Source of the DNA: Blastocatellia bacterium
GTDB taxonomy: Bacteria > Acidobacteriota > Blastocatellia > HR10 > J050
Reading direction: 5' to 3'
Length of the DNA: 46,714 nucleotides
Assembly: GCA_026985075.1 (NCBI GenBank)
Contig: JALSQX010000043.1
Location: 1 to 46,714 of the forward strand
The number at the start of each line of letters is the position of its first letter. Positions within the stretch are counted from its first letter, which is position 1. The position numbers and the translations under genes are program-made. Shown here in pieces: positions 1-46,714 of the stretch. The notes beneath the pieces were generated by a model. That model searched no databases and had not been told where the DNA came from. It was given only the letters and a program-made list of their open reading frames with translations.

Positions 1-1
1 C

Positions 2-496
2 GCACTGGCCGGTTTGCCCGACGACCGCGTCGTCTCTGACGTCATCGCCGCCATCGATTATCTCTCTGGGCTGGATGGTATCGATGGGCAACGCATCGGA
101 GCGCTGGGCTTCTGCGTGGGCGGCACTTATGCGATCCTGGCCGCCTGCCGCACGCATCGCATACGGGCGGCCGTCGAATTCTATGGGCAAGTCAAGTATC
201 GACAGCTCACCGAGAATAAGCCCCGATCGCCGATCGATGTGGTCTCAGAGCTGAACGCGCCACTCCTCGGACATCACGGGGAGCGGGACGATCTCATCCC
301 GCCGTCGGTCGTGGCGGAGTTCCGGGAGCGCCTCGACGAGCATAACAAAGTGTACGAGATATACAGCTATCCGGGGTGTGGCCACGCATTTCACGAGGAT
401 TACCGTCCCGTTTATCGTCCGGTGGCCGCCCACGAGGCGTGGCAACGCACGTTGGTCTTTTTCCACTGGTATTTGAAGGGCCACCGATTCGATTGA
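2..496 (+). CDS. Dienelactone hydrolase family protein, 5' truncated
   Basis: The gene enters from the left edge, so its N-terminus is missing; the reading frame is open from base 2. An alpha/beta-hydrolase of the dienelactone hydrolase type: the Cys nucleophile lies in GFCVGG, the acid in GERDDLIPP and the His in GCGHAFHED, the Cys-Asp-His arrangement of this family. Family members hydrolyse dienelactones or other esters in the cytoplasm; the substrate cannot be told from sequence. It stops about 115 bases before the TonB receptor gene and may be the last gene of an upstream unit. Confidence 0.87.
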   Translation, partial: ALAGLPDDRVVSDVIAAIDYLSGLDGIDGQRIGALGFCVGGTYAILAACRTHRIRAAVEFYGQVKYRQLTENKPRSPIDVVSELNAPLLGHHGERDDLIPPSVVAEFRERLDEHNKVYEIYSYPGCGHAFHEDYRPVYRPVAAHEAWQRTLVFFHWYLKGHRFD

Positions 497-610
497 CGGC
501 GAGACGGGGGATCGTTGAACCGAGGGGGCCGAGCGCACTCGAGCCGTAATCGCTCGATCCAGTGATTCGACCACAAGGAATGAATTGTGAGGCAGGAAGG
601 AGACGCCAGG

Positions 611-3600
611 ATGAATCAGCGAGTCAAGTCCATCATCTCGGTTGGAGTGCTTTTCATTGTGATGAGCGTGAGCCGCCCGATGGTCTTCGGGCAGGCGACG
701 ACGGGGACGATCTCGGGAACGGTGAGCGATGAGTCCGGTGCCGTGTTGCCCGAAGCCATCGTCACCGTCGTGCATGTGGCCACCGGCATGACCCGAACGG
801 TCAGGACCGACGAGAACGGTCGTTACCGGGTGCCCGGACTGCCCCTCGGCGATTATGAAGTTCGCGTCGAGCACTCCGGATTTCAGGCCGCCGTCCAGCG
901 AGGATTGACCCTCACTGTGGGCGAGGAGGCCGTCCTGGATTTTCATCTCCGGGTCGGTCAGCTCACCGAGGAGATCCTCGTCACGGGAACGGCCCCTCAG
1001 TTGGAGACGACCAAAGCATCCATCTCGCTCCTGGTCGATAGTCGGAAGATCAGGGACCTTCCGTTGAACGGTCGGAATTGGGCCCAACTGGTGACGCTCG
1101 AGACAGGGGTCATTCAATTCCGGGACATCACTCCTCAGACGGCGTTCCCGGGCGCCGGGAAGGGATTGCGATTATCGATTAATGGAGCGCGCCCCGAATT
1201 CAATAATTTCATCCTCGATGGGACCGATGTCAATGATGCGTTCAGCAATGCGCCAGGCGGGGCGGCCGGCGAATTCCTGGGCATCGATGCCCTGCGCGAG
1301 TTTCGCGCGTTGACCAATACCTACTCGGCCGAATACGGCCGGGTGGCCGGAGGCGTCGTCATGGCCACTACGCGCTCGGGGAGCAACGAGGTCCATGGTT
1401 CGGTGTTCGCCTTTCATCGCAATGATAACCTGGACGCCAAGAATTTCTTCGACCTTCCCTTCGAGCCGACGCCGGAATTCAAGCGCAATCAGTTCGGGTT
1501 CACCCTCGGCGGTCCCCTCATCAAAGATCGATCGTTCGCCTTCGGCAGTTATGAGGGACTCCGGGAACGACGGAGCACGACGTCGGTGGCCAGCGTGCCC
1601 AATGCGTCGGCGCGGATGGGCATCATCGATGGACAGCGGGTCGGCGTCGATCCGCGCGTTCGCCCTTATCTGGATCTGTTTCCGTTGCCCAATGTTCCGG
1701 GATCGGAGGACGTCGGAGGGGGCACGGGGCTGTTCACGTTCAACTTTCTCCAACCCACCCGCACCGATTTCTTCGTCGCGCGCATCGATCATCGATTCAC
1801 CGACAGCGACTCCCTGTTCGCCAGTTCTTCGTTCGCTGATACCGAGGTCACGCGAACCACGCCGTTGCCCGTCTACCAGATCAACGACTCGTCGCGGAAT
1901 CAATTCTTCACTCTCGAGTACCAGAAGGTGCTTTCCCCGCAGTGGCTCAACACGGCTCATTTCGGATTCAATCGGTCGCGGGCCAGCTCCATCGATGAAC
2001 CGCTCGTCTCCCTCGATCCTCGTCAGGGTCTGCTGCCCTTCATTCCAGGGAAACAGTTAGGCATCATTCGGGTATCCGGATTGTCGCTGCTCGGGCCGAC
2101 GATTTTCAATCCCACGGTGACGGTGCTCAACATGTTCCAATTCAAGGATGACATGACGGTGACGCGCGGCGGGCATTCGCTGAAGTGGGGATTGGAAGTG
2201 AAGCGGTTTCAGGTCAACGACTTCAACTCCCTGGTGGATAACGGGCTGTGGTTGTTCTTCTCCCTGCGCGACTTCCTGAGAGGTGCTCCCCAGGCGTTCC
2301 TGGGCATCGATCCCCAATCCGACATCACCCGCCATTATCGGCAATGGATGTTCGGACTCTACGTTCAGGACGATTACCGGATGCATCCCCGGCTCACCTT
2401 GAATCTCGGATTGCGATATGAGTGGGTCACTGTGCCCGGCGATATCCGCGGGCGCACGGCCAATTTTCGCCATCCGCTCACCGATATGCAGCCGACCATT
2501 GTCGGAGGACCGCCGACCCGGAATCCGTCGCTGAAGAACTTCGCTCCTCGCATCGGATTTGCTTGGGACGTGTTCGGGGATGGCCGGACGGCCGTGAGAG
2601 GGGGATTCGGATTGTTTTTCAATCCCCCTTTGTACAACGTGTACTTTGCCAGCTTCCTGTTCAATCCGCCGTTCACCACATTCACCGCGCAACCGGGCAT
2701 CCTCGTTTTCTTCCAGTTCCCTCAGGTGAGCGAGAGCATTTTTGTCCCCAATCTGGTCAATCCCGTGGAATTCGAGCTGAACAGTCCCTATCTGGCTCAA
2801 TACAACCTGAACCTCCAGCGGGAGGTGGCCGGCGGGATCGTCATCTCGGCCGCCTACATCGGTTCCCGGGGCATTCACTTGCCTCGTCCCTCGGAGCTCA
2901 ATTTCAATACGCCGGAAGTTCGGCCGGATGGATCGTTGTTCTTCCCGCTGAAAGCGGCCCCGGGAGGAGTGATCCGAAATAATCCTCATTTCGTCAGCAT
3001 GTTGCTCAGAGACACCGGCGGCAATTCCTGGTACAACGCCTTCACGCTGAGTGCGAACAAGCGCTGGCACGAGGGCTTGCAGTTTCAGGTCTCGTACACC
3101 ATTTCCAAGTCGATCGATGACTCGCCTCCCATCCTCCGCGATGTGGAGACCAGCGGCACGGTGTTGCTCAATTTCTTCGCCCCGCACCTGGACAAATCGC
3201 TCTCCAATTTCGATAAGCGTCAACGACTGAGCGTGAACTTCACCTATGATCTCCCGTTCGGTCCGAAGAAACCGTTCCTGTCGCATCTCCAGGGCGCGGG
3301 AGCCAAGCTCCTCGGTGGATGGCAAATTGGCGGCATTGTGGCACTGGAGTCGGGAACGCCGTTCACCGTCGAGAATGGACTGGATCGCGCTCGGACGGGA
3401 CAGATCGGACCGTTCCGGACTGACCGACCGAATCTGGCTCCCGGCGTACGGCGCATCCGCATTTTGGGCGATCCCTCGCGATGGTTCGATCCCAGTCAGT
3501 TCGAGCTTCAACCGGCCGGCTTCTTGGGCACGGCAGGCCGGAACATCTTGATCGGGCCGGGACTGGCCAATGTCGATTTCATCCTGGCCAAGACGACCCG

Positions 3601-3817
3601 GGTTGGAGAGCGCTTCAATGTGGAGTTCCGGACGGAGATATTCAATCTGTTCAATCGCCCCAACTTCGCGACGCCGGACAACTTCGGGCGCCTCGCCTTT
3701 CTGGGTACGGGTCCGCAGCCGGGCGCCGACGGTGTTCCCAATCCGGCCGCCGGGCGCATCACGCGAACGGTGACCACGTCGCGGCAAATCCAATTCGCTC
3801 TGAAGATCTCCTTTTGA
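611..3817 (+). CDS. Oar-like TonB-dependent outer membrane receptor with carboxypeptidase-regulatory-like domain
   Basis: A 1068-residue outer-membrane receptor. The ATG at 611 follows AAGGAG at 597-602 and gives a signal peptide (basic MNQRVK, then a hydrophobic run ending near GQA); a GTG at 587 in the same frame would bury that signal. After cleavage comes a carboxypeptidase-regulatory-like beta-sandwich (about residues 30-110, starting GTISGTVSDESGAVLPEA), then a plug region with NGARPEFNNFILDGTDVND, then a long barrel ending in phenylalanine (QIQFALKISF), the usual C-terminal signature of outer-membrane beta-barrels. Oar-type receptors are multiplied in Acidobacteriota; their ligands are mostly unknown. 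A paralog of identical length lies at 14563-17769 and the two bracket the oxidoreductase genes, which suggests import or secretion of the substrate those enzymes act on. That link is inference. Confidence 0.92.
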   Translation: MNQRVKSIISVGVLFIVMSVSRPMVFGQATTGTISGTVSDESGAVLPEAIVTVVHVATGMTRTVRTDENGRYRVPGLPLGDYEVRVEHSGFQAAVQRGLTLTVGEEAVLDFHLRVGQLTEEILVTGTAPQLETTKASISLLVDSRKIRDLPLNGRNWAQLVTLETGVIQFRDITPQTAFPGAGKGLRLSINGARPEFNNFILDGTDVNDAFSNAPGGAAGEFLGIDALREFRALTNTYSAEYGRVAGGVVMATTRSGSNEVHGSVFAFHRNDNLDAKNFFDLPFEPTPEFKRNQFGFTLGGPLIKDRSFAFGSYEGLRERRSTTSVASVPNASARMGIIDGQRVGVDPRVRPYLDLFPLPNVPGSEDVGGGTGLFTFNFLQPTRTDFFVARIDHRFTDSDSLFASSSFADTEVTRTTPLPVYQINDSSRNQFFTLEYQKVLSPQWLNTAHFGFNRSRASSIDEPLVSLDPRQGLLPFIPGKQLGIIRVSGLSLLGPTIFNPTVTVLNMFQFKDDMTVTRGGHSLKWGLEVKRFQVNDFNSLVDNGLWLFFSLRDFLRGAPQAFLGIDPQSDITRHYRQWMFGLYVQDDYRMHPRLTLNLGLRYEWVTVPGDIRGRTANFRHPLTDMQPTIVGGPPTRNPSLKNFAPRIGFAWDVFGDGRTAVRGGFGLFFNPPLYNVYFASFLFNPPFTTFTAQPGILVFFQFPQVSESIFVPNLVNPVEFELNSPYLAQYNLNLQREVAGGIVISAAYIGSRGIHLPRPSELNFNTPEVRPDGSLFFPLKAAPGGVIRNNPHFVSMLLRDTGGNSWYNAFTLSANKRWHEGLQFQVSYTISKSIDDSPPILRDVETSGTVLLNFFAPHLDKSLSNFDKRQRLSVNFTYDLPFGPKKPFLSHLQGAGAKLLGGWQIGGIVALESGTPFTVENGLDRARTGQIGPFRTDRPNLAPGVRRIRILGDPSRWFDPSQFELQPAGFLGTAGRNILIGPGLANVDFILAKTTRVGERFNVEFRTEIFNLFNRPNFATPDNFGRLAFLGTGPQPGADGVPNPAAGRITRTVTTSRQIQFALKISF

Positions 3818-4073
3818 GCGACAAAGGGCTCATTCCGACAGGAAAGGACTCGTCGAGGAGTCCAACGAACGGAACATCGACGCTCTTGCGGCGACCCATC
3901 CACTGTCGGCGTGAAATGGAGATCACCAGGAACATCCGGCGATGAGGGCAGTCAGAGCAGGCCAAGGCTTCGCTCGCTCAATGACCGAGAGGACGACGCC
4001 CGACGAAGGCGACGTTCCATTGGAAGGTGTTCACCCCCGCCTCACTCGTGCGATACCTTGATGGAGGAAGATG

Positions 4074-5165
4074 ATGCCATTGCGTATTGCTGTGCTTCCC
4101 GGCGATGGGATTGGCGCTGAAGTGACGGCTCAGGCCATGAAAGTGATCGCCACCATCGCCGAGTGTTTCCACCACGAGATCGTGATGCGGGAATATCCTG
4201 TTGGTGGCGTCGCGCTGGAGACTCATGGGAGCCCTCTGCCGGAAGAGACGCTCTCGGCGTGTCAGGCGAGCGATGCCGTCCTGTTTGGGGCCGTGGGATC
4301 ACCGGAACATGACGACAACCCTCCGCCCTTGAAGCCGGAGGCGGCGCTCATTCAATTGCGGTTCAGGTTGGGCACGTTCGCCAATCTGCGCCCCGCCGTA
4401 ATGCATCCGGCCCTCGTCGCGTGTTCGCCGCTCAGGCCGGAGCGCGTCCAGGGTACCGATATCTTGATCGTCAGAGAGCTCACCGGCGGGTTGTATACCG
4501 GCGATCCGCGGGGTATAGATGCGACCCCTCGTGGTCGCCGCGGCATTAATACCATGGCCTATGATGAAGGGGAGATCGAGCGCATCGCCCGCATCGCTTT
4601 TCAATTCGCCCGCCAGCGGCGAAAGAAGCTCACTTCGGTGGATAAAGCCAATATGCTGGAAGTCTCTCAACTCTGGAGAGAGGTAGTCGCCCATGTCAGC
4701 GCAGATTATCCGGACGTGGAGGTCGAACATCTGCTGGTCGATAATTGTGCTATGCAGCTCGTCCGCCGCCCACGAGACTTCGACGTCATCCTGACGGAGA
4801 ATATCTTCGGCGATATCCTCAGCGAGGAAGTGGCTGCCGTGCTCGGTTCTATTGGCCTGCTTCCCTCGGCGAGCATCGGGGATGGCGTCTCTCTCTACGA
4901 ACCCGTTCACGGCTCGGCGCCCGATATCCGGGGCAAGAATCTCGCCAATCCCATCGGCGCCATTGGATCGGTCGCTCTCATGTTCCGTTATGCGTTCGAT
5001 CTTCACCGCGAGGCCGATCACATAGAGTCGGCGATCTGGCGCGTATTAGACCGGGGCTATCGAACTCCCGATATCGCCCGGGATGGCACTCCGGTGAGTA
5101 CCGAAGAAATGGGCGACCTCATTTGCCGGGAGATTCGCCAAGTTGCCAGGGAGAGTTCGCGGTGA
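4074..5165 (+). CDS. leuB: 3-isopropylmalate dehydrogenase
   Basis: Oxidatively decarboxylates 3-isopropylmalate with NAD in leucine biosynthesis; cytoplasmic. The 363-residue length and the N-terminus MPLRIAVLPGDGIGAEV are normal for the family. Signatures include the RELTGGLYTGDPRG segment, SVDKANMLE with the catalytic Lys, LTENIFGDILSEE with metal-binding Asp, and the nucleotide-binding YEPVHGSAPDI. Two ATGs are adjacent (4071 and 4074); GGAGG at 4063-4067 is 3 bases from the first and 6 from the second, so 4074 is preferred. No leuA, leuC or leuD is near; the gene stands alone between a receptor and a DUF3179 gene. Tartrate or isocitrate dehydrogenases are related, but the motif set fits LeuB best. 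Confidence 0.92.
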   Translation: MPLRIAVLPGDGIGAEVTAQAMKVIATIAECFHHEIVMREYPVGGVALETHGSPLPEETLSACQASDAVLFGAVGSPEHDDNPPPLKPEAALIQLRFRLGTFANLRPAVMHPALVACSPLRPERVQGTDILIVRELTGGLYTGDPRGIDATPRGRRGINTMAYDEGEIERIARIAFQFARQRRKKLTSVDKANMLEVSQLWREVVAHVSADYPDVEVEHLLVDNCAMQLVRRPRDFDVILTENIFGDILSEEVAAVLGSIGLLPSASIGDGVSLYEPVHGSAPDIRGKNLANPIGAIGSVALMFRYAFDLHREADHIESAIWRVLDRGYRTPDIARDGTPVSTEEMGDLICREIRQVARESSR

Positions 5166-5300
5166 TCTCATAAAACGGGCGGCGGCGCGCGAACGAGGCG
5201 GAGTCATTTGAAAACGGCGCGTCGGATCACATTCCATCGGCTCGCGGAGAGGTGGAATCGGCGCCCACACCACCGCGATGAGAGCGAGAGGATAAGGAGC

Positions 5301-7133
5301 ATGTTCGGAAGGCGAACAGAGTACGTCGAGCAGTTTCGCATTGAGAAGATGTTCTTCGGGCCTGGCCCGCGTCCAGACTTGACCAGTGCCCATCCACGGT
5401 TCTTCTTCCTCAAGTACTTTCCTTCGCTGAAGAACCCCCAGTTCGTGACGGCCGGCCGGGCTTCACACATGCGAGGGACCGATCGCGTCATTGGCCTCTC
5501 ATTCAACGGAGTGAGCCGGGCCTACCCGTTATGGATCATGGACAATTACCATAGTTGCAACGACGTGATCAACGGCGTGCCGGTCATCGTCAATCACTGC
5601 GAGAAATGTGGTTCCGGGGCCGCATTCATCGCGCAGCATGGAGAAGAACGGCTCACGTTCGAGAATCCGGGGATCTACAATGCCGGCCTGACCTTGCGAG
5701 ACGATCAGACGGGGAGTTTCTGGAATCATTTCGAAGGCGTGGCTCTTTATGGACCATTGAGAGGCACAATGCTGGAGCCGGTGCCCTGTTATCAGTGCAC
5801 TTGGGAGGAATGGGTGGCGCTCCATCCGGAGACGGAAGTGCTCATCTATCCCGAGAACCCGCTTCATCGAGATGGACGGCATGGGCACGGAGCTGCTGAG
5901 GATCTGGGATCGCGAGGCCTGGGCACGGGACTGGGGCCGTTTTTCGTCCGAACGCTGAACGTTCCGCTGGATACGCGAATGGCCGAACATATCGCCGTGC
6001 TCGGCGTGAATATTGACGCCGGCGTGAAAGCCTATCCCTTGGAAGAGGTGCAGCGACACGGCGGCGTGGTCAATGATCAGTTGGGCGAGATCCCCATCGT
6101 CGTCTTCCTCCGCGCTCCCAACAGTCACATGATGGCCGCTTATTGGCGAGTAATCGATGGCCGCGTTCTCCAGTTCGATCGCCGCGGCCCTCATTTCGTC
6201 GATGAACAGACTGACAGCTTATGGACCATCGAAGGACGAGCCATTGATGGCCCGTTGAAAGGCCGGGCCCTCACCCCGGTGAATTTCACCTTCCTGAAAT
6301 GGCATGCCTGGGCCTTGTACCATCCAGAGACGGAACTCTTTCGCAGCGATCGCCTGGAAGCCAAAGGGGTGGAGCTGGAGAGCTTTCAACCGTTTTTTCA
6401 GCGGTTGCATCGAGCCGGTTATCCCTTCCAGGTGGTGAACGAAATCGCGCGCATCCTCCTCCCGCACCAGGCAGAGCGGGGGATTGTGATTCGCCTTCAA
6501 GGTCACCGGATGAATCTCTATCGGTTTGAGACGAGAGGAGCGGCTCGCGATTACGAGCGATTGGAGCGGCATGCGCTGCGAGGGGGACAGTACGTCCTCA
6601 CGTCCGATCCCGAAGAGCAATTTGCCGACATCTACCAGAATGAGCCCCTGCCCGATGACCAGATCGCCTGGTCTCCGTTGCTGGAGGAACCCAGGTTCCA
6701 ACGCGCGATCATGAGCCTGGATGACGACACCCCCGACCCGATCGACGTCGGCCTCATCGATGCTCTGGAGAAATTGGGACGGGCGGGCTATCGAGTGAGC
6801 GCGCCGACGAGGCTTCCCCTCGATAGTCTGCCCGTGGGCGCGCTGAGGGGCATCGCCGTGACCATCGCGTCGGATCCCTTCCTGATCTACAAGTTCCAGG
6901 ACGCGTCGGCGGCCGATCGCTTCGTCCGGGAAAAAGGGCACAGTGTGCGCATCGGTCGGTTCGTCTTTCGATCCGATCCACGAGATCAGTACGAATATCC
7001 TCAATTCGGAACCGGTAGCCGACCGGAGGACGAAGTGAGCTGGTCCTCGCTGGTGGCCGATGAACGATTCCTGGACGCCTTGCGATCATTGGAGGATGAG
7101 GATTCGCTTGACAGAACAGTGGTGAAGGAGTAA
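5301..7133 (+). CDS. DUF3179 protein with two tandem internal duplications
   Basis: The function is unknown. The first half holds two DUF3179-like units. Unit 1 has HCEKCGSGAAF, the typical CxxC, then GIYNAGLTLRDDQTGSFW and WEEWVALHPETEVL. Unit 2 repeats the pattern with IVVFLRAPNSHMMAAYWRV, QTDSLWTIEGRAIDGPLKG and WHAWALYHPETELF but has lost the cysteines. The second half (about residues 364-473 and 485-597) is another tandem duplication: each copy has an AGY segment, RGI-x-V/I, LYRFE or IYKFQ, SDPEEQ or SDPRDQ, and WSPLL or WSSLV followed by a sequence ending SL. I do not recognise this second module. The ATG at 5301 follows AGGAG closely; a TTG at 5208 would add an arginine-rich tail and no signal peptide, so the protein is probably cytoplasmic. 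It ends 12 bases before the ThDP enzyme gene, so co-transcription is likely. Confidence 0.85.
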   Translation: MFGRRTEYVEQFRIEKMFFGPGPRPDLTSAHPRFFFLKYFPSLKNPQFVTAGRASHMRGTDRVIGLSFNGVSRAYPLWIMDNYHSCNDVINGVPVIVNHCEKCGSGAAFIAQHGEERLTFENPGIYNAGLTLRDDQTGSFWNHFEGVALYGPLRGTMLEPVPCYQCTWEEWVALHPETEVLIYPENPLHRDGRHGHGAAEDLGSRGLGTGLGPFFVRTLNVPLDTRMAEHIAVLGVNIDAGVKAYPLEEVQRHGGVVNDQLGEIPIVVFLRAPNSHMMAAYWRVIDGRVLQFDRRGPHFVDEQTDSLWTIEGRAIDGPLKGRALTPVNFTFLKWHAWALYHPETELFRSDRLEAKGVELESFQPFFQRLHRAGYPFQVVNEIARILLPHQAERGIVIRLQGHRMNLYRFETRGAARDYERLERHALRGGQYVLTSDPEEQFADIYQNEPLPDDQIAWSPLLEEPRFQRAIMSLDDDTPDPIDVGLIDALEKLGRAGYRVSAPTRLPLDSLPVGALRGIAVTIASDPFLIYKFQDASAADRFVREKGHSVRIGRFVFRSDPRDQYEYPQFGTGSRPEDEVSWSSLVADERFLDALRSLEDEDSLDRTVVKE

Positions 7134-7145
7134 GGTGGGAATATC

Positions 7146-9059
7146 ATGCGCGGGTTGGTCAGGGAGTATCTGGACGGGCGTCTCTCGCGTCGACAGTTCA
7201 TCAAGGAGATGATGGCCCTCGGCGTGAGTGCAGCCAGCGCCCGCGCGTTCATCGCCAGCTTTGAACCCCGGCCGGCGTTTGGAGAACAGGTCATGGAACT
7301 GACGGACGTCACTGGTGGTCGCGTGGTGGCCGAGATCTTGCGGGCCTGGGACGTGAAATACATTTTTGGTATTCCCGGGACGAACGAGGTTGGCTTCATC
7401 GATGCGCTGGTCGATATCCCCGAGCTTCACTACATCATGAGCTTGCACGAGGGACCCGTGGTGTGCATGGCCGATGGGTATGCGAGGCTCTCGGGTCGTC
7501 CGGCGTTCGTCAATCTGCATTCCATCGCGGGAACGGCCTATGGGCTCGGAGGACTGGTCGCTGCGTTTCAGGACAACACACCTCTTGTGGTCACCGTCGG
7601 TCGTCAAGACACGCGCTTGCGCGGTCGCGGGGCATTTCTGGAATCCCCGCGGCTGACGGCCATCCCGCGGCCCTACACCAAGTGGACCTGGGATGTACTG
7701 CGCGGCGAAAAGATTCCCGAGGTCATGGAGCGCGGGTTCAAGATCGCCACGACACCACCGGGAGGACCCGTATTCATCACGTTCTCCAAAGATCTATGGA
7801 AAGAGAAAGTGGACCGCGCCGAGATCCTTCCCCTGGATCGGTTTCGCATTCCCATGCGCATCCAACCCGATCCTAAGCTCGTCGCGGTGGCGGCGCGACT
7901 TCTCGTGGAAGCCGAGCATCCGCTCATCATGGCCGGCGACGAGATCAGCCGGTATGGCGGCATGAGCGAACTCGTAGAGTTGGCCGAGCTGCTCGGCGCT
8001 CCCGTGGTGGGGGAATTCATCACCGGTCATGCGCTCATCAATTTCCCCACCGACCATCCACTCTATCTCGGGCCTCTCCGGCCGCAGCTCGCTTACCCGC
8101 CCAAGATCGACGCGTTCCTCAACGTCGGAGGGAAGATGTTCTCCGAATTCGATTACTCGCCCGACCTCATCATCCCTCGACAGGCCAAGGTCATTCACAT
8201 GGGACTCAATACGACGCACATGGCTCGAACCTATCCCGTAGATGTCGCTCTCGTCACCCACGTCCAGGTCGGTCTCGCCGCGTTGATCTCGGAGATCAAA
8301 GGGCTGATGGCGTCGTCCAGAAATCGAATGAAAGAGCGGCGCCGAGAGGTGGAGCGCCAGAGGCGCCGTTGGCGAGCCCAGCTCGCTGAGGAGGCCAAGA
8401 GGGATTGGGACGCCGTGCCGATCTCGCCAGCCCGTCTGGCCATGGAGTTGAATGAGGTTCTCGATCCCGAGGGCATCGTGGTGAGCGAACTCGTCACTTC
8501 GGATCATTTCTTGCTGAGCTATATCGACTTTCATACCTCGGCCCGTGGTCGCACCTACGTCGCCTCCAGTGGAGGATGCTTGGGTTGGGGGATCGGAGCG
8601 GCCGCGGGCGCTAAACTGGCTCAACCTCATCGAGAGGTCACTCTGCTCGTCGGTGACGGGAGCTTCCAGTTCGGCGTCCAAGGCGTGTGGACGGCGGCCC
8701 GCTATGACATTCCCATCACCATCGTCATCTGGAATAACAGAGAGTACCAGGCGAATCGCATGGCCTTGAGCCGGTATGGGCGCCGAGCTGTGGCGGCGAA
8801 GAGATACATCGGCTCCCACTTGGGCGATCCGGAGATCGATCACGTGGGCATCGCCCGAGGCTATGGCGTGAGCGGAGAGCGGGTGACCGATCCCGACGAG
8901 ATGAGGCCGGCTTGGGAGAGAGCGCGACGCGCCAACCGGGATGGAAGGCCATATGTGCTCGATGTCCACATCAAACGGCGATTCAGAGACGCCGACCGAT
9001 ATGGCTACGAGACGTTCTCCGTCGCTGAATTGGCCAAGAGGACGAGACCCAGGAAGTGA
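7146..9059 (+). CDS. Thiamine-diphosphate enzyme (acetolactate synthase/benzoylformate decarboxylase type) with a twin-arginine signal
   Basis: A 637-residue ThDP enzyme of the POX/ALS/decarboxylase superfamily. The Pyr domain begins near residue 55 (GGRVVAEILRAWDVKYIFGIPGT) with the cofactor-activating Glu at 102 (SLHEGPVV). The middle domain includes AEHPLIMAGDEISRYGG. The PP domain has GDG at 503-505 and NN at 530-531, the Mg-ThDP motif. Before these is a Tat signal: S-R-R-Q-F-I-K with arginines 15-16, a weakly hydrophobic stretch rich in Ala and Met, and a possible cleavage site near PAFGEQ. If used, a cofactor-loaded decarboxylase or ligase would be exported folded to the periplasm, which is unusual. 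The substrate cannot be assigned; an oxalyl-CoA, benzoylformate or acetolactate type are all possible. It lies 12 bases after the DUF3179 gene and ahead of Tat-linked redox genes. Confidence 0.9.
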   Translation: MRGLVREYLDGRLSRRQFIKEMMALGVSAASARAFIASFEPRPAFGEQVMELTDVTGGRVVAEILRAWDVKYIFGIPGTNEVGFIDALVDIPELHYIMSLHEGPVVCMADGYARLSGRPAFVNLHSIAGTAYGLGGLVAAFQDNTPLVVTVGRQDTRLRGRGAFLESPRLTAIPRPYTKWTWDVLRGEKIPEVMERGFKIATTPPGGPVFITFSKDLWKEKVDRAEILPLDRFRIPMRIQPDPKLVAVAARLLVEAEHPLIMAGDEISRYGGMSELVELAELLGAPVVGEFITGHALINFPTDHPLYLGPLRPQLAYPPKIDAFLNVGGKMFSEFDYSPDLIIPRQAKVIHMGLNTTHMARTYPVDVALVTHVQVGLAALISEIKGLMASSRNRMKERRREVERQRRRWRAQLAEEAKRDWDAVPISPARLAMELNEVLDPEGIVVSELVTSDHFLLSYIDFHTSARGRTYVASSGGCLGWGIGAAAGAKLAQPHREVTLLVGDGSFQFGVQGVWTAARYDIPITIVIWNNREYQANRMALSRYGRRAVAAKRYIGSHLGDPEIDHVGIARGYGVSGERVTDPDEMRPAWERARRANRDGRPYVLDVHIKRRFRDADRYGYETFSVAELAKRTRPRK

Positions 9060-9119
9060 GGCGCTTCGGGGGAGGCGCGGGCTCCAGCAATCGATCGGGC
9101 GCAGGTGAGGAGAGGAGAC

Positions 9120-9671
9120 ATGAATCTCAAACTCACTCGTCGAGCATTCATTCAGCTGGCTGGGGCGGGGAGCACCGGATTGCTCCTCACCCGAGTCGAG
9201 CTCGCCTCGGCGCGCGCGAGCGCGCCCTCGCGAATCTTCAGCGGGCATCAGGCGCGGACGGTGCTGGCGGCGGCCGAGGTCATCATTCCTACAAGGGAGA
9301 ATGAACCGAGCGTGGTGGACGTCAATGTCCTCGACTACATCGATCGGGAGATCCGTGGGTCATCTGAACGAGCGCTGTTCGTCGAGGGGTTGGCCGGACT
9401 GGATCGCCTGGCCGGGTTGCTCGGGCGAGGGCCTCGACGGTTTGCTGATCTCCCGGCAGCCCAGCGGATCGCCATCCTCAAGATGGTGGAGGCGGGAACT
9501 CTCCCCGTCGATGCCTGGCCGAGTGGTTCGGGACCGCTCTTCTTTCGCCAACTTCGCCGGCGGATCGTCGAAGGGTATTTCTCCAGCCCCTTGGTGTGGA
9601 AATTCATCGGGTACGGTGGACGGAGCCAATTCATCGGCTATCCCGATTTCAACCGATGGCCGCAACAATGA
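9120..9671 (+). CDS. Gluconate 2-dehydrogenase subunit 3-like Tat protein
   Basis: A 183-residue small subunit of a GMC-type membrane or periplasmic dehydrogenase. The N-terminus MNLKLTRRAFIQLAGAG is a Tat signal (arginines 7-8). The mature part shows the family pattern: a segment starting FSGHQARTVLAAAEVIIP, VLDYIDREI, and a C-terminal FFRQLRRRIVEGYFSSP with YPDFNRWPQ. In characterised gluconate and related dehydrogenases this subunit carries the Tat signal and pulls the folded flavoprotein partner through the membrane; the next gene is such a flavoprotein without its own signal. The ATG at 9120 is preceded by a GAGGAG-rich tract from 9107; the GTG at 9105 lies inside that ribosome-binding region and is rejected. 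Confidence 0.88.
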   Translation: MNLKLTRRAFIQLAGAGSTGLLLTRVELASARASAPSRIFSGHQARTVLAAAEVIIPTRENEPSVVDVNVLDYIDREIRGSSERALFVEGLAGLDRLAGLLGRGPRRFADLPAAQRIAILKMVEAGTLPVDAWPSGSGPLFFRQLRRRIVEGYFSSPLVWKFIGYGGRSQFIGYPDFNRWPQQ

Positions 9672-9710
9672 GCGTCGGTGGCCGACGGGAGATCCGAGAG
9701 GGCGGCGAAG

Positions 9711-11297
9711 ATGAGCCCACCTCATCGATCTTTGAGGACATGCTCAACGATGGCCGAGCGAGAGGTCGATGTCTGCATCATTGGTTGTGGGGCGGCGGGA
9801 GCCGTTCTGGCCAAAGAGTGCGCCGAAGGCGGCTTGTCGGTGATCGCCTTCGACGAAGGACCGCGCTACGATCCGTTCAGGGATTTTCGCAATGATGAAC
9901 TCTACGCCATGAAGATCTTCGATCGCGCCCGCATCGTGCTCGATGGGGACGATCCCATCAAGATCTTCATGGTCAAAGCCGTGGGCGGTGGAACGGTTCA
10001 CTATTCGGCCATCTCACTGCGATTCCATGAGTCCGATTTCCGCGTGCGCAGTCTCGATGGCGTGGCCGAGGATTGGCCGATCACGTACAAGGACCTGGAG
10101 CCGTACTACGACAGAGTGGAGAGAACGCTTGGCGTGGCGGGCTCCAACATCAATCCCTTCGATGTCCCCCGCGGTCCCTATCCGCTTCCGCCTCACGAGC
10201 TGAACACCAACAGCCAGGTCATCGCCAGGGGCGCTCGAAAGCTGGGATTGCATCCCGTGCCAGCGCCACTGGCCATTCTCTCGCGCCCGTACGATGGGCG
10301 ATTCCCGTGTAATCAATGTGGCTTCTGTTTCGAAGGCTGCCAGATGACGGCCAAGAGCAGCACGGATCTCGTCTACGTGCCCAAGGCGGAAGCCCATGGG
10401 GCCGTGATCAGGCCCCGTTGTAAGGGCCTGCGATTGGAAGTGAATAAGAGAGGGCTCGTGGAAGCCTTCATCTACATCGACGAGCGTGGTCGCGAGCAGC
10501 GACAAAAAGCCAAGCTCTTCATCGTCGCCTGCAATGCGGTGAACACGCCGCGACTCCTGTTGAATTCCACGTCCAATCTTTTCCCTCAAGGTCTGGCCAA
10601 CAGCAGCGGATTGGTGGGGAAATACTTCATGCACAACACCGTCGCCGCCGTGTTCGGGCGCTTCGAACACAAGATCAACAGCTACAAAGGACTGCCTCAG
10701 GGCCTCATCATCCAGGATTTCTACGAGACCGATCCCCGACGCGGCTTCGTGCGCGGTTATACGATGGAAACGTTCTATGCCGGGCCCATCACGCTGGCCA
10801 ATGGGTTCATGGGTCATGTATGGGGTGACGAGCTGATGGATTTCATGCGAGGCTATGCCTATTACGCCGCGCTCTTCCTGAGCGGTGAGGATTTGCCCAA
10901 CGAAAAGAATACCGTGACGCTCGATCCCGACCTCAAGGATGAACATGGCATGCCGTTGCCGCGGGTGACCTATTCCTATGGCGAGAACGAGATCAAACTT
11001 CGCGCCCACTCCATCCAGATGGCCGAAGCGATCATGCGCGCTGCCGGCGCGGTGAAGACCATTGGGAGCCCCGCCCGAGGCACAGCTCACTTAATGGGCA
11101 CCTGTCGCATGGGAACCGATCCGAGCCGGTCGGTGGTGAACCCCTTCTGTCAGTCGCATGACGTGAAGAACCTGTTCATTTGTGATGGGAGCGTCTTTGT
11201 GACGTCCACGGGTGGTAATCCGACGCTCACCATTCAGGCCTTAGCCACACGAACGGCCGATTACATCGTTCACGAGAAAGCGAATCTTTTGACCTGA
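9711..11297 (+). CDS. GMC family FAD-dependent oxidoreductase (dehydrogenase large subunit)
   Basis: A flavoprotein of about 528 residues. The dinucleotide-binding fold is VDVCIIGCGAAGAVLAKE, followed by the acid of the FAD ribose site in FDEGPRYD. It has the GMC cysteine segment FPCNQCGFCFEGCQM, typical of gluconate/sorbitol/fructose dehydrogenase-like large subunits. The C-terminal active-site region has AHLMGTCRMG and TSTGGNPTLTIQALATRTADYI, with the conserved His and Asn. The expected reaction is oxidation of an alcohol or sugar alcohol, electrons passing through FAD to a cytochrome c. The start is uncertain: ATG 9711 is used; GTG 9678 and ATG 9750 are in frame. No signal peptide, consistent with piggy-back Tat export with the preceding subunit 3. 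Confidence 0.91.
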   Translation: MSPPHRSLRTCSTMAEREVDVCIIGCGAAGAVLAKECAEGGLSVIAFDEGPRYDPFRDFRNDELYAMKIFDRARIVLDGDDPIKIFMVKAVGGGTVHYSAISLRFHESDFRVRSLDGVAEDWPITYKDLEPYYDRVERTLGVAGSNINPFDVPRGPYPLPPHELNTNSQVIARGARKLGLHPVPAPLAILSRPYDGRFPCNQCGFCFEGCQMTAKSSTDLVYVPKAEAHGAVIRPRCKGLRLEVNKRGLVEAFIYIDERGREQRQKAKLFIVACNAVNTPRLLLNSTSNLFPQGLANSSGLVGKYFMHNTVAAVFGRFEHKINSYKGLPQGLIIQDFYETDPRRGFVRGYTMETFYAGPITLANGFMGHVWGDELMDFMRGYAYYAALFLSGEDLPNEKNTVTLDPDLKDEHGMPLPRVTYSYGENEIKLRAHSIQMAEAIMRAAGAVKTIGSPARGTAHLMGTCRMGTDPSRSVVNPFCQSHDVKNLFICDGSVFVTSTGGNPTLTIQALATRTADYIVHEKANLLT

Positions 11298-11334
11298 GGT
11301 GAGTCGTCAAGGTCTATGGGGAGGCCATCGAACC

Positions 11335-12420
11335 ATGCCGCTGCCGAGATGTGAGATCACTAACGCCCACACGACGCTCTCGGCTCGTCAACCGAAGGCC
11401 GCTCTGAGGACGGGCAGCAATCGGCGGCATTGGTTGTGGAAAGGGTGTTTCATGCTGGCCATCGGTGCGACCATCGGGTCCCTCTGTGCTCAGCGCGCGC
11501 CACTGGCCCAGGGCGTCGATGATGTGGAGCGGTTGAGGGAAGTCATCCATTGTGAGGATTGTCACCAGGAGATCGCGCGCGAGTGGAGGGCCTCCGGGCA
11601 TGCTCGGGCCTGGACGAACCCCGCGTACCGAGCCTTCATCGCCGAGAATCCGGCCAGTGAAGAGACCTGTTCGCCGTGTCACGCTCCGAAGATCATCTTG
11701 AGCGCGGGGTTGAACGCCACGCCCGAGTTGAGAGATGCGGCGCGTGAGCGAGGTGTCGATTGTATCGCCTGTCATGCCGATCGAGATTTCGTCATGCATG
11801 GCCCCTTCCAGACCCGGGCGCCTCACAAGACGCAGAAGGACAAGAGATATCGATCGGTGCAAGCGTGCCTGCCGTGTCACGGTCAAGGGCGATGGTTCAA
11901 TCAGGTGGACGATTGGAGAGCCAGTCGCTATGCCCGGTTGGGCATCACCTGTCAAACCTGTCATATGCCGAGGATCGAACGTCCATCGGTGCAGCACTGG
12001 GCATTGCCCGATGTGCCCAGGAGAGCGACGCGCCGACATACGTTTCTGGGAGGTCACGATCGGGAATTGGTGAGATCGGCGGCCTCGCTTCAGGTGCAGA
12101 TAGACGATGGCGCGGCGCTCGTTACGGTGGTCAACTCCGCCACGGGCCATGCTTTGCCCGGCGCCGGATGGCGCGCTGTCGTGCTCGACGTGGTCGTGGA
12201 AGACGAGCGGGGAACAACCGTTCTTCACCGTCGCCACGTGTTCGATCTCGACGTTCACGATAATCGGCTGAAGCCGGGCGAGCGCCGCGATTTTCGCTAT
12301 GCGCTGCCCATCGAGACGGGTCTCGTGAAGGCGAAGCTCATGTACAAACTGTTCTCCGAGTGGCCCGACGACAAAGGGATGATCATGGCGACGAGAGAGA
12401 TTCGATTCCAAGCGCGATGA
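11335..12420 (+). CDS. Pentaheme cytochrome c (cytochrome c554/c-prime-like)
   Basis: A multiheme c-type cytochrome of about 361 residues. Five heme-binding CxxCH motifs are visible: CEDCH, CSPCH, CIACH, CLPCH and CQTCH, all in the first 60 percent. The C-terminal third is a beta-rich region (around LQVQIDDGAALVTVVNSATGHALPGAGW) often found behind such heme domains. A hydrophobic segment (FMLAIGATIGSLCAQ) precedes the heme region and should direct Sec export. GGGGAGG at 11317-11323 supports ATG 11335; an internal ATG at 11452 would also leave a signal sequence. Its place directly after the GMC flavoprotein makes it the likely electron acceptor of that dehydrogenase, replacing the triheme cytochrome of gluconate dehydrogenases. 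Its stop overlaps the start of the next gene (ATGA), implying translational coupling. Confidence 0.9.
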   Translation: MPLPRCEITNAHTTLSARQPKAALRTGSNRRHWLWKGCFMLAIGATIGSLCAQRAPLAQGVDDVERLREVIHCEDCHQEIAREWRASGHARAWTNPAYRAFIAENPASEETCSPCHAPKIILSAGLNATPELRDAARERGVDCIACHADRDFVMHGPFQTRAPHKTQKDKRYRSVQACLPCHGQGRWFNQVDDWRASRYARLGITCQTCHMPRIERPSVQHWALPDVPRRATRRHTFLGGHDRELVRSAASLQVQIDDGAALVTVVNSATGHALPGAGWRAVVLDVVVEDERGTTVLHRRHVFDLDVHDNRLKPGERRDFRYALPIETGLVKAKLMYKLFSEWPDDKGMIMATREIRFQAR

Positions 12421-14399
12421 GTCTGAGGAAACAAGGTGCACGGGCGTCCGTGACGCTGTTGATTATAGGAGTGATTTTCATGGGGATCGTCGTGAACCGG
12501 GAAGCCGATCGACAACGGCAGGTCAGAAATTTGCGCGCTTTTCATCGCTCCGGTCAAACGTTTCTCACCTTCGATGAGGTGGAGGAACCATTGGCCGGCG
12601 AGATCACGTATGCGATCTATCGAAGTCGACAGCGTATTGAGAAGGTCTCCCCATCGATCAAGCTGGCCGAAGTGAGTCCTGATTCCAGTTACAATCTGCG
12701 CGCTTCTGATCCTCGCGTGGAGAACAGGCCGGTTCAATTGCGCGTGGTGGAAGGCGAAGATGTTCCCGGAGGTCGCGGACTCTTCGTTTATACGACGCCC
12801 GAGGATGGCGCTTTCTACTACGCGGTGACGGCCATCGTCGACGGTGTGGAAAATACGGCGTTGAGCGCGTCCAATTCGCTCTCCACGCCGGTGAAGGAGC
12901 GCGTGGGATGGCCCGAGCCCATCTTTCAAGGAATGACGCTCGTCGATGGCGTCCCTACGCCTCGTTACGTTCATTTCGTCAACGCCAACGAAACACCGCT
13001 GCTTCCGCCCATGGCCAACACCTATGACACCAAGGACATCCATTTCAACTTTCTGCTTCGGGGCGTTGATCTTCACGCCACTCAACCTCAACCGCTGGTC
13101 ATTGGATTTCATGGAGGGAATGGGATCTTCACCGAAGCGCTGCAACCGACGGGGCATCCCCATGAGATTCTTCTCGGCGTGGATGATCCGCCACCGCACA
13201 CCGGATATCCGCCGGCAGTGAATACGCTCTGGCTGGGCTATGCCGCCCATCTGGGCACGTCTGAGCCACTGGAGAAAGGCCGGATCGAACCGTATACGCT
13301 CCGCCGGATCCGGTATGTGGTCAAATGGGTGGAGCGGAGATTTCGCGTCGATCGGAATCGGATCTATTGTGCTGGGACGTCGTTCGGGGCGGTGGGCGCG
13401 CTCATGTACGGTCTCTCTTTTCCTCGGGAGATCGCCGCTCTGTGGTTGAACATGCCGCGCTACGATTTTCGCGCCGATGGAGATGAGATGATCGATGATC
13501 CCCGCCATCCGGGCGAGAAGATTTCGGCGTGGGATCTGGAGCGCGGCGGAGCTGCACCGATTACGGCGCGGTTCCATAGCATCTTCGGCACCAGGCAGCA
13601 GAACTTGCCCACGCCGGAAGATCGCGGCCTGTTTCGGAGCATGGGGAATGGATTGGGCGTCTATGATCGCATCAATTTTCGAGGGCTGGTGAGTCGGAAT
13701 CCGGGAATCGATCTGCCCATGATGTTGATGTTTCACGGGAAATTCGATAATGTGACCGGATGGCACGAGAAGCCGCTCATGGTCAAAGCCCTGGAAGAGG
13801 CGCGTCAACCGTTTCAGTTTTATTTCATAACTTCGGGCCATTCTTTTCAGCCTCCGGATGCCTTCTTCGCGGCGGCTTTCGATCGTCATCGGCTCTATGA
13901 ATATGTTGTGAATCAAAGTTTGCTCGCTTTCCAGAATGCCTCTGGAAACAGCGATCTCGGAGACGGTGATGACTTAATTCGATGCGCCCAGCGCGGCACG
14001 AGTCAGGGAACCGATCTGGGAACGACGGCGTCGTTCGTTCAACGGTGTCTGGAAGCTCCCGAAGGGCTGTTGAGCGGTGATCGACAGGGCACGATCAATG
14101 GCTATGTGGATTGGTCCCGTCACGGCATCATCGATCTCAGTTATCGGTATGAGGTCACCGTGTTCGTCGTCGAAGCCGCTCCTCATGCTGAAATAGTGAC
14201 TGATATCACCATTCGCCGCTTGCAGAAGCTGAGGCACGAGCCGGGGCAGAAGTATCTCTTCGAAAACATCGACCTGGCGTCCGGGCAATATGTCGAACCC
14301 CCTCGCGACGTGAGCGCTGATGAGTGGGGCCGGGTGGTCATCCCGCGGGTGCGCATCAAAAAGACGGGGAACCGCCTTCGCCTTCGAACCAAAACGTGA
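12417..14399 (+). CDS. Exported alpha/beta hydrolase (esterase/depolymerase-like)
   Basis: A 660-residue protein whose ATG overlaps the stop of the cytochrome gene. N-terminal signal or anchor: SVTLLIIGVIFMGIVVN. A beta-rich, fibronectin type III-like stretch follows (about residues 30-150, including FYYAVTAIVDGVENTALSAS). The hydrolase domain contains IGFHGGNG (oxyanion region), the nucleophile elbow CAGTSFGAVGAL near residue 321, an acid candidate in HGKFDNVTGW and a His candidate in ITSGHSFQPP. Around the elbow it resembles poly(3-hydroxyalkanoate) depolymerase and feruloyl-esterase-like enzymes. The C-terminal 150 residues are not recognised. Probably releases a substrate unit outside the cytoplasm for the neighbouring dehydrogenase; this is inference. 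Confidence 0.8.
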   Translation: MSLRKQGARASVTLLIIGVIFMGIVVNREADRQRQVRNLRAFHRSGQTFLTFDEVEEPLAGEITYAIYRSRQRIEKVSPSIKLAEVSPDSSYNLRASDPRVENRPVQLRVVEGEDVPGGRGLFVYTTPEDGAFYYAVTAIVDGVENTALSASNSLSTPVKERVGWPEPIFQGMTLVDGVPTPRYVHFVNANETPLLPPMANTYDTKDIHFNFLLRGVDLHATQPQPLVIGFHGGNGIFTEALQPTGHPHEILLGVDDPPPHTGYPPAVNTLWLGYAAHLGTSEPLEKGRIEPYTLRRIRYVVKWVERRFRVDRNRIYCAGTSFGAVGALMYGLSFPREIAALWLNMPRYDFRADGDEMIDDPRHPGEKISAWDLERGGAAPITARFHSIFGTRQQNLPTPEDRGLFRSMGNGLGVYDRINFRGLVSRNPGIDLPMMLMFHGKFDNVTGWHEKPLMVKALEEARQPFQFYFITSGHSFQPPDAFFAAAFDRHRLYEYVVNQSLLAFQNASGNSDLGDGDDLIRCAQRGTSQGTDLGTTASFVQRCLEAPEGLLSGDRQGTINGYVDWSRHGIIDLSYRYEVTVFVVEAAPHAEIVTDITIRRLQKLRHEPGQKYLFENIDLASGQYVEPPRDVSADEWGRVVIPRVRIKKTGNRLRLRTKT

Positions 14400-14562
14400 A
14401 TCGATCGTCGGCTCGACGAGAGGAGCGAGACGCGGTGACCTCTCGCCCGGCGTCTCCGCGGCGAGAAGCCGGTGAGGGAAATCGCCCGGGGGGGCGAGCC
14501 GCGATGAGGGAACTCGCGGATGGAACGCGCGGCATCATTCATCCATATCCAAAGGAGGGACT

Positions 14563-17500
14563 ATGAGGAGGCAAAAGCCAGTCTCTGCGTGTATTGGCTC
14601 TCTTTTCCGTGGGATCTTGCTCGTCTCGCTCTTGGTGGGATGGGCGACGCTTCCGGCCATCGCTCAGGTGACCACGGGGACCATCTCGGGAACGGTGACC
14701 GATGAGCGGGGCGCCGTTCTCCCGGGCGTGTCGGTGACCATCACCCATGTCGCCACGGGAACGGCGAGAACGCTCACCACGGACGATCGTGGCCGCTATC
14801 GGGCGCCCCGTCTCCCCGTGGGCGAGTATGAGATCCGGGCGACTCACGAGGGGTTCCAGTCGGCCGTCCGGCGCAATATCGTTCTCACCCTGGGACGCGA
14901 AGTCGTCGTCGATATCGTCATGAAGGTCGGCCAGATCACCGAGGAGATCGTCGTCACCGGTGGGGCGCGGTTGGTCAATACGACCAATGCTACCATTTCC
15001 GGGCTCATCGACCCCGAGCAGATTCGAAATCTCCCCTTGAATGGCCGATCATTTGCCGATCTCTCGGTGTTGGAAGCCGGGGTGACGCTCTTCACTAACG
15101 CGCTCTCCAGCGACGCCACCGGCGCCGGCTTCGGGGGGAGCGGCGTGCGCCTGGTGATGAATGGGATTCGGCCGGAACTGAATAACATTCTCATCGATGG
15201 CATTGACGCTCTGGATGCCTTCGGGAACGCTCCGGGAAGCGCCGCCGGCGTTCTCCTCGGCGTGGATACGATTCAGGAGTTCGAGACGATCACCGGAACC
15301 TATAGCGCCGAATATGGGCGGGCCGCCGGAGGCGTGATCAACGCGGTCACCCGATCGGGCACCAATGAATTTCACGGGTCGGTGTTCGAATTTCTCCGCA
15401 ACGACAATCTGGATGCGCGCAATTTCTTCGATCTGCGGGACAAGCCCGAATTCAAGCGCAATCAGTTCGGCTTCACGCTGGGCGGGCCCATCCTGCGCGA
15501 CCGGACCTTCTTCTTCACCAGCTATGAGGGGCTGCGGGAGCGCTTAGGCGTGACCCGATTCGCCCGCGTTCCCACCGCCGCGGCTCGAGAAGGGAATCTC
15601 CCCAGCGGCGCCATAGAGGTCAATCCGGCCGTCCGCCCGTTCCTGGATCTGTTTCCCCTTCCCAATGGACGGGATTTTGGCGATGGCACGGGCGAGTTCA
15701 TTTTCGGCGTGAATCTGCCCACCGACGAGGATTTCTATGTCGTCAAGATCGATCATCAGATCTCCGACCGGCAATCTTTCTTCGTGCGCTACTCTATCGA
15801 CGATGCCGAGAGACAGTTCCCTCCGTTAGGCAGCTTATTCGGGGCCGACCGGGAAATGGCCTTCAGCGTGCGCGAGAGTCGGCAACAACTGGCGACCATC
15901 CAGCACACGGGGATTCTCTCGCCACAATGGGTGAACACGTTTCGTTTCGGTTTCAATCGCGCGACGATCGTGGAGTTGAATTTCCCCGAGCGATTCCGAC
16001 CGGATCTCTCCTTCTTCGTCGGCGATAATACCGGCATGGGCGCGATCAACGTTCAGGGACTCTCATTGGTTGGGAACACCAGTGGCGGCGCCGGGCATAC
16101 CATTCAGAACGAGTTTCAGGTGAGCGATGACGTCTCCTACACGACCGGGAGTCACGGGCTCAAGTTCGGATTCGTCGCCAAGCGCTTTCAGTACAACGAC
16201 AATCGCCTCTTCCAGGACAAGGGGCAGTTCGTGTTCGATGGACTGGTGAATTTCCTGCAGGGCATTCCCGTTTCGTTCATCAAGGATATCCCCGGTAGCG
16301 ATTACACGAGTGCGCAGCGATTCAGCGTCTTCGGATTCTACGTTCAGGACGATTGGCGGGCCACATCCCGGTTCACGGTGAACTTGGGCTTTCGTTACGA
16401 GTTCATGACCACGCCCAAAGACGAGCTCAAGCCGGTGCGGAACTTCAAAGATCCGCTGCACGATGCCGAGGCCAGCGTCGTCTCCAACAAACCCATTCAG
16501 AATCCGTCGTTGAAGAATTTCATGCCTCGGATAGGTTTTGCCTGGGACCCGTTCGGGGATGGCAAGACATCCATCCGTGGCGGATTCGGGATCTTCTTCC
16601 AGCAGTTGACCGAAGCCAATCTCAACTTCGTCTTCCGGCTCAGCCAGCCGCCGGTCAAGACGGTGCTCATCGGCGGGCCGCCAGCTCGCCGGGCATTCCC
16701 CAAGGCGCCTATCCCCGATCCGTTCAAGCCGGTCATCGTCTTTCCGCTGGAATACGATGCCAAGAGTCCTTACACCATGCAGTGGAATCTCACCATCGAA
16801 CGCGAACTCCTGCCCGATGTCGTGTTCACCATCGGCTATGTGGGGAATCGAGGGGTGCACCTGGCGGCGCCAGCCGAGATCAACTTCAATCGTCGGGAGA
16901 TCCTGTCCGATGGGCGCGCCTTCTTCCCACCGGGACGACCGCAACGCATGAATCCAAACTTCGCCGCCATCAATATTCGCGACTTCGGCAGCGACTCCTG
17001 GTATCACGGATTGCAGGTGAGGGTGAGGAAGCAGATGAGTCATGGGTTCCAGGTGCAAGCCTCATATACCTTCTCCAAGGCCATCGATAACGCGCCGCCG
17101 ATCCTCCGCGACTTGGAAAACAGCCCGACCATCCTGTTCGATTGGTTCCAGCGCGATCTGGACAAGTCGCTCTCCGGGTTCGATGTGAGAAACAACTTCG
17201 TGTTCAATTTCTCTTATGAGCTGCCCATCGGTCCGGACCGCGCGTGGGGGAGTGACGTGCGCGGTTTCGCCGGCAAATTGCTGGAAGGATGGCAAATCAA
17301 CGGCATCCTCACTCTGGCATCGGGCAATCCATTCACCGTGGAGAACGCCTTCGATCGCGCGCGAACCTTCGCCATTGGTCCGTTCCGTCACGATCGTCCG
17401 AATGTCAAGCCGGGCGCGAGCAACAATCCCAAGATCGGTTCGCCGGATCGCTGGTTCGATCCCAATGCCTTCGAGCTCCAGCCGGCGGGCTTCCTCGGCA

Positions 17501-17769
17501 ATCTGGGGAGGAACACGCTCATCGGTCCTGGATTGGCCAACTTCGACTTCTCGCTGTTCAAGACGACTTCCATTGGCGAAAAAGTGGATATCCAGTTCCG
17601 GACCGAGATCTTCAATATTTTCAATCGCGCCAATTTCGCCACGCCGGATCGCCCGTTTCGCTTCGTGTTTCTCGATCCCTCGGGGATACCCAGTGGAGCC
17701 GCCGGGCGGATTACCAAGACGGCCACCACATCGCGGCAAATTCAGTTCGGACTGAAGATCCTCTTCTGA
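14563..17769 (+). CDS. Oar-like TonB-dependent outer membrane receptor, second copy
   Basis: A 1068-residue paralog of the receptor at 611-3817, with the same architecture: signal peptide ending near AIAQ, carboxypeptidase-regulatory-like domain (GTISGTVTDERGAVLPGV), plug with NGIRPELNNILIDGIDALD, and barrel ending QIQFGLKILF. AAAGGAGG at 14551-14558 sets the ATG at 14563. Long stretches match the first copy nearly residue for residue (for example FKRNQFGFTLGGP and the KSIDD/KAIDN-PPILRD region), so the pair arose by duplication, but the plug and loop regions differ and ligand choice may differ. It lies 163 bases after the exported hydrolase gene. Confidence 0.92.
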   Translation: MRRQKPVSACIGSLFRGILLVSLLVGWATLPAIAQVTTGTISGTVTDERGAVLPGVSVTITHVATGTARTLTTDDRGRYRAPRLPVGEYEIRATHEGFQSAVRRNIVLTLGREVVVDIVMKVGQITEEIVVTGGARLVNTTNATISGLIDPEQIRNLPLNGRSFADLSVLEAGVTLFTNALSSDATGAGFGGSGVRLVMNGIRPELNNILIDGIDALDAFGNAPGSAAGVLLGVDTIQEFETITGTYSAEYGRAAGGVINAVTRSGTNEFHGSVFEFLRNDNLDARNFFDLRDKPEFKRNQFGFTLGGPILRDRTFFFTSYEGLRERLGVTRFARVPTAAAREGNLPSGAIEVNPAVRPFLDLFPLPNGRDFGDGTGEFIFGVNLPTDEDFYVVKIDHQISDRQSFFVRYSIDDAERQFPPLGSLFGADREMAFSVRESRQQLATIQHTGILSPQWVNTFRFGFNRATIVELNFPERFRPDLSFFVGDNTGMGAINVQGLSLVGNTSGGAGHTIQNEFQVSDDVSYTTGSHGLKFGFVAKRFQYNDNRLFQDKGQFVFDGLVNFLQGIPVSFIKDIPGSDYTSAQRFSVFGFYVQDDWRATSRFTVNLGFRYEFMTTPKDELKPVRNFKDPLHDAEASVVSNKPIQNPSLKNFMPRIGFAWDPFGDGKTSIRGGFGIFFQQLTEANLNFVFRLSQPPVKTVLIGGPPARRAFPKAPIPDPFKPVIVFPLEYDAKSPYTMQWNLTIERELLPDVVFTIGYVGNRGVHLAAPAEINFNRREILSDGRAFFPPGRPQRMNPNFAAINIRDFGSDSWYHGLQVRVRKQMSHGFQVQASYTFSKAIDNAPPILRDLENSPTILFDWFQRDLDKSLSGFDVRNNFVFNFSYELPIGPDRAWGSDVRGFAGKLLEGWQINGILTLASGNPFTVENAFDRARTFAIGPFRHDRPNVKPGASNNPKIGSPDRWFDPNAFELQPAGFLGNLGRNTLIGPGLANFDFSLFKTTSIGEKVDIQFRTEIFNIFNRANFATPDRPFRFVFLDPSGIPSGAAGRITKTATTSRQIQFGLKILF

Positions 17770-17863
17770 GGTGATCGCTGGCCCAGTCGAGGCCCGTCCG
17801 TCCGGGAGCAGGCCTCGGTCGGTGGAGGCGGACGAGACATCACTGGCGGAGGACCCAACGACC

Positions 17864-18520
17864 ATGCGAGCCGAAGCGCTGAAGACACACCTGGGAATCG
17901 ATCGAGCCGCTCTGCTCGTCGTGGACGTGCAGAATGATTTTTGCCACCCGAACGGGGCTCTCGCCCGGGCGGGCAAGGATGTCTCCCATATCCAACGGAT
18001 GATCCCCAGGTTGCTCGAGTTCATCCAGGAGGCGCGTCGCGCCGGCCTCCCCATCATTTACCTGAAAATGGAGAACGATTCCTGGACGCGCCATCGCGCT
18101 CTGGTCTCCCAGGAACTGGCCGGCAGGCGGGAGGCCCTGTGTCTCACCGGTTCCTGGGGCGCAGAATTTTATCGCCTGGCGCCGGCCAGAGATGAGCGCG
18201 TCATCGTCAAGCGGCGATATAGCGGATTCGTGAACACGGACCTCGACCTGATCTTGCGAGCGCGCGGCATTCGGACGCTCATCATGACCGGTGTGGCGAG
18301 CAACGTTTGCGTGGAATCGACGGCCCGGGATGGCTTCATGCGCGGTTATGCGATCGTCTTTCTCTCTGATTGCACGGCGGCGACGGATCCGGACGAGCAT
18401 CGGGCGGCGCTGCGGAACATCGACCAGTATTTTGGCATCGTTGTGAGTTCCGAGGTCATCGTTCGGCTCTGGCGGTCGGAGAGACCGGACGCCGGCTGTA
18501 GTGAACAGACGGGGAGTTGA
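17864..18520 (+). CDS. Isochorismatase-family cysteine hydrolase
   Basis: A 218-residue cytoplasmic hydrolase. The catalytic triad is complete: Asp21 (VVDVQNDFC), Lys116 (VKRRYSGF) and Cys149 (ASNVCVEST). The family includes isochorismatase, nicotinamidase, ureidoacrylate and N-carbamoyl amidohydrolases. The typical nicotinamidase metal site (D-x-H) is not apparent, so an amidohydrolase of the RutB/N-carbamoylsarcosine kind is more likely, but the substrate is unknown. ATG 17864 has GGCGGAGGA about 10 bases upstream; the frame is open back to 17771 without a convincing site. It is followed after 132 bases by the OsmC-family gene. Confidence 0.9.
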   Translation: MRAEALKTHLGIDRAALLVVDVQNDFCHPNGALARAGKDVSHIQRMIPRLLEFIQEARRAGLPIIYLKMENDSWTRHRALVSQELAGRREALCLTGSWGAEFYRLAPARDERVIVKRRYSGFVNTDLDLILRARGIRTLIMTGVASNVCVESTARDGFMRGYAIVFLSDCTAATDPDEHRAALRNIDQYFGIVVSSEVIVRLWRSERPDAGCSEQTGS

Positions 18521-18652
18521 ACGCTCGGAAAGCGAATGCGTGGGGGCTGCGAGCGCGAGGCACTCATCCCAAAGGGGCGGAACGCCCGGCGCATCCTCCC
18601 GGGAATCATCTGCTCCGGGAGCGCACATCATGAGCCAAGGAGGTATGACACG

Positions 18653-19246
18653 ATGGAAGAGATCGTCAGAAAGCTCGTCTCTCGGAAGGCCAAACCGGGG
18701 AAGGGGGGGGTCCCTGGGAGCCTCCAACCCCATCAGGATCGGGAACTCATCGTCTCATTAGAGGCCGAGAGCCTGGAGGGGATGAGGAAGCGGGCCGTCG
18801 TGACGCTGGAACAGCCCGTCGGCAGTACCTTTTCGATCATCTGCGATGAAGGGGCCTATTTGGGCGGCGATGATACGGCGCCCCCGCCGTTGGCCTATTT
18901 CAGCGCGGCCATCGCCTTTTGACTGTTGACCCAACTTTCCCGGTTCGGGAAAATCACCAAGCTCGATGTCCGTTCCATTCGACTCAAGCAAGTGACGCGC
19001 TTCTATATGAAGGGATCGGCATTAGCGGGGACGTTGAGGGGAGGGCCGCTCGGTCTGGAGACGGAGATCGCCATCGAATCCGACGAGCCGCCGGAGAAGA
19101 TTCGACATTTGATCAAGATGGGCGAGCAAACCTGTTTCACTCTTCAGTCGCTCATCCACCCCGTGCCGGTCAAAACGAGGGCGACCCTCAACGGCCATCC
19201 CCTCGACTTGCCGAGCGATGAGCCCCCGGTCACTGAGGAAGGATGA
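18653..19246 (+). CDS. OsmC-family selenoprotein; in-frame TGA (18920-18922) read as selenocysteine 90
   Basis: OsmC/Ohr-type thiol peroxidase fold, 197 residues if TGA at 18920-18922 is read through. AAGGAGG at 18637-18643 sets ATG 18653. The upstream part ends GGDDTAPPPLAYFSAAIAF and the downstream part begins LLTQLSRFGKITKLDV in the same frame. In OsmC homologs the residue between these two segments is the peroxidatic Cys, so the TGA replaces precisely that codon. The second conserved Cys is present at 161 (MGEQTCFTLQSL), and the usual PVPVKTRATLNG end follows. A hairpin begins 13 bases after the TGA, with its apical loop 19 bases after. OsmC-like selenoproteins have been described from environmental genomes. 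No selA, selB, selC or selD lies in the window, so decoding must be supplied from elsewhere. A standard gene caller would report two broken halves (18653-18922 and about 18926-19246). Confidence 0.88.
18936..18952 (+). promoter_or_regulatory. Candidate bacterial SECIS hairpin
   Basis: TTTCCC at 18936-18941 pairs perfectly with GGGAAA at 18947-18952 around loop GGTTC (18942-18946). The loop starts 19 bases after the TGA. Bacterial SECIS elements lie just downstream of the Sec UGA in the coding sequence, with a short stem and a loop beginning with G; the E. coli fdhF loop contains GGUC. The stem, loop and distance all agree with that pattern. Confidence 0.65.
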
Positions 19247-19306
19247 GCGTCTTTCCATCGGAGAGAACGACGGCTCATCGGCCCTCATCGCTCAGAGGAG
19301 ATCGTC

Positions 19307-20605
19307 ATGACACATCAGAGGACGCCGAACGAGAGGGAGAAGCTCAATGAGCCACGGGATAAATTCCAGGCGCTCATGGAGCGCGTGATGCGCGACAATC
19401 CGTTCTATCGGGCGAAATACGAGCCCTTGGGGTTTTCAGCTCGCCGACCGCCGACGTTCGATGAGCTGCCGCACCTGCCATTCACTCTGAAGTCGGAGCT
19501 GATCGACGACCAGCAACGCCATCCACCGTTTGGCCGTAACCTGACGTTTCCTCTGTCTCGCTATACTCGCGTGCATCAAACATCGGGGACCACGGGACGA
19601 CCGCTCCGCTGGTTAGATACGGCAGAGAGCTGGCAATGGTGGCTCGATTGCTGGCAGGAGATCTATCGTGCAGCAGAGGTGAGCCCGGATGATCGCATTT
19701 TCGTGGCCTTCTCATTCGGGCCGTTCATCGGATTCTGGACGGCGTTCGAAGCGGGACAGCGGCTGGGCGCTCTGGTGATGCCTGGAGGAGGGCTCAGCTC
19801 CAAACAGCGGTTGGAGACGTTGTTGGAGAACGACGCCACGGTGCTCGTCTGTACGCCGACCTATGCGTTGCGGCTCGCCGAGGTGGCCAAAGAGAACGGC
19901 ATCGATCTGGCCAGCAGCGCCATCCGGGTCACCATCCACGCGGGCGAGCCGGGCGCCAGCGTGCCCAACGTCAAATCGCGCATCGAGGCGGCGTGGGGGG
20001 CGCGCTGCGTCGATCATGCCGGCGCGACCGAGGTGGGCGCCTGGGGATATAGTTGCGGTGAGCGGAATCACATGCATATCAACGAAGACGAGTTCATTGC
20101 CGAAGTGATCGATCCGGAGACGCACGCCCCCGTCGAACCCGACGCCGATGGTGTGCAGCGGGGGGAACTGGTGCTCACCAATCTGGGACGGGTGGGGAGC
20201 CCGGTCATTCGCTACCGGACCGGCGATCTCGTCGAGTTGACCCGTCAGCCCTGTCCCTGCGGGCGCCCTACGGCGGTGCTGCGCGGCGGGGTTCTCGGGC
20301 GCATCGACCACATGTTCATCATCCGCGGGATCAACGTCTTTCCCAGCGCGCTGGAGAATCTCATTCGCGCGTTTCCCGAAATCGAAGAGTTTGAAGTCGG
20401 CGTCGAACATCACCGCGCCATGGCCGAACTCGTCATTCGGATCGAAGTCAATGGCGAGAGGCCCGCCGATGTGGCCGCGGCGCTCCAGCAGCACGTCCAC
20501 GAGCGTCTCAATCTGCGACCCGTAGTCCGAGTTGTTGACCGGGGGAGCCTCCCTCGGTACGAGTTGAAAGCGCGACGATTCAAATTCTCCGAGGAGGGTC
20601 GGTGA
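19307..20605 (+). CDS. Phenylacetate-CoA ligase-like AMP-dependent ligase
   Basis: A 432-residue acyl-adenylate-forming ligase of the PaaK family, which activates aryl or short acids to CoA thioesters with ATP in the cytoplasm. Motifs: the P-loop-like HQTSGTTGRPLRW near residues 83-95, HAGATEVGAWGYSC (substrate and adenine region), ELVLTNLGRVGSPVIRYRTGDLV, a cysteine cluster CPCGRP and the C-terminal hinge GRIDHMFIIRGINVFPSALE. GAGGAG about 8 bases before ATG 19307. The TGA overlaps the start of the aldehyde dehydrogenase gene by one base, so the two are translationally coupled; aldehyde to acid to acyl-CoA is the simplest shared route. The acid substrate is unknown. Confidence 0.9.
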   Translation: MTHQRTPNEREKLNEPRDKFQALMERVMRDNPFYRAKYEPLGFSARRPPTFDELPHLPFTLKSELIDDQQRHPPFGRNLTFPLSRYTRVHQTSGTTGRPLRWLDTAESWQWWLDCWQEIYRAAEVSPDDRIFVAFSFGPFIGFWTAFEAGQRLGALVMPGGGLSSKQRLETLLENDATVLVCTPTYALRLAEVAKENGIDLASSAIRVTIHAGEPGASVPNVKSRIEAAWGARCVDHAGATEVGAWGYSCGERNHMHINEDEFIAEVIDPETHAPVEPDADGVQRGELVLTNLGRVGSPVIRYRTGDLVELTRQPCPCGRPTAVLRGGVLGRIDHMFIIRGINVFPSALENLIRAFPEIEEFEVGVEHHRAMAELVIRIEVNGERPADVAAALQQHVHERLNLRPVVRVVDRGSLPRYELKARRFKFSEEGR

Positions 20606-22038
20606 TGAAGCGATGGGGACTCTACTACGATGGTCAATGGCATGAAGCGGTCACACACCACGTGCTCCGTTCCCCGATCGATGGAGAGCCACTGGCCGAG
20701 ATCGGATTGGCATCGTGGGAGGAGGCCGACGTGGCGGTGGAGAGCGTCGCTCGCGCCGCGGAAGATGTCGCCCGTCGACCGACGTTCGAGCGGGCCCGGC
20801 TCCTCCGCCAGATTGCCGAGAAGTTGGATGCCCGTCGCGAGGAATTCGCTCGGGCCATCTGTCTGGAAGCGGCCAAACCGATCACCGCGGCGCGCGCCGA
20901 AGTTCATCGCGCCATCCAAACGTTCGCCTTGTCGGCCGAAGAAGTCAATCACTTATTCGGCGAACTGCTCCCGCTCGACCTGCTCCCTGATGTGCCCAGT
21001 TCATCGGGCACGCCCATGCGGATGGCCTTGACGCGACGCGCCCCCGTGGGCCCGGTGCTGGCCATCCCAGCGTTCAATTTTCCGCTCAACCTCCCGGCGC
21101 ACAAGATTGCTCCCGCGCTGGCCGCCGGATGTCCCGTGTTGCTCAAACCCGCGCCTCAGACGCCCTGGACGGCCCTCATGCTGGCGGAAGTCATCCATGA
21201 GGTGGGCGCTCCGGCCGGGAGTTTCGCTCTGCTGCCTTGCACCAATGAGGTGGCCGAGCGTCTCGTTCGCGATGAGCGATTCGCGCTGCTCACGTTCACC
21301 GGCAGCGATCGCGTGGGATGGCATTTGAAGAACATCTGTGGCAAGAAGCGAACGCTTTTAGAACTGGGAGGGAACGGAGCGGTGGTCATTGCCGAAGATG
21401 CCGATGTGAATCATGCCGTCGGTCGATGCTTGTTCGGCGCCTTCGTGTATGCCGGGCAGGTCTGCGTCGGCGTTCAGCGCATCTATGTCGTCGAGTCCCT
21501 CTATGAGCCGTTCGTTGAGAAATTCGCCAGTGCGGCGAGGAGGCTACGACCGCGAGATCCGCAGGATGAACAGTCATTATTGGGTCCGATGATCACCGAG
21601 GCGGCGGCAGCCCGCGCCCAAGCCTGGGTTCGAGAGGCCGTCGCTGCCGGAGCGGAAGTCGTCGCCGGCGGGGAACGCGACGGAGCGTGGATGGAACCAA
21701 CCGTTCTCATCAACGTGACGCCCGAGATGCGCGTCGTCTGCCAGGAGGTCTTCGCTCCGGTGGTCACCATCTCATCGGTGCCCGATTGGGAAGCGGGTTT
21801 GGCCGAAGCCAACGATCCCGTTTATGGGCTTCAGGCGGGCATCTTCACCAGCAATGTACATCGCGTCTTGCAGGCATTCGATCGACTTCGCTCCGGCGGC
21901 ATCGTAGTCAATGACGTCCCCACATTTCGCGCTGAGCATGTGCCCTTTGGTGGTATGAATCAATCGGGACAAGGTCGGGAGAGCGTCCGTCACACGATAG
22001 AAGCGATGACCGAATGGAAAGCGTTGATCTTCCCCTGA
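20605..22038 (+). CDS. NAD(P)-dependent aldehyde dehydrogenase
   Basis: A 477-residue member of the ALDH superfamily. The general base is Glu253 (LLELGGNG) and the nucleophile Cys287 (YAGQVCVGVQ); their 34-residue spacing equals that of Glu268/Cys302 in classical enzymes. The Rossmann segment has FTGSDRVGWHL. It oxidises an aldehyde to the acid in the cytoplasm; the family is broad and the sequence alone does not separate lactaldehyde, glyceraldehyde-3-phosphate and aromatic aldehyde types. The ATG at 20605 shares its A with the preceding TGA, with GAGGAGGG just upstream. With the upstream CoA ligase it forms a two-step aldehyde to acyl-CoA module. Confidence 0.92.
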   Translation: MKRWGLYYDGQWHEAVTHHVLRSPIDGEPLAEIGLASWEEADVAVESVARAAEDVARRPTFERARLLRQIAEKLDARREEFARAICLEAAKPITAARAEVHRAIQTFALSAEEVNHLFGELLPLDLLPDVPSSSGTPMRMALTRRAPVGPVLAIPAFNFPLNLPAHKIAPALAAGCPVLLKPAPQTPWTALMLAEVIHEVGAPAGSFALLPCTNEVAERLVRDERFALLTFTGSDRVGWHLKNICGKKRTLLELGGNGAVVIAEDADVNHAVGRCLFGAFVYAGQVCVGVQRIYVVESLYEPFVEKFASAARRLRPRDPQDEQSLLGPMITEAAAARAQAWVREAVAAGAEVVAGGERDGAWMEPTVLINVTPEMRVVCQEVFAPVVTISSVPDWEAGLAEANDPVYGLQAGIFTSNVHRVLQAFDRLRSGGIVVNDVPTFRAEHVPFGGMNQSGQGRESVRHTIEAMTEWKALIFP

Positions 22039-22120
22039 AGATCGAGCGCGATGGGGATAGGGGAGCGGACGTCCAATCTCATTTCGGGAGTCTGCGCGCC
22101 GTTGAACGGCCGTCGTCGGG

Positions 22121-22150
22121 TTGTGGTCCTTTCCGATTGTAGTGTATCAT
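22121..22150 (+). promoter_or_regulatory. Probable sigma-70 promoter of the S41-like gene
   Basis: TTGTGG at 22121-22126, an 18-base spacer and TATCAT at 22145-22150, about 35 bases before the ATG at 22185. The -10 box matches consensus at five of six positions; the -35 box is weaker. Confidence 0.4.
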
Positions 22151-22184
22151 CTCAGTTCGGAATCCAACTGGGAGTGAGCCTTTG

Positions 22185-23429
22185 ATGGGTATGAAGTTGA
22201 AATTGGCCGTCTTGATCCTCTCCTCGGTGATCGCTGTGTACGCCATCGCCGGAGGCTTGTTGCCGCGCTACGGGGTCATCGCCAGCAATGACCCCTACTC
22301 GCAAATGACCATTTTCCACGAAGTCCTCACCCGCATCGTGGAGGATTATGTGGACGAGCCCGATCTGGAGAAAGTGCGCATTGGAGCGCTGCGCGGCCTG
22401 GCCGAAGGATTGGATCCATACAGCGCCTATTTGACGCCGGACCAGGTGCGCCATTTCCGGCCCATGGAGTCAGGATATGCGGGGGAATTCGGCATGACGC
22501 TCTCCAAGGTGGCTGGATACGCCTATGTGGTCTCGGTTCTCAAAGGGAGTCCTGCCGAGGCGGCGGGCATTCAAGCGGGCGACGTCATCGAGTATGTCAA
22601 CGGACGCGCCACGCGGGATATGAGTCTCTACGATGCTGTGGAGGTGTTGCGGCGATCGGGCAAGAAGGACGTGACGCTCAAGCTCTTCCGTCGGGGTCGA
22701 TCCGAGACGATCACCTTGCATCCCGGCCCGGTGACCCAGCCCGATCCCATCGGAAAGATACTCGAACCGGGCGTCGGCTACCTGCAGGTGTTGAGTCTGG
22801 CCCCCGGCCAGCCGGCCAAGGTGAGGGCGACGTTGCTCGATCTGATGAATCGGGGAGCCAAACGCCTGGTCCTGGATCTGCGCGGGACGGCCGATGGGCA
22901 ACTCGCCCAGGGCGTCGAGGTGGCCAATCTCTTCATCGAAGAGGGGACGTTGGCCGAGGAACTGGGAAAGGAAGGGCAGGTCGTACGCCAATTCCCGGCG
23001 CGGCGTGACCAGCGAGTGTTCAACGGTCCCCTGGCCGTGCTCGTCGATCGGACGACGGCGAACGCTGCCGAAGTGGTGGCCGCGGCCATTCTGGAGAATA
23101 AGCGCGGTGACGTCGTCGGCGAGCGCACCTTTGGCGTGGGCGGTGAGCAGGAACTGTTCCGCCTTCGCGATGGCGGGGGATTGCTCATCACGACCCGCAA
23201 ATATGCTTCACCGTCGGGGAAGCCCTTCATGGGGGCGACGTCGGCCACCAGCGGCGTCATGCCCAATGTGGAAGTGCGCCGGACGGATCTGGCCGAATTG
23301 CCCACTCCCGAGGAACTGGAGGAAGAGGGATTGCCGCAGGAAGAAGGGGCTCCGAGGGTGGAGAAGCCGTCCCAGGAAGACCATCAGTTGAAGAAAGCGC
23401 TGGAGTTACTTCGTCGCGCAAAACGGTGA
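22185..23429 (+). CDS. Membrane-anchored PDZ/S41 (C-terminal processing peptidase-like) protein with both catalytic residues replaced
   Basis: A 414-residue protein with an N-terminal membrane anchor (KLAVLILSSVIAVYAIAGG), a PDZ domain (about residues 100-185, from GEFGMTLSKVAGYAYVVSV to FRRGRSETITLHPG) and an S41 core. In Prc/CtpA proteases the dyad is Ser in the middle of S-A-S-A-S-E and Lys 25 residues later in TFGKG. Here the first motif reads TTANAAEVVAA with Asn293 in the Ser position, and the second reads TFGVG with Val318 in the Lys position, exactly 25 apart. The fold is intact but the known dyad is gone, so it is probably a substrate-binding or scaffold pseudoprotease facing the periplasm. 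GGAG at 22171-22174 favours ATG 22185 over TTG 22182. Its stop is four bases from the end of lpxK on the other strand. Confidence 0.87.
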   Translation: MGMKLKLAVLILSSVIAVYAIAGGLLPRYGVIASNDPYSQMTIFHEVLTRIVEDYVDEPDLEKVRIGALRGLAEGLDPYSAYLTPDQVRHFRPMESGYAGEFGMTLSKVAGYAYVVSVLKGSPAEAAGIQAGDVIEYVNGRATRDMSLYDAVEVLRRSGKKDVTLKLFRRGRSETITLHPGPVTQPDPIGKILEPGVGYLQVLSLAPGQPAKVRATLLDLMNRGAKRLVLDLRGTADGQLAQGVEVANLFIEEGTLAEELGKEGQVVRQFPARRDQRVFNGPLAVLVDRTTANAAEVVAAAILENKRGDVVGERTFGVGGEQELFRLRDGGGLLITTRKYASPSGKPFMGATSATSGVMPNVEVRRTDLAELPTPEELEEEGLPQEEGAPRVEKPSQEDHQLKKALELLRRAKR

Positions 23430-23433
23430 TCAG

Positions 23434-24543
23434 TTAATCGGAGGGAGATTTCGCCGCTCCCTCCATCACTCTCCTCAAGATGAAACTCATGAATCTCGCC
23501 TCGTCGACCAGCCTGAGTTCGGATTGAACAATCCACAGAGGCGGGTCTGTAGGGAGATCGCGCGATCTCAGTCGCATCCAATCTTTCTCCGTCGTCAGTA
23601 TCCATTCCGCCCCAGCTCTCCGCGCTTGAGCGTATATGCGGTGAAGGTCGCTCGGGGAAAAGAAATGATGATCGGGAAAAGCTCGCTGAACGACGACGCG
23701 GGCGCCGAAATGGCTCACATCCTCGACGAATCGCATCGGCTGACCGATGGCGCAAAAGACGGCGACTCGACGTCGTTCGAGCCGCTGGGGAAGGACCGTC
23801 TCTTCGGACCGCGGATTGAGGAGTCCGGTTATCTCTCGGTAAGCATAGAACACGGGTTTGTCACCAGCCAGCGCTTCGATGCTCGTTGTGAGCTCCTCCT
23901 GATTGAAAGGGCGATCAGCATGGGTGATCACAATGGCGCTGGCGCGCCTCATCTCGCTGAGAGGTTCCCGCAAGCGACCGAGAGGGAGTGGCTGTTGGCC
24001 ACCGAATGGATCGAGCGCATCGATGATCAGGAGATCGAGGTCGCGTTCCAAGGCCAGATGTTGAAATCCGTCATCCAGGATGATGAGATCCGGAGCGTAC
24101 CGCTGCTCCACCCAGCGTCCCGCTTCATATCGATGGGCATCGGCGACGACAATGACGCCCGGAAGATGTTTGGCCAGTAACAGGGGTTCGTCTCCGGTCA
24201 GATGGACATCGTCCAGGACCTTCTCTCCGTCGGAAACGAGTTGACGGCGTCGTGGGTGTTTTCGTCCATATCCGCGCGTGAGGATGGCGACCTTGTACCC
24301 CTGCCCGCTGAGCGCGGAGGCGAGATACTCGACCAGTGGCGTCTTCCCCGTTCCTCCGACGGTGATGTTCCCCACGCTGATGGTCATCGTGCGGAGTCGC
24401 CTGGATGTCAGGTAGCCCGTGCGATAGAGGGCCAGGCGAAACCGAACGCCAAACGAATAGCCTGTGGCCAGGCCAGCCAGGAGGGGGCGGGGAAGGTTCA
24501 TGATCCAGTGGTGCGGAGCATGTGGTCGGATATCCGCGGTCAC
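23434..24543 (-). CDS. lpxK: Tetraacyldisaccharide 4'-kinase
   Basis: Phosphorylates the 4' position of the lipid A disaccharide at the inner membrane (369 residues). Walker A is VGNITVGGTGKTPLVEYLA; also seen are the LTRGYGRK segment, the family DEP motif in TGDEPLLLA and the LDDGFQHLALERDLDLL motif. It starts with GTG at 24543, three bases after the waaA stop, with a GGAGG tract inside the end of waaA; the two are one transcription unit. waaA and lpxK act on the same lipid A-Kdo core, so the pairing is functional. Confidence 0.95.
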   Translation of the reverse strand: MTADIRPHAPHHWIMNLPRPLLAGLATGYSFGVRFRLALYRTGYLTSRRLRTMTISVGNITVGGTGKTPLVEYLASALSGQGYKVAILTRGYGRKHPRRRQLVSDGEKVLDDVHLTGDEPLLLAKHLPGVIVVADAHRYEAGRWVEQRYAPDLIILDDGFQHLALERDLDLLIIDALDPFGGQQPLPLGRLREPLSEMRRASAIVITHADRPFNQEELTTSIEALAGDKPVFYAYREITGLLNPRSEETVLPQRLERRRVAVFCAIGQPMRFVEDVSHFGARVVVQRAFPDHHFFSPSDLHRIYAQARRAGAEWILTTEKDWMRLRSRDLPTDPPLWIVQSELRLVDEARFMSFILRRVMEGAAKSPSD

Positions 24544-24546
24544 CGT

Positions 24547-25881
24547 TCAGTGAACTCCTCCGTTCGACGATGTCCCATCAATTCCTCCGAAGAATCGGCC
24601 GATCTCGGCCCAGGTCCGCTCGGTGGCGCCCCGATTTCGATCCAGCAGATGGCGCGCCCGCCGTCCCATCTCCTCTCGGCGATGGACATCCTTGAGGAGG
24701 TGTTCGAAGACCTCGGCGAGCTGTTGCTCATAGGCGTTCTGCGGCGACTGTGGCAACTGGATGAGGGCGTGTTCGGCTTTGAACTCGTCAATGATGGCTT
24801 GGAAGTTCGATGTGTGTGGCCCCACAACGATGGGCTTTCCAAATCGGGCTGGTTCTAAGATATTATGGCCGCCAACGGGCACCAGAGAGCCGCCGACGAA
24901 CACGACATCAGCCATGGCGTAGACGGCGGCCAGCTCCCCTAACGTGTCCAGAAGTATGATCCGGGACGATCGCGCCGCCCGTTCTCTCTTCGCCTCACTG
25001 CGCCGAATGAGATCGAATCCCATTCGCTCGATGAGCGCCGCCACCTCCTCGAACCGTTCCGGGTGCCTCGGGGCGAGCAATAAGCGTACATTCTCTGTCC
25101 CGGGCTTTTGGGTGAGAAGGGTGAAGGCCTGGAGCAACCACCGCTCCTCGCTGGGCGCCGTGCTCCCGGCGACGATGAGCGGTTGGCCGGCGAGATCGAG
25201 CAGATCGTTCAATTCGCTTATTTTTTGATCGACGTTCGGAATCTCCAGATCATATTTCAAGTTGCCGGTGATCACGACTCGCTCGGGATCGGCCCCCAGA
25301 GCCAAAATCCGTTCGGCATCTCGGGCGCTTTGCATGAGCAGGAGCGTGAAATGGTCCAGGACGCGCTCCATGAAAGGGCGAACAGCGCGATAGCCAGCGA
25401 ACGAGCGATCCGAGATCCGCCCGTTAATGAGAATGACCGGGATGCCGCGCTGGCGACAGAGGCGCAAGAAAGTCGGCCAGATCTCCGTTTCGACGACCAG
25501 GATGAGGGAGGGAGCGATGGCCTCGAGGCAGCGGCGAACGCTGAATCCGAAATCGAAGGGGAAGTAGATCACGCGGGCCCACTCGCCGAACCGTCGACGA
25601 GCCACGGCGTGTCCCGTCTCCGTGACCGTGGACACGACGATCTGGACGCCCGGCGCCCGATCATGGAGGAGGCGGAGCAGGGGATAGACGGCCAGGGTTT
25701 CGCCGACGGAGACGGCATGCACCCAGACGGTCGCCGCGCCGGATGACTTCATATGACCGACGTGACCGAGTCGCTGACGCAACGTGGATACGTACTTGTT
25801 GTGTCGAACGGCTTGATAGATGAAATAAGGAGAGAGGGCGACCGCCGTTAAGACCAGACCGAGCGTATATAGCACATACAT
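24547..25881 (-). CDS. waaA: 3-deoxy-D-manno-octulosonic acid (Kdo) transferase
   Basis: Transfers Kdo to lipid IVA at the inner membrane; 444 residues. The N-terminal anchor MYVLYTLGLVLTAVALSPYFIYQA is followed by the basic QRLGH segment and VWVHAVSVGETLA, the family signature, then VVETEIWPTFLR and the C-terminal GT-B lobe with SLVPVGGHNILEPARFGKPIVVGPH. GTG 25887 and ATG 25881 are alternative starts two codons apart; the ATG is preferred. It lies 34 bases downstream of efp on the same strand and is followed closely by lpxK. Confidence 0.95.
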   Translation of the reverse strand: MYVLYTLGLVLTAVALSPYFIYQAVRHNKYVSTLRQRLGHVGHMKSSGAATVWVHAVSVGETLAVYPLLRLLHDRAPGVQIVVSTVTETGHAVARRRFGEWARVIYFPFDFGFSVRRCLEAIAPSLILVVETEIWPTFLRLCRQRGIPVILINGRISDRSFAGYRAVRPFMERVLDHFTLLLMQSARDAERILALGADPERVVITGNLKYDLEIPNVDQKISELNDLLDLAGQPLIVAGSTAPSEERWLLQAFTLLTQKPGTENVRLLLAPRHPERFEEVAALIERMGFDLIRRSEAKRERAARSSRIILLDTLGELAAVYAMADVVFVGGSLVPVGGHNILEPARFGKPIVVGPHTSNFQAIIDEFKAEHALIQLPQSPQNAYEQQLAEVFEHLLKDVHRREEMGRRARHLLDRNRGATERTWAEIGRFFGGIDGTSSNGGVH

Positions 25882-25915
25882 GGTCACTGGACCTCAGTTC
25901 CTGGGATCGCCACCA

Positions 25916-26476
25916 TCACCCTTTGACGCGCTCCAGATAGGTTCCCTCGGTGGTATCGATGCGGACGATGTCGCCCGGCTCCACGAAGGGGGGGACTTGA
26001 ACCACGAGTCCCGTCTCGAGCTTGGCCGGTTTGTTTTGAGCGCTGACGGTCGCTCCCTTCAAACTGGGTTCGGTTTCCACCACTTTCAGGTCCACGGTCG
26101 GAGGCAACTGAATGCCAATGGGCTCGCTCTGATAAAACTCGATGGTGATGCGGGCATTGGGGAGAAGGTAGTGGATGGCATCACCGAGAATCTCTTCAGA
26201 GAGCGAAACTTGTTCGAAGGTCTCCGTATTCATGAAGACGTAACTGTTGCCGTCATAATAGAGGTACTCGAACTGCTGCTCATCGAGAATGACGCGTTCG
26301 ACCGATTCGGTGGATCGGAATCGATACTCGAAGGAACTTCCCGTTCGGAGGTTTCTGAGTCGCGTTTGAACCACAGCTTGTCCTTTACCAGGGGTGACGT
26401 GGCGGAACTCCATCACCTTGCAGGGATCTCCACTCACATTGATGACCATCCCCCGTCTGATCTGCGTCGCTTGCAT
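25916..26476 (-). CDS. efp: Translation elongation factor P
   Basis: A 186-residue EF-P that relieves ribosome stalling at polyproline stretches. It has three beta domains: the KOW-like N-terminal domain ([21 protein letters not shown]), the OB domain ([13 protein letters not shown]) and the C-terminal OB domain ([21 protein letters not shown]). The modifiable tip residue is Lys31 in TPGKGQAV. The ATG at 26476 has GGAGG eight bases upstream; a longer in-frame opening from 26530 has no support and lies at the promoter. Transcribed from the promoter at 26548-26576, probably together with waaA and lpxK. Confidence 0.96.
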
Positions 26477-26547
26477 CCTGATATCCTCCCAGGTAGAACA
26501 TCCGCTCTCGGCTTCGCGCTCGACACGCACCGAGAACCAAAAGTATC

Positions 26548-26576
26548 ATTCTAGCCTCACCCGGCCGGTTGTTCAA
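26548..26576 (-). promoter_or_regulatory. Sigma-70 promoter of the efp-waaA-lpxK unit
   Basis: On the minus strand TTGAAC (26576-26571), a 17-base spacer and TAGAAT (26553-26548). The predicted transcript starts near 26541 and has a leader of about 65 bases before the efp ATG. Confidence 0.6.
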
Positions 26577-26667
26577 ATCCAGGCGCGCTTTCCTGGTGAT
26601 GGGTGCCGACGATGAGAGCGTCCGCAGCCGGTTCGGTCGGGGCGCCGAGTTCACATTCCGGTCGATC

Positions 26668-26695
26668 AAAAAAAGCGCGCCCATCGGGGGGCGCG
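26668..26695 (-). terminator. Rho-independent terminator of the tRNA-Val/tRNA-Asp transcript
   Basis: On the minus strand, CGCGCCC (26695-26689) pairs with GGGCGCG (26682-26676) around a six-base loop, followed by seven T residues (26674-26668). It lies about 350 bases past the 3' end of tRNA-Asp and stops readthrough towards the efp promoter. Confidence 0.75.
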
Positions 26696-26720
26696 ATTCA
26701 TTCTAGACTAAGGAGGAGCT

Positions 26721-27035
26721 ATGAGGTTTTCCGTTCTGAGAGACGCTCGGCGAGGGAAAGAGGTTGCCTCGCTCAGAGGGGGGATGCGCCCCATCTCGGG
26801 GGACGGGGCGCAACAAGCATCATATGACCAAGGAGGTTATATGACTCAGCATCCGCTGCTTTTAGACGTCGATTCGCCCCTCAGTCGTTGCCCGCGATTT
26901 TTTGTATTTGCCGAACGATCATTGAAGGGTCGCCGCCGCCGACGTGCCAAACCAGGCCCGCGATTTTATTGTGTTTGCCGAACGATCATTGAAGGAGCCC
27001 CCCGCGCGATTGAAACGGTATCCGCGAGGTGGTGA
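26721..27035 (+). CDS. Possible small ORF with two strong ribosome-binding sites, antisense to the tRNA trailer
   Basis: A 104-codon frame with two good starts: ATG 26721 behind AAGGAGG at 26710-26716, and ATG 26841 (64 codons) behind AAGGAGG at 26830-26836. Between them is a perfect 8-bp stem (26785-26812). The product has no recognisable domain and its second half is translated from a direct repeat in shifted frames, so a conserved protein is doubtful. Two near-perfect SD-ATG pairs are nevertheless unlikely by chance. It could be a leader peptide, a remnant gene start or coincidence. Confidence 0.25.
   Translation: MRFSVLRDARRGKEVASLRGGMRPISGDGAQQASYDQGGYMTQHPLLLDVDSPLSRCPRFFVFAERSLKGRRRRRAKPGPRFYCVCRTIIEGAPRAIETVSARW
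26785..26812. other. Perfect 8-bp inverted repeat
   Basis: TGCGCCCC (26785-26792) and GGGGCGCA (26805-26812) with a 12-base loop, located between the two SD-ATG pairs described for the small ORF. No T-run follows on either strand, so it is not an obvious terminator. Confidence 0.5.
26891..26995. repeat. Two imperfect direct repeats of 38-39 bases, 66-base period
   Basis: Copy 1 (26891-26928) and copy 2 (26957-26995) both start CCCGCGATTTT and both end GCCGAACGATCATTGAAGG; they differ by a few bases and one indel in the T-rich middle. The 28-base interval is GC-rich. They lie between tRNA-Asp and its terminator. Together with the small ORF and hairpin they account for the 26531-27046 gap; I see no recognisable protein gene there. 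Confidence 0.8.
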
Positions 27036-27046
27036 GAGGAGAGGTC

Positions 27047-27123
27047 TGGCGGGGCGGACGGGACTTGAACCCGCGACCTCCGGCGTGACAGGCCGGCGTT
27101 CTGCACGTCTGAACTACCGCCCC
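27047..27123 (-). tRNA. tRNA-Asp (GTC)
   Basis: Cloverleaf on the minus strand: acceptor GGGGCGG pairs with CCGCCCC, discriminator G, encoded CCA (27049-27047). The anticodon arm is CCGGC-CTGTCAC-GCCGG, giving GTC, and the T-arm GGGTTCAAGTCCC is present. It is downstream of tRNA-Val in the same transcript. Confidence 0.95.
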
Positions 27124-27145
27124 AACCGATGCATCGAGCCTCCAC

Positions 27146-27221
<76 letters not shown>

Positions 27222-27237
27222 CCCGCACGAGGGTTTC

Positions 27238-27266
27238 ATATTAGCCCTCGGAGCCCTCCTTGTCAA
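27238..27266 (-). promoter_or_regulatory. Strong sigma-70 promoter of the tRNA-Val-tRNA-Asp unit
   Basis: On the minus strand a perfect TTGACA (27266-27261), a 17-base spacer and TAATAT (27243-27238), about 17 bases before the 5' end of tRNA-Val. This is the best consensus promoter in the window. Nothing else is seen in the 27222-27491 gap. Confidence 0.8.
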
Positions 27267-27491
27267 GGTGAGCGGGGTGAAGGTGACGGGAGGATGCATG
27301 CGGGGAGATCGATCACGGGAGCGTTCCAGACCGGTGGCCGTGCGGCCTTGGGCGAGGTCTGTCTTTGACCGGCGGCGCGAATGGGTGAGGTCCCTTCAGC
27401 CGTTCCGGTCAATGGCGCATCGAGGGACAGTCTGCTACCCTTTCACGATGATGGGGAGCAACTGGATCGTCAATATCGAGCATGCGGGGTT

Positions 27492-28304
27492 ATGAAGAAG
27501 GAGATGCCCGACCGACGTCGCGTCGATACACCGAATGCGTCGCCACCACCCCCCCTCCCTTCCGGATCGGAGGCGGGCGTCATCTTCGGACGCAACGTCG
27601 TGCGGGAAGCGTTGAAGGCGGGATCTCGAAACATCCACCGATTGATGATCGCCAAGGGAGTGAAATCCGCGCACGTTCGGGAGCTGGTCAACCTGGCCAA
27701 AGCGCGGGGCGTGCCCGTTCAACGAGTAGAGAAGAAAGTGCTCGCTCGGATCGTCGGGCCAGCCAAGCATCAGGGCATCGTCGCTCTCGTCGCCTCGCAC
27801 CCTTATGAGGAGGAGGATGAGGTGTTGGCCCGCCTTCGATCGGACTCCCTTCTCATCCTGCTCGATGAGGTGGAAGATCCCCACAACCTCGGTGCGATCA
27901 TTCGTACTGCCCACTGTGCGGGCGCCGATGCCGTGGTCATCACCAAACATCGGTCTGCGGGGCTCACCCACACGGTGGCCAAAGCTTCGGCCGGAGCCGT
28001 CGAATACATCTCCGTGGTTCGGGTGACCAATCTCCCTTCGTTCATCGAGCGGCTCAAGGAGGTTGGTGTTCGAGTCATCGGAGTAGATCCGCGAGGAAAC
28101 CGCCCCTACACGGCTGGAGTATACCGGGGGCCCGTGGCGTTGGTGTTCGGCAGTGAAGGCAGGGGATTGCGTCGTCTCACTCGGGAGCGATGCGATGATC
28201 TGGTCACCATCCCCATGAGGGGGGAGATCGACTCTCTCAACGTCTCGGTTGCCGTGGGCGTCGTCGTGTTTGAAGTTTTGCGCACTCGGGGGGATGAGAG
28301 TTAA
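27492..28304 (+). CDS. rlmB: 23S rRNA (guanosine-2'-O-)-methyltransferase RlmB-like (TrmH/SPOUT family)
   Basis: A 270-residue SPOUT methyltransferase. The N-terminal substrate domain begins VIFGRNVVREALKAG; the catalytic knot carries motif 1 (DEVEDPHNLGAIIRTAHCAG), motif 2 (LVFGSEGRGL) and motif 3 (IPMRGEIDSLNVSVAVGVV). In E. coli RlmB methylates Gm2251 of 23S rRNA; TrmH-family relatives can modify tRNA, so the exact target is by homology. ATG 27492 is used, with only a weak GGGG upstream; the frame is open back to 27381 but without family sequence there. Confidence 0.92.
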   Translation: MKKEMPDRRRVDTPNASPPPPLPSGSEAGVIFGRNVVREALKAGSRNIHRLMIAKGVKSAHVRELVNLAKARGVPVQRVEKKVLARIVGPAKHQGIVALVASHPYEEEDEVLARLRSDSLLILLDEVEDPHNLGAIIRTAHCAGADAVVITKHRSAGLTHTVAKASAGAVEYISVVRVTNLPSFIERLKEVGVRVIGVDPRGNRPYTAGVYRGPVALVFGSEGRGLRRLTRERCDDLVTIPMRGEIDSLNVSVAVGVVVFEVLRTRGDES

Positions 28305-28390
28305 TGTCTTATCTTTCAAATAATTACGGATGATCGCGAAGGGCTTGGTGGGCGTTCGTGTGAGTCTTCTCTTTTCCAGCTTGGGGGTTG

Positions 28391-28399
28391 TGATATACT
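28391..28399 (+). promoter_or_regulatory. Extended -10 promoter of the sigma-54 activator gene
   Basis: TGATATACT, an extended -10 (TG-N-TATACT), with no good -35, about 55 bases before the GTG start at 28453. Confidence 0.45.
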
Positions 28400-28452
28400 T
28401 TTAAACGGCTGTCAAAACGGACCTTAATTCGGCATGAGTCTGGAGGTGAGAG

Positions 28453-30597
28453 GTGAGCACATCGGCGGTAGAATTTGATCGATTATCGGTGGAGCAGAAG
28501 CTCCGCATGTATGAAGCCCGCGATGCCATCATCAATCGCATTAATCCGGAGGTGAACCGGGTCATTGACCTGGACAAATTCCTTCAGGCGACGGCCGATA
28601 CGTTGGGTCGGCTCATGGAGGTGGAGCGCTGCAACCTCCTCATCGTCTCGCCCAGTGGGGAACTGACCATTGGGTATGAGTATCGATCGGATCCCTCCAT
28701 CCCCTCGATGCTGAATATGAAGATTCCCGCCGATCTGAGGACGGTGAGGGCTAAACTCGATCTCAGCCGACCGATTGCCGTCGATGATACCAGCGCGCTG
28801 TCGCTAGACCCGGTGATCGGTAAGATCGTCGAGATGACGCAGACGCGCTCCTTGCTGGTGGTTCCGGTCGTCCTGAAAGCCGAACTCCTCGGGCTCATCG
28901 GCTTGCACTACTGTAAGGCCGTTCATCACTGGAAACTGGAGGAAGTGGCCTTCGTCGAGTCCATCGCCCGCCAGGTGGCCATCGGTTATGAATACACGCG
29001 GCTCTATACGGAGAAGGAGAAAGAGGCGCGGATCACGACGGCCTTGCTGGAGATCGCCAACGAGATTAATGCCGGAGAGGATCTCATCAAGGTGACCGCT
29101 TCGGTCATCGATAAGGCGCTCAACCTGGTCGGCGCCGACTATGGCTGTATCGGGATACTGGATGCCAAAGGCGAGACGCTTCGGTTCGATATCTTCCGGG
29201 GGAAAGGAGGGAAGGAGCTGCAGGATCGCACGGTGAATGTTCGGCTGGAACCTCGCCTCCGCTCGATGTTCTCGTTGAACACGATGTTGAGGCTCGAAGA
29301 TCCCGCCCAGGATGACCGCGCGGCTTTCCTCCTGCATCATCTCTTCCCGGGAGCCCGCTCGGCATTGGTCACACCAATTCTGATCAAAGATCGCGCTTTC
29401 GGGACGCTCAATCTCGTTTGGGAGCGGGAACATCACCGATTCTCCGATTACGAGGTGGAACTCATCGCCGGGATCGGCAATCAGATTGCCATTGCTCTGG
29501 AACGCGATCGACTGAGCGCCGAGGTGGTTCGGTTGCGCGAAGAACTCAAAGGCGTGAAAGCCCAGAAGCCCATCATCGGTGTGAGCGACAAGATCAAGAC
29601 GTGCATCGAGATGGCGCTCAACGTGGCGACCAGCGATGCCACCGTATTGCTTCAGGGCGAATCGGGTACGGGCAAGGAACTCATCGCCCACATGATCCAC
29701 GTCAATAGTCGACGAGCGGATAAACCACTGGTGAAGATTAATTGTGGAGCGTTGCCCGAGACATTGCTGGAGACGGAATTGTTCGGCCATGAACGCGGCG
29801 CGTTCACCGATGCCCACGTTCGCCGCATCGGGAAGTTCGAAGAGGCCAATGGCGGAACGCTGTTTCTGGATGAGATCGGCGAAATGAGCCTCAACGCTCA
29901 GGTGAAGCTTCTGCGCGTAATCCAGGATGGTGAATTCACGCGAATCGGCGGCAATCAGATCATCAAGACGGATGTGCGCATCATCGCGGCGACCAACATC
30001 GATCTCTCCGAGGCGGTGGAAGCCGGCCGCTTCCGGCGCGATCTGTTTTATCGCCTGAACGTCTATCCCATTCAGTTACCCCCTCTCCGGGAGCGGAAGG
30101 AGGATATCTATCCGCTCGTCTTGCACTTCATCGAGGTGTACAAAAAGAAGTCCGGCAAGCTCATCACCGGGATCACCGATAAGGCACTGCACTTGCTCAA
30201 ACAGTATGATTGGCCGGGGAACGTGCGCGAGCTGGAGAACGCCATCGAGCGAGCGATCATCGTGGCCAGTGGGCGAATGATCACCGTTGACGATCTCCCG
30301 GAGATCGTCCGTCGTGGCCACAGCGAGAATCTCCGGCCCACGTTGGAGATCGAATTGGGGACTCCCCTGGAGGAAGTGGAGAGGCGGGTCATCCTGGAGA
30401 CGCTCGATTACACCCGGGGTGAGAAGACGAAAGCCGCCCGATTGCTCGGTATCGGTCGGAAAACGCTGTATCGGAAATTAGCTCGATACCAGATCTCGGC
30501 CAACGAAGCACTGAAAAACCCGGTTCGAGGGGGAGCGAAAAAGGAAAATGACCTTGGGAACCTTCTCGAAGGTGACGGTCAACCCAAGGTCATTTGA
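28453..30597 (+). CDS. Sigma-54-dependent transcriptional activator with two GAF domains
   Basis: A 714-residue NtrC/FhlA-type enhancer-binding protein. Two GAF sensor domains (about residues 35-185 and 195-350) precede the AAA+ domain, which has Walker A GESGTGKE near residue 402, a GAFTDA loop near 449 where the usual sequence is GAFTGA, Walker B GGTLFLDEIGEMSL and the arginine-finger region. The Fis-type C-terminal HTH is EKTKAARLLGIGRKTLYRKL. It should activate RpoN promoters in response to a small ligand or redox signal; targets are not visible. The GTG start has GGAGG about 7 bases upstream. The last codons and the stop lie inside a perfect 13-bp inverted repeat. Confidence 0.93.
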   Translation: MSTSAVEFDRLSVEQKLRMYEARDAIINRINPEVNRVIDLDKFLQATADTLGRLMEVERCNLLIVSPSGELTIGYEYRSDPSIPSMLNMKIPADLRTVRAKLDLSRPIAVDDTSALSLDPVIGKIVEMTQTRSLLVVPVVLKAELLGLIGLHYCKAVHHWKLEEVAFVESIARQVAIGYEYTRLYTEKEKEARITTALLEIANEINAGEDLIKVTASVIDKALNLVGADYGCIGILDAKGETLRFDIFRGKGGKELQDRTVNVRLEPRLRSMFSLNTMLRLEDPAQDDRAAFLLHHLFPGARSALVTPILIKDRAFGTLNLVWEREHHRFSDYEVELIAGIGNQIAIALERDRLSAEVVRLREELKGVKAQKPIIGVSDKIKTCIEMALNVATSDATVLLQGESGTGKELIAHMIHVNSRRADKPLVKINCGALPETLLETELFGHERGAFTDAHVRRIGKFEEANGGTLFLDEIGEMSLNAQVKLLRVIQDGEFTRIGGNQIIKTDVRIIAATNIDLSEAVEAGRFRRDLFYRLNVYPIQLPPLRERKEDIYPLVLHFIEVYKKKSGKLITGITDKALHLLKQYDWPGNVRELENAIERAIIVASGRMITVDDLPEIVRRGHSENLRPTLEIELGTPLEEVERRVILETLDYTRGEKTKAARLLGIGRKTLYRKLARYQISANEALKNPVRGGAKKENDLGNLLEGDGQPKVI
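30546..30595. repeat. Perfect 13-bp inverted repeat with nested hairpin across the stop codon
   Basis: AAATGACCTTGGG (30546-30558) is the exact reverse complement of CCCAAGGTCATTT (30583-30595). Inside, ACCTT (30560-30564) pairs with AAGGT (30569-30573) around CTCG. The right arm ends on the first base of the stop codon TGA (30595-30597). It may act as a terminator without a U tract or as an mRNA stability or protein-binding element. Confidence 0.75.
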
Positions 30598-30641
30598 CTC
30601 AGCATCAGTGGTGCTACCGTTGTTAACGATCATGGGTCGGG

Positions 30642-30720
30642 CTGAGTTCCCTCAAATGAGCCCAGGTAACAGGGCACAGGGCTTGGCCGAGCCGACAGAG
30701 GAAGCGACTGAGTTCCCTCA
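30642..30720. repeat. Direct repeat of 13 bases in a structured intergenic region
   Basis: CTGAGTTCCCTCA occurs at 30642-30654 and at 30708-30720, 66 bases apart. Nearby, GGCCGAGCCG also recurs (30685-30694, and again near 30725-30734), and AGGGCACA (30671-30678) is complementary to TGTGCCCT further on. No reading frame explains the region. Confidence 0.55.
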
Positions 30721-30740
30721 GGGGGGCCGAGCCGTTGGGT

Positions 30741-30769
30741 TTGTGCCCTCCCCGATGTCTGGTTACAAT
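30741..30769 (+). promoter_or_regulatory. Possible promoter of the triple-HTH protein gene
   Basis: TTGTGC, a 17-base spacer and TACAAT (30764-30769), about 32 bases before the ATG at 30801. The -10 box is good (five of six); the -35 matches only the first three bases. Confidence 0.4.
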
Positions 30770-30800
30770 AGGGGGGAGTTTTTCGAGAGGAACAGTACTG

Positions 30801-31601
30801 ATGAATGAACCTCCAGACAAGTTGCGCGTCGTTCGGTTGGTGAAGAAGAAGGCGAGATCCTCGAAAGAGCAACAAGGGTCGGCAGAGACTCGGGCTCACG
30901 GAAGGGGAAAGTGGTCCATGGAGCGCCCGCCCATGAAAAAATCCTCCAAGCGGTGGGCGAAAAAGAAAGGGCGGCGAGGGGCGACCAAGCGTAAGCCGGC
31001 GCAGTCGGCGCCCCCACCATCACCGGTGGTCCTCACCGAAGAAGATCGCAGGAAAATTCTGGAACTCTACCAGGCCATGGTCCGCGCCGATGAGCGTCCA
31101 CCCGGCGGAAGGCGCCGGAAGATCGCCACTATGCTCAACCTCCCCTATAAAAAAGTGGCCGAGGTGGTGAAAAATTTCTTGACCCATGCGCGCTACCGGC
31201 GAACGAACTTCGAGATCGAAAAAGCGTACTGGCGAGCCATCCAGGCTGGCGAGACCAATGCCCGGGCTATCGCCGCCCAAATCGCTGGTCAGCTCCAATT
31301 GGCCGAAGGGCGCGTCTGGTGGTGGTTGAAAAAGCTTCACGAGCCGCGGAAATCGTTCGCTCAAGATCCCGAGATCGAGGAGAGCAAGCGGGAGGTCATC
31401 CTCGCCGAGTATCAGGCCTACCTCCAGCGGACGGAGCCTCCGCAAAAGGGCCTTCATCTCACGCTCGCGGAACGAATCGGTGGCTTGACGCCACGACAGG
31501 TTCACAAAGTGCTCTGGGAATATCGCATAGGGATCTGGAACTCATTGGAGGGAATCGAACAACCGCCCCCCTCTGCCACCCCATCGCCTGGGAGTCAGTG
31601 A
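30801..31601 (+). CDS. Unrecognised basic protein with three tandem HTH-like segments
   Basis: 266 residues; I do not recognise a named family. The first 75 residues are very basic (for example KKSSKRWAKKKGRRGATKRK) and probably disordered. Three related segments of about 50 residues follow, each with a helix then an HTH-like unit: 79-133 (RRRKIATMLNLPYKKVAEVVKNF), 136-183 (NARAIAAQIAGQLQLAEGRVWWW) and 190-246 (LTLAERIGGLTPRQVHKVLWEYR). The pattern A-x-x-I/L-x-L-x-x-x-x-V-x-x-V/W-L recurs in each. This suggests a nucleic-acid-binding protein. AGAGGA is about 9 bases before the ATG. Confidence 0.72.
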   Translation: MNEPPDKLRVVRLVKKKARSSKEQQGSAETRAHGRGKWSMERPPMKKSSKRWAKKKGRRGATKRKPAQSAPPPSPVVLTEEDRRKILELYQAMVRADERPPGGRRRKIATMLNLPYKKVAEVVKNFLTHARYRRTNFEIEKAYWRAIQAGETNARAIAAQIAGQLQLAEGRVWWWLKKLHEPRKSFAQDPEIEESKREVILAEYQAYLQRTEPPQKGLHLTLAERIGGLTPRQVHKVLWEYRIGIWNSLEGIEQPPPSATPSPGSQ

Positions 31602-31766
31602 TGGTGCCCGCTCGGCAGGACGCGACCCGGCGCCATTCCGCCCCGAACGCGACGGGATGACGACGCACGGCGATAAACCAACACAATGTTCGAGCACTCA
31701 CCGAGGCCGCCGAATCGTGTTTTCTCCACATAGCTGGCCGGGTTATCTGAAAGGAGCAGCGAACCG

Positions 31767-33257
31767 ATGAACAATTGGGATCGAGACCATATTGAGGCCC
31801 TAGGGCGAGCCGTCAGTCGCCTCATCGCCGATCACTGGGCGAAACTCGACGAGATGAACGTCTTCCCCGGAGTCACTCCCCAAGAGGTGGAACGGGCTCT
31901 GCAGGCTCCCATTCCCGAGCGGGGGAGCGACGCCCATGAGGTGCTGCGCGAGTTCCAAGAGAAGATCCTCCCGTATTGCATGACCATTCCCAGCCCCAAC
32001 TACTACGGGCTCCTCAATCCGACGCCCACGCTCATCAGCATCTTCGCCGATGCGCTCGCCTCAGCGCTCAACCAGAACGTCGGTGCCTGGGGACACTCGC
32101 CTTCGGCCACCACGGTCGAGAAGCAGGTCGTTCGGTGGCTCTGTGACGTGATCGGTTATGATGAGAACGCACTGGGAACATTCACCAGCGGGGGCACTAT
32201 GGCCAACGTCACCGGGCTCAAGCTGGCACTCCACGCGTGCCTGCCTCACGTGGCGGAGCAGGGATTAACCTCCGTGGGACGGCCGGTGACCATCTATGTC
32301 TCCGAGGAAGGGCATTTTTCCATCGATCGGGCGGCCGATGTGCTGGGCCTCGGGAGAGCGAACGTGAGGAAGATTCCCGCCGATGACCGCTTCAAGATCG
32401 ACGTTCGTCGACTGGTAGAGCAGATCGAACGGGATCAGCGGGAGGGGCGGATTCCCTGTGCCGTGATCGGTGTGGCGGGAACGACGAGCACCGGCGCCAT
32501 CGATCCATTGAACGAGCTGGCCGATATCGCCGAACGGTTCGGCCTCTGGTTCCACGTGGATGCCGCCTACGGGGGCGCCGCCGTGTTATCCGAGAGCGTC
32601 CGTCCTCGATTGGTGGGGATCTCTCGAGCGGATTCCATCACCGTTGACCCTCACAAATGGTTTTTCGTCCCCTTCGCCGCCGGTCTCATCCTGGTCAAAG
32701 AGGGGAAGCGACTGCGCCAGACGTTTGACATCCATCCCGCCTATATCCCACAGAGGAGCAGCCTCACTGGCGAAGAGACGCTCAACTTTTTCCAGCACGG
32801 TGTTCTGGGATCGCGTCGCTTCGTCGGGCTCAAATTGTGGATGTCGCTCAAGCACCTGGGAACCGAGTGGTATGCGAATGTCATCGACAGGCAGATCGAA
32901 TTATGTCGGTATCTGGCTCGCCGCGTCGAGGATCATCCCGATTTTGAGGCCTGCGCGCCGGTGGAATTGGGGATCTTCTGCTTTCGCTATTTCCCTCAAA
33001 CCCTGCGTCGCCAATACGCCGAGGCCGACGCCGCCCGGCGTCACCAGATCGACCAACTCCTCAATGAGACCAACCTGCGCCTTCAAATCCTCGTCGAGCA
33101 GAGCGGCAAGGCCTGGTTCTCCACCACGTTGCTCAAGGGCGTCCGCGCGCTGCGCATCAATATCCTCAGCTATCTGACCCGACGGGAGCATATCGATCGG
33201 CTGTTCGCCCTCATCGAGGAAAAGGCTCCCCTGGCCCTTTCCCAGGTGGAGAGGTGA
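31767..33257 (+). CDS. Pyridoxal-phosphate-dependent group II amino-acid decarboxylase
   Basis: A 496-residue PLP enzyme of the aromatic-L-amino-acid/tyrosine/glutamate decarboxylase group. The PLP lysine is Lys297 in VDPHKWFF; the cofactor pocket shows FTSGGTMANVTGLKLA and the Asp of HVDAAYGG. SPNYYGLLNPTPTLISIFAD near residue 75 is typical of the aromatic decarboxylase branch. Product and substrate cannot be fixed by eye. AAAGGAG at about 31750-31756 sets ATG 31767. Convergent with murQ, which ends 80 bases away; a CCACCG/CGGTGG hairpin lies in that gap but has no T-run. Confidence 0.92.
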   Translation: MNNWDRDHIEALGRAVSRLIADHWAKLDEMNVFPGVTPQEVERALQAPIPERGSDAHEVLREFQEKILPYCMTIPSPNYYGLLNPTPTLISIFADALASALNQNVGAWGHSPSATTVEKQVVRWLCDVIGYDENALGTFTSGGTMANVTGLKLALHACLPHVAEQGLTSVGRPVTIYVSEEGHFSIDRAADVLGLGRANVRKIPADDRFKIDVRRLVEQIERDQREGRIPCAVIGVAGTTSTGAIDPLNELADIAERFGLWFHVDAAYGGAAVLSESVRPRLVGISRADSITVDPHKWFFVPFAAGLILVKEGKRLRQTFDIHPAYIPQRSSLTGEETLNFFQHGVLGSRRFVGLKLWMSLKHLGTEWYANVIDRQIELCRYLARRVEDHPDFEACAPVELGIFCFRYFPQTLRRQYAEADAARRHQIDQLLNETNLRLQILVEQSGKAWFSTTLLKGVRALRINILSYLTRREHIDRLFALIEEKAPLALSQVER

Positions 33258-33337
33258 ATTCTCACTCTGTTCGATGACGGCCACCGCCCTCGGTGGAGGC
33301 GAGGTGGCGGAGGCGGTCTTCCAGAAGGGCCTCGGCA

Positions 33338-34288
33338 TCATGAGCGGTGGTGGCGGAGCCTCTCGATGGCTCGCTTGACCGAGCACTGGGTGGCCGTGAG
33401 CGCCCGTCGCGCTTCGGCGAGACCGGTTCCGGTGGCTCTCATGACGAGAGCAGCTTTCAGATCCCCTCCGGCTTCGTCCAGTAATCGAGCCGCCTCTTCC
33501 TCAGAGAGATGAAATTGAGCCCGAAGAATGGCTCGCGCACGACGTCGCAGCTTCTCGCTGCCGAGTTGCAGATTGGACATCATGTTTCCATATGTATATC
33601 CCAGTTGGATCATCACCGTCGTGCTCAGCATATTGAGGACCATCTTCTCGGCCGTGCCCGCTTTCAATCGCGTCGAGCCGGCAATGACTTCGGGGCCAAC
33701 CACGGGGGTGATCGAGATGTCGGCGAATTGAGCGATAGCGGGCCGTGGAGTGCACGCGATGGCGATGGTCAGCGCGCCCAGGCGTCGAGCGCGCTCCAGG
33801 GCGGCGAGGGTGAACGGTGTTCGTCCGCTGGCCGTCAAGCCCACGACGGCGTCCCGAACGGTGACGCCTCGGGCGTCGATGGCCTCGGCGCCCGCCCGGG
33901 CATCATCCTCGGCACCTTCCACTGCGCGCCAACAGGCCTCCGGACCTCCGGCGATGATGGCCTCGACCAGTTCCGGCGGTGTGCCGAACGTGGGCGGACA
34001 TTCAACAGCATCGAGGACGCCGAGACGGCCGCTGGTCCCCGAACCCACGTAGAAGAGGCGCCCTCCATTGCGCAGCCGCTCGACGATGGCTTCGACGGCG
34101 GCGGCAATCTGGTGGAGTTCTTTTTCTACGGCATGAGCCACCCGTTGGTCTTCCTCGTTCATCAATCGGAGGATCTCGATGATTGGACGTTCATCGAGAT
34201 TCATGGTGCGCGGATTCATCTGTTCGGTGATGAGAGACTCCCCCAGCATGTCTTTTTGAGGGAGAGCGTCTGGCTGTTCATCTCTCAT
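33338..34288 (-). CDS. murQ: N-acetylmuramic acid 6-phosphate etherase
   Basis: Cleaves the D-lactyl ether of MurNAc-6-phosphate to GlcNAc-6-phosphate and lactate in the cytoplasm. The SIS domain has YVGSGTSGRLGVLDAVECPPTFG, the active-site region AVEGAEDD, LTASGRTPFTLAAL and NMLSTTVMIQLGYTYGNMM, all family signatures; the C-terminal HTH-like tail (AARRALTATQCSVKRAIERL) is usual. 316 residues from ATG 34288. A TTGACA/TATGCT promoter places transcription start next to this ATG, so a leaderless mRNA is likely; ATG 34300 overlaps the -10 box and is rejected. Divergent from a GH3 hexosaminidase, its pathway partner. Confidence 0.94.
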   Translation of the reverse strand: MRDEQPDALPQKDMLGESLITEQMNPRTMNLDERPIIEILRLMNEEDQRVAHAVEKELHQIAAAVEAIVERLRNGGRLFYVGSGTSGRLGVLDAVECPPTFGTPPELVEAIIAGGPEACWRAVEGAEDDARAGAEAIDARGVTVRDAVVGLTASGRTPFTLAALERARRLGALTIAIACTPRPAIAQFADISITPVVGPEVIAGSTRLKAGTAEKMVLNMLSTTVMIQLGYTYGNMMSNLQLGSEKLRRRARAILRAQFHLSEEEAARLLDEAGGDLKAALVMRATGTGLAEARRALTATQCSVKRAIERLRHHRS

Positions 34289-34295
34289 AGGGTCA

Positions 34296-34323
34296 AGCAT
34301 AGCCTGGAGATGCCGACTGTCAA
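34296..34323 (-). promoter_or_regulatory. Sigma-70 promoter of murQ (leaderless)
   Basis: On the minus strand TTGACA (34323-34318), a 16-base spacer and TATGCT (34301-34296). Transcription would start near 34288-34290, at the murQ ATG. Confidence 0.5.
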
Positions 34324-34345
34324 GATGTGTTGGCCAGCGAGGGCA

Positions 34346-34375
34346 TTTACTCCCCGAGTCCATCGGCGCTAGACT
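34346..34375 (+). promoter_or_regulatory. Possible promoter of the GH3 gene
   Basis: TTTACT, an 18-base spacer and TAGACT (34370-34375), about 44 bases before ATG 34419, in the divergent region shared with murQ. Confidence 0.35.
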
Positions 34376-34418
34376 TATTGTCCGCGATGCCAATGAAAAC
34401 GGGAAGGTTGAGGCTCGG

Positions 34419-36287
34419 ATGAGAACAGTCAGTGTGATTCTTTGTCTCGTCATCATCGGGACGAGCAGCATCAGCGGAGGTGAAATCGGCTTCCGGGAGA
34501 TCCCCTGCAGGGCATCGTCTTCTGATGAGAGCGCGGCTTGGGTGGAGAGGACGCTCGCCCGAATGACGTTGGACGAAAAGATCGGCCAGCTCCTGGTTCC
34601 GGCACTGCACTCCACGTTCATGAATCCTCAGAGCGAGCCATTCCGGGAGATCGCGCGAAACATCACGCGATTCCACGTCGGCGGGTATCACGCTTTTGGC
34701 GGAGATCCCGCCGCTCTGGGACTGTTGGTCAATCGCCTGCAGAAGTTGGCCAAGGTGCCACTGCTGATCACGGCGGATCTCGAGGGAGGGCCAGGGTATC
34801 AGTTTCGCGGCGCGACGCGACTGCCGCGAGCCATGGCCTTGGCGGCCGCCGGCAGCGAAGCGTTGGTCTATCAGGCGGGCAAGATCGCCGCCTTGGAAGG
34901 ACGGGCCATGGGCATCACCGTCAATTTCTATCCCGTCGTTGACGTCAACAATAATCCCCGTAATCCCATCATCAACATCCGATCGTTCGGTGAGGATGTC
35001 CGTCTGGTGGCCCGTTTCGCTCAGGCCTACATTCGTGGCGCCCAGGATCACGGTCACATCGCCACGGCCAAGCATTTCCCCGGGCACGGCGATACGAGTC
35101 GGGATTCTCATCTGGAACTTCCGGTGATCGCCGTGAATCGTCAACGATTAGAGCGCGTGGAATTGCCTCCGTTTCGCGCTGCCATCGAGGCGGGTGTGGG
35201 GGCCATCATGGTCGCTCACATCTCCTTGCCCGAGATCGAGTCCCAACCGGGAGTTCCGGCCAGCCTCTCTTATGCTGTGACCACTGAGTTGTTGCGCCAC
35301 GAACTCGGATTTCATGGACTCGTCTTCACCGATGCCCTGACCATGCAGGGCGTGGCGAGCCATTTCCCGCCCGAGCAGGTGGCCGTTCGGGCCGTGAAGG
35401 CGGGCGCCGATCTTCTCCTGCTCCCCGTGGATGTCGAGCGATCGTTTCGCGCGCTCAAGGAGGCCGTCCAATCCGGTGAGATTCCCCTCGCCCGCGTGGA
35501 GGCTTCGGTGCGCCGCATCCTGGCGGCCAAGGCTCGACTCGGTCTCCATAAAAAGCCATTTGTCGATTTCGATCAACTCGAGTCGGTGGTCGGAAACATC
35601 GAGCATCAGCGCCTGGCCCGGGAGATGATGGAGCGGGCGCTCACACTGGTTCGCGATCGGCGAAAAGTCCTGCCGCTCGCCCTCAATGCGAGCCAGCGCG
35701 TTCTCATCGTGAACATGCTCGATTCGCGTAATGGCTGGCGCGAAGGTCCGCCCGGCCGGACATTCAGAGAGGAATTCCTGAAGCGGCACCAGAAGACGAT
35801 CGACGTTCTCATCGATGACTATACGCCCAAAGAGGCGCGAGAAGCGATCGAGAAGCTGGCCGATGTCTGCGATGCCGTGGTGGTGACCGGATTCATTCGC
35901 GTGGCCGCCTATAAAGGATCGATCAGCTTGAGCGAGGGGCAGCTCGATGTCCTTCGTTTCCTCTCGACGATGAACAAACCCTTCATCTTCGTCTCGTTCG
36001 GGAGTCCCTATGTCCTCTCGTTCGTCCCTCAGTTGCCCGCCGTGATCCTGACATACGAGTATTATCCGGAGGCTGAACGAGCAGCAGTACGCGCCATTTT
36101 CGGCGAGATCCCGTTCAGGGGTCATCTGCCGGTGAGTCTCCCCGGGGCGTATCCCGTCGGTCACGGATTGAGCCTGAACAAGAAACAGCAGCCGGACCAG
36201 GCAGGGAGTTTCTGGCCAGCTCAATCGACATCGGCGGGTCCAGCGAAACGCATTGACCGCTCGCCTGGGATAGTCATCGGTAGATGA
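34419..36287 (+). CDS. Secreted glycoside hydrolase family 3 beta-N-acetylhexosaminidase (NagZ-like)
   Basis: 622 residues with signal peptide MRTVSVILCLVIIGTSSISGG. The GH3 TIM barrel shows LITADLEGGPGYQFRGATRL, the NagZ-type His/Asp loop KHFPGHGDTSRDSH and the nucleophile Asp in LVFTDALTMQGV. A C-terminal alpha/beta sandwich (from about residue 400) is present, as in the longer NagZ forms of B. subtilis and Bacteroidetes; E. coli NagZ lacks it and is cytoplasmic. Expected to remove GlcNAc from muropeptides outside the cytoplasm, leaving MurNAc ends for NamZ. Its last 14 bases overlap the end of the convergent fusion gene. Confidence 0.92.
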   Translation: MRTVSVILCLVIIGTSSISGGEIGFREIPCRASSSDESAAWVERTLARMTLDEKIGQLLVPALHSTFMNPQSEPFREIARNITRFHVGGYHAFGGDPAALGLLVNRLQKLAKVPLLITADLEGGPGYQFRGATRLPRAMALAAAGSEALVYQAGKIAALEGRAMGITVNFYPVVDVNNNPRNPIINIRSFGEDVRLVARFAQAYIRGAQDHGHIATAKHFPGHGDTSRDSHLELPVIAVNRQRLERVELPPFRAAIEAGVGAIMVAHISLPEIESQPGVPASLSYAVTTELLRHELGFHGLVFTDALTMQGVASHFPPEQVAVRAVKAGADLLLLPVDVERSFRALKEAVQSGEIPLARVEASVRRILAAKARLGLHKKPFVDFDQLESVVGNIEHQRLAREMMERALTLVRDRRKVLPLALNASQRVLIVNMLDSRNGWREGPPGRTFREEFLKRHQKTIDVLIDDYTPKEAREAIEKLADVCDAVVVTGFIRVAAYKGSISLSEGQLDVLRFLSTMNKPFIFVSFGSPYVLSFVPQLPAVILTYEYYPEAERAAVRAIFGEIPFRGHLPVSLPGAYPVGHGLSLNKKQQPDQAGSFWPAQSTSAGPAKRIDRSPGIVIGR

Positions 36288-38676
36288 GATATTTCCTCCT
36301 CACGCGCATGAAGCGTTCGACGTCCGATTGCCACAAGGCCGAGAGAGACGCCGTGGACGCCCCCTCTTTCAACGCTTGCCAGACGGCTGTGTTGGCCAGC
36401 AATCGCAGGAATCGATCGACATCCCACTTCTGGGGATAGAGTTCTCTCAAGGCGACGGCGATCTCTAAGCCGCAGCGAACCGGACGGAACCGACGCCGGT
36501 CGGTGACGATGATGTGAACCCCAGGGCATCGGCGACCAGCAAATATGCTCTTGGTCGGCGTGAACTCTACGGGGACGAAGCGAACGCCCGGGAGACCGGC
36601 CTCATTGAGCCGGCGAGCCAATCGACGCCCATCGAGCCAGGGCGCGCCAATGAGCTCGAATGGTCGGTCTGTGCCGCGACCGACCGAGAGGTTCGTGCTC
36701 TCCAGCAATCCGATGCCCGGATACAGCGTCGCCGCGACGAGGCTTCGCATGTTCGGCGAAGGGTCGATCCAGAGTAACCCCGTGTCGTCATACCACGCCC
36801 AGCGCGACCAGCCGCGCATGGGGATGACTTCGAGATCCAGGTCGAGATGCTTCTCGCCCTTGAACAATTTGGCCAACTCGCCGACGGTCATGCCGTGTCG
36901 CACCGGCAGGGGATAATAGGCGGTGAACGAGAGACGATCTTCATCGGCGACCGGCCCTTCGACGTCAACGCCATTAATGGGATTGGGGCGGTCCAGGACC
37001 ATGAATCGAATGCCGGCGCGAGCGGCCGCTTCCATGGCGTACCCCATAGTGGTGATGTAGGTGTAGAACCGCGCTCCCACATCCTGTATATCGAAGACGA
37101 GCGTATCAATGCCTCGCAGCATGTCCGGCGTCGGCCTCCGGTGTTCGCCGTAGAGGCTGTAAATGGGGACGCCCGTCGCCTCATCTCGAGAATGAGCGAC
37201 CGACCCTTCGGCTCGGCCGCGAATCCCATGTTCGGGACTGAAGATGGCCACCAGCTCAACGTTGGGAGCTCGGTCGAGGAGGTCAATCGTTCGCCGACCT
37301 TGACCGTCGCGCCCCGTTTGATTAGTGATCAGGCCCACGCGCTGACCGTTGAGAGGAGCGAACCCCTCGCGCTCGAGAACATCAATGCCGGTGAGCGTCA
37401 TGAGCGATGTGCCCTGGGATGCGGCTCGTCCATGGCCGGATTCACTTTCTCGCTCTCCTTCGGGAGGAACGTTGGCGATGATGGAAGCGGCGACAATGGA
37501 AGCCACTCGCCCGCGCAAGCTGACGACATCGCCCTTTCCGTCGGGGTGAACGCGATTGCTGAGAAAGATGACGAAGCTCTCCGTTTGAGGATCGATCCAG
37601 ATGGACGTGCCGGTGAACCCGGTATGGCCGAATGAACCGATGGGGAAGAGGTCGCCTCGATTGGAGGAATATCGCGTGTTGATATCCCATCCCAGTCCAC
37701 GCCACTCGTTCGGCGGAAGTCCACGAGCAGAGGTCATGCGCCTGACGCCCAATGGGCTCAGGATGCGCACGCCGTTGTACTGGCCGCCGTTCAGCATCAT
37801 CTGACAATAGATGGCCAGATCATCGGCCGTAGAGAAGAGACCGGCGTGACCAGCCACGCCCCCGAGAAGAAACGCTCTGGGATCATGGACTTCGCCGATC
37901 AGCCAGCGTCCATCTCGCTCTTCCGTCGGTGCCGCTTTCGCCCGGAGTTGGGCCGGGGGGAGAAACATCGTGTGACGCATGCCCAGTGGCTGAAAGATAT
38001 AACGATGAGCGAAAGCGTCCAATCGAAGGCCGGAGACGCGTCGGACCAGTTCGCCGAGAACGATGTATCCGACGTCGCTATAAACGAACCGGGTGCCCGG
38101 TTCGTAGATTGGGCTGAGCGAATAGATCCGCTCCAGAGCTTCCTCCGGTCCTCGTTGATAATCGGCCAGATCATTGTCGGGCAATAATCCGCCCCGGTGG
38201 GTGAGCAGTTGCTCAATGGTGATCCGCTCTTTTCCATTTCGCCCGAACTCGGGAATATATTTCGAGACGCGATCGCCGAGACGGATGAGGCCGCGCTCGA
38301 CGAGGATCATGATGGACGTGGCCGTGGCCACCACTTTGGTGAGCGAGGCGAGATCGAAGACGGTATCGATAGTCATCGGAAGAGGCTCGGGCCGAAGCGC
38401 CCGGTGGCCGAACGCCTTTCGATAAACGATTCGCCCGTGGCGAGCCACGAGGATGACGGCGCCAGGCAACTCGCCCCTGGCGATGGCATCGCGAACGACG
38501 CCATCGATGGCGGCCAGCCGCTCGGCGGACATCCCGACGCTCTCGGGTTGGGCGAGGGGCAACGGGGGATATTCCCGCTGGTGAGATTGAAGGGGGACGC
38601 TTCCTCGGGTCAGACCGAGGAGCATGATGAGACTCACCCACAATCGCCAATATGCTGGTTTCGTTGATCCTCTCAT
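36274..38676 (-). CDS. Secreted serine hydrolase (beta-lactamase/DD-peptidase type) fused to DUF1343 (NamZ-like exo-muramidase) domain
   Basis: An 800-residue two-enzyme fusion. Signal peptide KPAYWRLWVSLIMLLGLT, then a class C beta-lactamase-like domain (about residues 45-400) with the Ser111-Leu-Thr-Lys114 motif, Tyr199-Ser-Asp201 and a later HTG (FGHTGFTGT). From about residue 426 it is DUF1343: FSPEHGIRG, SLYGEHRRPTPDML, VFDIQDVGARFYTYI, VLDRPNPI and ESTNLSVGRGTDRPFE. DUF1343 is the NamZ family of exo-beta-N-acetylmuramidases (GH171). One polypeptide could therefore act on both peptide and glycan parts of muropeptides. The start at 38676 gives the signal peptide and an AGAGAGGG site; the open frame beyond it, to 38826, crosses the promoter. 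Confidence 0.9.
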   Translation of the reverse strand: MRGSTKPAYWRLWVSLIMLLGLTRGSVPLQSHQREYPPLPLAQPESVGMSAERLAAIDGVVRDAIARGELPGAVILVARHGRIVYRKAFGHRALRPEPLPMTIDTVFDLASLTKVVATATSIMILVERGLIRLGDRVSKYIPEFGRNGKERITIEQLLTHRGGLLPDNDLADYQRGPEEALERIYSLSPIYEPGTRFVYSDVGYIVLGELVRRVSGLRLDAFAHRYIFQPLGMRHTMFLPPAQLRAKAAPTEERDGRWLIGEVHDPRAFLLGGVAGHAGLFSTADDLAIYCQMMLNGGQYNGVRILSPLGVRRMTSARGLPPNEWRGLGWDINTRYSSNRGDLFPIGSFGHTGFTGTSIWIDPQTESFVIFLSNRVHPDGKGDVVSLRGRVASIVAASIIANVPPEGERESESGHGRAASQGTSLMTLTGIDVLEREGFAPLNGQRVGLITNQTGRDGQGRRTIDLLDRAPNVELVAIFSPEHGIRGRAEGSVAHSRDEATGVPIYSLYGEHRRPTPDMLRGIDTLVFDIQDVGARFYTYITTMGYAMEAAARAGIRFMVLDRPNPINGVDVEGPVADEDRLSFTAYYPLPVRHGMTVGELAKLFKGEKHLDLDLEVIPMRGWSRWAWYDDTGLLWIDPSPNMRSLVAATLYPGIGLLESTNLSVGRGTDRPFELIGAPWLDGRRLARRLNEAGLPGVRFVPVEFTPTKSIFAGRRCPGVHIIVTDRRRFRPVRCGLEIAVALRELYPQKWDVDRFLRLLANTAVWQALKEGASTASLSALWQSDVERFMRVRRKYLIYR

Positions 38677-38706
38677 AAATGGACCCTCTCTTGGGGGCAA
38701 ATTGAA

Positions 38707-38737
38707 CCCGATGGCGTCAGCGTTCATGACCATCGGG
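38707..38737. repeat. 8-bp inverted repeat in the leader of the fusion gene
   Basis: CCCGATGG (38707-38714) and CCATCGGG (38730-38737) with a 15-base loop, at the predicted 5' end of the minus-strand mRNA. It could be a 5' stabilising hairpin or an operator. Confidence 0.5.
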
Positions 38738-38746
38738 TAGGCATGT

Positions 38747-38775
38747 CTCTTATCACGTCCCATCATGAGTGTCAA
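38747..38775 (-). promoter_or_regulatory. Possible promoter of the serine hydrolase-DUF1343 gene
   Basis: On the minus strand a perfect TTGACA (38775-38770), a 17-base spacer and TAAGAG (38752-38747), the latter a weak -10. Confidence 0.4.
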
Positions 38776-38837
38776 CCACCTTCGCCGATGGGTGCGACGA
38801 TCCGAGGAAACGGCCGTGCCGCTCACGGTCGTCCTGC

Positions 38838-38867
38838 TTGAAAAGCGGGAGATTCATTTCTTATACT
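38838..38867 (+). promoter_or_regulatory. Promoter of the symporter gene
   Basis: TTGAAA (38838-38843), an 18-base spacer and TATACT (38862-38867), about 31 bases before the GTG start at 38899. Confidence 0.55.
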
Positions 38868-38898
38868 GGCTCGGCCACCGCCAACGAGGAGATCGGAT

Positions 38899-40329
38899 GT
38901 GAAGCTGAGCGACATGGACATTGCCATCATTGTCCTCTATCTATTGGGCGTCGTCGCCCTGGGAAGTTCTTTCCGTCGCCGACAGCGAGACGTCAGAGAT
39001 TATTTTCTCGGCCGTCGAGATCTCCCCTGGTGGGCCATCACCGGATCTATCGTCGCGACCGAAACGAGCACGCTCACCTTCATCGGCGTTCCTGCCCTGG
39101 CCTTCGCCACCAACCTCACGTTCATTCAGCTCGTCCTCGGTTATCTCGTCGGTCGGTTGATCGTTGTTCTTTTATTGATCCCTCCGTATTTTCGAGGCGA
39201 GCTATTGACCGCCTATCAATTGTTGCGTCGGCGCTTTGGCCTGGCGACGGAGCGGAGCGCCTCGGCGCTGTTCCTGGTGACGCGAACGTTGGCCGATGGC
39301 GTGCGATTGTTCGCCACGGCTCTGGTGCTCGTCGTCATGACCAATCTCAATGAGTTCGAGGCCATCGTCATCATCGCTGTGGCCACCGTGGTGTATTGTT
39401 ACCTGGGCGGCATGCGGGCTATCATCTGGACGGACGTCACCCAGTTACTGATTTATCTGGTGGGGGCTGTGGTTGCAGCGATCATTCTCGTCAATGATAT
39501 TCCCGGTGGGTGGGCAGAAGTCGTTCGGTTGGGACAGGAACACGGCAAGTGGCAGTGGGTGGACTGGCGATTCGATCTGGCCCGAACATACACATTCTGG
39601 TCCGGTCTCGTCGGCGGAGCATTTTTCACCACGGCGACGCATGGTACGGACCAGCTCATGGTCCAGCGATATCTCTGTGCTCGCTCCCGACGACAAGCGA
39701 CGCTGGCCCTACTGTCCAGTGGAGTGGTTATCGCCATTCAGTTCCTCTTGTTCCTGACTATCGGCGTTATGTTGTTCGCCTATTACAAGCATTTTCCTCC
39801 CCCGCAACCATTCGATCAACCGGACAGGGTCTTCCCTCATTTCCTGGTCACGGCGCTGCCACCGGGCATCCGGGGATTGGTCATCGCCGGCGTATTTGCC
39901 GCCGCGATGTCCACGCTCTCCTCATCGTTGAACTCCTTGTCGGCCTCTTCGGTTGAGGATTTCTATCGTCCCCTCAAGGCAGGCGAACCCGAGGCTCACT
40001 ATCTGCGCGTCGCTCAAAGTGTGACGATCTTTTGGGCTCTGGTCGAGCTCATCGTGGCCTGGTTGGCTCGTCGGGTGCCCTCCGTTCTGGAAGCCGGTTT
40101 GGCCATCGCCGGATTCACCAACGGGAGTATGCTCGGGCTTTTCTTGCTGGGCGTGCTCACCCGTGGCATCGGGCAAACGGCGGGGTTGATTGGTATGGCC
40201 ATCGGGTTGGGCGTGATGTTGATGGTCGCTCGGACGTCCATCGCCTGGCCCTGGTACGTGCTGGTGGGGAGCGTCGTGACGTTCGTGGCTGGAATAGCGG
40301 CGCGCCGGATCGAGCGTGGTGGTCATTGA
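38899..40329 (+). CDS. Sodium:solute symporter (SSS family)
   Basis: A 476-residue polytopic inner-membrane transporter with about 13 hydrophobic segments. Family features: the N-terminal DYFLGRRDLPWWAITGSIVATETSTLTF, VYCYLGGMRAIIWTDVTQ, ATHGTDQLMVQRYLCAR and the sodium-site region AAAMSTLSSSLNSLSAS. It starts with GTG at 38899 behind GAGGAG. Substrates of SSS transporters include sugars, sialic acid, amino acids and vitamins. Between exo-muramidase and amino-sugar kinase genes the likeliest cargo is MurNAc, anhydroMurNAc or GlcNAc; this rests on context only. Confidence 0.92.
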   Translation: MKLSDMDIAIIVLYLLGVVALGSSFRRRQRDVRDYFLGRRDLPWWAITGSIVATETSTLTFIGVPALAFATNLTFIQLVLGYLVGRLIVVLLLIPPYFRGELLTAYQLLRRRFGLATERSASALFLVTRTLADGVRLFATALVLVVMTNLNEFEAIVIIAVATVVYCYLGGMRAIIWTDVTQLLIYLVGAVVAAIILVNDIPGGWAEVVRLGQEHGKWQWVDWRFDLARTYTFWSGLVGGAFFTTATHGTDQLMVQRYLCARSRRQATLALLSSGVVIAIQFLLFLTIGVMLFAYYKHFPPPQPFDQPDRVFPHFLVTALPPGIRGLVIAGVFAAAMSTLSSSLNSLSASSVEDFYRPLKAGEPEAHYLRVAQSVTIFWALVELIVAWLARRVPSVLEAGLAIAGFTNGSMLGLFLLGVLTRGIGQTAGLIGMAIGLGVMLMVARTSIAWPWYVLVGSVVTFVAGIAARRIERGGH

Positions 40330-40384
40330 GTCGATGAGCCATCAAGGATGAAGTCTCCTCACACCTGCCTCGCCGGAAGGGAAC

Positions 40385-41368
40385 TCATGAAGCGGCGAAC
40401 TGAGGCGTGGCTTGGAACAATCGGCGCCCAGCCAGGATCGCTGCGCCCACGGCGGGCGGATGGAGAGGCCGAACGATGCGCGCTCGCGGGGCAATCGATT
40501 GGATCATCGCGCGAAGTGGCGTGAGGATGAGTGACCCGGCTCGAAACACGCCGCCCGTGTAGGCGACGGGGAAGGCGTCTCGTTCCATTCGGAGCCGGCG
40601 GATGACGGCGGCGGCCGCGCGACCTAACTCCCGGCCAGCTTCGCGCAAGATCATCTGCGCCACGACATCGCCTTGCTCGGCTACGCGGACCACGATCTCG
40701 GCCAGCGGAGCGATGGCGGGTGGGGCCATCGGACGAGCAGAAGAATAGATGATGGTGAGCAATTCCGCCGGATTCGTGATGTGAAACCAGCGGCAGATCT
40801 CTGGCGTCAGAGCCGTTGGTTCACCGCGGCCGTCAAAATCGGCGGCAGCGGCCATCAGAGCACGACGAGCAATATCCGTGCCACTCCCTTCGTCGCCGAA
40901 CGCCGGTCCCCAACCGCCCGAGGTGGCCGTCTCACCGCGAGCATTCATCCCACAAGCGACTGATCCCGTACCGGCAATGACGACGACGCCGGGTTCTCCT
41001 GCCGTCGCTCCCATCAGGGCGATCTCGGCATCCGGTACGAGAAGCCAGGGCGGACCTTCACCCCAACGCTCCTCAAGCGCTCGTTGCATGGCTCGATGAT
41101 GCCGAGGATGGCGAACGCCCGCCAGTCCAATTCCCACAGCGGCCAATGTATCGCGATGGAGGTGGGCAGCTCGACAGGCGGCATCCAGCGCGTCCATAAC
41201 GGCTTCGGCCGCCGCCTCCGCGCCAATCTGTAACGGGTTGGATGGTCCCCTCTCGGCCTTCCCGATCGGGTCAAAGCTCAGGTCAGTGACCACGGCGCGG
41301 GTTTTTGATCCTCCTCCATCGATCCCGGCCAGATGAACTTTCGACGATGTCCAGGAGAACTCCCTCAT
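40385..41368 (-). CDS. BadF/BadG/BcrA/BcrD-type amino-sugar kinase (GlcNAc/MurNAc kinase-like)
   Basis: A 327-residue ASKHA-fold kinase. Phosphate 1 is AGIDGGGSKTRAVV, the catalytic-region Asp is in VPDAEIALMGA, phosphate 2 is VIAGTGSVACGM followed by GGWGPAFGDEGSGTDIARRAL, and the adenosine motif is TGGVFRAGSLI. This set matches GlcNAc kinases and the clostridial MurK that phosphorylates MurNAc. With murQ, a symporter and two NamZ-like genes nearby, phosphorylation of imported MurNAc to MurNAc-6-phosphate is the simplest role. ATG 41368 is chosen because the ASKHA fold begins soon after; the ribosome-binding site is weak. Confidence 0.9.
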   Translation of the reverse strand: MREFSWTSSKVHLAGIDGGGSKTRAVVTDLSFDPIGKAERGPSNPLQIGAEAAAEAVMDALDAACRAAHLHRDTLAAVGIGLAGVRHPRHHRAMQRALEERWGEGPPWLLVPDAEIALMGATAGEPGVVVIAGTGSVACGMNARGETATSGGWGPAFGDEGSGTDIARRALMAAAADFDGRGEPTALTPEICRWFHITNPAELLTIIYSSARPMAPPAIAPLAEIVVRVAEQGDVVAQMILREAGRELGRAAAAVIRRLRMERDAFPVAYTGGVFRAGSLILTPLRAMIQSIAPRARIVRPLHPPAVGAAILAGRRLFQATPQFAAS

Positions 41369-41508
41369 GAGATCGCGCCAGATGGAGATCGATGAACAAA
41401 GGGATGCCGCGCATCGCCCCGTCGGCATCGCCGGTGCGAAGCCGTCTCGTTCGATCGGTCGCCTTGAAATGAGCGTTTCTCCATCCTGGCCCTCCTCGAA
41501 AAACCGCC

Positions 41509-41537
41509 TTGCATCCCCAGGAGAGACATTTTATACT
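41509..41537 (+). promoter_or_regulatory. Sigma-70 promoter of the LysR gene
   Basis: TTGCAT (41509-41514), a 17-base spacer and TATACT (41532-41537). Transcription would start near 41544, at the edge of the palindrome at 41546-41562. Confidence 0.6.
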
Positions 41538-41545
41538 CGCTCGTG

Positions 41546-41562
41546 TTGATAAGTCTAATCAA
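41546..41562. promoter_or_regulatory. Putative LysR operator
   Basis: TTGAT-AAGTCTA-ATCAA, a 17-base interrupted palindrome of LysR-box type, just downstream of the -10 box and 31 bases before the lysR ATG, a position suited to negative autoregulation. The divergent kinase gene starts 178 bases away. Confidence 0.5.
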
Positions 41563-41592
41563 ATGTTTCAATGTGAAGCATAAGGAAACATT

Positions 41593-42498
41593 ATGGAGAT
41601 TCGACTGCTTCGAACGTTTCGCGCCGTGGCCGATACGGGCAGCTTCACTCGCGCCGCCGAGCGCGTGCATTTGACGCAGGCGGCCGTCAGTTTGCAGATC
41701 AAGGCGCTCGAAGAGGAAGTGGGCACGCCTCTTTTCCTCCGCGTCAACAGGAGGGTCTATCTGACCGAAGCCGGGAAATTACTGCGGCAGCGAGCGGAGA
41801 TGATTTTGCGCGAGCATGATGAAGCCAAGAGAGAGTTGGCCTCATTGAGCGGGTTGGAACGGGGATTGCTTCGCATTGGCATCGCTTCGACCTCGATCAG
41901 TTCTCATCCGCTGCCGGATATCCTCGTCGATGTGAAGCAGCGATATCCGCTCGTCGAGATCCAGGTGCATGGTGGGACGAGCGAGTGGATCGTTCGGCAG
42001 ATCCTGGATGATGAGATGGACGTCGGTTTGGTCTCCCTTCCGGTGGAAGAGGCGAGTATCCAGACCAAGCAGCTCCTCAGCGATCGGTTGGTGGCCATCG
42101 CTCCACCGAGTTGGCCTCCTCCAAAAACCCAGCGTCGGTGGAGTGCTCGAGCGCTGGCTGTCGAACCTCTCATTCTCGGGGAGCGCGGAGGGAATACGCG
42201 CCGACTCATCGAACAGTTCTTCCAACGGGCGGGGGTGCGACCGCACGTGATCATGGAGCTGAACCGAACCGAGACGATCAAACGGATGGTCGAGCTGGGA
42301 TTCGGATTGAGTATTTTGCCCTGGACATCCGTTCGCCGCGAAGTCGCCGCGGGTCGGCTCCGCATTCTCTCGGTGCCGAGCTTGAAATTCAACTGGCGGT
42401 TGGGCGTCGCCTATCTCCGGTCGGATCGACTCCCTCCTTTGATTCGAACGTTTGTGGAACTCTGTCAAACGCATATTCGCCATCAGGAAATCGCTTGA
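41593..42498 (+). CDS. LysR-family transcriptional regulator
   Basis: A 301-residue regulator. The N-terminal winged HTH reads MEIRLLRTFRAVADTGSFTR, then AAERVHLTQAAVSLQIKALE; the periplasmic-binding-protein-like effector domain starts near residue 90 (GLLRIGIASTSISSHPLPD). AAGGA lies 8 bases before ATG 41593. It resembles the CysB/CbbR-like branch; the effector is unknown. Located between the kinase and the second DUF1343 gene and 22 bases ahead of the latter, so they are likely co-transcribed; control of amino-sugar salvage is inferred from context. Confidence 0.93.
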   Translation: MEIRLLRTFRAVADTGSFTRAAERVHLTQAAVSLQIKALEEEVGTPLFLRVNRRVYLTEAGKLLRQRAEMILREHDEAKRELASLSGLERGLLRIGIASTSISSHPLPDILVDVKQRYPLVEIQVHGGTSEWIVRQILDDEMDVGLVSLPVEEASIQTKQLLSDRLVAIAPPSWPPPKTQRRWSARALAVEPLILGERGGNTRRLIEQFFQRAGVRPHVIMELNRTETIKRMVELGFGLSILPWTSVRREVAAGRLRILSVPSLKFNWRLGVAYLRSDRLPPLIRTFVELCQTHIRHQEIA

Positions 42499-42520
42499 CC
42501 GAATTCGGTGGGGAAGGATC

Positions 42521-43699
42521 ATGGGCGTGCTCTCCGGTCTCGACGTGTTACGCAACGAAGGATTCCGCCCCCTTCGAGGAAAGCGGGTTGGTGTGTTATG
42601 CCATCAGGCTTCGGTGGCGCGGGATTTCCGGCATATCACCGATGTCTTCTTTCAGGCCCATGAGGAGAAGCTCATCGAGCTTGTGGCCTTCTTCGGCCCC
42701 CAGCACGGGATATGGGGGGAGACCCAGGATAACATGATCGAATGGGAAGGAGGTCTCGATGCGCGGACCGGCATCCCCATTCATTCTCTTTATGGCCGCC
42801 ATCGCCGGCCCACGCCTGAGATGCTCCAGGGAGTGGAGGTGCTGGTCGTCGATCTTCAAGATGTCGGCAGTCGGTACTACACGTTCATCTGGACGTTGGC
42901 GCTTTGTCTGGATGCCTGTGGGGAAGCGGGTGTCGAGATGATGGTATTGGATCGCCCGAATCCCATCGGTGGAGAACGAGTGGAGGGATGCGTGTTGGAG
43001 GAATCCTTCCGCAGCTTCGTTGGCTGGCATCCCCTGCCCATCCGTCATGGAATGACGATTGGCGAGGTCGCCCGGTATCTGCAAGCTCGATTCTATCCGC
43101 GCTGCCCGCTCACCATCATCCCTCTGGAGGGTTGGTCTCGATCCATGTACTACGAGGAGACGCAACTCCCGTGGATTCCCCCGTCGCCGAATATGCCGCT
43201 GATCGAAACCGCTCTGGTGTATTCGGGGACCTGTTTACTCGAAGGGACCAATCTCTCCGAAGGGCGGGGGACGACGCGACCGTTCGAAACTCTCGGTGCG
43301 CCGTGGATTGATGGCTGGCAACTGGCCGATGCGCTGAATGGAATGGGACTTGCTGGCGTTCATTTTCGCCCGGTCATTTTTCAACCGACATTTCATAAAT
43401 ATGCTGGCCAGAGATGTGGGGGCGTGTTCATTCACGTGGTGGATCGAGAGAAGTTCGCTTCGTTCCTCTCCGGTCTGGCTGTTCTTCGTGAGGTGATTCG
43501 ACTTTATCCTGATCGGTTCCACTGGCGGCCTCCTCCCTACGAATACGAGCAAGAGAAGCTCCCCTTCGATATCCTGGTGGGCAACGATTGGATCCGCCCC
43601 TGGTTGGAAGCCGGTCGATCTCTCCAGGAAATCGACGCGCGCTGTCAACAGCAGTGGCGAGCATTCGAGCCGCTCCGGGCGCAGGCGCTGCTCTATTGA
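42521..43699 (+). CDS. DUF1343 (NamZ-family) protein without signal peptide
   Basis: A 392-residue single-domain DUF1343 protein related to NamZ exo-beta-N-acetylmuramidases. Family landmarks: SLYGRHRRPTPEML, VVDLQDVGSRYYTFIWT, VLDRPNPIGG, GWHPLPIRHGMTIGE, SPNMPLIETALVYSGTCLLEGTN and EGRGTTRPFETLGAPW. Where the secreted copy in this window has SPEHGIRG, this one has GPQHGIWGETQDN, so the Glu is Gln. No signal peptide follows ATG 42521 (GGGAAGG at 42511-42517), so it should be cytoplasmic. It may cleave an imported disaccharide, or be a divergent member with another role. Confidence 0.88.
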   Translation: MGVLSGLDVLRNEGFRPLRGKRVGVLCHQASVARDFRHITDVFFQAHEEKLIELVAFFGPQHGIWGETQDNMIEWEGGLDARTGIPIHSLYGRHRRPTPEMLQGVEVLVVDLQDVGSRYYTFIWTLALCLDACGEAGVEMMVLDRPNPIGGERVEGCVLEESFRSFVGWHPLPIRHGMTIGEVARYLQARFYPRCPLTIIPLEGWSRSMYYEETQLPWIPPSPNMPLIETALVYSGTCLLEGTNLSEGRGTTRPFETLGAPWIDGWQLADALNGMGLAGVHFRPVIFQPTFHKYAGQRCGGVFIHVVDREKFASFLSGLAVLREVIRLYPDRFHWRPPPYEYEQEKLPFDILVGNDWIRPWLEAGRSLQEIDARCQQQWRAFEPLRAQALLY

Positions 43700-43722
43700 G
43701 GATGGGGAACGGGCTCATCGAA

Positions 43723-43748
43723 GCGCTCCTGTCTCGAACAGGGAGCGC
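43723..43748 (+). terminator. Hairpin after the DUF1343 gene, possible terminator
   Basis: GCGCTCC-TGT (43723-43732) pairs with ACA-GGGAGCGC (43738-43748) with one bulged G and a CTCGA loop, 24 bases after the stop. No U tract follows, so a rho-independent role is uncertain. Confidence 0.3.
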
Positions 43749-43902
43749 AAAATATCTGGCGCTGCGCTCCCCTGGCGAGCCTATGTTCATCGGCGCGGCG
43801 TGGCCGCGGAGCGGTGAGCGATTCCTCAGAGGGATCTCACCCTTCGGTTGGCGCGCCATCATGTCTTTACACTGCTCGGCGGCCTGACTAACATTAAGAG
43901 AA

Positions 43903-45168
43903 ATGATGCGTTCGAGGACGCTCAGGAGAGAGGGGATACAGTTTTTCCGACGGCGGATGGTGCGTCGCCAGATCATTCATGAATTCAACCGGTCGCTGGT
44001 GCTCATCAGTGATCCGGAAGCATTGCAGGCGAGCATCGCCACTCGCATTCAGGAACTCTTCGGGCCGGATGTCATCATCATCCTTCAGCTCGATCGCGAG
44101 CGAGGGGTCTTCTCTCCGAGTTATAGCGTGGGCATCGAGCTCTCGGAATTGGCCGACATCCGATTTCACCAACGCGGTCGATTGGCCAAGTGGTTGCTGG
44201 TCAATGAGAGCTGCCTCGTCGTCGAGCGCGCCCGACAGGTGTATGAATTTCTATCCCCATCGGAGCGGGGCGGACTGGAGAGATTGAAGACGTCCGTCTG
44301 CGTGCCGCTCATCGCGTTGAATCGATTGACGGGGATCATCCTGCTCGGCTCCCGGGGAGAGCATTGGGAAGTGACCGATGGCGATTTGGAACTCCTGGAA
44401 CTGCTGGCCAATCAGGCGGGACTGGCATTCGAAAATGCGGCTCTCTATCAACAACAGCGCGATCGATTGCGGCGGCTTCACCGCGCCGAACGATTGGCGG
44501 CGGCCGGGCAACTGGCCGCGGGCGTGGCCCATGAGATTCGAAATCCCCTGGCCGCCATTCGATCGACGATCCAATATGTGTTGCAGAGATTCCCCCAACA
44601 GGATCCCAACCGGGAACTCGTCGCCGAATTACTGGACGAGGTTGATCGCATCGATCGGACGGTGAACGGACTGCTCAGTCTCACGCGATCGAGTCATTTC
44701 GAACCGGTGGAAACGAACGTCATCGATGTCATCGAACAATCGCTCATGCTCGTCCAGGCTCAGGCCAGGCGACAGGCTGTATCCATCGACCGCCACTATG
44801 AGCGCGATCATCTCATGGTCATGGGCGATCCCCATCAGCTCAAGCAGGTCTTCCTGAATCTCATGCTCAACGCTCTTCAAGCGATGCCCGGTGGGGGACG
44901 CCTCACCGTCTCGGTATGTGGTTGGCATCCGGAGTATGCCCTTCGAGGTGATCGGTGGACGCAGATTGAGATCGCCGATACGGGACCGGGTATTCCGCCG
45001 GAACATCTGGACAGAATCTTCGATCCGTTCTTCACCACCAAACGCGATGGGACGGGATTAGGACTCTCGATTTGCCATAGCATTGTGCATCAGCATGAGG
45101 GCGAGATCGAAGTGCAAAGTCAACCAGGGCGTGGCACGACGGCCGTGGTGCGCCTGCCACGAGTATGA
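43903..45168 (+). CDS. Soluble histidine kinase with GAF sensor domain (NtrB-like)
   Basis: 421 residues with no membrane segment. A GAF domain (about residues 30-190, including [20 protein letters not shown]) is followed by the dimerisation/phosphoacceptor helix with [18 protein letters not shown] (the His box), then HATPase motifs: N box [16 protein letters not shown]1 [14 protein letters not shown] box FDPFFTTK and G2 GTGLGLSIC. It pairs with the sigma-54 response regulator that follows after 141 bases. ATG 43903 or 43906 are both possible behind a short AAGAG. Confidence 0.93.
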
Positions 45169-45309
45169 GCGGATGGAACGCGATGGCGCGTCGTCGAATC
45201 CGGCAGCAGGGTGATTCCTCGAATTCATCCCCCTGCCAGCTCAACGGTGGGTGAAACGGGGGATGCTCTTCGCCGGTGGAGGGCGATCGTGGAGGAGGAT
45301 GGAGGACTG

Positions 45310-46714
45310 ATGGCGCGGATATTGATCGTTGATGATGAAAAACAGATTCGACGCATCTTGAGCGTGCTCCTTCGGGAGCGCGGTCACCAAGTGGAAGAAG
45401 CGCTATCGGGCGAAGAGGCTTTGGATCGTCAGAGTGCGTTCCATCCCGAGATCGTTCTTCTCGATCTCAGTCTTCCCGGAATCGATGGATTGGAGGCGCT
45501 CGCCCGGTTATTGGAACGAGATCCCAGCGTCGATGTGATCATGATGACGGCCTATGGCACCATTCGCTCGGCCGTCGAAGCGATGCGGCGCGGCGCATTC
45601 GATTATCTCACCAAGCCATTCGATAACGACGAATTGCTCCTGATCATCGAGCGCGCGCTCCGGATGCGACGGCTCAACGCCGAAGTGGAAGCGTTGCGCG
45701 ATGAGTTGGAGACGCGGTATGGATTCAGCGACATCGTGGGGCTCAGTCCACTGATGCAGGACGTCTTTCGCGTCATGGCGAAAGTGGCGCGCGTGGATGC
45801 CACCGTGCTCATCGTCGGGCCGTCGGGGACGGGAAAGGAATTGGTGGCGCGGGCCATCCACCGGCGGAGCGCGCGCGCTCAAGGGCCGTTCATTGCCGTC
45901 AATTGCAGTGCCGTTCCTCCCACGTTATTCGAAGCCGAATTCTTCGGATACGAGAGAGGAGCGTTCACCGATGCGCACCAGCGTCGATTGGGCAAATTCG
46001 AGCAAGCTCGGGGAGGTACGCTGTTCCTGGATGAAATTGGTGATCTCCCGCTCGAAGCCCAGGCCAAGCTCCTTCGGGCGCTTCAGGAACGTCAGATCAC
46101 CCGATTGGGCGCGCGGCATCCGACGCCGGTCGATGTACGCGTCATCGCGGCCACCAATCGGGATCTGGAACAGGCAGTGCGCCAGGGGACGTTTCGCCAG
46201 GATCTCTACTGGCGCATCAACGTGGTGACGATTTCGTTACCTCCACTCCGGGAGCGGCGAGAAGATCTCCCCCTGCTCATCGACCATTTCGTGGACCGGT
46301 TCAATCGGGAATTGGGGTTGGCCGTGAGATCGATCGCGCCCGAGGCCCGCCGACTTCTCCTCCAATATGACTGGCCGGGGAATGTCCGCGAGCTGGAGAA
46401 TACGCTCTGTCGGGCGATGATTCTCTGTGACGGGGGCGTCCTCAAAGCCTCGGATCTCCCACCGCGAATCCGGGGCGTGGCATCGGATGACCGGGCCTCC
46501 CAACCGGCGGAATCCGATGAGATGACCTTGGCTGAGGCCGTGCGAGCAGCCACCGAGCGAGTGGAGAAGATGATGATTCAATCCCGACTGGCGCGGTATG
46601 GCGGGAATCGGTCGGCGGCCGCCGAGAGCCTGGGCATCAGCCGAAAGACTTTGTTCAATAAGATGCGGCAGTACCATTTGGATGTGACTGAGGAGGAGGC
46701 CTCGAATCCCTTCA
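45310..46714 (+). CDS. Sigma-54-dependent response regulator (NtrC family), 3' truncated by the window
   Basis: 468 codons are visible with no stop before the window ends. The receiver domain begins MARILIVDDEKQIRRIL with phosphoacceptor Asp52 (LLDLSLPGIDG) and Lys in LTKPFDND. The AAA+ domain has Walker A VGPSGTGKELVAR, the loop GAFTDA, Walker B GGTLFLDEIGDLPL and VRVIAATNRDLEQ. The Fis HTH is NRSAAAESLGISRKTLFNKM, close to the end, so only a short tail is missing. GGAGG at 45301-45305 sets ATG 45310. It is the partner of the upstream kinase; targets are unknown. Confidence 0.93.
   Translation, partial: MARILIVDDEKQIRRILSVLLRERGHQVEEALSGEEALDRQSAFHPEIVLLDLSLPGIDGLEALARLLERDPSVDVIMMTAYGTIRSAVEAMRRGAFDYLTKPFDNDELLLIIERALRMRRLNAEVEALRDELETRYGFSDIVGLSPLMQDVFRVMAKVARVDATVLIVGPSGTGKELVARAIHRRSARAQGPFIAVNCSAVPPTLFEAEFFGYERGAFTDAHQRRLGKFEQARGGTLFLDEIGDLPLEAQAKLLRALQERQITRLGARHPTPVDVRVIAATNRDLEQAVRQGTFRQDLYWRINVVTISLPPLRERREDLPLLIDHFVDRFNRELGLAVRSIAPEARRLLLQYDWPGNVRELENTLCRAMILCDGGVLKASDLPPRIRGVASDDRASQPAESDEMTLAEAVRAATERVEKMMIQSRLARYGGNRSAAAESLGISRKTLFNKMRQYHLDVTEEEASNPF

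Follow-up and report, generated by a model that had tools for sequence, protein, structure and literature searches.

The DNA analysed here, a stretch of 46,714 nt from a Blastocatellia bacterium (hereafter, the window), carries between a hydrolase gene and the gene of a PaaK-type ligase a frame that the standard code splits into two ORFs, 18536-18922 and 18926-19246 (Table 1). A first, sequence-only reading had taken these for the halves of one frame parted only by a TGA, and the translation and the ORF list bear this out: read through, the gene gives a single product of 197 residues, in which residue 90 is U and residue 161 is Cys, the predicted Sec90 being preceded by GGDDTAPPPLAYFSAAIAF and followed by LLTQLSRFG. 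The likely start is ATG 18653, which is preceded by AAGGAGG, and not ATG 18536, although the latter comes first in the open frame. The window holds other TGA-interrupted frames besides this one.

Table 1. Features of the predicted OsmC-related selenoprotein gene and its neighbours in the window
Feature	Positions	Strand	Remarks
Isochorismatase-family (RutB-like) hydrolase	17771..18520	+	Upstream neighbour; same order in L017
Shine-Dalgarno-like AAGGAGG	18638..18644	+	8 nt before ATG 18653; read from the sequence
OsmC-related gene, predicted selenoprotein	18653..19246	+	197 aa with UGA 18920 as Sec; stop TGA 19244-19246
In-frame TGA, predicted Sec90	18920..18922	+	Column of the OsmC/Ohr reactive Cys
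Putative SECIS hairpin UUUCCCG-GUU-CGGGAAA	18936..18952	+	13 nt after UGA; G in apical loop
Codon TGT, Cys161	19133..19135	+	Invariant; aligned with the second Cys of Ohr
PaaK-type acyl/aryl-CoA ligase	19307..20605	+	60 nt downstream; OsmC-PaaK adjacency conserved
Aldehyde dehydrogenase	20602..22038	+	Overlaps the end of the PaaK-type gene

Among the NCBIfam models, the product matches NF041052, "OsmC-related (seleno)protein", over residues 34-181 with 177.8 bits (cut-off 95), and it also matches PF02566 OsmC with 37.8 bits (cut-off 27.5). Scanning genome contigs yielded 11 relatives, and scanning viral contigs yielded none. Five other MAGs have TGA at the same codon, at identities of 38-96%: L017 (96%, an Acidobacteria MAG), L018 and L019 (81%, labelled Deltaproteobacteria), L020 (70%, labelled Actinomycetota) and L022 (38%, Rokuibacteriota). 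Six relatives, L021 and L023-L027, have Cys there, and the occurrence of Sec or Cys at one column is a likeness to the NF041052 family. In the alignment of the 12 members, the TGA column is invariantly Cys or Sec, T93, Q94, R97 and C161 are invariant, and U90 with its LLTQ fits the pattern xxTQ after Sec/Cys. The proposal, made from the sequence alone, that Sec occupies the reactive-Cys column of an OsmC-family selenoprotein is supported by these profile matches and by the alignment, and the second Cys which it had called intact is present in the product and invariant in all 12 members.

Several NF041052 relatives consist of two fused domains (L023, 397 aa) or come as tandem pairs, whereas the gene in the window is a single stand-alone copy. 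The tandem pairs lie at 589-1188 and 2186-2743 in L018 and at 963-1646 and 1732-2283 in L019, and their upstream copies also present TGA at the same codon; in L018, a TRAP transporter (DctM) gene is found just downstream of the pair, on the opposite strand. The gene is present with its TGA in a second genome of the genus (G396, apparently the L017 record) and absent from the one genome examined of another genus in the family.

Predicted decoding of the in-frame UGA

The hairpin that follows the UGA has a core, CCCG-GU[U/A]-CGGG, common to all eight Sec genes, with further pairs outward, and comparison of the Sec genes places the start of the stem 13 nt after the UGA in the register of the window. 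In six Sec genes, its stability was compared with that obtained when the same ten codons were recoded synonymously 2000 times. The fraction of recodings that were as stable was 0.0005-0.002 in five Sec genes (z -3.2 to -3.8) and 0.08 in L022, whose hairpin is weaker, and a stable hairpin at that place was found in none of the six Cys genes. In the alignment, 96% of the cells pair and two pairs are changed on both sides; the covariation score was reached by 6 of 500 shuffles and every slid register was worse. L018 and L019 originate from one and the same site, so that this covariation rests on few independent lineages. A simple fold of the 54 nt is not unusual, being no better than that of dinucleotide shuffles (z 0.14), and we therefore put weight on the synonymous and comparative tests.

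The part of the gene that lies after the TGA evolves like the part before it: the dN/dS ratio between the window and L017 is 0.06 before the TGA and 0.04 after, and the corresponding values for L018 are 0.09 and 0.08. Selection on the protein thus extends past the TGA, and purifying selection acts on the second half of the gene as on the first. Between L018 2186-2743 and L019 1732-2283, synonymous differences per site fall from 0.78 before the TGA to 0.33 after, as if through recombination or chimerism.

The genome is a draft of 105 contigs and 5.2 Mb, 98.7% complete. Profile searches found selA (577 bits), selB (370.9 bits) and selD (369.2 bits), all above cut-off, and a tRNA-Sec gene (selC) with 72.8 bits, which ARAGORN calls tRNA-SeC with anticodon (tca). 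All four Sec-decoding genes that the sequence-only reading had proposed to look for are therefore present. Of the three observations that it had named as speaking against selenocysteine, a TGA off the Cys column, a lack of Sec-decoding genes and reads with TGT or TGC at 18920-18922, none was made. Another match to RF01852, in C64 (48.1 bits, over cut-off), was rejected as a second selC, as it is tRNA-Ser according to ARAGORN. The selD gene (G000:C33:250191-251117, minus strand; L030) has an in-frame TGA of its own near the start, in SHGAGUACK.

We propose that UGA 18920 would be read as selenocysteine by SelB and tRNA-Sec, aided by the hairpin at 18936-18952. Such decoding is strongly supported by the sequence comparisons, and we consider the whole reading, Sec insertion together with membership of the known OsmC-related (seleno)protein family, to be very probable. 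A nonsense mutation would instead leave either a decaying pseudogene or two half-proteins translated separately, as the split of the frame under the standard code and a possible start at TTG 18926 would allow, but relatives with as little as 38% identity retain the same TGA, purifying selection is seen after it and the hairpin is conserved; this explanation is highly improbable and already largely refuted by the conservation of the TGA. An error of sequencing or assembly at a true TGT or TGC codon, conceivable in a draft of 105 contigs, is very unlikely, to the point of being negligible, because five further MAGs, one of them from the same genus, have this TGA.

Redox residues and the peroxidase question

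The AlphaFold model of the product, of moderate confidence (pLDDT 74), matches the structures 2opl (Z 12.6, rmsd 3.9, 152 residues aligned), 3cje (Z 10.1, rmsd 3.1, 114 aligned) and Ohr 1n2f (Z 10.4, rmsd 4.1, 110 aligned). The second of these, an OsmC-like protein from Jannaschia, is also matched in sequence (E 3.8e-22): it is 25% identical to the product and has the same SAPPPLA..C..TQ motif and the second Cys, but it is a Cys form, with Cys where the window protein would have Sec. The Ohr/OsmC thiol peroxidases (3eer, 1n2f and 1nye), at 12-15% identity, are alike in the OsmC fold and in the two redox positions, and the family profile places Sec90 and Cys161 on the two Cys of Vibrio Ohr 3eer. 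Within this fold, the attack would fall to Sec90 and the resolving step most likely to Cys161, which would result in a selenenylsulfide redox cycle; from the alignment, a two-residue selenol/thiol cycle is likely.

The sequence-only reading went one step further and made the protein a peroxidase, that is, a classical organic-hydroperoxide enzyme of the Ohr/OsmC type with Sec inserted. This view is favoured by the OsmC fold, by the placing of Sec in the peroxidatic column and of Cys161 in the resolving one, and by the fact that selenols generally react faster as nucleophiles than thiols do. However, the Glu that forms part of the peroxidase site in Ohr/OsmC corresponds here to Leu80: in the HMMER alignment with 3eer, on which this statement rests (hhalign with E. 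coli OsmC gave none usable), the Glu of the NPEQLF motif falls on Leu80, ten residues before Sec90. No Glu is found at that column in any of the 12 aligned family members, whereas another OsmC of the same genome (C33) retains a Glu of the SPEHYF type. As regards the catalytic Arg of the Ohr/OsmC peroxidases, the sequence alignment alone shows no Arg in the loop before the helix (66-80) and two invariant ones, R30 and R97. Moreover, no oxidative-stress gene was recognised among the genes adjoining the OsmC gene, and it is the link with a CoA ligase that is conserved. The assignment as a peroxidase is thus unproven, and we hold it to be quite possible, if short of probable.

Gene neighbourhood and a possible catabolic role

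The entire order of the neighbours is retained in L017. The adjacency of OsmC and PaaK-type genes, seen in Acidobacteriota only, is found in L017, L023-L026, G041 and G253; in all of these except L017, the OsmC gene codes for a two-domain Cys form and is directly followed by the gene of a PaaK-type ligase 50-55% identical to that of the window. In L023, the divergent neighbours are BoxC (856.8 bits) and BoxB (730.2 bits), both over cut-off, and G041 and G253 show the same boxB/boxC arrangement. No BoxB over cut-off is present in the genome of the window. Regarded as a gene group, the two-domain Cys OsmC and the PaaK-type ligase, divergent to boxC and boxB (benzoyl-CoA epoxidation), recur in L023 1132-6833, L097 and L098. 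The nearest plasmid relative of the ligase is from Azoarcus pAZKH, where it lies in a phenylphosphate carboxylase cluster and has no OsmC neighbour, and plasmids of Comamonas and Nitratireductor carry OsmC proteins of two-domain size near reductive dehalogenases. Our literature search found no paper tying OsmC to box genes.

By gene association only, a role of the OsmC selenoprotein in aromatic acyl-CoA metabolism is plausible. Because the Glu is missing and the adjacency with PaaK is conserved, we consider a catabolic role somewhat likelier than a general defence against organic hydroperoxides. The protein would then work with the adjacent PaaK-type ligase, as its relatives would next to BoxB and BoxC, and its Sec might handle a reactive intermediate, e.g., an epoxide, a peroxide or a thiol adduct; it might reduce or capture an electrophile or peroxide that is formed in aromatic-acid/acyl-CoA catabolism. 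Extended to the family, the proposal that OsmC-related selenoproteins are redox partners in aromatic-acid/acyl-CoA catabolism, and not peroxide-defence enzymes, is possible and is offered tentatively.

Elsewhere in the window, a gene for a ThDP enzyme (7146-9059), whose best NCBIfam match is benzoylformate decarboxylase, below cut-off (336 bits vs. 493), precedes genes for a GMC oxidoreductase and a multihaem cytochrome c, a group that could fit aromatic catabolism. The upstream gene group is flanked by the genes of two large outer-membrane proteins of TonB type (587-3817 and 14563-17769), which are about 50% identical to each other.

Place among the OsmC-type selenoproteins

In 2005, 3 OsmC-like selenoprotein sequences with a UxxT motif were reported from the Sargasso Sea (PMC1088965); GOS gave 5 sequences (PMC2398784), and later reviews include these proteins (PMC13188914, PMC9312934). 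Likened by published description, these forms and the one described here are similar in UxxT (here ULLT) and in a bacterial SECIS whose apical loop holds a G, but the former come from marine metagenomes and the latter from an acidobacterial genome. A Sec-containing OsmC is thus not new: the family is a known one because NF041052 is in the NCBI library and UxxT OsmC selenoproteins have been published, and it is already described as an OsmC-type selenoprotein. For the same reason, automatic annotation need not miss the gene, contrary to what had been expected from the sequence alone, since the curated NCBI model is itself named "(seleno)protein".

The same genome presents a second OsmC gene (G000:C20:153297-153758, minus strand; L071 2798-3259) with TGA at the reactive-Cys column, in AGULTGTL. 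Its group gave 30 matches with E < 1e-20 in 29 of 386 Acidobacteriota genomes, each with exactly one TGA, which stands at the same column in all 15 fetched (relatives L083-L096), and its hairpin, at columns 23-39 from the UGA, covaries, with 9 cells changed on both sides (0/500 shuffles). Compared with NCBIfam, the C20 protein met no cut-off (best match 24.7 bits vs. 85.8), and for nine members of the group the best E-value for any family was 1.4e-6. This looks like a distinct, perhaps all-Sec group that is widespread in Acidobacteriota, for which we retain the word candidate.

With the gene of the window, a selenoprotein family described from metagenomic sequences has a clean example in an acidobacterial genome, alongside its Sec and Cys relatives and its tandem and fused forms. 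Homology alone gives no ground for calling OsmC-type selenoproteins peroxidases, and the conserved neighbourhood constitutes a testable lead on their role.
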